From: Spirochaetes bacterium ADurb.Bin218
GTDB lineage: Bacteria; Spirochaetota; UBA4802; UBA5550
NCBI GenBank assembly: GCA_002069965.1
Contig: MWCI01000017.1
Coordinates: 1 to 55,215 of the forward strand
Length of the DNA stretch: 55,215 nucleotides
Direction: 5' to 3'
Shown here: piece by piece, positions 1-55,215 of the stretch
Layout: the number at the start of each line of letters is the position of its first letter
Numbering within the stretch: position 1 is the first letter of the stretch
Translations under genes and position numbers: made by a program
The notes under the pieces: generated by a model
Told to the model about the DNA's origin: nothing
The model's database searches: none
What the model saw: only the letters and a program-made list of their open reading frames with translations

Positions 1-1
1 A

Positions 2-571
2 AGTGGCAGATATGGATTTGAAGAGGCTTCGTATAAATATAGAGACACAACAGCCTCAAATAGCAAAGATATATCTTCCTATCATCTCAATGATGAAGGG
101 CCTTCTATTGTAACTGGTTTAAGCCTTAAGCCTTCCAATGTTTTTTCTGTAAGTTTTACAATTGGTGCATCAACGCCCTATAGCTATAAAACAAAAGAAT
201 GTGATGATGAGAATGTGTCTCTTAATGAGTACGAAAGCACTCACAAGCTTAAATATGGAATGCTGTCAGGAGGAGCTTTTTACTGGAGACCAAATTATAG
301 AGTTTTGATAGGGGCAGGGGTGTCTTTTTTGTCCTTTAAAGAGGAGATAGAAAGTGAAGCAATGCTAACGAAAGGTATTCAGAGGTTTTCTATATTACAG
401 TTTTCTACTGGTATATCTCTGAAGGCGTCAAATGATGCAGAGATTTTTGGAGGGATAAGCTGGAATGATATGAAAGGAGAGATGGAAAACCATAAAACTA
501 ATTTAGATATGAATATAGATCTAAGGGAAAAGAGTTATGATCTATTCTTTGGCTTTGGATCTCAGTATTGA
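2..571 (+). CDS. C-terminal fragment of a probable outer-membrane beta-barrel protein
   Basis: The reading frame is open from the window edge to the TGA at 569-571, so the gene starts upstream of the window. The internal GTG at 215 is not needed as a start. The fragment shows short alternating polar/hydrophobic stretches (for example VSFTIGAS and RVLIGAGVSFLSF), repeated Gly/Tyr/Phe residues, and ends in FFGFGSQY with an aromatic last residue. These are typical of outer-membrane beta-barrels. No family is recognised. It could instead be a soluble beta-rich periplasmic protein. The assignment rests on composition alone. Confidence 0.45.
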   Translation, partial: SGRYGFEEASYKYRDTTASNSKDISSYHLNDEGPSIVTGLSLKPSNVFSVSFTIGASTPYSYKTKECDDENVSLNEYESTHKLKYGMLSGGAFYWRPNYRVLIGAGVSFLSFKEEIESEAMLTKGIQRFSILQFSTGISLKASNDAEIFGGISWNDMKGEMENHKTNLDMNIDLREKSYDLFFGFGSQY

Positions 572-619
572 TTGAAATTTATAAAAAGTATTTTAATTTT
601 GCATAGATAAGGAAATTCT

Positions 620-1534
620 ATGAATTTTTTAACATCTATCATTGAGAAATTTTTTATACTATGGGTTGTAATTTTTTCTCTCTGCGGATTTTTATATCCC
701 GAAGTCTTTAAGCCTCTTGTAAAACACATCCCTCTGTTTCTCGGAATAATAATGTTTGGGATGGGGCTCACATTAACTATTGAGGATTTTGCTGTGGTTT
801 TGCAAAAGCCACGGCCCCTTTTTGCAGGAGTAGCTGCCCAGTTTATAATAATGCCTCTTGTTGCCTTTGTGCTTTGCAAAATCTTTAATCTAAATCCAAT
901 GCTTGCAATAGGTGTAATTCTTGTGGGTACATGTCCTGGAGGAACAGCCTCTAATGTTATAACTTATCTATCAAAGGGGGATGTGGCTTTGTCTGTTGCT
1001 ATGACAACTGCAAGCACATTGCTCTCTCCAATTGCAACCCCAGCCCTAACTTATGTATATGCAGGTAAATGGATACCTGTGCCTGTGCTTTCCATGTTTG
1101 TGTCAATTTTGCAGATTATAATTATCCCTGTGGCACTTGGTCTTGCGTTGAAGATGATTTTTAAAGATAGATTAAATGTTGTGCAGAAATTCTTGCCATC
1201 AGTTTCTGTTATAGCAATTGTCACAATTATTGCAGGCATTACAGCAGCAAATGCCAGCAATCTAAGAGCTATGGCAGTGGTTGCTTTTTCAGTTGTAGCA
1301 TTGCACAATCTCTTTGGTCTTGCTTTTGGATATTTATTTGGCTTTGCTTTAAAGTTTGACAAAAAAGTCAGGAGGACAATTGCCATAGAGGTGGGGATGC
1401 AGAATTCAGGCCTTGCTGTTTCTCTTGCAGTGTTGCACTTTCAATCTGTTGCAGCTGTCCCTGGAGCGATTTTTAGTATCTGGCATAATATCTCCGGTTC
1501 AATACTTGCATGGTGGTGGGGAAGGATAAAGTAG
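620..1534 (+). CDS. Bile acid:sodium symporter (BASS) family transporter
   Basis: This is a 304-residue inner-membrane protein with about nine or ten hydrophobic segments. It has the BASS-family core: an early IMFGMGLTLTIEDF segment (about residues 44-57), the GTCPGGTASNVITYLSKGD region (about 103-121, a substrate/sodium-site loop in the family) and a late EVGMQNSGLAVSLA segment (about 257-270). Family members import organic anions with sodium; bacterial relatives move pantothenate, keto acids or bile acids. The substrate here is unknown. AAGG at 609-612 sits about 7 nt before the ATG. The gene is followed by a bidirectional terminator shared with mtnP. Confidence 0.9.
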   Translation: MNFLTSIIEKFFILWVVIFSLCGFLYPEVFKPLVKHIPLFLGIIMFGMGLTLTIEDFAVVLQKPRPLFAGVAAQFIIMPLVAFVLCKIFNLNPMLAIGVILVGTCPGGTASNVITYLSKGDVALSVAMTTASTLLSPIATPALTYVYAGKWIPVPVLSMFVSILQIIIIPVALGLALKMIFKDRLNVVQKFLPSVSVIAIVTIIAGITAANASNLRAMAVVAFSVVALHNLFGLAFGYLFGFALKFDKKVRRTIAIEVGMQNSGLAVSLAVLHFQSVAAVPGAIFSIWHNISGSILAWWWGRIK

Positions 1535-1538
1535 TTTA

Positions 1539-1570
1539 TTAAAGCGGTGCCAGTTTAGACACCGCTTTAA
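1539..1570. terminator. Bidirectional intrinsic terminator
   Basis: Arms 1539-1549 and 1560-1570 form a perfect 11-bp stem (TTAAAGCGGTG / CACCGCTTTAA) with a 10-nt loop. It lies between the convergent BASS transporter and mtnP. The A/T-rich stem ends supply U-rich tails in both directions. Confidence 0.8.
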
Positions 1571-1579
1571 TCTCTTAAT

Positions 1580-2440
1580 TTAAAAGTAATCAGGGAGTAT
1601 TGCTCTTAGCTTTCTTGTTGTTTCGCTATTCCTAACCTCTGGAGCAGTTATGACTGCATATTTTGCAGCCTCTTTGCATTGGCAGCCTCTTTCTTTGCCC
1701 AGTTCTCTGGCCAGAGCCTTAACTAATTTTTTTGCATTGGCAGAGTTAGTATTCATGTTTTGCACAACCATTTCAACAGTTACATCCTCTTCACTTTCGT
1801 GCCAGCAGTCATAGTCGGTGCTCATACATATAACGGCATAGCACATTTCAGCCTCACGGGCGAGTTTTGCCTCTGGTATTGTGCTCATATTGATTACGCC
1901 AGCTCCCCATGATCTATAGAGATTGCTCTCTGCTCGTGTGGAAAAGGCAGGCCCTTCCATGCAGATGAGTGTTTCACCTGTGTGCATCTTAAGTCCGAGA
2001 TTTTTTGCAATGGGAAGTATCACATCCTGCAGTCTATGGCAAAAGGGATCTGCAAAGCCGACATGAGCTGCAATTCCATCTTCAAAAAAGGTTGATGGTC
2101 GAGCCTTTGTTCTGTCTATTATCTGTGAAGGGAGAACAAAGTCCAGAGGTGCTATCTCTTCTTTTAGGCTTCCTACTGCAGAAAAGGCAACAATCTCTTC
2201 AACGCCAATCATTTTTAATGCTGCAATATTTGCTCGATAATTAAGCTGATGAGGAGGGTATTTGTGACCTCTACCATGTCGTGGCAGAAATGCTGTTACT
2301 GTTCCTTCTATGTCAACAATGTCAATCCTATCTGAAGGCTTCCCCCATGGAGTATCTATATCCACCTGTTCTATGAGTTTTGCCCCTTCGATTTCGTAGA
2401 GACCAGAGCCTCCGATAAAGGCTATCCTTGCTTTTTTCAC
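1580..2440 (-). CDS. mtnP: S-methyl-5'-thioadenosine phosphorylase
   Basis: This enzyme phosphorolyses methylthioadenosine, the by-product of polyamine and homoserine-lactone synthesis, to adenine and methylthioribose-1-phosphate in methionine salvage. It is a PNP/MTAP family protein. The sequence shows the phosphate-site GGSGLYE near the N-terminus, LPRHGRGHKYPPH (about 53-65), the EGPAFSTRAES stretch and the MTAP-type NMSTIPEAKLAREAEMCYA, followed by STDYDCW, which favours MTAP over purine nucleoside phosphorylase. An ATG lies at 2452, but GGAGG falls just after it and 5 nt before an in-frame GTG at 2440. I therefore prefer GTG (286 aa), giving VKKARIAFIGGSGLYE. The longer form has 290 aa. 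No other methionine-salvage gene is adjacent. Confidence 0.9.
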   Translation of the reverse strand: MKKARIAFIGGSGLYEIEGAKLIEQVDIDTPWGKPSDRIDIVDIEGTVTAFLPRHGRGHKYPPHQLNYRANIAALKMIGVEEIVAFSAVGSLKEEIAPLDFVLPSQIIDRTKARPSTFFEDGIAAHVGFADPFCHRLQDVILPIAKNLGLKMHTGETLICMEGPAFSTRAESNLYRSWGAGVINMSTIPEAKLAREAEMCYAVICMSTDYDCWHESEEDVTVEMVVQNMNTNSANAKKLVKALARELGKERGCQCKEAAKYAVITAPEVRNSETTRKLRAILPDYF

Positions 2441-2490
2441 GTATTCCTCCATTTAAGAAATTAGTGTTATTGGCAAAGATAAATTAGCAG

Positions 2491-2525
2491 AAAATAAAAG
2501 GAAAGCACTTTTTTATGTGCCTTCC
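2491..2525 (-). terminator. Intrinsic terminator after the acyl-CoA dehydrogenase
   Basis: On the minus strand a 9-bp stem (GGAAGGCAC / GTGCTTTCC, one G-U pair, arms 2517-2525 and 2500-2508) is followed by TTTTATTTT. It separates the acyl-CoA dehydrogenase at 2554-3801 from mtnP, so mtnP probably has its own promoter. Confidence 0.7.
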
Positions 2526-2553
2526 CTGCTTAAAGTCAAATCTTTATTGGCTT

Positions 2554-3801
2554 TTACTCATAGACCTTTTCTTCTGTTTCAAAGGCAGCCTTTGCATCAA
2601 GTTCAACCTCCCGCGTTTTTTGCTCCTTCATATTTTTTTCATGCTCCTTATACCATTCTGTTTGTATAATGTGCTGCATTATCTCATTTGTGCCAACCCA
2701 TATCATAGAAAGCCTTATGTCTCTGACAATGCGTTCGATCGGGAATACATTTGTGTATCCTATACCTCCCATCACCTGCATACAGTTATTGGCCACCTGC
2801 CATGCTCCCTCTGTGATGAATTTTTTTGCCTGCGAAACCATTCGTCTTATTTTTCCTGCGGAGGCCTTTCCGCTATCTATGGCAAGAGCTGTTGACCAAG
2901 CAACAGATCTCATAGCATCCATCATCATTGCTGAGTCTGCAACCTTAAATCCCACAGCCTGAAAATTCATTATAGGCTGACCAAAGGCTTTACGCCTTGA
3001 GGTATAGGATGTTGCTATCTCCAGAGCAGGCCTTACAGATCCTATGGTCATTGCTGCAGTGCCAAGTCTTTCAGGAATCATATTGGTCATAAAGACCTCA
3101 AAGCCATTGTTTATTCCATTAAGGGCATATCTTTCTGGAACCCTAACCTCATCCAGAATAAGCCTCCCGGCTCCGCCACCACGAACTCCCATAAGTCCGT
3201 AGATATACCTTGTTTCCACACCCTTTGTCCTTGGAACCATAAAGCAACTCATTCTCCTGTGAGGGGGGGCGCCGGGATCTGTTACAGCATAGACCATAAA
3301 CCAGTCAGCACCTTCTGCTCCAACAATGAATCTTTTTTGCCCAGTAATAATCCAATCCTCTCCATCTCTCCTTGCCTTTGTAGTTGCACCAAAAAAGTCA
3401 GAACCCCCCCTTGGTTCAGTTAAGCACTCTGCAGCAAAGGTTTCACCTTTGAGTAAAGGGACGACAATTGCTTGCTTTAATTCCTCAGTACCATATTTAA
3501 CAATGGCCTCGCATACAATATCAGCTCCAACTCCCCAAAGACAGGCCAGAGAGTAGCTTGCAACGCCAATTTCCTCTGCAACAATAACATCCTCACACCA
3601 CCCAAGGCCTCTCCCTCCATATTCAGCAGGTATTCTTATCCCAAGAAGATTTCTCCTTCCACACTCTTTGAGATATTCGCGAGGGAATTGTATTTTTTCT
3701 TCATCCATCTCAAGTATCATTTCCCTTGGCACCCATTTTGTAAATTCCCTTGCCTCGTCTCTTAATTTTATTTGTTCATCAGTCATTGCAAAATCAAACA
3801 T
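2554..3801 (-). CDS. Acyl-CoA dehydrogenase
   Basis: This is a 415-residue FAD-dependent alpha,beta-dehydrogenase of the acyl-CoA dehydrogenase superfamily. Its order is N-terminal helical domain, beta domain with the flavin-site CLTEPRGGSD (about 126-134), and C-terminal helical domain with RRKAFGQPI (about 269-277) and QVMGGIGYT (about 342-350). The usual catalytic glutamate in the YEGTNEI motif is Val369 here (WVGTNEI). Glu244 in IPERLGTAA aligns with the alternative base of isovaleryl-CoA and long-chain dehydrogenases, so it may take that role; this is inferred. The C-terminal tail (KNMKEQKTREVE onward) is charged. GAGAGG lies 5 nt before the ATG. The substrate cannot be told. Confidence 0.88.
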   Translation of the reverse strand: MFDFAMTDEQIKLRDEAREFTKWVPREMILEMDEEKIQFPREYLKECGRRNLLGIRIPAEYGGRGLGWCEDVIVAEEIGVASYSLACLWGVGADIVCEAIVKYGTEELKQAIVVPLLKGETFAAECLTEPRGGSDFFGATTKARRDGEDWIITGQKRFIVGAEGADWFMVYAVTDPGAPPHRRMSCFMVPRTKGVETRYIYGLMGVRGGGAGRLILDEVRVPERYALNGINNGFEVFMTNMIPERLGTAAMTIGSVRPALEIATSYTSRRKAFGQPIMNFQAVGFKVADSAMMMDAMRSVAWSTALAIDSGKASAGKIRRMVSQAKKFITEGAWQVANNCMQVMGGIGYTNVFPIERIVRDIRLSMIWVGTNEIMQHIIQTEWYKEHEKNMKEQKTREVELDAKAAFETEEKVYE

Positions 3802-3819
3802 GGCAGCCTCTCTTATAAA

Positions 3820-3843
3820 ATTAAAGTTAAATTTAACTTTAAT
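3820..3843. promoter_or_regulatory. Perfect 24-bp palindrome over a minus-strand promoter (putative operator)
   Basis: Two 12-nt arms (ATTAAAGTTAAA and its exact complement) meet without a spacer. On the minus strand a perfect -35 TTGACA lies at 3863-3858 and a 4/6 -10 (TAAAGT) at 3841-3836, 16 nt apart. The palindrome therefore covers the -10 and ends about 19 nt before the acyl-CoA dehydrogenase start. This geometry suits a dimeric repressor such as the TetR or GntR (FadR) regulators that control fatty-acid genes. The regulator itself is not in the window. Confidence 0.6.
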
Positions 3844-3936
3844 AAAAACAAATCCTCTGTCAATCCATAAATTATATAGTGGTTATAAAATTTTTGATTT
3901 TATTTTTTACAAAAACTAATAAAATAAAAAAACTAT

Positions 3937-3966
3937 TTGACATTATGCATGTTTTTATATTATATT
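3937..3966 (+). promoter_or_regulatory. Sigma-70-type promoter for the large acyl-CoA dehydrogenase
   Basis: A perfect -35 TTGACA (3937-3942) and a -10 TATATT (3961-3966) are 18 nt apart on the plus strand. They drive transcription towards the ATG at 4081, leaving a leader of about 110 nt. Confidence 0.55.
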
Positions 3967-4080
3967 TTTAAATAAATTCTAAGCAAATCTCTGTTAACTC
4001 AAAAAACATAAAGAATACTAAATCGGACTCAGTAACGTTAAACCTACTCTTTACAAATGAAATTATTTTTGGGGGGACTT

Positions 4081-5952
4081 ATGGGTCTTAACAAGCTTGT
4101 TGATGCAAGAGATCAGCGGTATGTTCTTTTTGAAATGCTTAATATCGATAAACTTTCAGATGAAAAGCATTTTTCTGAGTTTGACAGGGAAACCTACGAA
4201 GCCACACTTGAACTGGCAGAGCAGATTGCAGTTTCTCAGATATATCCGTTCAACATGGAAGCTGATAAAACAGGTGTTAAATATGATCCTGTTACAAAAA
4301 ACGTAAAGGTGCCTGAGCCTTATAAACCTGCAATAGCATCTTTTAATGAGGCTGGTTTTCCTGGATTAGCCTTTTCACCAGAGATTGGCGGAATGGGTAT
4401 GCCATTTATCATGAATATTGCCTGCAATGAGATTTTCAATGCTGCTTCAATTGCATGGAATATGTTTACAATTTTAAGTGGTGGCGCTTTGGGGCTTATA
4501 AAGAATTTTTATTTTGGCCCTGGCAGAGATGTAATAATCGAAAAGATGATTGCTGGAGAGTGGGGCGGCACAATGTGCCTTACAGAACCAGATGCTGGAA
4601 GTGATGTTGGAGCCTTAAAAACAAAGGCAATAAGACAGCCCGATGGGACCTTTAGAATTGTTGGTCAGAAGATATTTATATCTGCAGGGGAGAATGATAT
4701 TTACAAGAATATAATTCATCCTGTTCTTGCTCGTATAGAAGGGGATCCTCCAGGAACAAGGGGAATTTCCATATTCATGGTGCCAAAGTATCATATAAAT
4801 CCTGATGGTTCACTTGGCAAGAAAAACGATGTTGTATGCACAGGGGTTGAGCATAAAATGGGAATTCATGGGTCTCCTACATGTTCCTTAAGCTTCGGGG
4901 ATAATGGTGAGTGTGTGGGATATCTCATGGGCAATGAGCGAGAAGGTATGAAGATTATGTTTCAGATGATGAATGAGGCAAGATTGCAGTGCGCCAATCA
5001 GGCACTTGCTGTCTCAAGCTCTGCTTATCTCCATGCTATAACCTATGCAAAGAACCGCAAGCAGATGCCTCACGTTATGAGACTTCAGGATCCAGGCGCT
5101 CCTTCGGTGGCTATCATTGAGCACCCTGATGTTAAGAGGATGTTGCTATGGATGAAAACTCAGGTTGAGGCCATGAGAATGGTTACTTATCTAACTGCTT
5201 ATAATATTGACATTGCTCATTCAAGAGAAGGTGAAGAGGCAAGGGATGCTCAGGCTCTGGTTGATTTCCTTATTCCTATATGTAAGGCTGGAAATTCAGA
5301 TCTGGCATGGCTTGTTACAGCAGAGGCTATGCAGGTATATGGTGGATATGGATATTGTTCGGACTATCCTGTTGAGCAGCTTGCAAGGGATTCCAAGATT
5401 TTATCTCTTTATGAGGGGACAAATGGAATCCAGTCAATAGATCTCATGACAAGAAAGCTACTGATGAATAGAGAGCAATACAGTTATAATGTTTTTAAAA
5501 GGAGAATCCAAAAGGCAATAGAAGAGGCAAAGGGAGTTGTTGATTACAAGTATATCTCTCCTCTTGTCCGCGGAATAGATAAGATGGATGAGATTATTGA
5601 CTTTTTAATGAAACATCTTGCCTCAGGAAGATTGATGCAGATATTTATAAATGCAACACCTCTTAGAGAAGCTATGACAATGCTTGCTCATGCATGGCTG
5701 CATTTATGGAGCTTAACTGTTGCTACAAAAAAGATGAGGGAGCTTGTTGGCACACTTAAGGGAGAAGAGAGAGATAAATTTTTGCATGAAAACCTTGAGG
5801 CAGCTTTTTATTCTGGGAAGGTTCTGGCCTCTCAATATTATATTGGGGCTTATTTCCATAATTATTTTGGTAAGGCAGAATCAATTCTTGCTGAAGAAAC
5901 AGCTGTAATAAAATCAACAGATGCCATATATACAGGTGCACCTGAAGAATAA
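4081..5952 (+). CDS. Large acyl-CoA dehydrogenase (DmdC-like, with C-terminal extension)
   Basis: This is a 623-residue acyl-CoA dehydrogenase, longer than the usual ~390 aa. After the N-terminal helical region come MCLTEPDAGSDVGALKTKA (FAD/substrate site) and the SAGEND stretch. EGDPPGTRGISIFMVPKY follows, typical of the large class that includes 3-methylmercaptopropionyl-CoA dehydrogenase. The catalytic glutamate of the YEGTNGIQ motif is Glu445. A ~150-residue C-terminal helical domain follows. The frame is open from an ATG at 4057, but a G-run at 4071-4076 lies just before ATG 4081, and MGLNKLVDARD resembles family N-termini, so I chose 4081. It is divergent from the other acyl-CoA dehydrogenase. 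The real substrate, fatty acyl-CoA or otherwise, is unknown. Confidence 0.88.
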   Translation: MGLNKLVDARDQRYVLFEMLNIDKLSDEKHFSEFDRETYEATLELAEQIAVSQIYPFNMEADKTGVKYDPVTKNVKVPEPYKPAIASFNEAGFPGLAFSPEIGGMGMPFIMNIACNEIFNAASIAWNMFTILSGGALGLIKNFYFGPGRDVIIEKMIAGEWGGTMCLTEPDAGSDVGALKTKAIRQPDGTFRIVGQKIFISAGENDIYKNIIHPVLARIEGDPPGTRGISIFMVPKYHINPDGSLGKKNDVVCTGVEHKMGIHGSPTCSLSFGDNGECVGYLMGNEREGMKIMFQMMNEARLQCANQALAVSSSAYLHAITYAKNRKQMPHVMRLQDPGAPSVAIIEHPDVKRMLLWMKTQVEAMRMVTYLTAYNIDIAHSREGEEARDAQALVDFLIPICKAGNSDLAWLVTAEAMQVYGGYGYCSDYPVEQLARDSKILSLYEGTNGIQSIDLMTRKLLMNREQYSYNVFKRRIQKAIEEAKGVVDYKYISPLVRGIDKMDEIIDFLMKHLASGRLMQIFINATPLREAMTMLAHAWLHLWSLTVATKKMRELVGTLKGEERDKFLHENLEAAFYSGKVLASQYYIGAYFHNYFGKAESILAEETAVIKSTDAIYTGAPEE

Positions 5953-5966
5953 GGCCTTAGAGAAAA

Positions 5967-6578
5967 TCATGTTTGAAATAAAAGAAAAGGCTCCGGTAAC
6001 GGGGCTTTTTCTTTAAAATATTTTTTAATTTCTTCCTTGAGCTTCTCCAGAGCCTGGGATCTATTTTGCAATATCTCACACCGTAAAGCAATCAGTTCAA
6101 GGAGTCGCATAGAGTTCAGTTCATCTGGTGAAATTAAAAATCCATCCTTGTTCCTTTGAGCCAATGAGATCAATTCCTTTAGTTCAGAAAAATCAGCTGC
6201 GAGATTTAATATTTCATAAAACTCATTTTCATTGAGAAATATAGTTTTCTTTTGAATTGCTTTTTGGGAAAGACTTTGTTTTATATTGCTAATCAACAGA
6301 GGAGATTTGCACCAGTTTTTTATTGTTCCTGTTTCATGACAGAGGGTGCACTCCCATCTTATTTCATTGGGGACATCTATGATTGTGATTGAGAGTTGGC
6401 CCTGACAGCTATTATTTTGTGAAATGTCACAGCATTTTATATCACCAGTGGTTTTTTTACCCCTTTGGTAGGAAATTGCCTGCAATATGATATTTTCACA
6501 TTTATGTAATAAGAGAGATTCCTCTGAAGAGATATTTTCTCTTTTTTTGTTATTTTTTAAAAAGTCTTCTATGTCCAT
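5967..6578 (-). CDS. Hypothetical Cys-containing protein
   Basis: I do not recognise this protein of 203 residues from ATG 6578. It is soluble, without signal peptide or membrane segment. Cysteines form a possible zinc site: CC near residue 48-49, a further Cys in NNSCQG, then WECTLCHETG (CxxC) and a Cys in IKNWCKS. The C-terminal half is helical, with a charged coiled-coil-like stretch (QALEKLKEEIKKYFKEK) at the end. An in-frame ATG at 6590 lies within a perfect hairpin and has no ribosome-binding site of its own. GGGGA just before ATG 6578 decides the start. It follows the CoA-transferase by about 80 nt on the same strand and may be co-transcribed. Confidence 0.6.
   Translation of the reverse strand: MDIEDFLKNNKKRENISSEESLLLHKCENIILQAISYQRGKKTTGDIKCCDISQNNSCQGQLSITIIDVPNEIRWECTLCHETGTIKNWCKSPLLISNIKQSLSQKAIQKKTIFLNENEFYEILNLAADFSELKELISLAQRNKDGFLISPDELNSMRLLELIALRCEILQNRSQALEKLKEEIKKYFKEKAPLPEPFLLFQT
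5981..6014. terminator. Intrinsic terminator inside the end of the convergent gene
   Basis: A 15-bp stem (arms 5981-5995 and 6000-6014, GTAA loop, two G-U pairs) with an A-rich 5' side and T-rich 3' side lies 28 nt after the acyl-CoA dehydrogenase stop. It lies wholly within the last codons of the minus-strand gene ending at 5967, so the C-terminal peptide (APLPEPFLLF region) is written by a terminator. Confidence 0.7.
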
Positions 6579-6609
6579 AACTATCCCCATGAATGTTATG
6601 GGGATAGTT
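6579..6609 (-). promoter_or_regulatory. Hairpin masking the ribosome-binding site of the 5967-6578 gene
   Basis: Arms 6579-6590 and 6598-6609 form a perfect 12-bp stem with a 7-nt loop. On the minus-strand mRNA the downstream arm contains GGGGA and abuts the AUG at 6578, so the Shine-Dalgarno sequence is base-paired when the hairpin forms. No U-tract follows on either strand, so it does not look like an intrinsic terminator. It could be a translational switch, an RNA-thermometer-like element or a protein-binding hairpin; a DNA operator is an alternative. Confidence 0.55.
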
Positions 6610-6657
6610 TGAGTGGAAATTTGTCATCAAATTTTTTACAAAAAAATCAAAATTTTG

Positions 6658-8019
6658 CTACAGCCATTTTCTCTTTTTTGCCTCAAATGTAAGCTCATCT
6701 CTAAAATCAGGATGGGCAATGCTTATAAGAGCCTTTGCTCTTTGCATTATGCTTTTGTATCTTAGATTTGCCACTCCGTATTCAGTAACAACATATTCAA
6801 CATCGTTTCTTGAGGTTGTTACAACTGTATTTTCAGGGAAGGTTGGCATAATCTTGCTTTGCAGATTGCCATTTTTATCTGTAAAGGTTGAATTTATTGC
6901 CAGAATATTCTTGCCATTTTTTGCGAATTTGGCTCCCCATATAAACTGTACCTGACCTCCTGTACCGCTATACTGCTTGGCGCCTATGGACTCTGAGGCA
7001 ACCTGGCCTGTAAGGTCAATCATAAGTGCATTGTTTATTGCAACAATATCATCGTTTTTTGCAATATTTAATGGGTTATTTATCCAACCGATGAGCTTGA
7101 ATTCAAAGTCTTCGTTGTTTTCCACATAATCATAAAAATCCCTTGTGCCTACACAAAAGCCTGCAACGACCTTTCTTCCTTTCATAAAAGATCGTTTTGA
7201 TCCATCAACAGCTCCACACTCAATTAGCTCTTTCATCGCAGGAGTTGCAACCTCTGAATAAATGGAAAGATTTTTCTTAACATGGAGGTTGTATCCTATG
7301 GCATTGGGGAGTCCTCCAAAGCCCAGCTGCACTGTTGCCCCATCTGGTATCATCTCTGCAATGTAATCTGCCATTTTCTGCTCTGCCTCTGTAATGGGAA
7401 TATTTGGAACTTCAAAAATGGGTTCGTGGTGCTCAATAATTTTATCAACCTCTGAGACGTGTATTTTAAACTCAGGAGCAACAAGTCTTGGCATGTATCT
7501 GTTTACCTCGACTATTACATAATCAGCATTTCGAATAGTCTCAAGGTCCAGAAAGGAGGCAAAGTTAGACCTGCACATAAAACCATTTTCATCCGGGGGA
7601 GTTACTCTTGCAACTGCTATATTTAACTTTGAGGCATGGCAATAATTTGCTGTTTCTCCAAGATGGATCGGCACATACTGGCATACTCCCCAATCCATAC
7701 ATATCCTTTCCATTGGACCAACAAATACTGTTTCAAGATAAAAGCTTTCGTGATTTTCTGGTTTCATGTAGTCAAAGAGAGCCATGGCATATCCCATGCT
7801 TATACCTACATTTTTTATCTGTCCTGCTCGTCTGCTTAATGCCCTTGAAAATTCATAGGGAACACTTGTGCCGCCGCTCATGGCAATTCTATCACCGGAT
7901 TTAATTAAAGCTGCTGCATCCCCAGCGCTGCATAGCTTATCTTCATATTCTTCTTGCCATGAGGTATAATTCTTATGAGTCCTCAATTTTTGGACAACAT
8001 TTCCATGAATTGCATACAT
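6658..8019 (-). CDS. Acetyl-CoA hydrolase/transferase family CoA-transferase
   Basis: This 453-residue protein is of the family that includes 4-hydroxybutyrate, acetate and butyrate CoA-transferases, which move CoA between acyl groups through a glutamyl-CoA intermediate. Visible are the N-terminal IKSGDRIAMSGGTSVP, the AVARVTPPDENGF stretch, QLGFGGLPNAIG (about 231-242), and YSEVATP with candidate catalytic Glu256. DLTGQVASESIGAKQYSGTGGQVQF follows as two adjacent family blocks. AAGGAGG precedes the ATG. It probably acts with the nearby acyl-CoA dehydrogenases in acid or fatty-acyl-CoA metabolism. The substrate pair is not determinable; 4-hydroxybutyrate and acetate transferases are both possible. 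Confidence 0.88.
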   Translation of the reverse strand: MYAIHGNVVQKLRTHKNYTSWQEEYEDKLCSAGDAAALIKSGDRIAMSGGTSVPYEFSRALSRRAGQIKNVGISMGYAMALFDYMKPENHESFYLETVFVGPMERICMDWGVCQYVPIHLGETANYCHASKLNIAVARVTPPDENGFMCRSNFASFLDLETIRNADYVIVEVNRYMPRLVAPEFKIHVSEVDKIIEHHEPIFEVPNIPITEAEQKMADYIAEMIPDGATVQLGFGGLPNAIGYNLHVKKNLSIYSEVATPAMKELIECGAVDGSKRSFMKGRKVVAGFCVGTRDFYDYVENNEDFEFKLIGWINNPLNIAKNDDIVAINNALMIDLTGQVASESIGAKQYSGTGGQVQFIWGAKFAKNGKNILAINSTFTDKNGNLQSKIMPTFPENTVVTTSRNDVEYVVTEYGVANLRYKSIMQRAKALISIAHPDFRDELTFEAKKRKWL

Positions 8020-8056
8020 AAAAATCCTCCTTAAATTTTTCCAATTTCTTAATTAC

Positions 8057-8099
8057 ATTATAGGAGGAAATGATTTTTAGAAAATTCTGATAATCAGAA
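8057..8099 (-). promoter_or_regulatory. CoA-transferase promoter with upstream inverted repeat
   Basis: On the minus strand a perfect -10 TATAAT lies at 8062-8057 with no good -35. A perfect inverted repeat, TTCTGA-TAA-TCAGAA (8085-8099), is centred about 42 nt upstream of the predicted start of transcription, the usual place for a class II activator site. This suggests an activator-dependent promoter. Confidence 0.45.
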
Positions 8100-8203
8100 A
8101 ATTTTTGTGGGGATTGATGTATAATTTTTTAGCAAAAACTACCAAAATGCAGTGAATACTTCATTATATTTCTATATGGTGCAAAATTATAAAATACTGT
8201 GGT

Positions 8204-8872
8204 TTATTTCTGTATCCACTGCATTGCATATCTATTAAGCTCAGCGTTATTTTGCAGGTTCAACTTTTCCTTTATTCTTTCTCTGTATGTGGAGATTGTA
8301 TTTGTGCTTACAGATAAAACCTCAGCAATACTTCTATTTGTCATGCCTTTCCCAATGAGGTTAAATACCTCAAATTCTCTTTCGCTGAGTTTTTCCACAG
8401 GAGATGAGCTAAAATTTTGTCCCCCTGCAATAGATCTCTCAAGAAAGTGATCTATCATGGTATCGCATATATAAATCTTCCCCTGAAGAACTCTTCTTAT
8501 GGCTTCAATTACTTTGCTTGTGGCCTCTCTCTTTGTTATATAGCCCCGAGCTCCAGCCTTGAGCACTCTATCTGCAAAGATAAGCTCTTCGTGCATAGAA
8601 AGAATTAAGACTGGAAGGGATGGGTAGGTCTTTTTTATTTCTTTGGTAAGCTCTATTCCACAGCTATCTTTAAGTGTGATATCTACTATTACAAGATCTG
8701 GCTGATTCTCTTTTAAGAATTTCAGGCATTCACCTGCATTTTCACATCCCCCAATGACAAACATGTCCTCTTCCTTGTTTATAAGCTGACTTATGCCATC
8801 ACGGAAGATCGGGTGATCCTCCACTATGAATATTTTTTGTTTTTTACTGCTTTTTAGAATAACTTCCCCCAT
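8204..8872 (-). CDS. NarL/FixJ-family response regulator
   Basis: This 222-residue two-component regulator has an N-terminal receiver domain with the acidic pair in IFIVEDHP and phospho-acceptor Asp64 in LVIVDITLK. Its C-terminal LuxR-type helix-turn-helix (about 155-215) contains LSEREFEVFNLIGKGMTN and VSTNTISTYRERI. The frame extends to an ATG at 8890, but GGGAGG lies between that codon and ATG 8872, so 8872 is the start. The start overlaps the end of the kinase gene by 29 nt, which indicates translational coupling and cognate partners. Its targets are unknown. Confidence 0.92.
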   Translation of the reverse strand: MGEVILKSSKKQKIFIVEDHPIFRDGISQLINKEEDMFVIGGCENAGECLKFLKENQPDLVIVDITLKDSCGIELTKEIKKTYPSLPVLILSMHEELIFADRVLKAGARGYITKREATSKVIEAIRRVLQGKIYICDTMIDHFLERSIAGGQNFSSSPVEKLSEREFEVFNLIGKGMTNRSIAEVLSVSTNTISTYRERIKEKLNLQNNAELNRYAMQWIQK

Positions 8873-11063
8873 AGTAGATCCTCCCTTCATCTTTTAAGAT
8901 TTCTATAGGTATTTTAACAGAGATAATGGTTCCTGATGGTCTTTTATTCATTATCTGCAAGTTCCCATCAATTATCTCTGCCCTGTATTTCATAATCTTA
9001 AGACCCATACCTATTCCTTTTTCATCGTCAGAGAAGCTATTTTTTTGCATACCCTTGCCATCATCTTCTATTGATAGCACAAGAAAATCCCCCTCTTTTT
9101 TTAGTTTAACGCATATAGAGGTTCCCCCTGAGTATTTTGCTGCATTGAATACAGCCTCCTGAGCAATGTAGTATAGGTTGCTGGATAGATTTGGATCTTC
9201 AATAACAATGGATTCGTCGTATATAAATTTTCCCTCTATGCCGTAGAGTTTTCGTATGAGCTTTAATAAATTTATTATAGGAGTTTGTATCCCTGTGGAG
9301 TCAAGATCTATTGGGCAAAGACCCCTTGCTAACCTGTGAGTTTTGGTTATTGCCTTAGTTATAAGTGCAGCGATTTTTTCTGCTTCCTCCGCCTCTGGCA
9401 GTTGCCGTTTTTTAAGGCTTGTGCATAAAACCTGAGTAAGTGCCTCAATACCTATGAGGTGAGGATTCAGGTCATCATGAAGATCCCTGCTAACCTGCTG
9501 CCTGATTCTTTCTGATATTAGCATAATTTCTTTTTCCAGTCTCTTTCTTTCTGTTATGTTCCTTGCTATAACAAGCATCCCCGGGCGCTCTGTATCGAGC
9601 TTTACAGGGCTTGATATTGTCTCCAACTGTATTAAATCACCTGAGCTATTGAAAACCTCAACTCTGTTTTTATAGCTTTTATTTTCTTTTGTGGCTTCTT
9701 CAATTGCCTGCCATGGAGGACGTACCTCGCTTGTTCTGTAAAGTATATCTGTAATGTTTATATGCTTTGTCTTTACCTGCTCTCTTGAGATTCCAAAGGT
9801 TTCACAGCCAGAGGTATTCATATAGTGGATAAAGCCTTGTTCATCATATATAATAATTATGTCTTTGGCATTTTCTGCAACAAGCCTGTATCTTTCTTCA
9901 CTGGATTTAAGCGCATCCTGGGCCTGTTTAATCTCTGTTATATCTGTGAAAAAGAGAAGAACAGCTGGTTTGTCTGCCCATATTGTAAGCACTGAATTAA
10001 CCTGAAACCATTTTTCTCTGTATTCAGTATCTATAATCTTTACAGGGAATATTGTAAATTTTTCGTTTCCATCAAGCCTGTATTTGTATTCGTTCCTTAC
10101 TGTTTCTTTAAAGTCTGGATGAACGAGCTTGTAAAATTTTTTGTTAAGTATCTGCTCTTCACTGTATCCTGTTATTTCACATAGCTTTGGATTGACATAG
10201 CGGACAAGCTCATCCTGGATTATAGCTATAGCCTCTTTGCTGTTTTCTACCAAAAGGCGGTAATTATGGTGAGTTACAACAAGCATCTCTTCGGCCTTTT
10301 GAATGTCTGTTAGATCAATGATTGATGCCACGCTTTTTTTTGTTCCAGGTATCATTGATATGGTCATAAAGGCATTGTGGTATTGCCCATATTTATCTAT
10401 AAGTTTGAATTCAAAGTTTGTTGGAAGATTTTCATCGATTCGTCTCAGCTTGTGATTTTTTTCAAGAAGATATCTGTCATCAGGTGCAACAAACTCAGTC
10501 CACTTCTTTTTCCCTTCAATCTCGTCTCTGGTATAGCCAGAGATCTTTTCGCACTCCCCATTTATAAGGGAGATTGTTTTGTCCTCTTCTATGAAGAGCA
10601 TGGCTGTTCCAGTGGATTCAAAAATTTGTTTGTAGTTTATTTCGGATTTTTTTAAATGCTCTTCTGCCTTTTTGCGTTTTCTTATATCTTTTATAAAGGC
10701 CTGAATGCCGTCTTTACCATTAAAGTTAAAGTAAGTGGAGGATATTTCTATATCTATAATTTCTCCATCAAGGGCTATTATTCGGTCTTCATTTGAAATG
10801 TAGTTCTTTCTGTTTTGTATTACAAGGGATATAACCTTTCGTAAGGCCTCATGGCTTTGCTCCGGGACAAAGGTGAAAACATCTTTCCCTATAACATCCT
10901 GAGGATTTTTGGCTTTTAGAAGTTGCAGAGCTGTTATATTTGCAAAAATAATTTTAGCATCCACATAAACAAAAATTGCCTCAGGGGAAGAGTTCACAAT
11001 ATCCTTGAAATGTTTTGTCTTAAGCTTTAACTCATCAAGTTTTAATGAGTTTATTTTATTCAT
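8844..11063 (-). CDS. Multi-PAS NarX-type sensor histidine kinase
   Basis: This 739-residue protein has no clear membrane segment and is probably cytoplasmic. Four PAS domains lie at about residues 17-130, 140-258, 265-382 and 390-505 (repeated FxxIVNSSPEAIFV/RYRLVAENAKDIIII-type starts). The dimerisation/phosphorylation domain is of the HisKA_3 type, with His529 in SRDLHDDL. A HATPase follows, with an N-box around Asn640, EDDGKG and a G2 box GIGMGLKIM. The last codons carry the ribosome-binding site of the downstream regulator. The signal is unknown; PAS domains could bind haem, flavin or a small ligand, but no ligand residue is diagnostic by eye. Confidence 0.92.
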   Translation of the reverse strand: MNKINSLKLDELKLKTKHFKDIVNSSPEAIFVYVDAKIIFANITALQLLKAKNPQDVIGKDVFTFVPEQSHEALRKVISLVIQNRKNYISNEDRIIALDGEIIDIEISSTYFNFNGKDGIQAFIKDIRKRKKAEEHLKKSEINYKQIFESTGTAMLFIEEDKTISLINGECEKISGYTRDEIEGKKKWTEFVAPDDRYLLEKNHKLRRIDENLPTNFEFKLIDKYGQYHNAFMTISMIPGTKKSVASIIDLTDIQKAEEMLVVTHHNYRLLVENSKEAIAIIQDELVRYVNPKLCEITGYSEEQILNKKFYKLVHPDFKETVRNEYKYRLDGNEKFTIFPVKIIDTEYREKWFQVNSVLTIWADKPAVLLFFTDITEIKQAQDALKSSEERYRLVAENAKDIIIIYDEQGFIHYMNTSGCETFGISREQVKTKHINITDILYRTSEVRPPWQAIEEATKENKSYKNRVEVFNSSGDLIQLETISSPVKLDTERPGMLVIARNITERKRLEKEIMLISERIRQQVSRDLHDDLNPHLIGIEALTQVLCTSLKKRQLPEAEEAEKIAALITKAITKTHRLARGLCPIDLDSTGIQTPIINLLKLIRKLYGIEGKFIYDESIVIEDPNLSSNLYYIAQEAVFNAAKYSGGTSICVKLKKEGDFLVLSIEDDGKGMQKNSFSDDEKGIGMGLKIMKYRAEIIDGNLQIMNKRPSGTIISVKIPIEILKDEGRIYYGGSYSKKQ

Positions 11064-11111
11064 GATTTTTTAACCTCTATTTAACTCATGGCTAAAAATA
11101 ACCATAAAGTT

Positions 11112-11150
11112 ATTATATCAAAGGGATAAACTTTAGTCAAGCTAAAGTTT
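11112..11150 (-). promoter_or_regulatory. Kinase/regulator promoter with operator over the -35 box
   Basis: On the minus strand TTGACT (11140-11135) and a perfect TATAAT (11117-11112) are 17 nt apart, placing the transcription start about 42 nt before the kinase ATG. A perfect inverted repeat (AAACTTTAG, 5 nt, CTAAAGTTT; 11128-11150) surrounds the -35 box. A dimeric regulator, perhaps the operon's own NarL-type protein, could bind here. On the plus strand the same hairpin is followed by a T-run and could end antisense transcripts. Confidence 0.6.
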
Positions 11151-11273
11151 TTTTAAGTTTTTTTTATTGCTATTGAGATGACACAATGGACGTTAAAAGA
11201 TTTTTGTAAAAAAAGACACTATAAACTTTTGCGGCCTGTAGAGTAAGGAGTGGTGTAATGTTTTACATATACT

Positions 11274-11314
11274 TAAAAAACAGATTCAAAACATTGAAAC
11301 ATGTTTTGAATCTG
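11274..11314 (-). terminator. Intrinsic terminator of the feo operon
   Basis: A perfect 14-bp stem (arms 11281-11294 and 11301-11314, 6-nt loop) is followed on the minus strand by TTTTTTAAGT. It lies 25 nt after feoC. The 275-nt gap 11064-11338 holds only this, the kinase promoter and a doubtful 30-codon ORF. Confidence 0.85.
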
Positions 11315-11338
11315 AAATATTTTAACACGGAGGGATCT

Positions 11339-11575
11339 TCATTGAATTAGTCTATATGCCTCTTTCGCTTTGCATGACATTCCAGTACAGCCGCAACAGT
11401 TGCAATTGCAAAGGCAGGTGGAATTTTCATATATATATTTTATTACTCTTCCTTTTCTGATTAACTCCTCAAGTATGGCCTCAACTGTTTGCCTGTCGAT
11501 TTTAAGTTCTACAGCTATTTGTGAGGCCGATGCTTCTTTATTTGTTTTGAGGTATTTTATAATTTGCGAAAGCAT
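11339..11575 (-). CDS. feoC: FeoC-like winged-helix protein
   Basis: This 78-residue protein has an N-terminal winged-helix half (IIKYLKTNKEASASQIAVEL and VEAILEELIRKGRV) and a compact cysteine cluster, CLCNCNCCGC, followed by MSCKA. FeoC proteins are small helix-turn-helix partners of FeoB, and several bind an iron-sulfur cluster through such cysteines. The ATG overlaps the feoB stop by one base (TAATG), and AAGGAGG precedes it. Likely roles are oxygen/iron sensing or protection of FeoB from proteolysis; which one applies here is unknown. Seven cysteines in about 17 residues is more than the four of the enterobacterial protein. Confidence 0.82.
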   Translation of the reverse strand: MLSQIIKYLKTNKEASASQIAVELKIDRQTVEAILEELIRKGRVIKYIYENSTCLCNCNCCGCTGMSCKAKEAYRLIQ

Positions 11576-13875
11576 TATTTTACCTCCTTAAGATTTGCAA
11601 AATTATGCTTTCCGAGAAAATATAAGATTGCAATTAGTAATATTATAATGCATAAAGCTGTGATTATCCATAATAAGTTGTAGCCCTCTGCAAGTTGATA
11701 AAAAAGTGTTGCAACTATCCATGCAAAAATTGTTAAGTAGGCTGACTGCAGAAGTGCAAGGCGAAGCCCTGCCTCTTTTACTATAGCTCCAAAGGCTGCA
11801 ACACAGGGGAAATAGAGCAGTATAAATAGCATAAAGGCAAAGGCCTGGGCTGGCGTAAAAAAATTTCTAAGCCTCTCAAAGGTTGTTGTGTCAATTTCTA
11901 TTTCCTCTGCAATTTTTTCACTATTCCCCGATTCTTTTAATACATCTGTGCCAAGAGGGTCTGAAATTCCTGAGATAGAGTCTCTAAGATTTTGAGGTAT
12001 TGTCAGTAATGCCTCAGTTAAGCTTGCCATGAGATTGAATTCTTTCTCTTCAATTTGAAGAGCCTCTGAGCCTTCATTTGTTTTTTGACTATAGAGAGAG
12101 TTGAGAGTGCCTACAATGGCTTCTTTTGCAAAGAGTCCTGTAAAGATAGAGACGCTTGCTTGCCAGTTTTCTTTCTGAATTCCCATAGGGGCAAATGCTG
12201 GTGTTATTATATGAGAAACTGCTGCAAGTATTGACCTATCACTATTTTCATTGCCAAAGGATCCATCTGTTCCTGCTGAGTTGAGCAATGATAGAATAAA
12301 TACAGCTGAGACAATTACTTTACTTGCTCTGAGTAAAAACAGTTTGAGTCTATTCCACGTGTGAATAAAAATTGCTCCAGGTCTGGGAATATTATATAAA
12401 GGCAATTCCATCACAAAGTGAGATGCCTCTCCTTTGAATAAAGTTGCTTTAAGTATATATCCTGTTACAATCGCTGCAGCAATCCCGGAAAGATAGATGG
12501 CAAATACAATAATCCCAGAATTAGCAGGAAATATAGCAGCAGCGAATAGAACGTATACAGGTAGCTTTGCTCCGCATGACATGAATGGAGTCATAAAAAT
12601 TGTAAGCAATTTATCTTTTTTTGACTCAAGAGTTCGTGATCCCATTATGGCAGGAACAGAACAGCCAAAACCCACTATCATTGGAACAAAGGCTTTTCCA
12701 GGAAGCCCGATGGTGCGCATAAATCGGTCCATTACAAAGGCAGCTCGTGCCATATAGCCAGAGTCTTCCAGTATGGAAAGCATAAGAAACATAATAAATA
12801 TAACAGGTATAAATGTAGCTACTGTCTGTATGCCAGCCCCAATACCATCCCCTATGACAACAGAAATCCATTGAGGAATTTCAAAGGAGCTTAATAAATA
12901 TTTTGGAAAATCTACAAAAAAGGCACCAGCTGCAATATCAAAAAAGTCAATAAATGCCCCACCGATTTTAATTGTTACCCAGAATATTATATACATTATA
13001 AAGAGAAAAATTGGCATTCCAAAAATTCGATTTAAAACAACAGCATCAAGTAAGTCTGTGGTTTTTGAACGGCTACCTTTAGTCTGTATTACATCACGGA
13101 CCATCCCATGTATAAAGGCATATCGCGCATCTGCAATTTCGATATCAGGTGATTCCTCAAGTTTTGATATAATGTCACCAACTTCTTTTAAAAGTTCTTT
13201 CTTTGATTTTACGATGCCTATATCTGATCTTTCTAATAAGTCCAGGTCCCCTTCTATTATTTTTAAATAAACCCATCTGCTTGCCCATTGTAATTTAGGG
13301 GAAAGCTTTTCCTCTGCCCATTTTTTTATTAAGAGCTCAATGGGCTGTGGGTAGTTCACATGTATCGATGGGCAAATTGGTAGATTGGTTAGTGCAAAAA
13401 TTTCATCAGCAACTACTTTCACGTCTTGGGATTTAAGAGCACTTATCATAATAACAGGGCAGCTTAAATGCTTTGATAAGTGTTCTACGTCAATTTTTAT
13501 TCCATTTTTTTCTGCAATATCAGCACGATTTATCACTACCAGCAGTGGCAGCCCCATTTCTGCCAGTTGAATTGTGAGGTATAGGTTTCTCTCTAAGTTT
13601 ACAGCATCTACTATATTAACAATTAAGTCTGCCTGGCTACCTAAGATATAGTCACGGGCTATTTTTTCATCTTCAGAATAAGCAGAAAGGGAATATATGC
13701 CAGGCAAATCTATCATAACAATTTCATCTTCCCCTTTTTTAATTATGCCTTCTTTTTTTTCCACAGTAACACCAGGCCAGTTTCCAATTTTCTGTCGTGC
13801 ACCTGTGAGACCATTAAAAAGAGTTGTTTTCCCACAGTTTGGATTTCCCACAATTGCCACAATAGGTTTTTTCAT
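11575..13875 (-). CDS. feoB: Ferrous iron transporter FeoB
   Basis: This 766-residue inner-membrane Fe(II) permease has an N-terminal G domain: G1 GNPNCGKTT (about 11-19), G2 around VTVEKKEG, G3 DLPG, G4 NRAD and G5 SALK. A helical insertion follows. The membrane part includes the conserved FVPMIVGFGCSVPAIMG segment (first Gate region with Cys) and a second Gate copy with PCVAAFGAIVKEAG near the C-terminus. Length matches family norms. It overlaps feoA by 4 nt (ATGA) and feoC by 1 nt, so the three are translationally coupled. GGAGG precedes the ATG. Confidence 0.96.
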   Translation of the reverse strand: MKKPIVAIVGNPNCGKTTLFNGLTGARQKIGNWPGVTVEKKEGIIKKGEDEIVMIDLPGIYSLSAYSEDEKIARDYILGSQADLIVNIVDAVNLERNLYLTIQLAEMGLPLLVVINRADIAEKNGIKIDVEHLSKHLSCPVIMISALKSQDVKVVADEIFALTNLPICPSIHVNYPQPIELLIKKWAEEKLSPKLQWASRWVYLKIIEGDLDLLERSDIGIVKSKKELLKEVGDIISKLEESPDIEIADARYAFIHGMVRDVIQTKGSRSKTTDLLDAVVLNRIFGMPIFLFIMYIIFWVTIKIGGAFIDFFDIAAGAFFVDFPKYLLSSFEIPQWISVVIGDGIGAGIQTVATFIPVIFIMFLMLSILEDSGYMARAAFVMDRFMRTIGLPGKAFVPMIVGFGCSVPAIMGSRTLESKKDKLLTIFMTPFMSCGAKLPVYVLFAAAIFPANSGIIVFAIYLSGIAAAIVTGYILKATLFKGEASHFVMELPLYNIPRPGAIFIHTWNRLKLFLLRASKVIVSAVFILSLLNSAGTDGSFGNENSDRSILAAVSHIITPAFAPMGIQKENWQASVSIFTGLFAKEAIVGTLNSLYSQKTNEGSEALQIEEKEFNLMASLTEALLTIPQNLRDSISGISDPLGTDVLKESGNSEKIAEEIEIDTTTFERLRNFFTPAQAFAFMLFILLYFPCVAAFGAIVKEAGLRLALLQSAYLTIFAWIVATLFYQLAEGYNLLWIITALCIIILLIAILYFLGKHNFANLKEVK

Positions 13876-14129
13876 TTGGATTCCTCCATGTTAATTTTTT
13901 CGATCTCAATAATTTCAGCTTCCTTTTTTCTAAGCGATAGTTTGTATCCCATGATTTCTATTTCTATTGGATCTCCCAGAGGCGCTTTTTTTGTTAGAGT
14001 AAATTCTGTTCCCTTCACTAACCCCATGGAAAGGAGCTTTTCTCTATAGGAACCACCTGTATCCATGAAGCCTTTTATTCTTGCTTTTTCACCTATGATC
14101 ATTGAAGATATTGTGATATTTGAAGTCAT
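13872..14129 (-). CDS. feoA: FeoA, SH3-like partner of FeoB
   Basis: This 85-residue cytoplasmic protein has the FeoA fold: GEKARIKGFMDTGGSYREKLLSMGLVKGTEFT, given as two adjoining family blocks (conserved LLSMGLVKG), then APLGDPIEIEIMGYKLSLRKKEA. FeoA stimulates FeoB-dependent Fe(II) uptake. It is the first feo gene, 39 nt after the HD-GYP gene on the same strand with no terminator between, so all four genes probably form one transcript. GGAGG lies before the ATG. Confidence 0.93.
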   Translation of the reverse strand: MTSNITISSMIIGEKARIKGFMDTGGSYREKLLSMGLVKGTEFTLTKKAPLGDPIEIEIMGYKLSLRKKEAEIIEIEKINMEESK

Positions 14130-14168
14130 CTTTAACCTCCATTGTTAGTTTTGATTAAAATTATTATT

Positions 14169-14843
14169 TTAGACTAATTTTTTTGCTAAAAAAATTTCCT
14201 CCTTGCTCCAACTCCTGCTCCAAAATAGGCTGCTATTTTTGTTATTTAAAATGTTAAAAATAGCTTCTCTCTTCGTGTGGTACACCTTAGAGAAAACTTT
14301 AACAATATCAGGATGAAATTGAGTTCCGCTACTTTTTATTATTTCATCAAGAGCGGAGTCTGGATGCATTGTCTCTTTATATGGTCTTAGTGTTGTCATG
14401 GCATCAAAGGAATCAGCAACAGAAATTATAGCTGCACCATAGGGTATATCAGATCCCGAGAGTCCATCAGGATAGCCGCTTCCATCAAATCGCTCATGGT
14501 GATGTTTTATTATTTTAGCCATACTTTCAAACCCCGGGAGATCCTCAAAAATAGATGCTCCGATAATAGGGTGTTCCTGCACCACCATATACTCAGCCTT
14601 TGATAACTTTGACGTTTTAAGCAGAATCCCATCTGGGATAGCGATTTTGCCTATATCATGCAAGTGAGCAGCAATATGGAGATAGTTGCATTCAAAATCA
14701 TACATACCTAATTCACGGCATATTAATTCTGTAAGCTCAGAAACTCGCATTGAATGACCAGCGGTATATTGATCTTTTAATTCTATGGTCTTAACAAGAC
14801 TTTCAATGAATTTATGAAAATCAAGATTTTTGAAACTTAACAT
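14169..14843 (-). CDS. HD-GYP domain phosphodiesterase
   Basis: This 224-residue protein is almost only an HD-GYP domain, which hydrolyses c-di-GMP to pGpG/GMP at a di- or tri-iron site. Visible metal and signature residues are HSMRVSEL (about 30-37), HDIGK (about 67-71), the HHHERFDGSGYPDGLSG signature, and VADSFDAMTTLRPYK. There is no sensor or receiver domain; the short N-terminus begins MLSFKNLDFHKFIESL. It heads the feoABC operon behind a DtxR/IdeR-like box, so iron may control it. The enzyme itself needs iron, which makes the pairing sensible. Cytoplasmic location is expected. Confidence 0.88.
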   Translation of the reverse strand: MLSFKNLDFHKFIESLVKTIELKDQYTAGHSMRVSELTELICRELGMYDFECNYLHIAAHLHDIGKIAIPDGILLKTSKLSKAEYMVVQEHPIIGASIFEDLPGFESMAKIIKHHHERFDGSGYPDGLSGSDIPYGAAIISVADSFDAMTTLRPYKETMHPDSALDEIIKSSGTQFHPDIVKVFSKVYHTKREAIFNILNNKNSSLFWSRSWSKEEIFLAKKLV

Positions 14844-14846
14844 AGA

Positions 14847-14891
14847 TTTTTGTTAGCTCCTTAAAACTAAGTTAGCCTTAACTAACAAAAA
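14847..14891 (-). promoter_or_regulatory. feoA: Iron box-like operator and nested inverted repeats upstream of HD-GYP-feoABC
   Basis: Positions 14867-14885 read CTAAGTTAGCCTTAACTAA. They match the DtxR/IdeR consensus TTAGGTTAGCCTAACCTAA at 15 of 19 positions by my alignment. A larger inverted repeat (TTTTTGTTAG at 14847-14856 and CTAACAAAAA at 14882-14891) encloses most of it. The site lies 24-42 nt before the HD-GYP start, where repressor binding would block transcription. A TTGAAA upstream on the minus strand could serve as -35. DtxR-family control of feo is known in other bacteria; here it is inferred. Confidence 0.5.
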
Positions 14892-15002
14892 GCGTATAAA
14901 TTTCAACTCTTTTTTTATTTTTGTAGGGAATTTTTTGAGAAAATAGTCATGCCAGTTGTATGTTTTCATCTGGATAAATCCCCTTTAAGTTCAATATAGA
15001 TT

Positions 15003-16088
15003 TTAAACCTTAATTTTAATAGGTTCTTTTATTTCCATGTCACGATAATGACCTTCTTTTTCACCTGTATAGGGATTTACAAAGGAAAGAGTTATTTTCT
15101 CATCACAAGACATAAAGTATTTCTCAAGAATTCCCCATGCTTCAACAATTGACTCTATTGCATGATTTGTTAGATGAATTACTGAGTCATAGCGAAATCC
15201 TCTCTGAAAAGCTGGATACTGCCAGCGGCCTTGATGTATATTAAGTGCGTCTTCATCAACTCTCTTCGGGGAGGGATAGCGTATAAAAAAATCAGAATAA
15301 ATTATGCTCTGCCTTTTTTCAAACCAGTCAATAATTTTTATTACACGGTGATTTTCACTTCGTTTAAGCCTATAGCACAGAGGTATGTTTTTTAAGACCT
15401 TATCAAGAGGGGTTGTCTTTGTAAAAGTGCCATCCAGCTTTTCATTTGAAAATTTTTTAAAATATTTTTTGAAAAGTTCTGGATTTTCCCTCTGCAGTCC
15501 AGATAGAAGAAGATTTCTTGCACTAATCCACGAGAGAGCCTCTTTTTTATTGTAAGGAGATGGGATCATAGAAGAGACCTCTAAGTCCTCTCTGGTAAAG
15601 CTTTTATCTCTATAAAGGTAGTAGTTATCAATATTATATTGAAATCTCAGATTTGATTTTCTGTAAAATTTTTTGTTGGTGTCATCCTCATCGGGAAATC
15701 CAGAACTATAAAATACATAGGGATGGAGAAAGGAATCTGCAATTATATGAGAGATATAGCCAAAGAGATAGCTTCTCTGGGCAGAGATCCATTCTGTCTG
15801 AAAATCACCCTTTTCCTTTATAATATCAATCAAAGTAAAAATAAAGGATTCATAGGCAAAGTCATGTAAATAAAAGGATATTTCATTTCCATAGAAGCTA
15901 TCCCGTGAGATTAGATGCATATAGTCAAAGATGTTTGGGCCTATTGCTCCGAGAAGGCCTGTTTTGATGTTTTCTGGACAAGAGAAGAGAATTTCGATGG
16001 ATTTATAGATTATGGATTCATGGCTTTTCTTTTTAACTTTTTCCAGAGCCTTTCGGAAAATAAAGTTATGAGTATAAATTCCTGGCAT
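15003..16088 (-). CDS. Zinc-dependent phospholipase C family protein
   Basis: This is a 361-residue protein related to the zinc-dependent phospholipase C / S1-P1 nuclease-like family. It begins MPGIYTHNFIFRKAL, the usual start of the bacterial members (THxxF). It has further potential metal ligands in GAIGPNIFDYMHL, FYLHDFAYES, FGYISHIIADSFLHPYVF (H...D..LHP) and later His residues. An upstream TTG at 16148 keeps the frame open. I prefer ATG 16088, 7 nt after AGGGA, since it matches family N-termini. There is no signal peptide. Most such intracellular homologues have unknown substrates, so phospholipase activity is only a family label. Confidence 0.75.
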   Translation of the reverse strand: MPGIYTHNFIFRKALEKVKKKSHESIIYKSIEILFSCPENIKTGLLGAIGPNIFDYMHLISRDSFYGNEISFYLHDFAYESFIFTLIDIIKEKGDFQTEWISAQRSYLFGYISHIIADSFLHPYVFYSSGFPDEDDTNKKFYRKSNLRFQYNIDNYYLYRDKSFTREDLEVSSMIPSPYNKKEALSWISARNLLLSGLQRENPELFKKYFKKFSNEKLDGTFTKTTPLDKVLKNIPLCYRLKRSENHRVIKIIDWFEKRQSIIYSDFFIRYPSPKRVDEDALNIHQGRWQYPAFQRGFRYDSVIHLTNHAIESIVEAWGILEKYFMSCDEKITLSFVNPYTGEKEGHYRDMEIKEPIKIKV

Positions 16089-16282
16089 AGATTTTCCCTG
16101 ATTGTAAGATAAAGAGCATTTTGCAGCTTCCTGGTGCGTCAAAATCAATATTTTTACAAGGTCACTTTTTGCTTATTTATTAAAAATATTGATTGAATTT
16201 TTTTTGTCAATAAAAACAAAAATAGAAAGCTTGAGCTCAAGCATTAAACCACTGGTGTCAAATCTATAGCTGAGAGGGCAAT

Positions 16283-17083
16283 ATGCACAGTCACAAAGTT
16301 TTTCCGCTCCTTACAGGTTATTTTACAGTAGCCTTTAAAAATAGTGGGAAGTTTCCAAAGGTGGAAAATATACCTTCTTTTATTTTTTTGATAATCACAG
16401 AGGAGGGAGAACCCATTATTGTAGATAGCTCCTTTGACTTGAATCATATCCCTGCACCTGATTCAAAGGGGGTTAGAAGTAAAGAGCAGGAAATCGTTGA
16501 GTTGCTCAAAGGCTTTAATATTGCTCCTTCTGATATAGGTAAGGTTATTCAAACTCATCTACATTGGGATCATGCTGCAAATCTTTCACTTTTTTCTAAA
16601 GCCAGAATATATGTTCAACTTGATGAAATAAAGGGATTGTTGAATCTCCGTAAATACGAGGAAACCTCCTTTTGTCCAGACCACTGGTTTTTTATGAAAG
16701 ATAATTTTGTTTTAGTAGATGGCGATTATGAGTTACTTCCTGGTATTGAGCTTTTGAAGACTGGTGGCCATACAGCAGGGCATCAGGCAGTCAAAATCAG
16801 TTGTGCCTCAGGTGATGTTGTATTGCTGGGGGATTCTCCTTTTACATATGAATGGCTCTGGACTCTCATCCCTGAGGATTACTGGGAGTTATATAAAAAA
16901 ATAGCTGATGAAAGTTTTTTTTGGATACCAAAATACTCAGACAAAATTAAAGATTGGATTTTTATGGCAGATATAATCCAGGGGAGTGAAAAAAATCATA
17001 CAGTAGAGACTCTTGCAAAAATGTCATCAAGATGTATTTTTTCTCATGCCACAGATCTCGAACCTTTGAAGGCTATTTCTTAG
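16283..17083 (+). CDS. Metallo-beta-lactamase-fold hydrolase (AHL-lactonase-like)
   Basis: This is a 266-residue cytoplasmic MBL-fold protein. The metal motif THLHWDHAAN (about 92-101) is followed by TGGHTAGHQAV, with a later Asp in VVLLGDSPF and a C-terminal His in CIFSHATD, the complete di-metal ligand set. The HLHWDH form and overall length resemble N-acyl-homoserine-lactone lactonases (AiiA/AttM), but many relatives have other ester or lactone substrates. GAGAGG lies 5 nt before the ATG. The gene overlaps the convergent uspA-like gene by 4 nt at the stop codons. Confidence 0.85.
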   Translation: MHSHKVFPLLTGYFTVAFKNSGKFPKVENIPSFIFLIITEEGEPIIVDSSFDLNHIPAPDSKGVRSKEQEIVELLKGFNIAPSDIGKVIQTHLHWDHAANLSLFSKARIYVQLDEIKGLLNLRKYEETSFCPDHWFFMKDNFVLVDGDYELLPGIELLKTGGHTAGHQAVKISCASGDVVLLGDSPFTYEWLWTLIPEDYWELYKKIADESFFWIPKYSDKIKDWIFMADIIQGSEKNHTVETLAKMSSRCIFSHATDLEPLKAIS

Positions 17084-17532
17084 GGCTCCTCTGTAAGATA
17101 AAGCACAAGAACAGGTCTTGATGAGTGTCGGACAACTCTTTCACATGTATTTTGATGGATAATATGACTCAAGCCTGTCCTTATATGGTGGCCCATTATT
17201 ATTAGATCTATATTTAGCTCCTCAGCCTTTGTAAGAATTGTTGTGGCAGGCTCTCCTACTTCTACAAGAGGTTCAATATCATTATAGCTTTCCTTCATCC
17301 TTGCAATGTATTTTTTTAAAACATCCATGGTCTCTATAATAGCACTGTCCCTGAAGTTTTCCCATAGCCTATAGGCATCATAATAAAAGGTCAATTTTGG
17401 CATGTCTGCAATGACGTGAAGGACATATATTGAGGCATTATATTTTTTTGCAACGGAAACAGCTTTATCAAGAAGTTCTTCAGGCTTTTCATTAAAACCA
17501 ACAGGGACAAGGATCTTCATTTTATGTTTCAT
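17080..17532 (-). CDS. Universal stress protein (UspA family)
   Basis: This is a 150-residue single Usp domain. The N-terminal beta strand MKILVPVGFNEKPEELLDKA and the C-terminal nucleotide-loop region IMGHHIRTGLSHIIHQNTC, then RPVLVL, fit the family. The usual GxxGxxxxxxxxGS ATP-binding pattern is altered (HH and HQN in place of small residues), so ATP binding is uncertain. GAGGA lies 7 nt before the ATG at 17532. The promoter carries an inverted repeat over its -10 box. Stop codons overlap those of the convergent hydrolase. Confidence 0.88.
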   Translation of the reverse strand: MKHKMKILVPVGFNEKPEELLDKAVSVAKKYNASIYVLHVIADMPKLTFYYDAYRLWENFRDSAIIETMDVLKKYIARMKESYNDIEPLVEVGEPATTILTKAEELNIDLIIMGHHIRTGLSHIIHQNTCERVVRHSSRPVLVLYLTEEP

Positions 17533-17551
17533 AGCAGTATCCTCCTCATCT

Positions 17552-17591
17552 TTTGCTATAAATAATATAGCAAATAATAGATTTAAGTCAA
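17552..17591 (-). promoter_or_regulatory. uspA promoter with operator over the -10 box
   Basis: On the minus strand TTGACT (17591-17586) and TATTAT (17567-17562) are 18 nt apart. A perfect inverted repeat, TTTGCTATA, 5 nt, TATAGCAAA (17552-17574), contains the -10 box. It ends about 20 nt before the uspA-like ATG. It could act as a DNA operator or, if transcribed in part, as a leader hairpin. Confidence 0.55.
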
Positions 17592-17639
17592 ATGGAAAGA
17601 CTTTTTAAATAAAAAATTGTCATCTTTAAGAGTAATTTC

Positions 17640-17668
17640 TTTACAAAATTTTCCGATTATTGTATAAT
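17640..17668 (+). promoter_or_regulatory. Near-consensus promoter of the hybrid kinase
   Basis: TTTACA (17640-17645) and TATAAT (17663-17668) are exactly 17 nt apart. Transcription would start near 17675, only about 8 nt before the ATG at 17683, and no Shine-Dalgarno sequence is visible. The mRNA may be nearly leaderless. Confidence 0.6.
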
Positions 17669-17682
17669 AACACAGAGCAATT

Positions 17683-20681
17683 ATGAATGACTATAGAGAG
17701 CTAAACATAAAACTTGAGTATCTGGAACAGGAGAATAAACTTTTAAAAGAAATTCTCAATGGCTTGCTCCAGAGTGATAGTGATATGCTTTATGCTTATA
17801 AAAAATCATTGTCCTCCAGAAGTAAGAGTGAAATAAAAATCGAAAATCCACTTAACTTATTTGTAAAATCCCATGATTATATAAGTAAGCAGTCAGATCC
17901 ATATCATTCCTTAATTTTTAATTTTTTGCAAAGAGCTGGCTCTGCTCATGAAGAGAAGGATGTTATTTATGCTACTTTAGAGATTTTGCTTTTAAGTTTT
18001 GATTTTAGATTAGCTTATTTTGCAGAGATAAGTGATGCTGCTATTTTGTTCTCCTCCTGTATAAGAGAAAATTCAGGGCTTTCTTTTTCTTATAGAGTTT
18101 TTTCTTTTGCTAAAAAGGATTTTGGAGTTGATTTTGATATTCTATTTGAAAGAGGTTTCTTTTTTGCTAAAAGGTCAGAGACTTCTCTACTTTTTTCAAA
18201 GATAGAGGAAATAAGCGGCCCAACTGAAAATTTGCTTTTGATTCCTATAATCATTAAGAGTAAAATCTCTGGTATACTCATAGTTGATATAACAGGAATG
18301 GAAGAAGGGATAACTGCAGAGGTCCTTGTCTTTTTACAGACAGTTTCAAATATTGTTACTTTATCTCTAAGGCGAATAACCTATGAGTCAGGTCTCAGGG
18401 AAAAAAAGGAGCTATATGAACTCTTTGTAGAAAATACTTTCTTTTTTGTTTTTCAAACACTACCAGATGGAACAATTACCTTTGCCAATAAAAAGTTTAT
18501 AGATTTTTGCAATGGAGATTCCTCATCTTTTTTAGGTCAAAACATAAAAGATATATTTCATGGTGAAACTGCAAATAGAATATTCAGTGAGATTATCGGT
18601 AAAAGGCATAAGGTTGAGTCTGAGATTGAGGTTGAATGCCTTTCAGAGAAAAGAGTCATAAAGGTTATAACAAATCCTGTTTTTAATGAGGCAGGCTACT
18701 TGATTTTGTTGAATTTCCTGGGTGAGGATATTACCGAAAAGAGGTACTTAGAGGAGGATCTTCTAAAGACAAAGGAAAGGCTGGAACTGGTTTTTGCTGC
18801 TACAAATGATGCTTACTGGGATGCAAATTTGTTTACTGGCGAGTTTTTTTATTCCAGCAATTTCTACAGGATGCTTGATTATGAATCCTCAGATATGCCT
18901 TCTATATTCAGGGAGTTTTTGAAATTGGTTCATCCCGATGATCTCTCTATGATAAAAAATATAGTGCGCAAGGCCATTAAAGGAGAGGTCTCAAGAACTA
19001 CATTTCGCTTTAGGGCCAGGTCTTTTTTTGGTGATTACAAGTGGCTTCTCACAAGAGCCATGGTCATTAAGTCCGATGAAAAGGGCAGAGCCTTAAGAGT
19101 TGTAGGCAGTAATGTTGACATAACTCAGATTGTAAGGTTTGAAGAAAGGCTAAAAGAGAATGAAACAAGGCTTAAAGGGATTCTTGACAATATGCCTATT
19201 ATGCTTCTTGCCATTGATGAAAAGGGAGATATTATTCATTGGAATAGAGAGTGTGAGATAGTTACAGGTTATTCTGCAGAGGAGATTATCTATAACAAAA
19301 ATGCCTGGAATATGCTTTTCCCTGAGAAGATGGAAGGAAAGCTTTCTTATAAGGTTTTGCTTGAATATGGATCAAGTTATAGAAATGTTGAGCTTGTTCT
19401 TACAGGAAAGGATGGTGGCAAAAAATATGTCTTATGGTCCAATCTTTCTGCAATGTATCCTGTTTCTGAATGGTTTTCATGGTCTGTAGGTTTTGATGTA
19501 ACTGAACTTAAAAAAACGGAACTTGAGCTTCTTAAGGCAAAGGAGAAGGCAGAAAGAAGCGATAAGCTCAAAAGCGCCTTTCTGGCCAATATGTCCCATG
19601 AGGCAAGAACACCTCTTAATAGCATTCTTGGATTTGCAGATCTCTTATGTGAAAACGATACAGATTGGAATGATAAAAAGTTTTATGCAAAGATTATAAG
19701 GGAATCCTCAAAGCAGCTTGTAAGACTCATTTCGGATATAATTGATATTTCAAAAATTGATGCCAATGTTATGGTTATTAATAAAAAGCCAGTTCATATC
19801 AATCAACTCATGGAACATATATTTGAGATATTTAGGAAAGAAACAGAAAATAAAAATATTGAACTTAGGATGGAATTGGGGCTTAAACCTCCTGCTGATT
19901 ACATTGTAACAGATGAAATAAGAGTTCGTCAGATTTTGACTAATTTGCTTGGTAATGCAGTTAAATTTACAGATGAAGGATATGTTTATTTTGGATACAA
20001 TTTATCTGAAGACAAAAAGTTTCTTGAGTTTTATGTTGAGGATACAGGGCCTGGTATAGCAAAAAATAAGCAGAAGATTATCTTTGGAAGATTTCGGCAG
20101 GCAGATTCTTCTATAAGCAAAAGGTATGGCGGGACGGCGGGACAGGCCTTGGTTTGAGCATTTCAAAGGAACTCTGTCGTTTACTTGGAGGCAAGATTTG
20201 GCTTAGATCTGATTTAGGGAAAGGAGCAACTTTTTATTTTAAAATTCCCTATGAACTTTCAGATGCTCAGGTGGCAGATAATGATGCGAGCTATAATATT
20301 AAAACTTCCATAGATAAGATTGCAGGGAAGAAGATACTGATAATTGATGATAGCTCTTCTGTTCATATATTAATAGAAGGTCTCTTGAAAAAAGAGAATG
20401 TAAAGGTTTTAAAAGCTGCCACAGGTAAGGATGCTCTAGAGATTATGAGTCAGGAGAGTGATGTAGATATTGTTCTGATGGATATTCAACTCCCTGATAT
20501 AGATGGTGTCCAGCTTTTACAAGAGGTGCGAGGTTTCTATGGAAATGTTCCAGTCATTGCTCAAACAGCAAATGTTTTTGATGAAGATAGAGATAGATTT
20601 TTAACTGCAGGATTTGATGGATTTCTTCCAAAACCCTTTGGTAAAAAAGAACTACTTGAGATGCTTTCGGCCTTTCTATAA
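17683..20681 (+). pseudogene. Hybrid sensor histidine kinase, frameshifted by an 8-bp tandem duplication
   Basis: Two frames (17683-20157 and 20154-20681) together encode one hybrid kinase. Order: a short coiled-coil, a GAF-like domain (about 80-235), PAS domains (about 245-355, 365-480 and 490-605), HisKA with His639 in MSHEARTPLN, HATPase, then a receiver with phospho-acceptor Asp in IVLMDIQLP. The break is in the ATPase G2 box. GGCGGGAC occurs twice in tandem at 20128-20143; deleting one copy restores KRYGGTGLGLSIS and an open frame of 996 residues. As written, the first frame runs out of phase to TGA 20155-20157, losing the end of the ATPase lid and the receiver. It is either a real mutation, a phase-variable switch or a sequence error. 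There is no membrane segment. Confidence 0.85.
20128..20143. repeat. 8-bp tandem duplication (GGCGGGAC x2)
   Basis: Two exact adjacent copies, 20128-20135 and 20136-20143, lie in the ATPase G2-box codons of the hybrid kinase and shift the frame. Eight is not a multiple of three, and one copy gives the family-typical GGTGLGLSIS. Confidence 0.95.
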
Positions 20682-20731
20682 AATCTTAAAAATTTTTTGT
20701 TTTTAAGCCGATTAAAAATAGAGGCCTTTAT

Positions 20732-21412
20732 ATGAAATTTAAAAAGATAATTTTAACCTTCCTGTGTCTTCTTCCATCTCTGCTTTTTGCAGAGGATTAT
20801 CAGTATCAGTATTTTAGCGAAAAAGATGAGTATGTTCCTTTTTCTGATTATATACCAAAGGTCAGGTTGCATTATTATACAGTTCCCCATTATCTTGAGG
20901 ATTATTATCTGTTATTTGGAATGAAGCTTTATTATGATGAGAGCTCTTTGCGAAAGAATATAGATATGCTTAAGATGGCATTGAATTCCAGATTCAGGCA
21001 TCCTTCTCAGGCTCTGGTTGTTGTTGAGACAGAGGAGGAGTATCTCAAGTATCGTAAATTGATGTTTATGCACATAAATATTATGATTATGAGAAACTAT
21101 CTCAAGATAGGGGCAAGATACGATAAAATAAAGGTGCGATTTTATGACGCAGCCTTTGCAAAGGAAATACTGGAGAGTCTTGATATTGCAATAAGCCTTT
21201 ATAAAGAAGCAATCCCCTATTGGGAAGAGGCAAAAAAACATGCAGAGTCAGCCAGCAATATAAAGATAACTACAAAGCTTAGCAATATTGAAACTGAGAG
21301 ATATAAAATAGTTCGCGGCGAGCTCGATTTTAAGAAGATAATAGAAAAGCACATAGCCTCTTCGGAAAGAAAGAAGAGAGAATTGGAAAAATATCTTGCT
21401 TCTGCTAAATAA
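20732..21412 (+). CDS. Exported hypothetical protein
   Basis: This is a 226-residue protein with a clear signal peptide: KKIILTFLCLLPSLLFA with likely cleavage before EDYQ (about residue 21). The mature part is rich in Tyr near its start (YQYQYFSEKDEY). It then becomes mostly helical and charged, ending in a lysine/glutamate-rich coiled-coil-like region. No domain is recognised. The predicted location is the periplasm. GAGG lies 7 nt before the ATG. It starts 50 nt after the hybrid kinase and may share its transcript. Confidence 0.7.
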   Translation: MKFKKIILTFLCLLPSLLFAEDYQYQYFSEKDEYVPFSDYIPKVRLHYYTVPHYLEDYYLLFGMKLYYDESSLRKNIDMLKMALNSRFRHPSQALVVVETEEEYLKYRKLMFMHINIMIMRNYLKIGARYDKIKVRFYDAAFAKEILESLDIAISLYKEAIPYWEEAKKHAESASNIKITTKLSNIETERYKIVRGELDFKKIIEKHIASSERKKRELEKYLASAK

Positions 21413-21462
21413 TAGATTTAATTAATTTTATCGCTGCCATACCATTCTGACGGGAGAAAACT

Positions 21463-21963
21463 ATGAGCATAATGAATGTAATAAGAGCAAGAAGATCTGT
21501 TAGAAAGTATAAATCTGAAACCGTGGATGATGCAGTAATAAATGAGATCCTTGAGGCTGCAAGATGGGCTCCTTCTGGACTGAATAATCAGCCATGGAGA
21601 TTTGTTGTAATTAAAGACAAAAAATTTAAAGAGGATCTTTCCAGATTAACTCATTATTCCTCGATTATAGCCTCTGCTGATTTTTGCATAGCGGTATTTT
21701 ATAATCATGACTCTGGATATCATAGAGACAAGGATCTTATGAGTATAGGTGCTGCAATAGAAAATATGCTTTTATATAGCCACGATGAAGGTATTGGTTC
21801 TGTATGGCTTGGGGAGATCCTGAAAAACAAAGACAAAGTCAATGAGTTGTTATCTATTGATAATCGCAATGAATTTGTTGCACTTATTGCCTTTGGATAT
21901 CCAGATGAAAATCCACAGGGTGAAAGAAAAAAGATGAGTGAACTTATTTTAAAGGTGTTTTAG
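21463..21963 (+). CDS. Nitroreductase-family FMN oxidoreductase
   Basis: This 166-residue protein is near the short end of the family. The N-terminus IRARRSVRKYKSETVDD supplies FMN-phosphate-binding Arg/Ser residues, followed by ILEAARWAPSGLNNQPWRFVVI, given as two adjoining blocks, the usual substrate/FMN region. GSVWLGEIL lies mid-way, and GYPDENPQGERKKMSEL near the end. Such enzymes use NAD(P)H to reduce nitro compounds or quinones, or act in flavin chemistry; the substrate is not evident. GGGAG precedes the ATG. The next gene starts directly at the stop (TAGATG). Confidence 0.9.
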   Translation: MSIMNVIRARRSVRKYKSETVDDAVINEILEAARWAPSGLNNQPWRFVVIKDKKFKEDLSRLTHYSSIIASADFCIAVFYNHDSGYHRDKDLMSIGAAIENMLLYSHDEGIGSVWLGEILKNKDKVNELLSIDNRNEFVALIAFGYPDENPQGERKKMSELILKVF

Positions 21964-22770
21964 ATGATAAAAAAGATTTTTATAATTATCTCTCTTGCAT
22001 TTTGTTACGCCTATGGATTTTGTGAAAACTCCCTGGATATGAAGGCCTCATTGGAAAAAAAAGATAATGGCTATTATCTCTCCTGGGCTGTTTTGATGGA
22101 TGGATTTGATGCATCTCTTTTTGCAGAGGAAAAGATTTATCTTATAAATGATGAATTGATTATAGAGGGAGTAGTTGATGACAATAAAATAAACGAAAGA
22201 GATTTTTTGTTTTCCCAGAAAAATATAGATCTCAATGGAGATGGTGACTTTAATGATTCTTTTTTGGTTAAGTTAACTGGTGATAAGATTTCTATCAACG
22301 GCAGGGATGTACCTACTTTGAGGAGACGCTCTGGTAGAAAGGAATTGCTCATAAATATGAATAACTCTCTAATAGATAAGCTCATTTTTTTAAAAGGAGG
22401 AATTCCTCTGTTTATAGAGAGAACCAATAGCGATAACAACAATCTGGTTGTGCGATTGGCCTCTGAAGGTGTTGTTAAGCAATATAATAATAGCCTTGTT
22501 ACTGTTGAGATAATCAGCAGAGAAGAAAAGATACCTACTATTGAAGGACTTAATTTCACAACTAATATGACAAATGAAAAGGTTTTTTCCGAAGACGGGC
22601 AGTGGCTTGTTCGCTATGTTGGGGCTTTTAATATTCCTGTAGAAAATAATATGGCCAAAATGGGTATTTTTTTGAAGGGGGGCTATAAGAATTTTATTTT
22701 AAGAGTTAGGTATTATTTTGCATTAAGCAATAGTGTTATTATATTTGGAGAGAAAATTCTTTATCCCTAA
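21964..22770 (+). CDS. Exported hypothetical protein
   Basis: This 268-residue protein has a signal peptide (IKKIFIIISLAFCYAYGFC, cleavage near residue 20-22). The rest is predicted beta-rich, with a segment DLNGDGDFNDSFLVKL that looks like a calcium-binding or dockerin-like Asp loop, and a repeated charged pattern towards the C-terminus. I do not recognise the family. The start codon follows the nitroreductase stop without any gap, so the two are coupled, and the membrane kinase follows after 9 nt. A periplasmic sensory partner of that kinase is possible but unproven. Confidence 0.65.
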   Translation: MIKKIFIIISLAFCYAYGFCENSLDMKASLEKKDNGYYLSWAVLMDGFDASLFAEEKIYLINDELIIEGVVDDNKINERDFLFSQKNIDLNGDGDFNDSFLVKLTGDKISINGRDVPTLRRRSGRKELLINMNNSLIDKLIFLKGGIPLFIERTNSDNNNLVVRLASEGVVKQYNNSLVTVEIISREEKIPTIEGLNFTTNMTNEKVFSEDGQWLVRYVGAFNIPVENNMAKMGIFLKGGYKNFILRVRYYFALSNSVIIFGEKILYP

Positions 22771-22779
22771 GCAGGCCTG

Positions 22780-24165
22780 TTGAGAGAAATGATTACTTTT
22801 TATATAATTCAACTTCTTCTGTTGTTCAGCACTTTAATTCTTTTAATTTTTTTTCACAGCAGAAAGGTTAGAGCTGTTTTCTATAATTCTATTCCTTCAA
22901 TCCTTATAGTCTTTCATTACATTGCAGAGGATTTTTTGCATATTGATGATCCTGCAAATATTTTCTTTTTGGCCGGGCTTTTCTTTTACCCTTCCTTTTT
23001 TTCAATGCTTATTGCGGATTATTTTCCTGTAAATAGAAGGGATTTCCTGGGTGCTGTCATCATAGCACCTTTTATTGCTCTGTCTTTTTCAATTATATCT
23101 GGGGTATCCCCAGAGACTGTTATTATATATCATTTGATTATTTATGCTTTCCTCATTTTCAAGCTTAAAGATAAATTATTTTTTTATCTAAACATTTCTT
23201 TGCTTATTTTATCTATGCCTATGGTGGTAGCTCTATCTTATTTTTTATTTCGGGATATGCGCTTTCTGTCTTCTCTTTTGATTGTTTTAAATATAATAAT
23301 AATTTTTATGTTTTTATATGAATATTCAAAAAAAATTAAAATCTTAAATGAGAGAATTACAGGCCTTAACCTTGCAAACAAGCGTATGGAGCAGAATATA
23401 AATAGGCTCAGGCAGAGCAATGAGCAGCTTATGAAAATAATATCACAAAAAGATACTGAACTTTTTCAACTGGCAAGACATGCAAGTCTTGCAGAGATAA
23501 CAACAGGAATTGCTCACGAGCTTTCTCAGCCTCTTACTGGTATAAAGTGCATAGCGCAAAGTATTATCGATGATATAAATTATGACGAGATTGATATGCT
23601 TCAGACAGTTTCAGATCTCACAAAGATTTCCTCTCTTGTGGATAGATCTTCACTGATAATTGAACATATAAGATCTTTTTCAAGGAGGAGAGGCTTTGTT
23701 TTTAAACCTATTGACATAAACACTTGTGTAATAGGAGCTGTGGATTTAATAAAAAATCAGCTAAGAAATTCTGAAACCGAGATAGAGCTTCAACTTGAGG
23801 AAAAATTGCCTTCTATTAATGGAGACGGTCTTGCTCTGGAGCAGCTTGTAATTAATTTTATAATCAATGCACGGGATGCTATAGCAATAAAAAGAGAATC
23901 TATGCCCTCCTTACATGGTTTGATCTCTGTAAAGACCTTCGCTGATGGTGAAAATGTCGTTGTTGAAATATCAGATAATGGATGTGGTATTGCCCCAGAT
24001 ATAATGAAAAAGATATGGTCTCCTTTTTTTACAACAAAAAAGGGAGCCAAGGGAACAGGTATAGGGCTTTCTCTATGCCAGAGAATAATAAGGGAACACA
24101 AGGGAGAGGTCTCAGTGGAATCAACAGAGGAAGGAACTAAATTTACAATAAGGTTTAAAGGATAA
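22780..24165 (+). CDS. Membrane-bound NtrB/ZraS-like sensor histidine kinase
   Basis: This is a 461-residue protein (or 458 from ATG 22789). The N-terminal half contains about six hydrophobic helices (to about residue 185), then a coiled-coil linker (KIKILNERITGLNLANKR). The HisKA has His246 in GIAHELSQPLTGIK, and the HATPase has ISDNGCGI, FTTKKGAKGTGIGLSLCQ. It resembles kinases of NtrC-type regulators, which are absent from the neighbourhood, so it is an orphan here. The start is uncertain: TTG at 22780 has GCAGG 4 nt before it, while ATG 22789 lacks a well-spaced site. It is probably co-transcribed with the two preceding genes. Confidence 0.85.
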   Translation: MREMITFYIIQLLLLFSTLILLIFFHSRKVRAVFYNSIPSILIVFHYIAEDFLHIDDPANIFFLAGLFFYPSFFSMLIADYFPVNRRDFLGAVIIAPFIALSFSIISGVSPETVIIYHLIIYAFLIFKLKDKLFFYLNISLLILSMPMVVALSYFLFRDMRFLSSLLIVLNIIIIFMFLYEYSKKIKILNERITGLNLANKRMEQNINRLRQSNEQLMKIISQKDTELFQLARHASLAEITTGIAHELSQPLTGIKCIAQSIIDDINYDEIDMLQTVSDLTKISSLVDRSSLIIEHIRSFSRRRGFVFKPIDINTCVIGAVDLIKNQLRNSETEIELQLEEKLPSINGDGLALEQLVINFIINARDAIAIKRESMPSLHGLISVKTFADGENVVVEISDNGCGIAPDIMKKIWSPFFTTKKGAKGTGIGLSLCQRIIREHKGEVSVESTEEGTKFTIRFKG

Positions 24166-24290
24166 ATATGATTTAAGTCCAATTTTTTTCTACTTTACTT
24201 CAATTAATTATAGACTTTTAGAGGTCAGTTTTTAGATCCTTTGATTATTGAATCTTTAAGTGTGAAAATTTTAAAATTTGGGAAGTGTCT

Positions 24291-24743
24291 ATGGATATAC
24301 AAGAAAGAATTGAAAAGAATATCTCGCAGGTGATAAGGGAAGAATTAGGAGATAGCATTCATCCTGACAAGTTGAATTCAATTATAAAAAATATAACAGA
24401 AAAGCTAACATTTTGCCTTACGCCAGATGAGCTTGTGTTGCTGCGCATCAAAATGGATGAAAAAACTCAGAGAGAATTAGCTGTGCTTTCTGTAATTGGG
24501 CAGGATTCTGTTGGAATAGTAGCAGAGGTTACAAAGGTGCTTGCTGAAAGTAGAGCAAATATTGAAGGAATGAACCAGGCAATAGTTTCTGGATATTTTG
24601 CTTTGATCCTCACTATAGATATATCTGGAATGACTGTTTCTCTTGATGAGTTGCAGTCTATGATGGATAAAATTGCAGAGAAAAAGAATCTGCGCATCTT
24701 TATTCAGCATGAGAATATCTTTAAGAGCATGAACAGGATATAG
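24291..24743 (+). CDS. ACT domain protein (UPF0237/GcvR-like) with N-terminal extension
   Basis: This 150-residue protein has its C-terminal ~85 residues as an ACT domain beginning [21 protein letters not shown], shown as overlapping blocks, and continuing [19 protein letters not shown]. This is the UPF0237 type, whose stand-alone members have only about 90 residues. The first ~62 residues form a helical extension of unknown role. GGGAAG (24280-24285) lies 5 nt before ATG 24291, which I prefer over the in-frame GTG at 24285. The UPF0210 gene follows after 8 nt, a pairing conserved in other bacteria. It probably binds an amino acid or similar ligand and regulates its partner. Confidence 0.85.
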
Positions 24744-24751
24744 GAAAGTCT

Positions 24752-26119
24752 ATGAAATATGAAGTCTCTGAAATACTTGAAACAATAAAAATGAATGCTC
24801 TGGAAAACCTTGACGTAAGGACTGTGACACTGGGCATATCAACTCTTGATTGTAGCGATCCTGATATAATTAAGTGCGCTAAGAATATAAGGGAAAAGAT
24901 TTTAAAGTATGGAGCAAATATTGTTCCTGCAGCAGAAAAGATTGCAAGGCGCTATGGAGTTAAAATTGTTAACAAAAGGGTTTCCTTGACTCCGCTATCT
25001 CTTGTTTTTTCCAGAAGCTATTCAGTGGATGAGTATGTTGAGGCAGCAAAGATAATTGATAAAACAGCTTCAGATATCGGCATTGATTTTATAGGGGGGT
25101 ATTCAGCTCTTGTTCACAAAGGGATAACTCCCGGAGAGGAGAGATTTCTTGAATCTATTCCTTATGTACTTTCTGCAACAGAAAAGCTATGTTCCTCAGT
25201 AAATGTAGCAACCACAAAGGCTGGAATAAATATGGATGCAGTGCTTAAAATGGGTTTTATAGTTAAGCATACTGCAGAGTTGACAGCAGATCGCCAGGCA
25301 ATAGGTTGCGCTAAGCTTGTGGTCTTTGCGAATATCCCGGAGGATAACCCTTTTATGGCAGGAGCCCTTCATGGGGAAGGTGAAGGGGATTGCGTTCTTA
25401 ATGTTGGGGTCTCTGGACCAGGGGTGGTTTATAGAGCAGTAAAAGCTCTGCCAGTGGATGGTGATTTTGATATTTTGTGTGAAACCATAAAAAAGACTGC
25501 CTTTAAGATTACGCGCATGGGGGAGTTAGTTGGCAGAGAGGTTGCCAGGGAGTTGAATGTTCCCTTTGGGATATTGGATCTCTCCCTTGCTCCTACTCCC
25601 GCTATAGGGGATAGCGTGGCTGATATTCTTGAGGCAATGGGGCTTGAGTCCTGTGGAACTCATGGGACAACGGCTGCTCTTGCTCTATTAAATGATGCTG
25701 TTAAAAAAGGTGGGGCCTTTGCCTCTTCTTATGTAGGAGGTTTATCTGGAGCCTTTATCCCTGTAAGTGAGGATTCTACAATGGCAAGGCGTGCCGGAGA
25801 GGGCAAACTTACCTTTGATAAGCTTGAGGCAATGACTTCTGTTTGCTCTGTAGGTCTTGATATGATAGCAATTCCGGGGGATACCTCTGCAGAAACTATA
25901 GCAGCAATAATAGCTGACGAAATAAGCATTGGGGTGATCAATTCAAAAACCACAGCTGTTCGACTCCTCCCTGTGCCAGGGGCAAAAGAGGGTGATGAGA
26001 TTTCTCTTGGTGGCTTGCTTGGGAAAGCAAAGATTATACCTGTCCACAAAGATTCCCCATCTACTTTTGTGAGACGAGGTGGAAGAATCCCAGCTCCTAT
26101 ACAATCTTTGAAGAATTAG
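24752..26119 (+). CDS. UPF0210/DUF711 family protein
   Basis: This 455-residue protein belongs to the UPF0210 family, which has a pyruvate-formate-lyase-like fold but no known activity. Conserved blocks visible include [14 protein letters not shown] (about 22-35), [13 protein letters not shown] (about 118-130), [36 protein letters not shown], and [18 protein letters not shown]. It is full length. TAGGAAAG precedes the ATG. Its gene is coupled to the ACT gene upstream, which makes ligand-controlled catalysis plausible. The function is unknown. No glycyl-radical motif is apparent, so it should not be read as a formate lyase. Confidence 0.9.
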
Positions 26120-26128
26120 ATGATTTAT

Positions 26129-26221
26129 TGGCGGAAGGGGCAGGAATCGAACCTGCCACTGCAATAAATTGCAGCCAACGGTTTTGAAGACCGCAGGAGC
26201 CACCAGACCCCATCCTCTTCC
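26129..26221 (-). tRNA. selC: tRNA-Sec (anticodon TCA)
   Basis: This is a 93-nt gene on the minus strand with encoded CCA (26131-26129). It has the start GGAAGAGG common to selenocysteine tRNAs, a long acceptor stem (one A-C mismatch in eight pairs), an anticodon TCA read from 26187-26185 and a long variable arm (CTGCAA, TTTA, TTGCAG). The T-loop GGTTCGATTCC is canonical. It shows that the organism decodes UGA as selenocysteine. selA, selB and selD are not in the window. Confidence 0.92.
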
Positions 26222-26422
26222 GTTTCCGTAAGAATTTTATATTCTTTAAATTTCTATCTAAGCAAAAAACTGTCAAGTTAGATTTTTGCATAGCTATTTT
26301 TCTCCATAAGAAAATAAAATTTTAAAATTGACTTTTCAAGTGAGAGAGATTTTTATATAATAAATACAACAGAAAAGAGTTATTAGATCTTGAAGAGTTG
26401 ATACCAAAACTAAGGAGGTTTT

Positions 26423-27901
26423 ATGGGTTTTCTCAAAAGGTTTTTAAAGTGGATTGGAATTTTTGTAGGTTTTGTATTGTTGATCATAATAGCTGTAGGT
26501 ATTGCTATTATGCTTATAGTGGATAAGCCCTTTGTCGAAAGCAAAATGGAGGAGCAGCTTCACAGACAGGTAAGAATAGGGGATTTTAGCGGAGGTATAT
26601 TTTCAGCCCTTTCAGGGTTTACAGTAAAGGATGTTCGCATATCAAATTACAAAACAGAGAAAGAGTTGGAATCTTTGAAGGGAAAAGCTGTTGCAGATAA
26701 TGATCTCTTTGTATCTTTGAAGTCATTTAATTTTAAGGTGGCAATTCCTCCTTTGCTAAAAAAGCAGTTTGTTTTAAAAGAGCTTATGCTATATTCTCCT
26801 CAAATCAATATAGTCAGGTATAAAAGCGGCGCATTCAATTTTTCAGATCTCCTTGTCCCCAAAAAGCTTACCCCAGAGGAAAGGTTAGAGCTTGAAAAGA
26901 AAATGAAAGAAGAGGCTGAAAAACCAAAAGAGCCATCGAAACCATTAAAAGCAGATGATATTCCTGTTGCTATAAATATTGGCTCCATTGGTATGGAAGA
27001 TGGGAACATAAACTTTGTCGATATGGCAAGTGAACAGAAGATAAATATATATAAGGTAACGGCAAAGGTCTATGACATAAAGATAGATCCTGCAAATCTT
27101 GAAAAAAATGACAGTGTTTTATTAAAAGTTTTTGCAGGTATAAAAACTACAGGTCGAAAGGCCTCTGGAAGCGTTGAGTCCTTCGATATAGGATTTGATA
27201 TAAATGGCAATGTCATCCCCTTTGATAAAAAGACAAGGGTGCTTAATCCTGAGATATTTGTGAAAGCTGGCTCGCCCTATGGCAAAGTAACAGGTTTGCA
27301 AATTTTTAATGAGATGATGAATGTGGAGCAGCTCGCAAAGTATTCTGGTAAAATTGATTTCTTGAAAAAAGAAATAGATTGGAAAAATGGATATGTTAAA
27401 ATTCATTTTAAGGATAATATTGTTACCCTTGAAGAAGGTAGGTTCGCAAATGATGACTATGGACTTGCCTTTGGTGGTAAGATAAATACTTCATCCATGG
27501 GGCTTGATCTCAAAAGCGATATGACATTGGCAGCTAAGCATACTGTAAAGATGAAGGAAAAGACAGAAAAGCTTGTAGACAAGGCCCTCACTGGGAAAAT
27601 GAGAGAGTATGTAAAAGCCTCGGATATAGCTGATGTAGCTATAAAGCCTTTGCTCAATGAAAAGGGTGAGGTTTTTTTGAAATATGAGATCAAAGGAACG
27701 GCAGAAAAACCAAAGGTTGCTCTTGTTCATCCAGTGCTTAAGGCTCTCAGTGATGTTATAAAGGATGCAACAAAGGATGTAGCATCTCAGCTTGCAGATA
27801 AAGCAAAAGATGTAGCTAAGGAAAAGGCAGAGGAAAAGTTAAAAGGCAAAACAGATAAAGCTACAGAAAAGGCATCTCAAAAGCTCAAGAAGCTTTTTTA
27901 G
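26423..27901 (+). CDS. AsmA-like membrane-anchored protein
   Basis: This 492-residue protein has one N-terminal membrane helix (WIGIFVGFVLLIIIAVGIAI, about 10-29). The AsmA-type pattern VEQ-like FVESKMEEQLHRQVRIG and FSALSGFTVKDVRISNY follows, then repeating beta segments. Relatives (AsmA, TamB, YhdP) are long periplasmic proteins that span the envelope and move phospholipid to the outer membrane; this is a short member. A proline/lysine-rich spacer lies about 153-176. The C-terminus from about 448 is a run of charged helical repeats (DVAKEKAEEKLKGK) like LEA/apolipoprotein helices, which is unusual. AAGGAGG precedes the ATG. Confidence 0.75.
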   Translation: MGFLKRFLKWIGIFVGFVLLIIIAVGIAIMLIVDKPFVESKMEEQLHRQVRIGDFSGGIFSALSGFTVKDVRISNYKTEKELESLKGKAVADNDLFVSLKSFNFKVAIPPLLKKQFVLKELMLYSPQINIVRYKSGAFNFSDLLVPKKLTPEERLELEKKMKEEAEKPKEPSKPLKADDIPVAINIGSIGMEDGNINFVDMASEQKINIYKVTAKVYDIKIDPANLEKNDSVLLKVFAGIKTTGRKASGSVESFDIGFDINGNVIPFDKKTRVLNPEIFVKAGSPYGKVTGLQIFNEMMNVEQLAKYSGKIDFLKKEIDWKNGYVKIHFKDNIVTLEEGRFANDDYGLAFGGKINTSSMGLDLKSDMTLAAKHTVKMKEKTEKLVDKALTGKMREYVKASDIADVAIKPLLNEKGEVFLKYEIKGTAEKPKVALVHPVLKALSDVIKDATKDVASQLADKAKDVAKEKAEEKLKGKTDKATEKASQKLKKLF

Positions 27902-27910
27902 TTTTAAAAA

Positions 27911-27943
27911 ACTTATATATCCCTTAAAAAGGGATATATAAGT
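27911..27943. terminator. Intrinsic terminator between convergent genes
   Basis: Arms 27911-27925 and 27929-27943 form a perfect 15-bp stem with a 3-nt loop. The minus strand continues with TTTTTAAAAC, so it most clearly ends the YgaP-like gene; the plus-strand side is less T-rich but probably also stops the AsmA-like transcript. Confidence 0.75.
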
Positions 27944-27951
27944 GAGAATCT

Positions 27952-28182
27952 TTATGGGCGTTCATTGCAACAAGGTTTAAAACCAATTTTAACAAGAATA
28001 TTTGCCATAAGGCAAAAACCTGAAAGGGAAAATATTATTAAGTTTATACCTGCAAGTATTGGCAGGATAATAAAAAGCTTATTTACCATAACAGACAGGA
28101 TTGTCCCAATAAGCACAATAGAACCTGCTACTAACCATATTACTCTTTCTAAATACCAGCTACTTTTTTTTGCTATGAACAT
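27952..28182 (-). CDS. DUF2892/YgaP-like small membrane protein
   Basis: This 76-residue protein has two hydrophobic helices. WYLERVIWLVAGSIVLIG and the later GINLIIFSLSGFCLMANIL, with C-terminal FKPCC, match the DUF2892 pattern (ER..R...G, then TGFCPM...L...G..PC). The open frame extends to 28326, but GAGG lies 5 nt before ATG 28182 and the family starts there, so the upstream 48 codons are not included. The role of the family is unclear; in some proteins it is fused to rhodanese domains, and the cysteines suggest sulfur or redox chemistry. Confidence 0.75.
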   Translation of the reverse strand: MFIAKKSSWYLERVIWLVAGSIVLIGTILSVMVNKLFIILPILAGINLIIFSLSGFCLMANILVKIGFKPCCNERP

Positions 28183-28430
28183 AAAAACCTCAATAAGAGA
28201 AAATAGTATTAAATTATTAAACAATATACTTAAATTATAAATTATTGTCAAGTTTTTATTTTTAAAATCAGTATTTATTCCATAACTTTTTTTAAAATAA
28301 CAATATTCTATGATCCCTGCAGCCAAAGAGGGAAATAATATTTTCTTAATTTTACACTAAAAATTATATTTAGGAATAATTACTGATTTTAAATAACTTA
28401 GCTTTTGTAAAATAGAGTAAAAGAGTAAAA
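28183..28430. other. Non-coding stretch
   Basis: This stretch between the YgaP-like start and the pstS terminator is very AT-rich. Apart from the ribosome-binding site of the YgaP-like gene I see no convincing gene or structured element. The upstream codons of the 28326 frame are probably not translated. Confidence 0.5.
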
Positions 28431-28457
28431 ATTCCCCGCATATAAAATACGGGGAAT
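28425..28457 (-). terminator. Intrinsic terminator of pstS
   Basis: ATTCCCCG (28431-28438) and CGGGGAAT (28450-28457) form an 8-bp stem with an 11-nt loop. On the minus strand the T-run of AATTTTTACTC follows. It lies 38 nt after the pstS stop. Confidence 0.75.
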
Positions 28458-28494
28458 AGAGGCTGCCAATTTGACTGGATGTTTTTGGAGGACG

Positions 28495-29322
28495 TTATTT
28501 TATGGAAATGAATCCCGCCTCTTGAACTATCTTTCGGCCTTCATTGCTAAGTAAGTAATCTATGAATTTTTGTGCCTCAGGAGAAATTTTTGCCTCATTT
28601 ACATACATGTAGAGTTTTCGTGATATTGGGAACCTGCCGCTTTTGCCATTCTCAAGAGTTGGTTCAACATTATCAACAAACAGAGGTTTTATGCTTTTAT
28701 CAAGATATCCAAATCCCACATAGCCTATGGCCTTTGTGTTTTCTGCTACTGCAGAAATGATTGCTCCATTTGAAGCTTGCAAAAGAGCATCTTTACGGAC
28801 GTCTTTTTTAAGCATTACCTTTTCGTGCCATACCTCATAAGTCCCTGAGCTTGTATCCCTTGATATAACTATTATTTTTTCATCTTTTCCACCAAGCTGC
28901 TTCCAGTTGGTTATTGACCCATCATAAATAGCTTTTAGCTGAGTCAGGGTAATATTTTTCACAGGATTTGCAGGGTTAACTATTGGAACAATCATATCCA
29001 CTGCCACAGCTATTTCCTTGATTGAGAGCCCCTTTTCCTTTGCACTTTGCAACTCCACATCCTTCATCTCCCGTGATGAATTTGCTATTGCGCAAGTTCC
29101 ATCAAGCAGAGCCTTGATTCCATTACCTGAACCACTTCCCTCGATTACTATGGAAACTTTGGTTGTTTTACGATATTCCTCAGCTGCCTTTTGTGTAATA
29201 GGCAACACTGTTGTGGAACCTTTAATTACAATCCTATTGTCAGCATCCCTTTTGCAACCAGCCATAAAAGCAAGGCCTGCAATCACAGTTAATGCTGCCA
29301 TGATTTTAAGGTTTTTCTTCAC
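28495..29322 (-). CDS. pstS: Phosphate-binding lipoprotein PstS
   Basis: This is a 275-residue substrate-binding protein of the high-affinity phosphate ABC transporter. The lipoprotein signal ends AGLAFMAGC with lipidated Cys23. Phosphate-site blocks are IKGSTTVLPI (about 34-43), EGSGSGNGIKALLDG (about 61-75), IANSSREM (about 79-86) and the later ISRDTSSGTYEVWHE. The start is GTG, 7 nt after AAGGAGG. It is transcribed away from pstB-phoU-phoB-phoR, an arrangement unlike the usual pstSCAB operon. The permease genes pstC and pstA are not adjacent to it in this window. Confidence 0.92.
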   Translation of the reverse strand: MKKNLKIMAALTVIAGLAFMAGCKRDADNRIVIKGSTTVLPITQKAAEEYRKTTKVSIVIEGSGSGNGIKALLDGTCAIANSSREMKDVELQSAKEKGLSIKEIAVAVDMIVPIVNPANPVKNITLTQLKAIYDGSITNWKQLGGKDEKIIVISRDTSSGTYEVWHEKVMLKKDVRKDALLQASNGAIISAVAENTKAIGYVGFGYLDKSIKPLFVDNVEPTLENGKSGRFPISRKLYMYVNEAKISPEAQKFIDYLLSNEGRKIVQEAGFISIK

Positions 29323-29487
29323 TGGAAATCCTCCTTGTAGTTTTGGAGCAAATAAGCGATGTTTATGTTAATTTTTTATAAAGATTTTCTAAATAAAAGA
29401 TAAAAGAATTTAGTATACATATCAAATAACTATTTTTTTACCCTGTTGAATATGATTTAGCTTTTAGCATGTCTGCTGGAGAGTAAT

Positions 29488-29520
29488 TTCTTAACATAAT
29501 CTTTATATTATCTTTATTCT
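29488..29520. promoter_or_regulatory. Pho-box-like direct repeats
   Basis: Three 11-bp units lie in tandem: TTCTTAACATA (29488-29498), ATCTTTATATT (29499-29509) and ATCTTTATTCT (29510-29520). PhoB-family regulators bind direct repeats with 11-bp spacing, and a PhoB-type regulator is encoded in this operon. The units do not match the enterobacterial sequence, so the call rests on spacing and position. The gap 29323-29572 probably holds the promoters of both pstS and pstB. Confidence 0.4.
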
Positions 29521-29572
29521 TTTTTAATTTTTAAGTTTTTTATTAAGGCCATAAATAAGGAATTAAAAATTT

Positions 29573-30349
29573 ATGCAGATTCAGGAACAACAAATGAAAG
29601 ATAAGATTATTGCAGAGGATGTCTCCTTTTATTATGGCTCAAATCAGGCTATAAGAAATATTTCTTTAAAAGTAAAGAAAAATTCTGTTATGGCGTTAAT
29701 AGGACCCTCTGGATGTGGGAAATCAACTTTTTTGAGATGTATAAATAGGATGAATGATATTATCCCTGAGACAAAAATAACAGGGGACATTAAAATCGAT
29801 GATGTTTCGATTTATGGATCTAAATATAATGTTACAGCCCTAAGGCGTAAGGTTGGCATGGTTTTCCAAAAATCCAATCCCTTTCCAAAGTCTATTTTTG
29901 AAAATATAGCCTATGGTCTTAAAATCAACGGAGTGAAGGATAAATACGAAATAGAATATATAGTAGAGAAATCCCTAAAGGATACAGCACTATGGGATGA
30001 GGTTAAGGATAGGCTACATAAATCCGCTTTGGGTCTTTCTGGAGGCCAGCAGCAGAGGCTTTGCATTGCAAGGACTATAGCAATTCAACCTGAGGTTATT
30101 TTAATGGATGAGCCAGCCTCTGCCCTTGACCCTATTTCTACACAGAAGATTGAGGAGTTGATTCAGGTCCTGAAAAAAGATTACACAATAATAATTGTTA
30201 CTCATAATATGCAGCAGGCTGCAAGGGTAAGCGACTACACAGCATTTTTTTATATGGGAGAGCTTATTGAGGTTGATAAGACAGAGAAAATATTCACAAG
30301 GCCCTCTAAAGAAATGACTGAAAATTACATAACTGGGAAATTTGGTTGA
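29573..30349 (+). CDS. pstB: Phosphate ABC transporter ATP-binding protein PstB
   Basis: This is a 258-residue ABC ATPase that energises phosphate import. Walker [10 protein letters not shown] (about 43-51), the Q-loop region [21 protein letters not shown] (split here by family block), signature [16 protein letters not shown], Walker [14 protein letters not shown] and the H-loop VTHNMQQA are all intact; the FPKSI and ENIAYG parts are typical of PstB. ATG 29573 has a distant AAGGA; ATG 29594 ([12 protein letters not shown]) has AGGA 8 nt before it and could be the true start (251 aa). phoU follows. The permeases PstC and PstA must be encoded elsewhere. Confidence 0.94.
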
Positions 30350-30395
30350 TAAAAGCTAAAAGCAATTTAAATTCAAATTATAAAAGGAGAAAAAT

Positions 30396-31061
30396 ATGCA
30401 GACTCACCTTGAAATGGATATAGAGAACATAAAGATAAAGATGTTCGCCATGGCAGATCTGGCAATTGAGGCAATTAAGCTTTCTATAGATTCCTTAAAA
30501 AAGGGGGATCTGGAGCTTGCTAAGGAGATAATAAAGAATGATTCAAAGATGGACAGGCTTGAGATAGAGATAGATGATGAGTGCATAAAGCTTTTAGTTA
30601 CAAGGCAGCCTGCAGCATCTGATTTACGCTTCGCCCTTGCAATGCTTAAAATTAACACTGATATTGAAAGGATAGGGGATCTGGCTACCAATGTAGCAAG
30701 GGAGACTTTAAAGATAAATGGGGCACCTCTTATCAAGCCTTTAATTGATATACCAAGGATGGCTGAGATTGTTGTTAAGATGATTCAAAGTGGTTTTGAA
30801 GCAATAAGTGAAAAGGATGTTAATAAAGCCCGTTCGGTTTTACCTATGGATGATGAGATTGATGAGCTTAACATGCAGATATACAGGGAATTGTTTACAT
30901 ATATGAGTGAATCAAGCAAAAATATATCTCAGAGCCTGTCTTTGATAATGGTCTCGAGAGCTCTGGAAAGAGCAGGGGATCATGCAAAAAATATTGCAGA
31001 AAGAGCAATATATTATATAATGGGTGATGATATAAGGCATCAAAATCCTAAGGGTATATAA
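30396..31061 (+). CDS. phoU: Phosphate signalling protein PhoU
   Basis: This 221-residue all-helical protein contains two PhoU repeats. Metal-site residues typical of the family are visible as RIGDLATNVA in the first repeat (about 89-98) and RAGDHAKNIAER in the second (about 191-202). PhoU links the Pst transporter to PhoR and keeps the Pho response off when phosphate is plentiful. AAAGGAG precedes the ATG. It sits between pstB and the phoB-type gene in one operon. Confidence 0.95.
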   Translation: MQTHLEMDIENIKIKMFAMADLAIEAIKLSIDSLKKGDLELAKEIIKNDSKMDRLEIEIDDECIKLLVTRQPAASDLRFALAMLKINTDIERIGDLATNVARETLKINGAPLIKPLIDIPRMAEIVVKMIQSGFEAISEKDVNKARSVLPMDDEIDELNMQIYRELFTYMSESSKNISQSLSLIMVSRALERAGDHAKNIAERAIYYIMGDDIRHQNPKGI

Positions 31062-31069
31062 CAAATTTT

Positions 31070-31756
31070 ATGAAAAAGAAGATATTCGTCGTTGATGATG
31101 AAAAAGACATTAGAGAGATTTTAAAGATTAACCTCTCTCAGGAAGGATATGAGATTTTCACTTATGCCTCTGCAAAGGATGCAGGAAAGGGACTTGAAAC
31201 GATCTCTCCTGATCTTATTATACTTGATATTATGATGGAAGGTAAAGATGGTTATGATTTTTGTAGAGAAATCAGAGTAAATGAAAAATTTAAGAATATT
31301 CCAATAATATTTTTGTCAGCCAGATCTGAAGAATTTGATAAGGTCCTTGGGCTTGAACTTGGGGCTGATGATTTTATAACAAAACCCTTTAGCATAAAGG
31401 AGCTTAAATCGCGAGTCAAAGCTGTATTGCGCAGAACCTCTGAACCTATCAGGTCTTCTCAGGAAAAGATCTTAAGATATAAAGGGGTTGAGTTAAACCT
31501 CAATCAATACTCCTTAGTCGTTGATGGGGTTGAAATTAAACTCACAAAGACTGAGTTTAATATACTTGCACTTTTCATGGAAAATCCCGGTAAGATATTT
31601 TCTCGTGATAATATAATAGATAGTGTCCGTGGACATGATGTCTTTGTTGTGGATAGGACAATAGATGTTCATATTATGAATCTCAGAAAAAAGTTAGGTC
31701 AATACAAAAATATAATAACAACATTTTCCGGTGTTGGATACGGATTTAAGGAATAG
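31070..31756 (+). CDS. phoB: OmpR/PhoB-family response regulator
   Basis: This is a 228-residue regulator. The receiver domain has FVVDDEKDI, phospho-acceptor Asp in LIILDIMMEGKDG, and the switch Lys in FITKPFSIKEL. A C-terminal winged helix follows with VELNLNQYSLVVDG, LTKTEFNILALFMENPGKIFS (family block) and RTIDVHIMNLRKKLG. Position after phoU and 2 nt before a PhoR-like kinase identifies it as the Pho regulator. The Shine-Dalgarno sequence is weak, so translation may be coupled to phoU. Its likely binding site is the 11-bp repeat array upstream of pstB. Confidence 0.9.
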   Translation: MKKKIFVVDDEKDIREILKINLSQEGYEIFTYASAKDAGKGLETISPDLIILDIMMEGKDGYDFCREIRVNEKFKNIPIIFLSARSEEFDKVLGLELGADDFITKPFSIKELKSRVKAVLRRTSEPIRSSQEKILRYKGVELNLNQYSLVVDGVEIKLTKTEFNILALFMENPGKIFSRDNIIDSVRGHDVFVVDRTIDVHIMNLRKKLGQYKNIITTFSGVGYGFKE

Positions 31757-31758
31757 AT

Positions 31759-33486
31759 ATGCTCAAAAAACTGAGTTCAAAACTTATAACTTATTTTATA
31801 TGTTTAATTTCTCTTCTTGTCATTGTGATTTTTCTTACAGTTCAAAATTTAGTTAAAACCAGGCATATAAATCTCATGTTAAATGAGATGGTGAGATATT
31901 CTGATATTATTAATCTTTCCATTAGTGAAGTTTTTTTAAAAAATAAAAATAAAGAAGTCGCTATTTTGATCAATGACTTTGCCAAAGCTGCAAATGTAAG
32001 AATAACACTTATAAATATGGATGGAACTGTCACTTTTGACTCAGATGTCTCTGATGTCTCTTCTCTGGAAAATCACTACTACAGGCAGGAGGTATATCAG
32101 GCCATACATAATGGCAGTGGCAATAGCATAAGATATAGTAGCACTGTCAAAACAGATATGCTTTATTACGCAAAGCTCTATGATAAATATGTTTTGCGCC
32201 TTGCAATACCTTTATACACTCTCAATGAAAGTCTCTCTGAGCTTCGAATGCTCATTATAAAAATAGCTGCAGGTGTTTTTTTTATAGCTGTAATAATAGT
32301 TGTTGTGGTGATTCTGAAAATAACAGGCCCCTTTAAGGAGACCTTGAGCTTTGCGGAGAACTTTTCTAAGGGAGATTATAAAAAACGCATTTTGAATTAT
32401 ACTGATGATGAAATAGGGAGCCTGCAAAGGGCACTTAACAAAATGGCTGACACTATTGTTGAAACTATAGAGGCTCATATCTTTGAAAAGAAGAAGCTTG
32501 AAACAACACTGGAAAGCATAAGTGATGGGATTGCCTTAATTGATGCTTCAAAAAAAATACTTATATGGAATAAAACATTTACATTTTATATTGGGATAGA
32601 AAGCGATCCAAAGGACAGGCCTTTTTTTGAGGTAATAAGAAATCGTCTTTTAAATAGTAAGCTTGAAAAGGCTCTTGTCTCAGGTGAAAGTGATGCCTTT
32701 GAAATTGAGCTGTTAAATGAAAAGGTTTTTGATGTTATTATAAATCCCATTAAGGAGGACAATCACCTTTTAAAAGGTGTTCTTCTTGTTTTACATGATA
32801 TATCAGAGAAGAAAAAGATTGAAAAGATAAAATCTGATCTTGTGACAAATGTATCCCATGAGCTGAAGACCCCCATAGCAATTGTAAAGGGATATCTTGA
32901 AACTATAAAGGAAAATCCTGACAATAAAAGTATGCTTAATGATTTTATAGATAGAGCGTTAGAAAATGTTGACAGGCAAAACGCCCTTATTCAAGACATC
33001 ATTAAATTGAGTATGATTGAATCTTCAAAGGAATTTGAAAAAGAAGAGGTTAATATCCGCAGAATTATTTTGAATTGCCTGGATATTTTAACTCCAAAGA
33101 TTAGCAAAAAGGGCATTGCTTTGCATACAGATTTCCCAGAGATCAACTATTACACAGTGGCAAATGATTTTCTTGCTGAGGAGATCTTTTTTAATATAAT
33201 CGACAATGCAATAAATTATAACAACCCTGGCGGAACGATCAAAGTATCAGCCAGATTAAATAACAATAGACTCTCTGTGTCAATCTCTGATAGTGGCATT
33301 GGCATACCACAGGAATATATTGATCGCATATTTGAGAGATTTTACAGAGTTGATAAAAGCAGGTCAAGAACAACTGGTGGAACTGGTCTTGGGCTTTCCA
33401 TTGTTAAACATGCTGCCATGGTCCTTGGCTGGAATATTTCTGTAGACTCTGACAAAAAAGGAACTACTTTTACAATTCTTATTTAA
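31759..33486 (+). CDS. phoR: PhoR-like sensor histidine kinase
   Basis: This 575-residue membrane kinase has TM1 (about 8-30), a periplasmic region of ~130 residues, TM2 (about 168-190), HAMP (about 190-245) and PAS (about 250-355). HisKA follows with His367 in VSHELKTPIAIVKGY, and HATPase with NIIDNAINYN, ISDSGIGIP and GGTGLGLSIVKH. The larger periplasmic loop differs from E. coli PhoR and resembles the PhoR/ResE type of Firmicutes and others. AAGGAA precedes the ATG, 2 nt after the phoB stop. It would phosphorylate the PhoB-type regulator under phosphate limitation. Confidence 0.9.
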   Translation: MLKKLSSKLITYFICLISLLVIVIFLTVQNLVKTRHINLMLNEMVRYSDIINLSISEVFLKNKNKEVAILINDFAKAANVRITLINMDGTVTFDSDVSDVSSLENHYYRQEVYQAIHNGSGNSIRYSSTVKTDMLYYAKLYDKYVLRLAIPLYTLNESLSELRMLIIKIAAGVFFIAVIIVVVVILKITGPFKETLSFAENFSKGDYKKRILNYTDDEIGSLQRALNKMADTIVETIEAHIFEKKKLETTLESISDGIALIDASKKILIWNKTFTFYIGIESDPKDRPFFEVIRNRLLNSKLEKALVSGESDAFEIELLNEKVFDVIINPIKEDNHLLKGVLLVLHDISEKKKIEKIKSDLVTNVSHELKTPIAIVKGYLETIKENPDNKSMLNDFIDRALENVDRQNALIQDIIKLSMIESSKEFEKEEVNIRRIILNCLDILTPKISKKGIALHTDFPEINYYTVANDFLAEEIFFNIIDNAINYNNPGGTIKVSARLNNNRLSVSISDSGIGIPQEYIDRIFERFYRVDKSRSRTTGGTGLGLSIVKHAAMVLGWNISVDSDKKGTTFTILI

Positions 33487-33509
33487 ACTGTTGGAATTTT
33501 TTAATTTTA

Positions 33510-33537
33510 TTGACAATACACAAACAAGGTCTATAAT
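33510..33537 (+). promoter_or_regulatory. Perfect-consensus promoter
   Basis: TTGACA (33510-33515) and TATAAT (33532-33537), both exact matches to consensus, are 16 nt apart. Transcription would start near 33544, 24 nt before the ATG at 33568. It is the best promoter in the window and suggests strong constitutive expression of the membrane protein that follows. Confidence 0.75.
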
Positions 33538-33567
33538 TATTGACTTTAAAAATTTCGAGGAATGATT

Positions 33568-34458
33568 ATGAGGCCTTTCTCTGCCATCGCATCAAGTCTA
33601 TGCTTTATTATGGATAAACTTGAGGAATTTTCTGAATCATCAAGAAATATAGCAATAGTAGGCACCTTTCTTTCTCTAAGCTTTCTCTTTGGCCTTGTGA
33701 TTGCAGAGCTTAATATGAGAGGTTTTTTCCCTGATTATGCCAAAAGGTTGATCCCTCACAATCATCTTGCTGTTATATCTCAGGTTTTTAATTTACTTCT
33801 TTTTTTTGAAGTCCTGAGTCTGATTTTCAGTTTTGTTCATTCAGTATCTGTCTCTATGGGCAAGCAAATAGAAGTGCTTTCTCTGGTTTTGCTCAGAGAT
33901 GTTTTCAAAGAGTTTTCTCATTTTACAGAGCCAATTGAGTGGCTGGCAGTAAAGCCCTTTTTAGTTTCCATGACAGTCAGTGCTGTTGGGGCATTGTGTT
34001 TGTTTTTTATTCTGAGCATCTTTTATCGATTTTATGAGTCACGTCCAATAACAAAAGATGAAAGCGATACCCGAACTTTTATAAAAATAAAGAAGATTAT
34101 TGCATTTTTTCTTCTTGTATCTTTTTTCTTTATTATTCTATACGAAGGTCTTCTTTATATAAAGACTGCACAACCAAATAAAGCCTTTGAGACTTTTTAT
34201 ACAGTGCTTATTTTTAGTGATATTTTAATCATTTTAGTATCTACAATTTATAGCTCAAGTTACATAGTTACATTTAGAAATTCAGGTTTTGCAGTTGCCA
34301 CAGTGTTTATAAGGCTTGCTCTTATATCTCCTCCTTTATTTAGATCCCTTATAGGGATTGGCAGCGCTCTTTTTGTCCTTGGGATAAGCTTTATATACAA
34401 AAGCTATAGACCTGCAGAGGACTGTATCAAAACATGTCAGGATTTGACTGACATGTGA
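33568..34458 (+). CDS. Polytopic membrane protein of unknown function
   Basis: This is a 296-residue protein with about seven hydrophobic helices: after a soluble N-terminus of ~25 residues, helices around 26-48, 65-90, 128-153, 170-193, 206-228 and two near 236-280. Soluble loops carry few charges. I do not recognise the family. An ATG at 33562 is too close to the GAGG site; ATG 33568 is 7 nt from it and is chosen. It is driven by a consensus promoter and ends in a terminator that includes its last codons (CQDLTDM). It is probably monocistronic. Confidence 0.7.
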   Translation: MRPFSAIASSLCFIMDKLEEFSESSRNIAIVGTFLSLSFLFGLVIAELNMRGFFPDYAKRLIPHNHLAVISQVFNLLLFFEVLSLIFSFVHSVSVSMGKQIEVLSLVLLRDVFKEFSHFTEPIEWLAVKPFLVSMTVSAVGALCLFFILSIFYRFYESRPITKDESDTRTFIKIKKIIAFFLLVSFFFIILYEGLLYIKTAQPNKAFETFYTVLIFSDILIILVSTIYSSSYIVTFRNSGFAVATVFIRLALISPPLFRSLIGIGSALFVLGISFIYKSYRPAEDCIKTCQDLTDM

Positions 34459-34475
34459 ATTCATTTTTTATATTT
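34432..34475. terminator. Terminator overlapping the stop codon of the membrane protein gene
   Basis: ACATGTCAG (34432-34440) and CTGACATGT (34448-34456) form a 9-bp stem with a 7-nt loop. A T-rich run (ATTTTTTATATTTT) follows about 6 nt later. The stem reaches into the TGA stop at 34456-34458. It probably also ends the convergent gene. Confidence 0.65.
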
Positions 34476-35705
34476 TATTCTATAAACCTCTATTTCATTA
34501 TCAAGAAAGTTTGTAAAGGCAAGATATTTCCCATCAGGGGAGACATCAAGTCCTGTTGGTTGATTTTTCCCCCAGATCCATTCTTGTATTTCAAGTGTTT
34601 CTGTGTCAATTACAAAGACCTTCCCAAATTTTGGTCCTTTTTTTAGATATGTTTCAGGATTATTGGGACCTCTTGATGATACAAAGAGATATTTGCTGTC
34701 AGGGCTGAGTTTTATGGTGTTAAGCTTTGAGTCAACAGGTATCTCCTTTAAAACCTTATCGTCAAGGGGATTTATTACGTAGATGCTACCTCTGTACATG
34801 TCCGAGACATATAAAAGATTCTTTGTTTTATCGAGGAGTATATGCCTTTTTGCACCCTTGGGGAAATTAAGAGTTTTGACGATCTTCATGGATGCTATAT
34901 CTATTTTTTGAATTTCTCCAGAGCTGAATATACAGACATAGAGATATTTGTCATCTGCTGTTGTAACCATTCCCCTTGGGATTCCAGAAACCTTAATTTT
35001 ATTTATGACCTTATATTGATTGACGTCTATAACAGAAACATCGTGCGATTCCCAGTTGGAGGCAAAGGCCAATTTGTGATCGTGAGTCATGGCTATTATC
35101 TTTGTCCATATCCCTTTTGTTGGTATTGTGAGTTTGTATGTATAGTCATTCATGTCTATTACGTGTATGGCATTTGCTGCCATCTGGGATACCCACATCT
35201 CTTTTCGTTCAGGGAAAAATACAATCTCCACAAAATTTTTGAGCTTGGCATATTGTTCTGGAATTTCTATGGTTTTTACTTTTGTAAAGTCTGTAGTAGA
35301 AAATAGATCAATACCTTTTCCTTCAAGTAAAGCTGATGCAAAATATTTACCATCAGGTGTAAACTCAACACTCTTTGGATGAGGTCCTGTTTTAAATACA
35401 GTAACTTGCTCAAGCATTGAGTCTTTTTTTTCAAGTTTGAGTTCTATTTCTGACACTTTTTGATAAGTGTCAACTTCCAGCTCTTTATCTAAATAGCCAT
35501 CGCGAGAAAATTTAAGAATATGCTTCCCTGAGTCTAATGAGATCTTTTTAAGGTAATTGGAGATTTTTGTTGGATTAATGTTCTTTCCATCTACTGTCAA
35601 AGCATAATCCTCAGGGAAAACTTTCAGAGTAATAGAAAGTTGAGCTCCATATAAAAGTCCAGTAATTGCAAGTGCTATAAGCAAAGATAGAGTTTTAGTT
35701 TTCAT
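34461..35705 (-). CDS. Exported PEGA-domain/YVTN-type beta-propeller protein
   Basis: This 414-residue protein has a signal peptide (LSLLIALAITGLLYGA, cleavage about residue 20). An N-terminal PEGA-like beta domain follows (LKVFPEDYALTVDGKNI and GKHILKFSRDGYLDKELEV). From about 100 there are seven or so propeller blades with repeats such as PKSVEFTPDGKYFASA, PRGMVTTADDKYLYV, NTIKLSPDSKYLFVS and PTGLDVSPDGKYLAFT. Such proteins bind partners in the periplasm or at the surface. A GTG at 35717 is in frame, but ATG 35705 follows GGGTG and starts the signal peptide directly. The binding partner is unknown. Confidence 0.82.
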   Translation of the reverse strand: MKTKTLSLLIALAITGLLYGAQLSITLKVFPEDYALTVDGKNINPTKISNYLKKISLDSGKHILKFSRDGYLDKELEVDTYQKVSEIELKLEKKDSMLEQVTVFKTGPHPKSVEFTPDGKYFASALLEGKGIDLFSTTDFTKVKTIEIPEQYAKLKNFVEIVFFPERKEMWVSQMAANAIHVIDMNDYTYKLTIPTKGIWTKIIAMTHDHKLAFASNWESHDVSVIDVNQYKVINKIKVSGIPRGMVTTADDKYLYVCIFSSGEIQKIDIASMKIVKTLNFPKGAKRHILLDKTKNLLYVSDMYRGSIYVINPLDDKVLKEIPVDSKLNTIKLSPDSKYLFVSSRGPNNPETYLKKGPKFGKVFVIDTETLEIQEWIWGKNQPTGLDVSPDGKYLAFTNFLDNEIEVYRIKYKK

Positions 35706-35782
35706 AAAATGAATCACCCAGTGAAAGGATTTTTAATTGAAGAGGATAAAAATATATCCTGTAAATCAAGAATTTTATTTTT

Positions 35783-37621
35783 TTACTTTGCTTTTTCTGA
35801 CTTTATGAGATGTTCAGAGAGAGCAATATCGTCAACAATGGAAAAATATTTTTCTATAATATCTCTATGGGTCACTATCCCTTCAAGTTTACCATTTGCC
35901 CTGTTTACCACAGGAACATTCTCCAGATCGTATTCCTTCATAATTTTTATTGCAGTTGATATGGAGTCCTGTGGTTGAACAGCAGGTAGCTTAACAGCGA
36001 GATCACTGGCAATCAAAAGATCTGCAAGATCATTATCTAAAAGAGCCTGCCTTACATCCTTGAGGGTTATTATTCCAAGGAATTGCTCCTTATCATTGAT
36101 TACAATGATATCCCCATATTTTGCAGAAATTATAGTATTTATTAAAATATTAAAAGACGTTTTTGCCTTTACTATATCCATATCTTTTTTTATGATAGAC
36201 GAAACAGGGGCTTTACTCAATACATCTATGTCGCCTTTTTTGGATACGTCTATATTTTCATCCATGAGCGCTATGCTGTATTCACTTCCTCCTCTATAAT
36301 AGATTATCACCAGATAGGAAATTATGGATGATAGCATAAGGGGCAGTATGAATTTATAATCGCCAGTTACCTCAAATACTAACAATATGGAAGTAAGTGG
36401 AATTGAATTGATCCCTGCAAGAACTCCACCCATGCCTACCAGTCCGAAGGCAACTGGATCAATTGATGTATAAAAGAATTTATTGGCAAGCAAGGCAAAG
36501 GAGTATCCAGCAAAGGCTCCAATACTAAGAGATGGGGCAAAGGTCCCACCAAAGGCGCCTGCTTGAATAAATAGAGCCAGAAAGCATATCTTCAAAATAA
36601 GTAGTTTGAGAGCCTCCATAAGAGAGAATTTATTAATGAAAAGGTTGTTTATTGTGTCATATCCTATTCCGAAGAGATCATAATCCCACAATAAGAAGAA
36701 TCCAAATAGAAGTGTAACAGGAATAAGCCTGCCAAAGGGGGTTGTAATTTTTAGCTTTTCATTAAACATCTGTTTAAAAGTATAAGAGAGTTTAAAATAT
36801 AAAAGAGATATAATGCCACAGATTATGCTGAGCAAAAAGAAAAGAAAATAGGAATTATAATCGCCAAGATCATAATGGGGAATAACAAAGACTTTTTTAT
36901 CGCCAAGAGCATGTCTTGCTAAGATGTCTGCAACCACTGATGATATGATGAGTGCACTTAATGCTCTGTTTTTTAAATCATTTAAAAGAATAACCTCTAT
37001 ACCAAAAAAGACTCCCGCTATAGGAGCGTTGAATACTGCTGAGATTGCTGCTCCTCCCCCTGCTGATGTGTACATTATTATGTCGTTGCTATTGAGTTTT
37101 AACAGGGTTGATATATAAGATCCAATTCCGCCTCCTATTTTTGCTGAAGGGCCTTCTGGTCCAAGAGGAGCGCCTGTGCCAATTGAGATTATTGGTGCAA
37201 AAAAGTGGAAAAGGGTCTCTTTAAAGGGAATGTAACCCTTTTTAATCAAGATAGCCTTTATTACGCTCAGTACTCCCTTTTCCCGTGCAATCTCGGGGAA
37301 AAGATAGGTCATGTATGATGTGATTAAGGCACCTAAAGATGGAATGAAAAAAATTATAATTGGGTTAATATTTATTGATGATTGAAGATTTTCTGGGTGA
37401 AATTTATTCTTTGTAAATTCAAGAAGAGTATGAAAGAATATGCCACCAGCACCAGCCAGAAGCCCTATGATGATTGAAATCAATATGTGAGATAAGTATC
37501 GAAAAATCTCAGATTCAATATATCTTGTCTTTATGGAAAGAGAAAGAGTATTCTTTATTTTTTTTCGTGATATGAGAGAAAGAGCTCTCAGGTATATTTT
37601 TTTGTCAAGATTCAGGCTCAT
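35783..37621 (-). CDS. ClC-family chloride channel/transporter with CBS domains
   Basis: This is a 612-residue protein with a ClC membrane domain to about residue 440. Selectivity-filter segments are IGTGAPLGPEGPSAKIGG (with gating Glu in GPEGP; the common Arg of GREGP is Pro), AGAFGGTFAPSLSIGAFAG and GINSIPLTSILLVFE. Two CBS domains, about 470-600, include IVINDKEQFLGIITLKDV and YDLENVPVVNRANGKLEGI. CBS pairs bind adenosine nucleotides and control transport. The ATG overlaps the PrsW-like stop by 4 nt, so synthesis of both is coupled. Channel or Cl-/H+ antiporter cannot be told by eye. Confidence 0.9.
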   Translation of the reverse strand: MSLNLDKKIYLRALSLISRKKIKNTLSLSIKTRYIESEIFRYLSHILISIIIGLLAGAGGIFFHTLLEFTKNKFHPENLQSSININPIIIFFIPSLGALITSYMTYLFPEIAREKGVLSVIKAILIKKGYIPFKETLFHFFAPIISIGTGAPLGPEGPSAKIGGGIGSYISTLLKLNSNDIIMYTSAGGGAAISAVFNAPIAGVFFGIEVILLNDLKNRALSALIISSVVADILARHALGDKKVFVIPHYDLGDYNSYFLFFLLSIICGIISLLYFKLSYTFKQMFNEKLKITTPFGRLIPVTLLFGFFLLWDYDLFGIGYDTINNLFINKFSLMEALKLLILKICFLALFIQAGAFGGTFAPSLSIGAFAGYSFALLANKFFYTSIDPVAFGLVGMGGVLAGINSIPLTSILLVFEVTGDYKFILPLMLSSIISYLVIIYYRGGSEYSIALMDENIDVSKKGDIDVLSKAPVSSIIKKDMDIVKAKTSFNILINTIISAKYGDIIVINDKEQFLGIITLKDVRQALLDNDLADLLIASDLAVKLPAVQPQDSISTAIKIMKEYDLENVPVVNRANGKLEGIVTHRDIIEKYFSIVDDIALSEHLIKSEKAK

Positions 37622-38505
37622 TGATTAAATCCACAACTTTCACAAGTTTCTCCACATTTCCTGCAAAAGGAAGCCCCGGCTTTGTTTTTTGTTCCACAGT
37701 TGGGGCAGGTGTTCAAGAAATCTGATACCAGATAAGAGCCGCAGTTTTTACAGTATTTATCAAAGAAGTTATTTTTTGTAAGGCACAGAGGGCAGATTCT
37801 TGCATTCTTAAAAGGGCTTTTATTTAAAAAATATCTAAGTCTGCGGGAGGCAAAATTTATTGTAGCAAAGGCAAATAAAACTGCTATGAGAGTAGAAAAG
37901 GGATTACCAGGATTTAAAAATAGATAAAAGTTATAAGCTGCATGAAGAAGAGCCGCAGGTATTATATAAGGGAGAACATTGAGAAAGTATCCACCCTTGC
38001 GATAATATTTTGCCATTGCAATTCCAGTTCCCCATATTGATGCAAGGCCAAGGTGAAGAGGGACTGCTGTGAAGGAACGAACCAGAAGTAACTCAACCCC
38101 ACCTGCTACAGTATATTCTATATTTTCAAAGGCAGCAAATCCCAGTGCCACTGTCATTGAGTAAATTATGGCATCAACAGGTTCATTGAAATCATCTAAC
38201 TTGCGCAGTATATAGATTGCAGCCATTGCCTTGAAAAATTCTTCGTTAAAACCTACAAATAGAGCAAAGGAAAGCATGTCTGAGACAGAACCTGGAGGAT
38301 TTGTGGAGTATATTTTATCTGTGACATTTAAAGCAATTGCAGCAGCGGAATTAAAAAAAGCAGAGGGTAATCCACTAAATATTGCACCCTGTATTGCCAC
38401 TCTTATGAGAGTCCTTACTGGCTCAGGTTCAAATTTATCATTTCTGTATATAACATACAGCCATAGAGCTGCACTTAAAGCAACTGCAAGGTATACTGGC
38501 AACAT
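37618..38505 (-). CDS. PrsW-family membrane metalloprotease with zinc ribbons
   Basis: This 295-residue protein has about seven membrane helices. PrsW motifs are present: GFNEEFFKAM (EExxK, about 107-114), AAFENIEY (FExxxY), VPLHLGLASIWG (His motif) and LLHAAYNFY. PrsW-type proteases cut transmembrane proteins such as anti-sigma factors. Unusually, the C-terminus (about 238-293) holds two or three zinc ribbons: CPLC, CKNC, CPNC, CRKC and CESC pairs. AGGAG lies 10 nt before the ATG. It overlaps the ClC gene by 4 nt, which suggests a linked role. The protease target is unknown. Confidence 0.85.
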   Translation of the reverse strand: MLPVYLAVALSAALWLYVIYRNDKFEPEPVRTLIRVAIQGAIFSGLPSAFFNSAAAIALNVTDKIYSTNPPGSVSDMLSFALFVGFNEEFFKAMAAIYILRKLDDFNEPVDAIIYSMTVALGFAAFENIEYTVAGGVELLLVRSFTAVPLHLGLASIWGTGIAMAKYYRKGGYFLNVLPYIIPAALLHAAYNFYLFLNPGNPFSTLIAVLFAFATINFASRRLRYFLNKSPFKNARICPLCLTKNNFFDKYCKNCGSYLVSDFLNTCPNCGTKNKAGASFCRKCGETCESCGFNQ

Positions 38506-38602
38506 TATATATTTAGCTCCTATGTAGGTTAAGATAGTTATAAAAGAAGGCTATGTCTTTTATATCAAGAGAATTTTTTATTTTTTTTAAAAAATAAAAA
38601 GT

Positions 38603-38630
38603 TTGACATTTGGAGTATATATTTTTTTAT
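38603..38630 (+). promoter_or_regulatory. Possible 5S rRNA promoter
   Basis: A perfect -35 TTGACA (38603-38608) and a weak -10 TTTTAT (38625-38630) are 16 nt apart. Transcription would start about 12 nt before the 5S gene. No other rRNA precedes it, so a dedicated promoter is needed. Confidence 0.4.
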
Positions 38631-38649
38631 GTCTCATAAAGAAAATTAT

Positions 38650-38765
38650 CCTGGTAATGATAGAGAGAGGGCAACACCTGTCCCCATTCCGAACACAGAA
38701 GTTAAGCCTCTCTTCGCCGATGGTACTGCATGGGTAGCTGTGTGGGAGAGCAGGGCATTGCCAGG
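38650..38765 (+). rRNA. rrf: 5S ribosomal RNA, solitary
   Basis: This is about 116 nt with the conserved 5S core (CACCTGTCCCCATTCCGAAC, then AGAAGTTAAG and the GATGGTACTGC region). The closing helix is CCTGGTAATG against CATTGCCAGG. Ends are set from this helix and may be off by a few nt. No 16S or 23S gene is adjacent: PrsW lies upstream on the other strand, and a lipoprotein gene downstream. A strong terminator follows 5 nt after the gene. Confidence 0.92.
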
Positions 38766-38769
38766 TTGA

Positions 38770-38810
38770 TATATAAAAAAAGCTGTCTCTTTGACAGCTT
38801 TTTTTATATA
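38770..38810. terminator. Strong bidirectional intrinsic terminator
   Basis: Arms 38770-38787 and 38793-38810 form a perfect 18-bp stem with a 5-nt loop, with A7 and T7 tracts at the stem base. It ends the 5S rRNA transcript on the plus strand and the lipoprotein gene (stop at 38832) on the minus strand. Confidence 0.9.
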
Positions 38811-38831
38811 CACATTAAATTGGTGCTTTGA

Positions 38832-39287
38832 TTATTGCCAGTCTGCTGCAGCAACTTTTTTCTTGAGTCCCTTAGCCTTTACTTCATAAATTATTTCGCA
38901 GTTGTCTTCTTCGTCATAAGTTGCACTTACAACAGATCCGCCTTTTACTATGCCAGAAACTTCTTGAGCTATTGCAATTCCTGTATTCTCGAAATCTGAC
39001 ATACCTGCAGCACCTTCAATTTTGGAACCTTTGAATTTTTCAAGAACCTGGTATTGTGCATTGAGTATAGCAGCTCTCTTGGCGCTCTCTCTTCTTGCAA
39101 CTTTGTTTTTCAGAGTAGATTTTGGAACGCCAGAAGCGGCAAGTCTGTATGTATCGTCATCAATCCAGCCTTCTGTCTTGAATGTTTGGCCCTCTACCTG
39201 ACCGCCTATCTTCCCTCCGCCGCAGGAAGTGAAGGTGAAAGCAAGCCCTAATGCAAGTGCAAGAGTCACTGCAAATATTTTCTTCAT
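38832..39287 (-). CDS. LPP20-like lipoprotein
   Basis: This 151-residue lipoprotein has signal VTLALALGLAFTFTSC with lipidated Cys22. The mature part contains GWIDDDTYRLAASGVPK, then a helix (SAKRAAILNAQYQVLEKFKG) and a beta C-terminal half (CEIIYEVKAKGLKKKV), as in the LPP20/FlgT-N-like fold of envelope lipoproteins. AGGAGG precedes the ATG. Two small hairpins in the leader (AACTCAT-TTTT-ATGAGTT at 39327-39344 and another near 39350-39365) may stabilise its mRNA. It has a shorter paralogue at 40090-40512. Role and location (outer membrane inferred) are unproven. Confidence 0.8.
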   Translation of the reverse strand: MKKIFAVTLALALGLAFTFTSCGGGKIGGQVEGQTFKTEGWIDDDTYRLAASGVPKSTLKNKVARRESAKRAAILNAQYQVLEKFKGSKIEGAAGMSDFENTGIAIAQEVSGIVKGGSVVSATYDEEDNCEIIYEVKAKGLKKKVAAADWQ

Positions 39288-39461
39288 GAGAAGAACCTCC
39301 TAAAATATTTAAGTTAGATTTTAATTAACTCATTTTTATGAGTTGATTTAAACTCTTTTAGAGTAAAAAATATTTTTGCTTAAGTCAACATAAATATTAA
39401 AAAGTTTTTAATTTTATAGTGCATTTTTTACACCTAAACAATATATAAAAGAATGTCACTT

Positions 39462-39995
39462 TTAATCAAAAATATCTTCTTTGAGCACTAGAGCAATTAT
39501 AATAGTAATAATCAGAAAATTTATAAGGAACCATAAGAAGGAGATTGCTCCTATATTTATCCAGTTATCCAGAAGTTTTGTTGCAAAGCCTGAAAGAAAT
39601 CCACTTATTATATATCTGTAGTATCTTGCATAAATGGTTTCAATAATGTTACTGCTGCTCTCTGATATTGTTACTTTTGTTTCTTCAAAATAGATGGCAG
39701 TTTTTGACCCTGCAAAAAAAACTATAAGTGGTATGATTGCTGAATTTATAATCCAGTTTGTAGCAATAAAAAGTAAGAGCATGGCAATAAAGGCAGAGAA
39801 AAACCATAGTAGAACTACCATAGAAACTGAATAATTGCTTGATATTTTTTTAAATATATTTCCAAGAATATACAGAGGGTTTGTTGATATTAAGCTATTA
39901 TCAGAGGTTTGAGATAGGAAGTTATTGAAGTAATAAGTGAAAATCAAAACCCCAAGAGAATAAAAAATAAATATAAGAAAAAGTTCTGAACTCAA
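39462..39995 (-). CDS. YIP1-like polytopic membrane protein
   Basis: This is a 177-residue protein with five hydrophobic helices (about 5-25, 58-80, 85-105, 125-145 and 152-172). The arrangement, with a short N-terminal amphipathic part and clustered helices, resembles YIP1/DUF1282 proteins, but the match is weak. The start is TTG at 39995, set by a strong AAAGGAGT 5 nt before it. It lies between the two LPP20-like lipoprotein genes and might work with them. Function is not known. Confidence 0.6.
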   Translation of the reverse strand: MSSELFLIFIFYSLGVLIFTYYFNNFLSQTSDNSLISTNPLYILGNIFKKISSNYSVSMVVLLWFFSAFIAMLLLFIATNWIINSAIIPLIVFFAGSKTAIYFEETKVTISESSSNIIETIYARYYRYIISGFLSGFATKLLDNWINIGAISFLWFLINFLIITIIIALVLKEDIFD

Positions 39996-40089
39996 TGTTG
40001 ACTCCTTTTGTAAAAATATTAATTTTATTTAATTATAGTATAAATTTCTATAAAAGAGTAATAAAATCAAAAAAAGAGGTAATTATCAT

Positions 40090-40512
40090 ATGAAATTTGC
40101 AACATTTTTTTTCAAAAGTCTTGTGATTTTCTCTTTGTGTCACTTTTTTGCCTGTTCTTCGACAGAGATAAAAAGCGATGTTAAAGAAAGCAAAATTTCA
40201 ACTGAAGAAACTGCTCCTATAGATACCACTCCAGTGGCTGGATGGTCAGATAAGGATACCTATACTGTTGCTGTTACAGGTAGTGATGTAGATAGTGCTA
40301 AAATTGCAGCAAAGCATAAAATTTTACAGGATATAGTTAAGGTGAGAGTTTTAAATGGGAGTAGATATACAGATATAACAAAAATCAGTGCAGAATTTGA
40401 TAAGCCTCTTAAAGAAGGTAAGGTTATATCTGAAAAGAAAGTTAGCAATGGGGTTGAGATTTATTTTCAGATCAGGGATGAAAATTTAAAAGAAAAGTTT
40501 GAGAGAAAGTAG
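40090..40512 (+). CDS. LPP20-like lipoprotein (paralogue)
   Basis: This is a 140-residue lipoprotein: signal SLVIFSLCHFFAC with lipidated Cys22, a ~25-residue Thr/Glu-rich linker, then GWSDKDTYTVAVTGSDVD and KHKILQDIVKVRVL, closely parallel to the GWIDDDTYRLAASG protein at 38832-39287. GAGGT lies 9 nt before the ATG. The two are divergent paralogues, with the YIP1-like gene between. They probably arose by duplication. The role is unknown; structural or flagellar envelope functions are known for LPP20-fold proteins elsewhere. Confidence 0.75.
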   Translation: MKFATFFFKSLVIFSLCHFFACSSTEIKSDVKESKISTEETAPIDTTPVAGWSDKDTYTVAVTGSDVDSAKIAAKHKILQDIVKVRVLNGSRYTDITKISAEFDKPLKEGKVISEKKVSNGVEIYFQIRDENLKEKFERK

Positions 40513-41130
40513 TTATTTTATTATAACCTTTCTCCCTTCTACAATCAATCTATCCTCGCAAAAGAGATGAACGCTTTGTGCGAGTATTTTGTGTTCTTCT
40601 ATAAGAATTCTGGAAGAGAGAGTTTCAACTGTATCATTTGCAAATACAGGAACTGCAGATTGCATTATGATTGGACCTGTGTCTGTTCCTTCGTCTATAA
40701 AGTGGGTTGTGCAACCTGTTATTTTTACTCCATAATCAATGGCCTGTTTTTGACCATTTTTCCCAGGGAAAGCAGGCAAAAGAGAAGGATGTATGTTGAT
40801 TATACGGTTCTTATATCTGTTTATAAAAAATGGACTCAGGAGCCTCATATATCCACATGCGACTACAAGATCTGTTCCGTAATTTTCAAGGTGTCTTATT
40901 ATTTCCTCTTCGTGTTCTTGTTTTGTTGAATATTTTTTTGGGTCTACAAATAATGAGTCAATCCCAAGTTTGTCAGCCTTTGAAAGGCATAGGGCATCGC
41001 TTTTATCTGTAATTAATATTCCTGCTTTTGCTTTGATAGATCCCTTCTGTATTTCTTCTGCAACTGCTTCAAAATTACTCCCCCTGCCAGAGGCAAGAAA
41101 GGAAATTGTTTTTAATTTTAGCTCTGTCAT
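40513..41130 (-). CDS. purN: Phosphoribosylglycinamide formyltransferase
   Basis: This 205-residue enzyme transfers a formyl group from 10-formyl-THF to GAR in purine synthesis. Sequence blocks: SFLASGRGSNFEAVAEEI (phosphate loop, about 10-27), VVACGYMRLLSPFFI, the catalytic NIHPSLLPAFPG (Asn and His), and HFIDEGTDTGPIIMQ with the catalytic Asp. Length is standard. GAGG lies 5 nt before the ATG. It is the last gene of the moeA operon and overlaps the PP-loop gene by one base. It is not linked to other purine genes here. Its stop abuts the convergent lipoprotein gene. Confidence 0.95.
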   Translation of the reverse strand: MTELKLKTISFLASGRGSNFEAVAEEIQKGSIKAKAGILITDKSDALCLSKADKLGIDSLFVDPKKYSTKQEHEEEIIRHLENYGTDLVVACGYMRLLSPFFINRYKNRIINIHPSLLPAFPGKNGQKQAIDYGVKITGCTTHFIDEGTDTGPIIMQSAVPVFANDTVETLSSRILIEEHKILAQSVHLFCEDRLIVEGRKVIIK

Positions 41131-42131
41131 TATATCCTCATTACTGAAAGTGCAAAATCTTCAATTGGCTCAAAAGCCTCTATTTCTTTAATTACAGAAT
41201 TATTTTTCTTAATGTAAACTTTTTTGTTCAATTTATCAGGTTTCCCATATCTTGACATTATTTTTAAAATTATGGGAAGTTCCTTATGGTCATCTACTTC
41301 TCCAGAGACAAATATTACAGGCCCTTTAAAATCTGCTTCAATAAAGAGATCCGCTCTGTCTCTATATTTGGAAAGCTCAATGCCTTCTAATTCGTTTTTT
41401 GAAATAATAACTTTGACTTTATTGCTTATTCTATAATGCCTTCCAATTGAGAGAAGGTAAATGTCAATTTGGTCAATATCACTTTTAAAATCAAGAAGAT
41501 CTCTTAGCCTTGAGGCAAAAAACTTATCTGTAAAAAGGCAACCCCCAGCAGGAGAGCTGTAGTCTGTTATATTGTATTTTGCTGCAAGTTCCATCTGTTG
41601 CTTTCTACCTCTCCCTGAGATAGATAGAAGTTTTGTTCTATCCACTTTGCCTTCTAACTCAGGGATCGTGGGGCTGAGGAGTTTTGCACTTAAGGGACGC
41701 AGCAGTTTTCCTTCAAGTCCGCTTTCTTTTTCTATATGCCTCATTGTGTTTTTTTGTTGAGACATGGGTCTTTGTCCCACAACCTCACCTGTTGCGACAA
41801 AATCTGCTCCTATAGATTCCATGAATTCGGCAGCCTTTTTTATAAAGAAAATTTTGCAGTCAATACATGGATTCATGTGTGAACCATATCCATGGGGAGG
41901 ATCTTTTAGGATTCCTATATAATCAGCCTTGCAAAAGTAGTGGTGAAGTTTGAGGCCTATCTGTTTTGCCTGTCGAGTTGCTGTGAGTTCTTCTGTATTA
42001 ATATCTGGAGGAAAAAATGGCAAAATGCAGTGGAATCCTATGAGGTCAATTCCCTGCTCCTGTAAAACCTTTGCTGCCAGAAGACTGTCAAGGCCTCCAG
42101 AGAATAAGACAACTCCTCGGGTGTTTTTCAT
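41130..42131 (-). CDS. PP-loop ATPase, tRNA thiouridylase-like (ThiI/MnmA relative)
   Basis: This is a 333-residue protein. The N-terminal PP-loop VVLFSGGLDSLLAAKVL (about 7-23) binds ATP; HMNPCIDCKIFFIKKA (about 85-100) and PAGGCLFTDKFF (about 195-206) supply the conserved cysteines expected of sulfur-transfer enzymes. The C-terminal ~70 residues (VIFVSGEVDDHKELPIIL) resemble an NFACT-R-like RNA-binding domain. Proteins of this architecture are often called tRNA thiouridylase or methyltransferase, without proof. It shares one base with moeA upstream and purN downstream, so a link to molybdenum-cofactor or tRNA sulfuration is possible. GGGAG precedes the ATG. Confidence 0.75.
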   Translation of the reverse strand: MKNTRGVVLFSGGLDSLLAAKVLQEQGIDLIGFHCILPFFPPDINTEELTATRQAKQIGLKLHHYFCKADYIGILKDPPHGYGSHMNPCIDCKIFFIKKAAEFMESIGADFVATGEVVGQRPMSQQKNTMRHIEKESGLEGKLLRPLSAKLLSPTIPELEGKVDRTKLLSISGRGRKQQMELAAKYNITDYSSPAGGCLFTDKFFASRLRDLLDFKSDIDQIDIYLLSIGRHYRISNKVKVIISKNELEGIELSKYRDRADLFIEADFKGPVIFVSGEVDDHKELPIILKIMSRYGKPDKLNKKVYIKKNNSVIKEIEAFEPIEDFALSVMRI

Positions 42132-43354
42132 TATATCTCCCTGTGGTGGATAAGTTCAATTTGCACTTTTTCATCTTTGTTTATTCTCTCACAATCCTCC
42201 GGAAGAATTATCAGACAGTTAGCCCTTGACATGGAAGTGAGTATGCCTGACCCCTGGGCACCTGTTGAGTTTACATATAATTCCCCATTTTTTTCTGAAT
42301 AGATTCCCCTTAGAAAAAATCTTCGGCCTTCCTTTTTGGTAAAATTCTCACCTGCCTTTGCTGTAATTACTGGCTTTGAGATCCTTGCTGCCCCTGATAA
42401 TTTTAATATAGCAGGTCGGACAAATTTTAGAAAAGAAATCATTACAGATACAGGATTGCCTGGCAAACCAAAATAGATTTTATTTTCAGATGCCCCAAAG
42501 AGGACAGGCTTTCCTGGCTTCATAAGAACCTTGTGAACTTTTATTTCCACATTTGCCTGAGAGAGAATTTCTGGTATAAAATCATATCTCCCCATTGAGA
42601 CCCCGCCAGAGGAAATTATTATATCGTGATCAAATAGCTGGGATATTTTGTTTAAAGTATTCTCTCTGTCATCTGCAACTATGCCAAAGTAGTGAGGTTC
42701 TCCTCCATATTTTAGGACCTCATTATAAATTACATAGGCATTGCTATTGTATATTTTGTGAGTTTCCTTTGTCTCTCCTGGTTCTATTATCTCATCCCCT
42801 GTTGAAATAATAGCAACCTTTGGTTTTCTAAAAACAGGGATCTTGTGAATATTAACAGAGGCCAGAAGTCCAATCTCTGCAGAGTCAAGCCTTGTTCCTT
42901 TGGGAAGGACAAGAGTTCCTTTTTTTATATCCTCACCAGCAAAACGTACGTTATCAAAGGGTTTAATTGGTTTTTTTATCTTTAAAATTCCCTTTTCTTC
43001 CTGTGCATCCTCAAAAGGAACAATACAATCTGCACCCTCTGGCAAGGGAGCTCCTGTCATAATAGTTGTGGCAAATCCTGGTTGAATTATTACACCTTCA
43101 GATTTTTCACCAGCTCTGATTTCGTTTATAATTTTGAGGCAGCAGGGATTATCCTCTGAGGCGCTTTTTGTATCTGAACTTATTATTGCATAGCCATCCA
43201 TTGCTGAGTTATTAAGAGGCGGAACATCAAAGGGTGAATATACATCCTCTGCAAGAATTCTCCCTCCTCCATTGAAAAGATCAACAAATTGTATTTCAGC
43301 AATAGGGTTTATAGTGTTTAGTATAATTTCAATTGCTTCATCAACTCGCATCAT
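42131..43354 (-). CDS. moeA: Molybdopterin molybdenumtransferase MoeA
   Basis: This is a 407-residue protein inserting molybdate into adenylylated molybdopterin. MoeA blocks: PFDVPPLNNSAMDGYAI (about 46-62), MTGAPLPEGADCIVPFE, ISSGGVSMGRYDFIPEI and KPVLFGASENKIYFGLPGNP, with the standard C-terminal domain. The open frame reaches 43447 but ATG 43354, 6 nt after AGGTAGG, gives MMRVDEAIEIIL, the usual start. It is the first gene of the operon moeA-PP-loop-purN. No other cofactor gene is present. It implies molybdo- or tungstoenzymes in the organism; a selenocysteine-containing formate dehydrogenase is one candidate. Confidence 0.93.
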   Translation of the reverse strand: MMRVDEAIEIILNTINPIAEIQFVDLFNGGGRILAEDVYSPFDVPPLNNSAMDGYAIISSDTKSASEDNPCCLKIINEIRAGEKSEGVIIQPGFATTIMTGAPLPEGADCIVPFEDAQEEKGILKIKKPIKPFDNVRFAGEDIKKGTLVLPKGTRLDSAEIGLLASVNIHKIPVFRKPKVAIISTGDEIIEPGETKETHKIYNSNAYVIYNEVLKYGGEPHYFGIVADDRENTLNKISQLFDHDIIISSGGVSMGRYDFIPEILSQANVEIKVHKVLMKPGKPVLFGASENKIYFGLPGNPVSVMISFLKFVRPAILKLSGAARISKPVITAKAGENFTKKEGRRFFLRGIYSEKNGELYVNSTGAQGSGILTSMSRANCLIILPEDCERINKDEKVQIELIHHREI

Positions 43355-43483
43355 AGGATACCTACCTTTTGGGGATAAGTTTTTTCTTTTACATAAAATG
43401 CTGTAAAGTAAAATTTGAAAATATATAAAATTAAAAAAATATGCCAAAATTAAAAAATTTTTAAAAATATTTTTTGATTTTTG

Positions 43484-43512
43484 TTGACATAAAAAAGCTT
43501 GTTTTGTAAAAG
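43484..43512 (+). promoter_or_regulatory. Promoter of the tRNA pair
   Basis: A perfect -35 TTGACA (43484-43489) and -10 TAAAAG (43507-43512) are 17 nt apart, and transcription would start about 9 nt before tRNA-Lys. Confidence 0.5.
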
Positions 43513-43527
43513 GTAATCACTTTGTTT

Positions 43528-43600
43528 GAGTCGCTAGCTCAGTCGGTAGAGCAACTGCCTTTTAAGCAGTGGGTCCGGGGTTCGATTCCCCGGCGACTCA
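43528..43600 (+). tRNA. tRNA-Lys (anticodon TTT)
   Basis: This 73-nt cloverleaf has acceptor stem GAGTCGC/GCGACTC, a D-arm with AGCTCAGTCGGTAGAGC, anticodon stem ACTGC/GCAGT with anticodon TTT (43561-43563), and T-arm with GGTTCGATTCC. CCA is not encoded. It is followed by tRNA-Glu after 28 nt. Confidence 0.97.
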
Positions 43601-43628
43601 CAAGCAAGAAAGTTTACATATAATATAT

Positions 43629-43701
43629 GTCCCCGTCGTCTAGGGGTCTAGGACATCGGGTTTTCATCCCGGTAACAGGGGTTCGAATCCCCTCGGGGAT
43701 G
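43629..43701 (+). tRNA. tRNA-Glu (anticodon TTC)
   Basis: This 73-nt cloverleaf starts GTCCCCGTCGTCTAGGGG. The anticodon is TTC, and the T-arm is AGGGGTTCGAATCCCCT. The first acceptor pair is G-U. CCA is not encoded in full. It ends the two-tRNA transcript. Confidence 0.97.
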
Positions 43702-43707
43702 CATCAG

Positions 43708-43737
43708 AAAAGGCCGTTAGAAATAACGGCCTTTTTA
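43708..43737 (+). terminator. Terminator of the tRNA transcript
   Basis: AAAAGGCCGTTA (43708-43719) and its complement (43724-43735) form a 12-bp stem with a GAAA loop, followed by a T-run. It lies 7 nt after tRNA-Glu. Confidence 0.85.
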
Positions 43738-43819
43738 TTTATAAAATTACTTCGACTTTTCCTCGTGTACTATATAAATTTATTGTAATTCTTTTATAAT
43801 GTCCCCTTTGAGGTTTATA

Positions 43820-44770
43820 ATGAAGAAAATTATCGTTGGTATAAGCTCATGCCTTCTTGGTGAAAAGGTTAGATATGATGGTGGTCATAAGTTTGATCAT
43901 TTTCTTGCTATTACTCTCGGGCAGTTTTTTGAATATTACCCTCTATGCCCTGAGGTAGAATGTGGACTTCCTGTCCCAAGGGAGGCTATGCATCTTGTGA
44001 TGAGTGATAATTCCATAAGGCTTTTGGGGATTAAATCTAAGACTGATTTTACACATTCTATGAGGAACTGGGCAGAGCAAAAGCTTAAAGAGATGGAAAA
44101 TCTGAATTTGTGTGGCTTTATTTTTAAATCCCGTTCCCCATCAAGTGGAATGGAAAGAGTAAAAATATATTCTGAAAATGGCAAACTTCTTAATAAAAGT
44201 GGAGTTGGTATCTTCGCAGAGATGTTTATGAAAAAATTTCCTCTTATGCCAGTGGAAGAAGAAGGTAGATTACAGGATCCTCTTTTAAGGGAAAATTTTA
44301 TAGAGAGAGTTTTTGCTTATTATAGATGGAGAATATTTCTGGAAGAACATTACTCCCTTTCTGGTTTGATGGATTTTCATGCATCTCATAAGCTTTTACT
44401 AATGGCTCATTCCCCTGCTCATTATAGAGACTGTGGCAGGATAGTTGCATCTGCTGCTAAGGATAATCTCAGTGAAGTATCCAATAGCTATTTTGAAGTC
44501 TTTATGGATGGGTTGAAAAAGATTGCTACAGTAAGCAAAAATTGTAATGTTTTACATCACCTCCTTGGCTACTTTAAAAAAGTATTGACTCCTTCAGAAA
44601 AAGAGGAGATGCTTTATTTAATAGAACAATATCGCCAGGGCTTTATACCATTGATTGTTCCTGTAACAATGATAAATCACTATGTGAGTAAATACAATGA
44701 ACCTTATCTTAAGAGGCAGTATTATCTAAATCCTCATCCAGTGGAGCTAAAATTGAGGAATCATGCCTGA
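43820..44770 (+). CDS. DUF523-DUF1722 fusion protein
   Basis: This is a 316-residue protein. The DUF523 domain (about 1-145) has VGISSCLLGEKVRYDGGHK and CPEVECGLPVPREAMHL; the DUF1722 (YbgA-like) domain (about 180-310) has FHASHKLLLMAHSPAHYR and a late PLIVPVTMINHYV. The combined architecture is widespread, but its role is unproven; desulfidase-like and DNA-repair-linked roles have been suggested for parts of it. The usual SPSCG cysteine of DUF523 is Ser here (SRSPSSGMERV). ATG 43820, 6 nt after GAGG, is chosen over ATG 43799. Confidence 0.85.
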   Translation: MKKIIVGISSCLLGEKVRYDGGHKFDHFLAITLGQFFEYYPLCPEVECGLPVPREAMHLVMSDNSIRLLGIKSKTDFTHSMRNWAEQKLKEMENLNLCGFIFKSRSPSSGMERVKIYSENGKLLNKSGVGIFAEMFMKKFPLMPVEEEGRLQDPLLRENFIERVFAYYRWRIFLEEHYSLSGLMDFHASHKLLLMAHSPAHYRDCGRIVASAAKDNLSEVSNSYFEVFMDGLKKIATVSKNCNVLHHLLGYFKKVLTPSEKEEMLYLIEQYRQGFIPLIVPVTMINHYVSKYNEPYLKRQYYLNPHPVELKLRNHA

Positions 44771-44863
44771 TTTTTTAATATGACCTTGCTAATTTACATA
44801 AATTTTTATGGTTAATGTAGTAATCAAAAATTTAATTACTTTTCAAAAGTTTTTAAAAAAAAA

Positions 44864-44891
44864 TTGACTCATTCTTTATATAGAGCATAAT
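44864..44891 (+). promoter_or_regulatory. Adenylate cyclase promoter
   Basis: TTGACT (44864-44869) and CATAAT (44886-44891) are 16 nt apart. The transcription start would be about 28 nt before the ATG at 44926. No Shine-Dalgarno is visible at that ATG. Confidence 0.5.
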
Positions 44892-44925
44892 ACTAATGTT
44901 ATTCTAAAAATGGCCTATATGTGAA

Positions 44926-47631
44926 ATGGATATAAAGAAAATTATTGAAGAAAATTTTAAGGCATTCCAGAAGTTTAATAATCTGAAATATGAGAGATTT
45001 CAGAGCCTTGTGACCAATAGCAGTGTCAAGAAGGTTATAAATGCTATACCTGCCCTGTTGTCTGCAAATGATCGTAAATTGCCTGGTTTTGTGGAAGGTG
45101 GCCCTCCTTGTGGTGTCTTTGGTTTTTCTCCAGATCAGGATGTCGTGAGATATTTGAAGTCCAGATTTTCTGTTGATTTTTCCAGATGCTCAGGAGGGGA
45201 CTTTGTCCAGATGTTTGCTGTCATGGGAAGCGTTGGGACAATTGGATATAACAAAAAGTCAGATTTTGATTATTGGGCATGTATAGATAGACAGAAGGTG
45301 GATGATAGAAAATATCAGCTCTTTTGCAAAAAAGTGGAAGAAATTCAGAAATGGGCTATTAAAGAAAGCGGAGTAGAGGTCCACATTTTTATAAATGACA
45401 TTAATAGTTTAAGGGAAAATGTTTTTGCAGAGGATGAGGATGAAGGTTTCGGTTCCACTGTAGGAGCAGTTTTAAAGGATGAATTTTTTAGAAGTTCAAT
45501 TATAATTGCAGGTAAAATTCCTTTCTGGTGGGTTGTTCCAAAGTTTGCCGATGATAAGGCCTACGTTTCCTTTATAAATTCCATTGACAGTGATTTTTTT
45601 GATTCTCATTTTATTGATATTGGCAATCTGCACAGAATCTCTAAAGAGGATTTTTTGGGCGCTGCTTTGTTTCAACTAATCAAGGCTATTGGCAATCCCT
45701 TCAAATCCATTCTCAAAATAGGTATTCTTGAAAAATATCTCTTTAGCGATGAAAATGTTTTGCTCTCTCATAAAATTAAAAGCTCAGTTCAAAAGGGTGA
45801 ACTGGATATATTGACCCTTGATTCTTATCTTTTGATGTTTAATGAGGTTTATAAGTATTATGAGTCTGTTTTGCAGGATAAGTCTCTACTTAAGATTCTC
45901 AGACAGAATTTATATTTAAAGATAGATCCTCAGCTTACAAAGTATACAGGCATAAAGGATAGAAAAAATCTGCCCTATAAGGTAACTGTAATGTTTAGTC
46001 TCGTCAATGAATGGGGATGGGGAATTGATGAGATAGGAGATCTTGACGACTTTGAAAGCTGGGATTACAATAGAATTATTCAATTCTGGAATAATATAAA
46101 AAAGTTTATGCTTCTGTCCTATCAGAAGATTTCAAAAGAATTGCCTACTCTTAACTTAAGAAGCAAGATCTCTGAAAGCGACTTTAAGCTTTTAAGCAGT
46201 AAGATTAAGGCTAATTTTTCCACGGAGCCTGATAAAATAGAAAACTTTATAACCTTTAAAGACACACCAAACGAGCCTTATTTGTATATTGAGCCAGATA
46301 GTAAAGCTGTCAGGGATTATGGATGGAAGCTGTATAAAAAAGTTAGAATTGAAGGCAGAAGCGAGAGAGAAATTAGCATAAAAAATGAGACAGATCTTGT
46401 AAAGCTTTTAAGCTGGTGCTCCATTAATCAGTTATATGAGCCATCCTTCAGCAGGGTCTTCTTTGAACCAGGATATAATTATATAAATAAGAACCTTGTA
46501 ACAGAGCTTTTAAACCATATATTTGAGATGTTTAATTCAGGAAAGGTCCATCTATCCAATAAGTTTTTTCTTGAACCTCCGAGAACACTGAAAAATATGA
46601 TCATAATGAATTTCACGGAAAATAATCCAACAACTATTGCATCTTTTTATCATCTATATATGAATACCTGGGGTGAGTCTTTTCTAAAGAAATATTCTTC
46701 TATGTCAGATCTTGTGATGCTCTATTCAAAGATTATTAAGGATGCTATATATTTCTCAAAGGATTTTGATGAGTTTTGTTATTTCTTCTCTCCTGAACCT
46801 CATAAAAAGATCTACAGGAATATTGAGAAAATATTTAGAAGCTCATACGACTTTTTTATAAAAAGCAAGGAGTTTTATAATCAGAAGCTTATAACATCAA
46901 TTGATAATACTATTATATGTGTAACAAAGGAAAATAATGACATAAATGTCGCTTCTTTTGGTACTGTTTTTGAAATGCTGGGGTATATATCACAGAGGCC
47001 CTGTAGATATCCTGAATTTAGAATTCTTTTTGAGGATTCGCAAAATCTTGCTGTCCTTGACGAGATTTATAGCAGGAGAACTGTAAATGGAATTAACATT
47101 ACCTATGAAGAAAAGCAGAAGTATTCGGTCTTTTATATAACAGATGAAAATGGCAATCTCTTCACTTTCATAAAAAAGAAGTCAGATGTTGATATTATGT
47201 CTTACATGTATCGCTTCTGTCTCAATACAGCAAAGAGAGTGAAAGGGACATCAACTGGCAGGAGTTTTTTTGATGAGGTAACGTCATTTAAACTGGAGGT
47301 TGATAGATTTGGGAAATTTTCAATAAAAAATGAAACAAGGAGAGCTAAAGAGATTGATGTTATAAATTCCTCTTTCCCTATGGGAATTATTGCTGAGGTA
47401 ATATATAAAGATAGCTATCCCTTTTATATATTGAGAGCTGGAGGCAAACAAACAAAACCATCTTCTTTGTCTAAAATCGTAGAGAATTATAAAACCTTAG
47501 GGATGCAAAATCCTCCAGAAATAATTGACATTAAATTTCACAATCTAAGTCCAGATAAATTGGAAAGTGGCTCCATGGTCTATTTTCTTGAAAAATTCAG
47601 ATTGGAAAAAACTCTCGGCTCTTCTTTTTAA
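44926..47631 (+). CDS. cyaA: Class I adenylate cyclase
   Basis: This 901-residue soluble enzyme makes cAMP from ATP. The catalytic nucleotidyltransferase motif MGSVGTIGYNKKSDFDYWAC begins at residue 100. It corresponds to the MGS...SD.D.W.C motif of enterobacterial CyaA, with Asp111/Asp113-type metal ligands (numbers approximate). VEVHIFINDINS and STVGAVLKDEFFRSS follow, as in CyaA. The C-terminal ~450 residues form a regulatory part without a clear family. It lacks a Shine-Dalgarno. No CRP-family regulator is in the window, so cAMP targets are unknown. Class I cyclases are mostly known from gamma-proteobacteria, so this is an outlying lineage. Confidence 0.88.
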   Translation: MDIKKIIEENFKAFQKFNNLKYERFQSLVTNSSVKKVINAIPALLSANDRKLPGFVEGGPPCGVFGFSPDQDVVRYLKSRFSVDFSRCSGGDFVQMFAVMGSVGTIGYNKKSDFDYWACIDRQKVDDRKYQLFCKKVEEIQKWAIKESGVEVHIFINDINSLRENVFAEDEDEGFGSTVGAVLKDEFFRSSIIIAGKIPFWWVVPKFADDKAYVSFINSIDSDFFDSHFIDIGNLHRISKEDFLGAALFQLIKAIGNPFKSILKIGILEKYLFSDENVLLSHKIKSSVQKGELDILTLDSYLLMFNEVYKYYESVLQDKSLLKILRQNLYLKIDPQLTKYTGIKDRKNLPYKVTVMFSLVNEWGWGIDEIGDLDDFESWDYNRIIQFWNNIKKFMLLSYQKISKELPTLNLRSKISESDFKLLSSKIKANFSTEPDKIENFITFKDTPNEPYLYIEPDSKAVRDYGWKLYKKVRIEGRSEREISIKNETDLVKLLSWCSINQLYEPSFSRVFFEPGYNYINKNLVTELLNHIFEMFNSGKVHLSNKFFLEPPRTLKNMIIMNFTENNPTTIASFYHLYMNTWGESFLKKYSSMSDLVMLYSKIIKDAIYFSKDFDEFCYFFSPEPHKKIYRNIEKIFRSSYDFFIKSKEFYNQKLITSIDNTIICVTKENNDINVASFGTVFEMLGYISQRPCRYPEFRILFEDSQNLAVLDEIYSRRTVNGINITYEEKQKYSVFYITDENGNLFTFIKKKSDVDIMSYMYRFCLNTAKRVKGTSTGRSFFDEVTSFKLEVDRFGKFSIKNETRRAKEIDVINSSFPMGIIAEVIYKDSYPFYILRAGGKQTKPSSLSKIVENYKTLGMQNPPEIIDIKFHNLSPDKLESGSMVYFLEKFRLEKTLGSSF

Positions 47632-47635
47632 TCTT

Positions 47636-48262
47636 TTAGTCAGAGGGGAAGTTCTCTCTGAAAAATCGAACCTTTTTTTCTTTTTCTATTGTCTTTTTGC
47701 TTAAGGTGCCTTTTTCCAGAGCAATATCAAGCAGTTTTACGTGAGTATCATCTGAATCCTCTGCGAGATTTTCTTCTTTTAGTTCAATATCTCTTTGTGC
47801 ATTTGTTTTTGCATCTCCTTTGAGATTTTCAAATTTAGCGTCAATCTCGTCCTGAGTTAGCATTGGGATATCATCCTCATCATCAGGGACTATTATTTCC
47901 CTTTTAGGTCTGGAGACAGGTATTTCCTTTGTTTTAGAGGTAGCAGATCTTTCCTCTTCTGATGTTTTATTTAAGGGCTTTGCTTTTTTATTTTTTTTCT
48001 TTTCTGTATTTATTGGAAGAGGTTCTGGTTCTTTTTCTCTTTCTATTTCTTCATCTGACAATAGATTTTCTGGTGGATTTGCAATTTTTAACTCAAGCAG
48101 CTTTATTCTTTCGCTAAGTAGTATATTGATCTGTTTTTCAATAGTTATATATATAGGTGTGGTAAAGGATTTGTCCTTGGCTATAGACTTTTCAAGCTTT
48201 CTCAATTCCTTTATATCGTTGTCAATAGTCTCTATTCTCTTTAATACATGAACTACTTTCAT
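47636..48262 (-). CDS. Charged hypothetical protein
   Basis: This 208-residue protein has no signal peptide or membrane segment. The first ~60 residues are predicted coiled-coil (IETIDNDIKELRKLEKSIAK). A Glu/Lys/Pro-rich, low-complexity middle (EREKEPEPLPINTEKKKNKK) follows, then an acidic stretch (PDDEDDIPMLTQDEIDAKF) that resembles short linear motifs found in flagellar, chemotaxis or gliding regulators. I do not recognise a family. CGAGG precedes the ATG. It is convergent with the cyclase, 4 nt between stops. Confidence 0.6.
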   Translation of the reverse strand: MKVVHVLKRIETIDNDIKELRKLEKSIAKDKSFTTPIYITIEKQINILLSERIKLLELKIANPPENLLSDEEIEREKEPEPLPINTEKKKNKKAKPLNKTSEEERSATSKTKEIPVSRPKREIIVPDDEDDIPMLTQDEIDAKFENLKGDAKTNAQRDIELKEENLAEDSDDTHVKLLDIALEKGTLSKKTIEKEKKVRFFRENFPSD

Positions 48263-48390
48263 AAAGAACCTCGTCTTGAATTTATTGCAGACCTTAAATT
48301 ATCTTCTCGATATAAAGATATTTACAAAAATATATTTATAAGTCAATAAGTTTTTCTTTACATATAAACCTCTTAAATTATTTTAAGCTT

Positions 48391-48663
48391 ATGGAAAAGA
48401 AAGCTATTATTGATATCTCTGTTTTACCAAAATCTTCCAGAAGCGATATTGTTGTTGATAGCAATTGTGCTATTAAGGTCTATCTCAATTCCCCCCCTGT
48501 TGATGGCAAAGCAAACAAAGAATGCATTGAGCTTTTTGCAAAAAAACTTAAGATTTCTAAATCTCTTATAGAAATTGATAAAGGAGAGCATGGCAGGAAA
48601 AAAAGAATTGTTATTCATGGGCTTGAACTCTCTGAGGTTATGCTCAGGCTAAAGGAAAAATGA
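48391..48663 (+). CDS. DUF167/YggU family protein
   Basis: This is a 90-residue protein. The pattern SVLPKSSRSDIVV, then IKVYLNSPPVDGKANKECIE and SLIEIDKGEHGRKKRIVI is diagnostic for the YggU family. Its biochemical role is unknown; relatives are small alpha/beta proteins, often near yggT or ribosome-associated genes. No Shine-Dalgarno is visible before the ATG. The stop overlaps the start of the EamA gene by 4 nt (ATGA). Confidence 0.93.
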   Translation: MEKKAIIDISVLPKSSRSDIVVDSNCAIKVYLNSPPVDGKANKECIELFAKKLKISKSLIEIDKGEHGRKKRIVIHGLELSEVMLRLKEK

Positions 48664-49520
48664 AAAGGAGATTTCTGGCAGATATAAGCCTTCTGGTTGT
48701 AGTTATAATCTGGGGCTATACCTTTGTGGCTATTAAAGAATCCCTATCTTTTATAAGCCCTGCCAATTTTATATTTTTGCGCTTTGCTATTTCATCTTTT
48801 CTTTTGTTGGTTATTTTTTCTTTTAAACTTAAAGGGCTTACTTTTAAGACAGTGAAAAGTGGATTTATTGCTGGTTTTTTTCTCTTCCTTGCCTATCTTT
48901 TCCAGACTATCGGATTGCAGTTTACAACAGCCTCCAATGGGGGATTTATTACAGGATTTAGTGTTATTTTGGTTCCACTTTTTTCTTCTGTTATTTTCAA
49001 GACACCACCATCAAGAGAAAATATTATAGGGGCCATTTTTGCTTTTATAGGTCTTATCTTTATTTCATTTAAGGGGCTTTCTGCCATCAATATCGGTGAT
49101 TTTATGGTTTTTATTTGTGCTATTGCTGTGGCATTTCACATTCTTTTTGTTGGAATATACTCTCGCTATAATGATTCTGCTTTACTCACAGTTATACAGA
49201 TTTTAACTGTCACTATATTTTCCCTTGTCTTTGTGCCCTTTAGTGGAGATTTTACCATTCCTCATAGATCTGATGTTTGGTTTGCCATAGTCTTTTGTGC
49301 TCTCTTTGCTACTGTTGTTGCATATCTTATCCAGACTTCAATGCAAAAGTTTACCTCTTCATCTCATACTGCCTTGATATTTTCTGGTGAGCCTGTTTTT
49401 GCTGGTATTTTTGGATATTTTTTCTTAGGTGAAACTTTTGATTTACTGCAGATTGTGGGATGCCTCTTGATCTTAAGTGGAATGCTTATTAGCGAATTAA
49501 AGGTTGCAGATACTCTGTAA
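48660..49520 (+). CDS. EamA/DMT-family membrane transporter
   Basis: This is a 286-residue protein with ten hydrophobic helices in two EamA repeats. The first contains VIIWGYTFVAIKESL and FLRFAISSFLLLV; the second contains a late HTALIFSGEPVFAGIFGYFFLGE (family block) and GCLLILSGMLISEL. The DMT superfamily exports amino acids, nucleosides or drugs; the substrate cannot be told. It overlaps DUF167 by 4 nt, so the two are translationally coupled. Confidence 0.92.
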   Translation: MKRRFLADISLLVVVIIWGYTFVAIKESLSFISPANFIFLRFAISSFLLLVIFSFKLKGLTFKTVKSGFIAGFFLFLAYLFQTIGLQFTTASNGGFITGFSVILVPLFSSVIFKTPPSRENIIGAIFAFIGLIFISFKGLSAINIGDFMVFICAIAVAFHILFVGIYSRYNDSALLTVIQILTVTIFSLVFVPFSGDFTIPHRSDVWFAIVFCALFATVVAYLIQTSMQKFTSSSHTALIFSGEPVFAGIFGYFFLGETFDLLQIVGCLLILSGMLISELKVADTL

Positions 49521-49527
49521 TCTATGC

Positions 49528-50856
49528 TCAAGTATTGCTATTTATTTTTTTAAAATAGCGAGCTATGAACTCAGAGGCCTTAGCAGCTGCCATAGGCTTT
49601 TCAAAGTAATATCCCTGTCCATAATCACAATCACAGCTTTTGAGGAGTTCTATATGTAGCTCATCATCGACTCCTTCTGCAACAACTTTGAGATTTAAGT
49701 TATGAGCAAGGCTTACGATTGATTTGACTATAATCTCACTTTGCTCATCTATGTGCATCCACTTTACAAAGGATTGATCGATTTTAATTATATCAACCGG
49801 GAAGTGCATGAGGTAACTTAATGATGAATATCCTGTTCCAAAATCATCCATATAAATAGGAAATTGTCTTGCCCTCAGTTGCAAAAGGGCTATGTTAGAA
49901 GCCTCCATGTCATCCATGAAGGCGCTTTCTGTTAATTCAAAGCCGAGCCTTTCGTGCTTTATGTTATATCTGTCAACTATTTCAAATATATTGCTTATAA
50001 GATCTGGATGAATAAATTGTTTCGCAGATAGATTTATGTTTATCCTGAAGTTATCGTCAAATATAAAAACTTCTTCCCACTGAGTTATCTGTCTGCAGGC
50101 CTCTTCTATTATCCACAATCCAAGGGGAAAGATGATGGCGGAATTTTCTGCCACAGATATAAATTGATCTGGTGGGATTAGACCTTTTTCTGGGTGTTCA
50201 ATGCGTATAAGAGATTCAAATCCTGAAAGCTTGTCTGTTTTTAATGATATAACTGGCTGATAGTAAAGTCTAAAGTAGTTATTTTCAAGGGATTCCCATA
50301 GAAGATTTTCGGTTTCTCTTTCTTTTAAAGGAATGGCCTTTGTCTTTTTTATAGATTTTGTGAATTGTTTTTCAGCAAGCAGCTCTTTTGTAATCCTGCT
50401 TTGATAAATTAAATTTGCTATGAGAGATCCTGTAAAGCTTGGGATGTCTGATGTAATATTTTTAATTTCATCTTCAACTGAAAAGAATGCACCTTTTTTT
50501 ATAAAGCCTTCAATAAAGTGGATGAGTTCCTTTTTAGAAATAGGAGTTGTTATTATTCCATCATAGGAATTATAGCTTGCAAATATATAAGATTGAATTG
50601 TATTATTTATAATTAGAGCTATGAGAGGTATGCCTCTTAACAAGGTGTGCTTTCTTAACTGTGATATCATAGAAAAGTTATTGTAAATGGAAATATCCCC
50701 TGTTATAACCAGATCTGGATTTTCTTTTTCTATGGCCTCTATAGCCTTTTCCATAGGGCAAAAAATGGTCTTATGCTTTTGTTCCTCTAAAAGCATTTTG
50801 AATTTATTGCTTATATGGTCTTTAAGGTCTAAAAATAGAATTGTATTTGAATTCAT
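49528..50856 (-). CDS. Receiver-like/EAL-domain c-di-GMP phosphodiesterase
   Basis: This is a 442-residue cytoplasmic protein. The N-terminal ~125 residues resemble a receiver domain (TILFLDLKDH, then LVITGD with uncertain phospho-acceptor) and may be degenerate. The EAL domain (about 195-435) has GFESLIRIEHPEKG (ESL for EAL), INLSAKQF, GFELTES, MDDFGTGYSS, IKIDQSFVKW, VAEGVDD and GQGYYFEKP: all main metal and catalytic residues appear intact. It should hydrolyse c-di-GMP. No strong Shine-Dalgarno is visible. It is divergent from lon and the ComFB-domain gene. Confidence 0.9.
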   Translation of the reverse strand: MNSNTILFLDLKDHISNKFKMLLEEQKHKTIFCPMEKAIEAIEKENPDLVITGDISIYNNFSMISQLRKHTLLRGIPLIALIINNTIQSYIFASYNSYDGIITTPISKKELIHFIEGFIKKGAFFSVEDEIKNITSDIPSFTGSLIANLIYQSRITKELLAEKQFTKSIKKTKAIPLKERETENLLWESLENNYFRLYYQPVISLKTDKLSGFESLIRIEHPEKGLIPPDQFISVAENSAIIFPLGLWIIEEACRQITQWEEVFIFDDNFRININLSAKQFIHPDLISNIFEIVDRYNIKHERLGFELTESAFMDDMEASNIALLQLRARQFPIYMDDFGTGYSSLSYLMHFPVDIIKIDQSFVKWMHIDEQSEIIVKSIVSLAHNLNLKVVAEGVDDELHIELLKSCDCDYGQGYYFEKPMAAAKASEFIARYFKKINSNT

Positions 50857-50970
50857 ATGTATTATTTTAATAATAATACTTTTATATGGATAGAAAAATT
50901 TCTTTTTTTTTAGATAATTTTTTTATAAACTTGAAGTTACAACTATTACTTTTGGGTATTTTTAAAAAAT

Positions 50971-50998
50971 CCTTGATTAATGATCAAGGGGATATGAT
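50971..50998 (+). promoter_or_regulatory. lon: Possible lon promoter with inverted repeat
   Basis: CCTTGAT (50971-50977) and ATCAAGG (50983-50989) form a perfect 7-bp inverted repeat with a 5-nt centre. TATGAT (50993-50998), a 5/6 -10, follows 3 nt later. The repeat lies between the -10 and the expected -35 and could act as an operator controlling lon. The -35 is weak. Confidence 0.4.
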
Positions 50999-51030
50999 TT
51001 TGCAGCTTGAATAAAAATGGAGAGATTTTA

Positions 51031-53454
51031 ATGGATTTTGATGATATAATAACAGAGGGTGGCGATTTTGCCCTTGATAGTGAGATTTTTGAAGGGGATT
51101 TACTCTATTCTGAAGCAATTCTTCCAGACAATCTATATCTTATCCCCATAAGATATAGGCCAATATTCCCGGGTATTGTAACGCCTTTGATAATTTCCCA
51201 CGGAAGATTTACCAAGGTTATTGATAAGGTTTTAAATGATTCAAGGACAATAGGTCTTGTTCTCATAAGGGATGATGACAAAGGTGAGATTGATTTTAAT
51301 GATATTTATAACTTTGGCACAGCGGCTCGGATATTAAAAAAGATCAACCTGCCAGATGGCGGTATAAATGTTCTTATAAATAGCGTAAAGAGATTTAAAA
51401 TAAGGAAAGAGATTGAGAGCAAGAAAAATCTCATTGCAGAGGTGGAGTATCTTTCTGATGTAATAGACAAAAGAGATAAAATCGAGATTAAGGCCTATAC
51501 AAGGGAGGTTCTCTCTAAGCTTAAAATTCTTTCTGAAAATAATCCTCTTTTCACAGAAGAGATGAAGCTTACCATGTTAAATGTAGAGGAGCCTGGAAAG
51601 ATTGCAGATTTTGTCACATCAATTCTTTCACTTGAGAAAAAAGAATATCAGGAAGTCCTTGAGACCATTGAGGTCAAAGAGAGGCTCATAAAGGTTCTTC
51701 ATCTTCTACATAAAGAGATGGAGGTCATGGAGGTTCAAAAAAAGATTCAGCATCAGATAAATGACAAGATCGATAAACAACAGAGGGAGTTTTTTCTTCG
51801 TGAACAGCTTAAGGCAATAAAAACTGAACTGGGCATGGATGAGGATGAACGAGCCTCAGAAGCCAGAGAAATGAGAAAGAAGTTAGAGGAACTGTGCCTT
51901 GAAGGAGAGGTTAGAGAAAAGATTACGGAGGAGATAGATAGGTTTGTTTTTATGGATCCAGCTTCCTCCGAGTATTCTGTTACAAAGACATACATTGATA
52001 CTGTTCTTTCCCTTCCCTGGAATAGCTTGAGCATTGATTCCATAGATATAGAAAAGGCAGAGAAAATTTTAAACAGAGATCATTATGGACTTGAGGATGT
52101 CAAGAGGAGAATTCTTGAGTTTATTGCAATTAAAAAGATGAAGCCAGATGCCCATGGATCTATTATATGCCTTGTGGGACCTCCCGGGGTTGGCAAAACC
52201 TCTCTAGGGAAATCAATTGCCGCTGCTTTAAATAGAAAGTTTTTTAGAATTTCATTAGGCGGTATGAGAGATGAGGCTGAAATTAAAGGCCACAGGAGAA
52301 CTTATATAGGTGCAATGCCCGGCAAAATTATTCAGGGGATTAAAATAACAAAGTCCAGAAATCCTGTTTTTATGTTAGATGAGATTGATAAAATAGGTCA
52401 GAGCTTTCAGGGTGATCCTGCTTCTGCTCTGCTTGAGGTTCTTGATCCTGAGCAAAATGTTGAATTTAGGGATCATTACCTTGATCTGCCTTTTAACCTT
52501 AGAGATGTGCTATTTATAACAACTGCAAATACTCTTGATACAATTCCGCAGGTTCTTGCAGATAGAATGGAGATAATAAGGCTTTCTGGTTATATTGCTA
52601 TGGAAAAATATGAGATTGCCAGAAAATATCTACTTCCAAAGCAGCTCAGGATGCATGGTCTGCCAAAGGATGCTGTTAAGATAGATAGAGAAGGGTACAT
52701 GGCAATAATAAATGGATGGGCAAGGGAAGCTGGTGTTAGAAATCTTGAGCGAAATATTGAAAAGATATGTAGAAAAACAGCGACACTGATTGCAAAGAAT
52801 AAATCAGTTCCATCTGGTTTTTTAACTAAGGAAGATATTAGAGAATATCTTGGTACAGAGATTTATCATGAAGATGAAAAACCAGTGATCAAAAAGCCAG
52901 GAATAGCCATAGGTCTTGCGTGGACATCCCTCGGCGGTGTTGTCCTTACAATAGAATCAATTGCTGTGAAAACTAAGTCAGGGTCAGGCCTTAAGCTTAC
53001 AGGGCAATTGGGTGAGGTGATGTCTGAGTCTGCAAATATTGCATATACTTTTATAAATCATCTTCTGCAGGATAACGATGAGGCGAGAAAGATTTTTGAA
53101 GAGTCTCTGATTCACCTTCATGTGCCTGAGGGCGCAACCCCCAAGGACGGACCATCAGCTGGGATTACTATGGCAGTATCCATCTATTCAATAGCAACAG
53201 GTCTTTTAGCAAGGGATGATCTTGCAATGACTGGGGAGCTTACTCTTTCAGGTAGAGTTTTGCCAGTTGGGGGCATTAAAGAGAAGGTTATTGCTGCAAA
53301 AAGAGCATCTCTGAAGCAGGTGATCTTGCCTCTGGCAAATAAAAAAGATTTAGATGATATTCCACAATATATAAAAAAAGGGCTGACTTTTCACTTAGTT
53401 GATGATATATTGGAAGTGCTGAGGATTTCTTTTGGCAAAAACTTCCAGAGGTGA
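51031..53454 (+). CDS. lon: ATP-dependent protease Lon
   Basis: This is an 807-residue LonA: substrate-binding N-domain (LIPIRYRPIFPGIVTPL), coiled-coil region with REQLKAIKTELG, AAA+ module with Walker A GPPGVGKTS (about 383-391) and Walker B FMLDEIDK, and a C-terminal Ser-Lys protease with Ser709 in KDGPSAGITMA and Lys752 in GGIKEKVIAAKRA. The N-terminus has a ~30-residue acidic extension (DFDDIITEGGDFALDSEIFE). GGAGAG lies 6 nt before ATG 51031, preferred to the TTG at 51007. It degrades misfolded and regulatory proteins in the cytoplasm. The ComFB-domain gene follows closely. Confidence 0.96.
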   Translation: MDFDDIITEGGDFALDSEIFEGDLLYSEAILPDNLYLIPIRYRPIFPGIVTPLIISHGRFTKVIDKVLNDSRTIGLVLIRDDDKGEIDFNDIYNFGTAARILKKINLPDGGINVLINSVKRFKIRKEIESKKNLIAEVEYLSDVIDKRDKIEIKAYTREVLSKLKILSENNPLFTEEMKLTMLNVEEPGKIADFVTSILSLEKKEYQEVLETIEVKERLIKVLHLLHKEMEVMEVQKKIQHQINDKIDKQQREFFLREQLKAIKTELGMDEDERASEAREMRKKLEELCLEGEVREKITEEIDRFVFMDPASSEYSVTKTYIDTVLSLPWNSLSIDSIDIEKAEKILNRDHYGLEDVKRRILEFIAIKKMKPDAHGSIICLVGPPGVGKTSLGKSIAAALNRKFFRISLGGMRDEAEIKGHRRTYIGAMPGKIIQGIKITKSRNPVFMLDEIDKIGQSFQGDPASALLEVLDPEQNVEFRDHYLDLPFNLRDVLFITTANTLDTIPQVLADRMEIIRLSGYIAMEKYEIARKYLLPKQLRMHGLPKDAVKIDREGYMAIINGWAREAGVRNLERNIEKICRKTATLIAKNKSVPSGFLTKEDIREYLGTEIYHEDEKPVIKKPGIAIGLAWTSLGGVVLTIESIAVKTKSGSGLKLTGQLGEVMSESANIAYTFINHLLQDNDEARKIFEESLIHLHVPEGATPKDGPSAGITMAVSIYSIATGLLARDDLAMTGELTLSGRVLPVGGIKEKVIAAKRASLKQVILPLANKKDLDDIPQYIKKGLTFHLVDDILEVLRISFGKNFQR

Positions 53455-53462
53455 GGTGCAAT

Positions 53463-54137
53463 ATGGCTTTATTTAATCTATTGGAATCAATTGTTGATGA
53501 TATAGTTACAGAGGTTCTCTCCAGAGATGAATCTATGGGACAATTACATATACACAAAAATGATATTATGGCCTATGTCCTTAATAGAGTGCCACCAAGA
53601 TATATAACTGGTGAGAGAGGAATAATACACACAATGATTGATCCAAGACTTAAATTTCAGCAGCATACGGACATTCTCTTTCTCACCTATGAGGCTATTG
53701 AAATTTTTTCAAAAAGAAGGCACTCTGACGCGATTCAGAGAGAGGATCTCACTGAGAGATCTTTTGAACTTCTGCCTCATGTTATGGGAGAGGTTCTTGA
53801 GGAGACAACCCTGTCAATCATACCTGATCTTAAAATAACACTTTTATATAGGGATAATCCTGCTCACATGACAGATTCAGGATGGAAAAATCCATATATT
53901 GGCACAAAGGCTACAAGAGGATATTTTCATTTTTGGCCAAAATACATCGAAGATGAAATGCCAGCTTCAAATATAGAATTTAAGATAAAGTTTGAGCATC
54001 CTAAATTTGAGGATAAAATTGTAAAAATTACCGTAGATAAAAGTGACAGTCGTCAGTCTTTAAAAACAGTTCGTGTTCCACTTGTTTTGCTTAAACTTAA
54101 AGCTGGTGTTGATCCTGTATTTTTAAGAGAAGAATAG
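53463..54137 (+). CDS. ComFB-domain protein with unknown C-terminal domain
   Basis: This is a 224-residue protein. The first ~90 residues match the ComFB family: VDDIVTEVLSR and IMAYVLNRVPPRYITGERG (family pattern LNxLPPRYV). ComFB proteins have been reported to bind c-di-GMP or related dinucleotides. The last ~110 residues, with KITLLYRDNPAHM and GYFHFWPKYI, form a separate domain that I do not recognise. The frame extends from GTG 53451 within lon, but GAGG (53453-53456) and ATG 53463 define the start. It lies only 8 nt after lon and is probably co-transcribed. Confidence 0.75.
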   Translation: MALFNLLESIVDDIVTEVLSRDESMGQLHIHKNDIMAYVLNRVPPRYITGERGIIHTMIDPRLKFQQHTDILFLTYEAIEIFSKRRHSDAIQREDLTERSFELLPHVMGEVLEETTLSIIPDLKITLLYRDNPAHMTDSGWKNPYIGTKATRGYFHFWPKYIEDEMPASNIEFKIKFEHPKFEDKIVKITVDKSDSRQSLKTVRVPLVLLKLKAGVDPVFLREE

Positions 54138-54183
54138 CTTAAGGAAAAACTTATTCTTCCTAAAAAGCAACAGGAGGTAAAAG

Positions 54184-55215
54184 ATGAAGAAGCTACCAAT
54201 AGGCATACAGACCTTTGAAAAGATAAGAAGTGATGACTATATATACATAGACAAGACAGATATAGCTTTCGATATAATTACAAACTATACTTATGTATTT
54301 CTATCCCGTCCACGGAGGTTTGGTAAATCCCTTTTTCTGGACACATTACGCAATATATTTGAGGGGAAAAAAGAATTATTCAAAGGCCTTGCAATATATG
54401 ATAAATGGAACTGGGAAGAGACCTACCCGGTGATAAAGATAAGCTTCTCTGGGGTTTTATCAACAGTGGAAGATATAAAGGCAATGGTCTTTGATAATCT
54501 TAAGGAGAATGAGGAAAGGCTAAAGGTTAACTGTGAAGAGAAGGATTCAGTTTCTGCATATTTTTCGCAATTAATTAGAAATACACATTTTAAATATAAC
54601 CAAAAAGTAGTAATACTTATAGATGAATACGATAAAGCAATACTTGATAATATAGACATGGTAGAAAGAGCCCATGAGGCAAGGGAATTTTTGCGTGGAT
54701 TTTATTCTGTAATAAAGGGCAGTGATGAGTATATTCGTTTTGCCTTTTTAACAGGTGTGACAAGGTTTTCCAAAGCCTCAATATTCAGTGGTCTTAATAT
54801 GCTCACAGACATAACTCTTGATGAGAGATATGGCAATGTATGTGGATACACACAAAAGGATCTGGAGGAGAGTTTTAAGGAGTATTTAAATAAGATAAAT
54901 GGGGATCTGGAAAAGATAAAGGAATGGTATAATGGATATTATTTTTTAAAGGATAAGTTGTATAATCCCTTTGATATATTGCAGTTTTTTGACAAAAATG
55001 GATTGTTTGATAATTACTGGTTTGAAACAGGGACACCGACCTTTTTGATTAAACTCATAAAGGAGAGGAACTACTTTTTACCTGCCCTGTCAAATCTCAA
55101 GGTGGATGAAAAACTCCTGAGTAGCTTTGATATAGAAGACCTTGACCTTGAGGTAATACTGTTTCAAAGCGGATATCTTACAATTGATTCTGTGGAATAC
55201 ACTCCCTTTGACACA
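54184..55215 (+). CDS. AAA-ATPase-like protein with expected DUF1703 nuclease-like end (truncated)
   Basis: The frame from ATG 54184, after CAGGAGG, runs open to the window edge (344 codons). The N-terminal part matches AAA-ATPase-like family PF09820: MKKLPIGIQTFEKIRSDDYI (start block), the Walker A-like LSRPRRFGKSLFLDTL (about 40-55), Walker B VVILIDEYDKAI, and GVTRFSKASIFSGLNML. Related proteins usually end in a PD-(D/E)XK nuclease-like DUF1703 domain, which lies beyond the window. They often occur in many copies per genome; function is unknown, with a mobile or defence role only guessed. Confidence 0.85.
   Translation, partial: MKKLPIGIQTFEKIRSDDYIYIDKTDIAFDIITNYTYVFLSRPRRFGKSLFLDTLRNIFEGKKELFKGLAIYDKWNWEETYPVIKISFSGVLSTVEDIKAMVFDNLKENEERLKVNCEEKDSVSAYFSQLIRNTHFKYNQKVVILIDEYDKAILDNIDMVERAHEAREFLRGFYSVIKGSDEYIRFAFLTGVTRFSKASIFSGLNMLTDITLDERYGNVCGYTQKDLEESFKEYLNKINGDLEKIKEWYNGYYFLKDKLYNPFDILQFFDKNGLFDNYWFETGTPTFLIKLIKERNYFLPALSNLKVDEKLLSSFDIEDLDLEVILFQSGYLTIDSVEYTPFDT

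Follow-up and report, generated by a model that had tools for sequence, protein, structure and literature searches.

A lon paralog and a two-domain ComFB-type gene form a conserved pair in one order of Spirochaetota

What does a ComFB-type protein do when its gene lies directly behind that of a Lon protease? The question is raised by the window analyzed here, a 55,215-nucleotide stretch of Spirochaetes bacterium ADurb.Bin218 (contig MWCI01000017.1), in which an EAL gene is divergent from lon and lon is followed by a comFB-type gene. The initial annotation of this DNA had presented the three genes together and suggested that the ComFB protein may be a c-di-GMP-controlled adaptor that directs Lon to substrates. 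Its gene layout was confirmed, including a spacing of exactly 8 nt between the lon stop codon and the comFB ATG at 53463. The features of the locus are:

49528-50856, minus strand: EAL gene (Pfam EAL, E=1.8e-72), divergent from lon and outside the conserved unit
51031-53454, plus strand: lon, the ComFB-linked paralog (TIGR00763, 951 bits; stop codon at 53452-53454)
53463-54137, plus strand: comFB-type gene, 224 aa, two domains (Pfam ComFB, 49.5 bits)
53475-53717, plus strand: ComFB domain, retaining the five dimer-interface positions and lacking the zinc Cys triad
53772-54098, plus strand: putative C-terminal beta domain of a divergent CarboxypepD_reg type (profile-profile match), with an inserted W-x-NPY segment
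54099-54134, plus strand: hydrophobic C-terminal tail ending in GVDPVFLREE, a candidate Lon-docking tail or degron based on its tail pattern

The listed reading frames open somewhat upstream, at TTG 51007 for lon and GTG 53451 for comFB; we favor ATG 51031, which has GGAGAG ahead of it, and ATG 53463, based on ribosome-binding sequences and comparison with relatives. The lon product is a Lon protease by TIGR00763, whose cut-off of 608 it exceeds with 951 bits; it has the full set of Lon domains (LON_substr_bdg, AAA, lid, and Lon_C protease) and, by reading, retains the Walker A motif and the catalytic Ser and Lys. It is one of three Lon paralogs in this genome, the other two being on different contigs (C11 and C32), and in the Lon tree the ComFB-linked Lon forms an order-specific clade with support of 100/99. 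The lon-linked comFB is the only ComFB gene in the 3.0-Mb Spirochaetota assembly. Some further features of the locus were recorded. The Lon protein begins with an acidic extension of about 25-35 residues (51031-51140), which is common to most of the order and from which other Lon paralogs are largely free. An inverted repeat, CCTTGATTAATGATCAAGG, is situated at 50970-50990, approximately 40 nt before the lon start, and the remaining sampled loci showed no TTGAT-N5-ATCAA pattern ahead of lon. On the other side of the pair, a predicted AAA-ATPase gene (PF09820, 54184-55215) begins 46 nt after comFB and runs off the window; it is not a conserved neighbor.

The initial annotation had made its proposal depend on conservation of the pairing, which we surveyed in 46 genomes of one Spirochaetota order. 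A comFB gene is present in 40 of them, representing 24 genera and six families, and each of the 40 has a comFB copy that directly follows the same lon paralog, with both genes on one strand. The distance between the matched segments of the two genes is 14-217 nt in these genomes, and the exact gap, taken at 20 loci, has a median of about 12 nt. This frequency of pairing is far above chance, and lon-comFB is a conserved unit within the order. The gene that flanks each partner on the side facing away from the other varies among the sampled loci, with at least 10 different ones per partner. The retention of the pair while nearly all of its surroundings were reshuffled suggests that the ComFB protein works with Lon.

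The same protein has a much wider distribution than the pair. With a profile of the two-domain protein, matches were obtained in 215 of the 393 Spirochaetota genomes sampled, most of them full-length, and no lon gene was found within about 5 kb of comFB at any of 45 loci from other Spirochaetota families. Outside the order the frequent neighbors of comFB are instead genes for an HD hydrolase, a TtcA-like protein, a DUF503 protein, an ion channel and aconitase. At 12 of these 45 loci a gene of one particular cluster lies within four genes of comFB (e.g., L112:559-1776); the tested representative of this cluster is a PilZ-DUF1577 protein, which may point to a c-di-GMP context. No relatives of the two-domain protein were found in viral contigs. 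Since the copies outside the order occur without lon, we consider the protein to be old in the phylum and the family not to need Lon, which makes the Lon link a derived use of the two-domain protein and not its intrinsic job.

This distribution bears on the possibility that lon and comFB are merely co-expressed, with comFB sharing the stress-dependent transcription of lon and the two proteins never meeting. The short gaps and shared strand suggest a single transcript, and the variety of comFB neighbors elsewhere (HD hydrolase, TtcA, PilZ and others) gives the impression of a gene that borrows any promoter. We nevertheless regard co-expression alone as rather unlikely, based on the survival of the pair in six families while the genes to either side were rearranged, and on the fact that the tail and the ComFB-domain changes described below are special to this clade.

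Six genomes of the order, five belonging to genus g18 and one other (G020), have this lon paralog without any ComFB gene, absence having been judged genome-wide with the Pfam model. The Lon tree indicates one gain of the pairing and two separate losses, all inside one well-supported order clade. The persistence of this Lon without ComFB in six genomes counts against a role of the ComFB protein as its partner. In g18 the Lon protein (L085-L089) has diverged more than expected: its distance relative to that of RpoB is 2.2, as compared with 1.68 (sd 0.14) where comFB is linked, and its distance relative to another Lon paralog is 1.84-2.00, as compared with 1.22 (sd 0.08). Neither the other Lon paralogs nor RpoB of g18 are accelerated. 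However, the Lon of G020, the second loss, is not accelerated (1.72). We consider the g18 divergence suggestive at best of a coupling between the two proteins and rejected it as a general proof, since it is seen in one of two losses. Additional comFB paralogs that are not linked to lon occur in two genomes from two genera of family f6 (L078 and L082); these two copies have flanking genes in common and lack the hydrophobic tail.

The EAL gene is a local neighbor and not a member of the conserved lon-comFB unit: no EAL gene was found beside lon at any of the other 19 sampled lon-comFB loci, even that of a different species in this genus (G002). Its grouping with lon and ComFB in the initial annotation therefore does not extend to relatives, and we rejected an EAL-lon-ComFB unit. 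The description of its product as a REC-EAL enzyme stands for the EAL domain, which is unambiguous at E=1.8e-72, and is doubtful for a working receiver. The receiver part falls below the Pfam cut-off (Response_reg, E=0.046) and matches the NCBIfam PleD and PhoB models at 6e-6 and 9e-6, and its phospho-acceptor and conserved Lys positions look degenerate by eye (PDLVITGD and IITTP), so that the label overstates it. The divergent arrangement in the window, and EAL catalytic motifs that appear intact by reading, would fit a local c-di-GMP circuit of all three genes, with the phosphodiesterase determining how much ligand is available to the ComFB-Lon pair. However, several other genera of the family have homologs of class I adenylate cyclase at the position of the EAL gene, directly upstream of lon and divergent from it, and this, together with the missing EAL genes at the other 19 loci, leaves such a circuit very improbable and, as a conserved unit, largely refuted. 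The window has a class I adenylate cyclase gene of its own further upstream (44926-47631), with three genes between it and lon.

What the protein may sense is indicated by its N-terminal domain. Residues ~4-84 match Pfam ComFB (PF10719) at 49.5 bits (cut-off, 25), and all 41 aligned members match this model. The score with the NCBIfam equivalog for late competence ComFB (NF052654) was 26.6 bits, far under its cut-off of 120, and by this measure the window protein is not a competence ComFB. The window domain has the same fold family as B. subtilis ComFB (4wai) and all five of its dimer-interface positions, N4, E7, D33, N40, and Y46 (defined in PMC4381287). Among 79 sequences N4, N40, and Y46 are invariant, D33 is kept in 74 and E7 in 70. 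B. subtilis ComFB differs in being encoded in the comF competence operon and in having a four-Cys zinc site, whereas the window domain has no Cys at all. Many Spirochaetota copies outside this clade retain the Cys triad; because the clade has lost it, we rejected zinc sensing of the B. subtilis kind here.

A guide to the ligand is provided by the cyanobacterial relatives. A search with the ComFB profile recovers 8hja, a c-di-GMP receptor of solved structure, at 6.6e-10, and this CdgR/ComFB protein has in common with the window protein the ComFB domain, the segments N-ME-V and D-I-AY-LNR-PP-Y, and the dimer-interface residues. Cyanobacterial ComFB proteins bind both c-di-AMP and c-di-GMP with micromolar affinity, and the gene for them is located with hfq and has a role in the control of pili or cell size (PMC12313861), whereas the window gene is linked to lon and its product has an added C-terminal beta domain; ligand binding by the window protein would be by analogy with these relatives. 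The host encodes 16 GGDEF domains and one diadenylate cyclase domain. Control by c-di-GMP, as proposed in the initial annotation, is plausible from this family precedent, with c-di-AMP equally open.

The approximately 120 residues that follow the ComFB domain are not recognized by any Pfam model in the window sequence, and had likewise not been recognized in the initial annotation. A family profile of this region aligned with the carboxypeptidase-regulatory-like profile (PF13620/PF13715) with an hhalign score of 36.3 and a probability of 87, while the controls scored far lower (100 column-permuted profiles, mean 9.4 and maximum 18.1; reversed profile, 11.2; ComFB domain, 9.2). Single-sequence Pfam matches, all below cut-off, agree with this assignment, with PF13620 matching 6 of 57 members (best E 0.0065) and PF13715 matching 3 of them (best E 1.4e-4); the window protein alone had no match to either model. 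Based on these profile comparisons, we tentatively assign the region as a divergent carboxypeptidase-regulatory-like beta domain. AlphaFold models made from a three-sequence input reached pLDDT 50 for the full-length protein and 58 for the C-terminal domain, which was modeled as all-beta; a Foldseek search with the low-pLDDT models gave no significant match and a second structural comparison gave low-Z beta proteins only, and we based no conclusion on them. We dismissed as chance a PDB profile match between this domain and ribosomal protein L23 (E 0.36).

Behind the beta domain, 21 of 31 lon-linked ComFB copies end in a hydrophobic tail of the pattern G-x(1-4)-FL-x(0-4) (G..FLYE). The pattern was absent from both unlinked paralogs within the order and from all 46 copies examined from other Spirochaetota. 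We treat the tail as a lead, since its pattern was chosen after the sequences had been viewed; moreover, genus g4 has kept the lon-comFB pair and has no tail, which counts against a partner role. There is a precedent for the use of such a tail in LarA, whose hydrophobic C-terminus of five residues engages Lon, and in HspQ, which uses a C-terminal sequence for this (PMC10665427). By analogy, the window protein is proposed to be another small protein that acts on Lon through its C-terminal sequence. LarA and HspQ, in contrast, belong to the heat-shock proteins and have no domain for nucleotide sensing, and no sequence relation to the window protein was seen.

The tail also permits a different reading, in which the ComFB protein is mainly a substrate of Lon: the receptor would be produced beside the protease that degrades it, ligand binding would decide whether this happens, and the tail would be the degron. 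The tail does resemble a C-terminal Lon degron, and LarA is both a regulator and a substrate of Lon through one tail (PMC10665427). In addition, levels of CdgR, the ComFB relative in Anabaena, rise upon depletion of c-di-GMP, for which ligand-controlled degradation is one explanation raised by the authors (PMC13075795). Yet a substrate need not stay encoded beside its protease for so long, and the acceleration of the g18 Lon after comFB loss is unexpected if only one substrate was lost. We judge it unlikely that degradation is the main role of the protein.

The best explanation, based on the binding of c-di-GMP and c-di-AMP by ComFB proteins and the inhibition of Lon by c-di-GMP elsewhere, is that this Lon paralog has the ComFB-type protein as a partner that responds to cyclic dinucleotides, either as a regulator or as a substrate-delivery factor. 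We hold this tentatively, as a reading that falls somewhat short of probable. A link between the ligand and Lon has precedent, since the Lon of Vibrio cholerae is a direct target that c-di-GMP binds and inhibits, and E. coli Lon has also been reported to be inhibited (PMC7371385). The proposed likeness to V. cholerae is that c-di-GMP signaling acts on Lon proteolysis; the difference is that V. cholerae LonA binds c-di-GMP itself, weakly (PMC7371385), whereas we propose a separate receptor encoded with lon. The analysis shows the paired genes, how their pairing is conserved and lost, the domain composition and the tail; beyond these, we infer that the protein would dimerize, bind a ligand and contact Lon, with an effect that could be activation, inhibition or substrate delivery. 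Under this proposal a cytoplasmic ComFB dimer would most likely sense a cyclic dinucleotide (c-di-GMP or c-di-AMP) and would act on the Lon made from its own operon, probably touching it through the hydrophobic C-terminal tail, with the carboxypeptidase-regulatory-like beta domain supplying a protein-binding surface.

The adaptor suggested in the initial annotation gains from the conserved lon link; it loses from the absence of the EAL gene from the unit and from the occurrence of the protein without lon elsewhere. It is one of at least three readings, as a regulator or activator and a Lon substrate fit the same evidence. An analog of such an adaptor, in function only, is SmiA, which delivers its client SwrA to B. 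subtilis LonA (PMC9204741) and belongs to a different protein family. A more specific version of the partner reading, in which the ComFB dimer is dedicated to Lon and cyclic dinucleotide binding switches proteolysis by one of the three Lon paralogs via a C-terminal docking tail, is more doubtful.

We found no paper in the open-licence literature that names both ComFB and Lon protease. To our knowledge few dedicated Lon regulators have been described, and few outputs of ComFB-type receptors. The specific version, if true, would provide Lon with a separate, operon-encoded cyclic dinucleotide switch. More generally, if the pair works together, it would offer a concrete route from cyclic dinucleotide signaling to regulated proteolysis, and the lon-comFB pairing is a first handle on a two-domain protein that more than half of the spirochaete genomes sampled encode.
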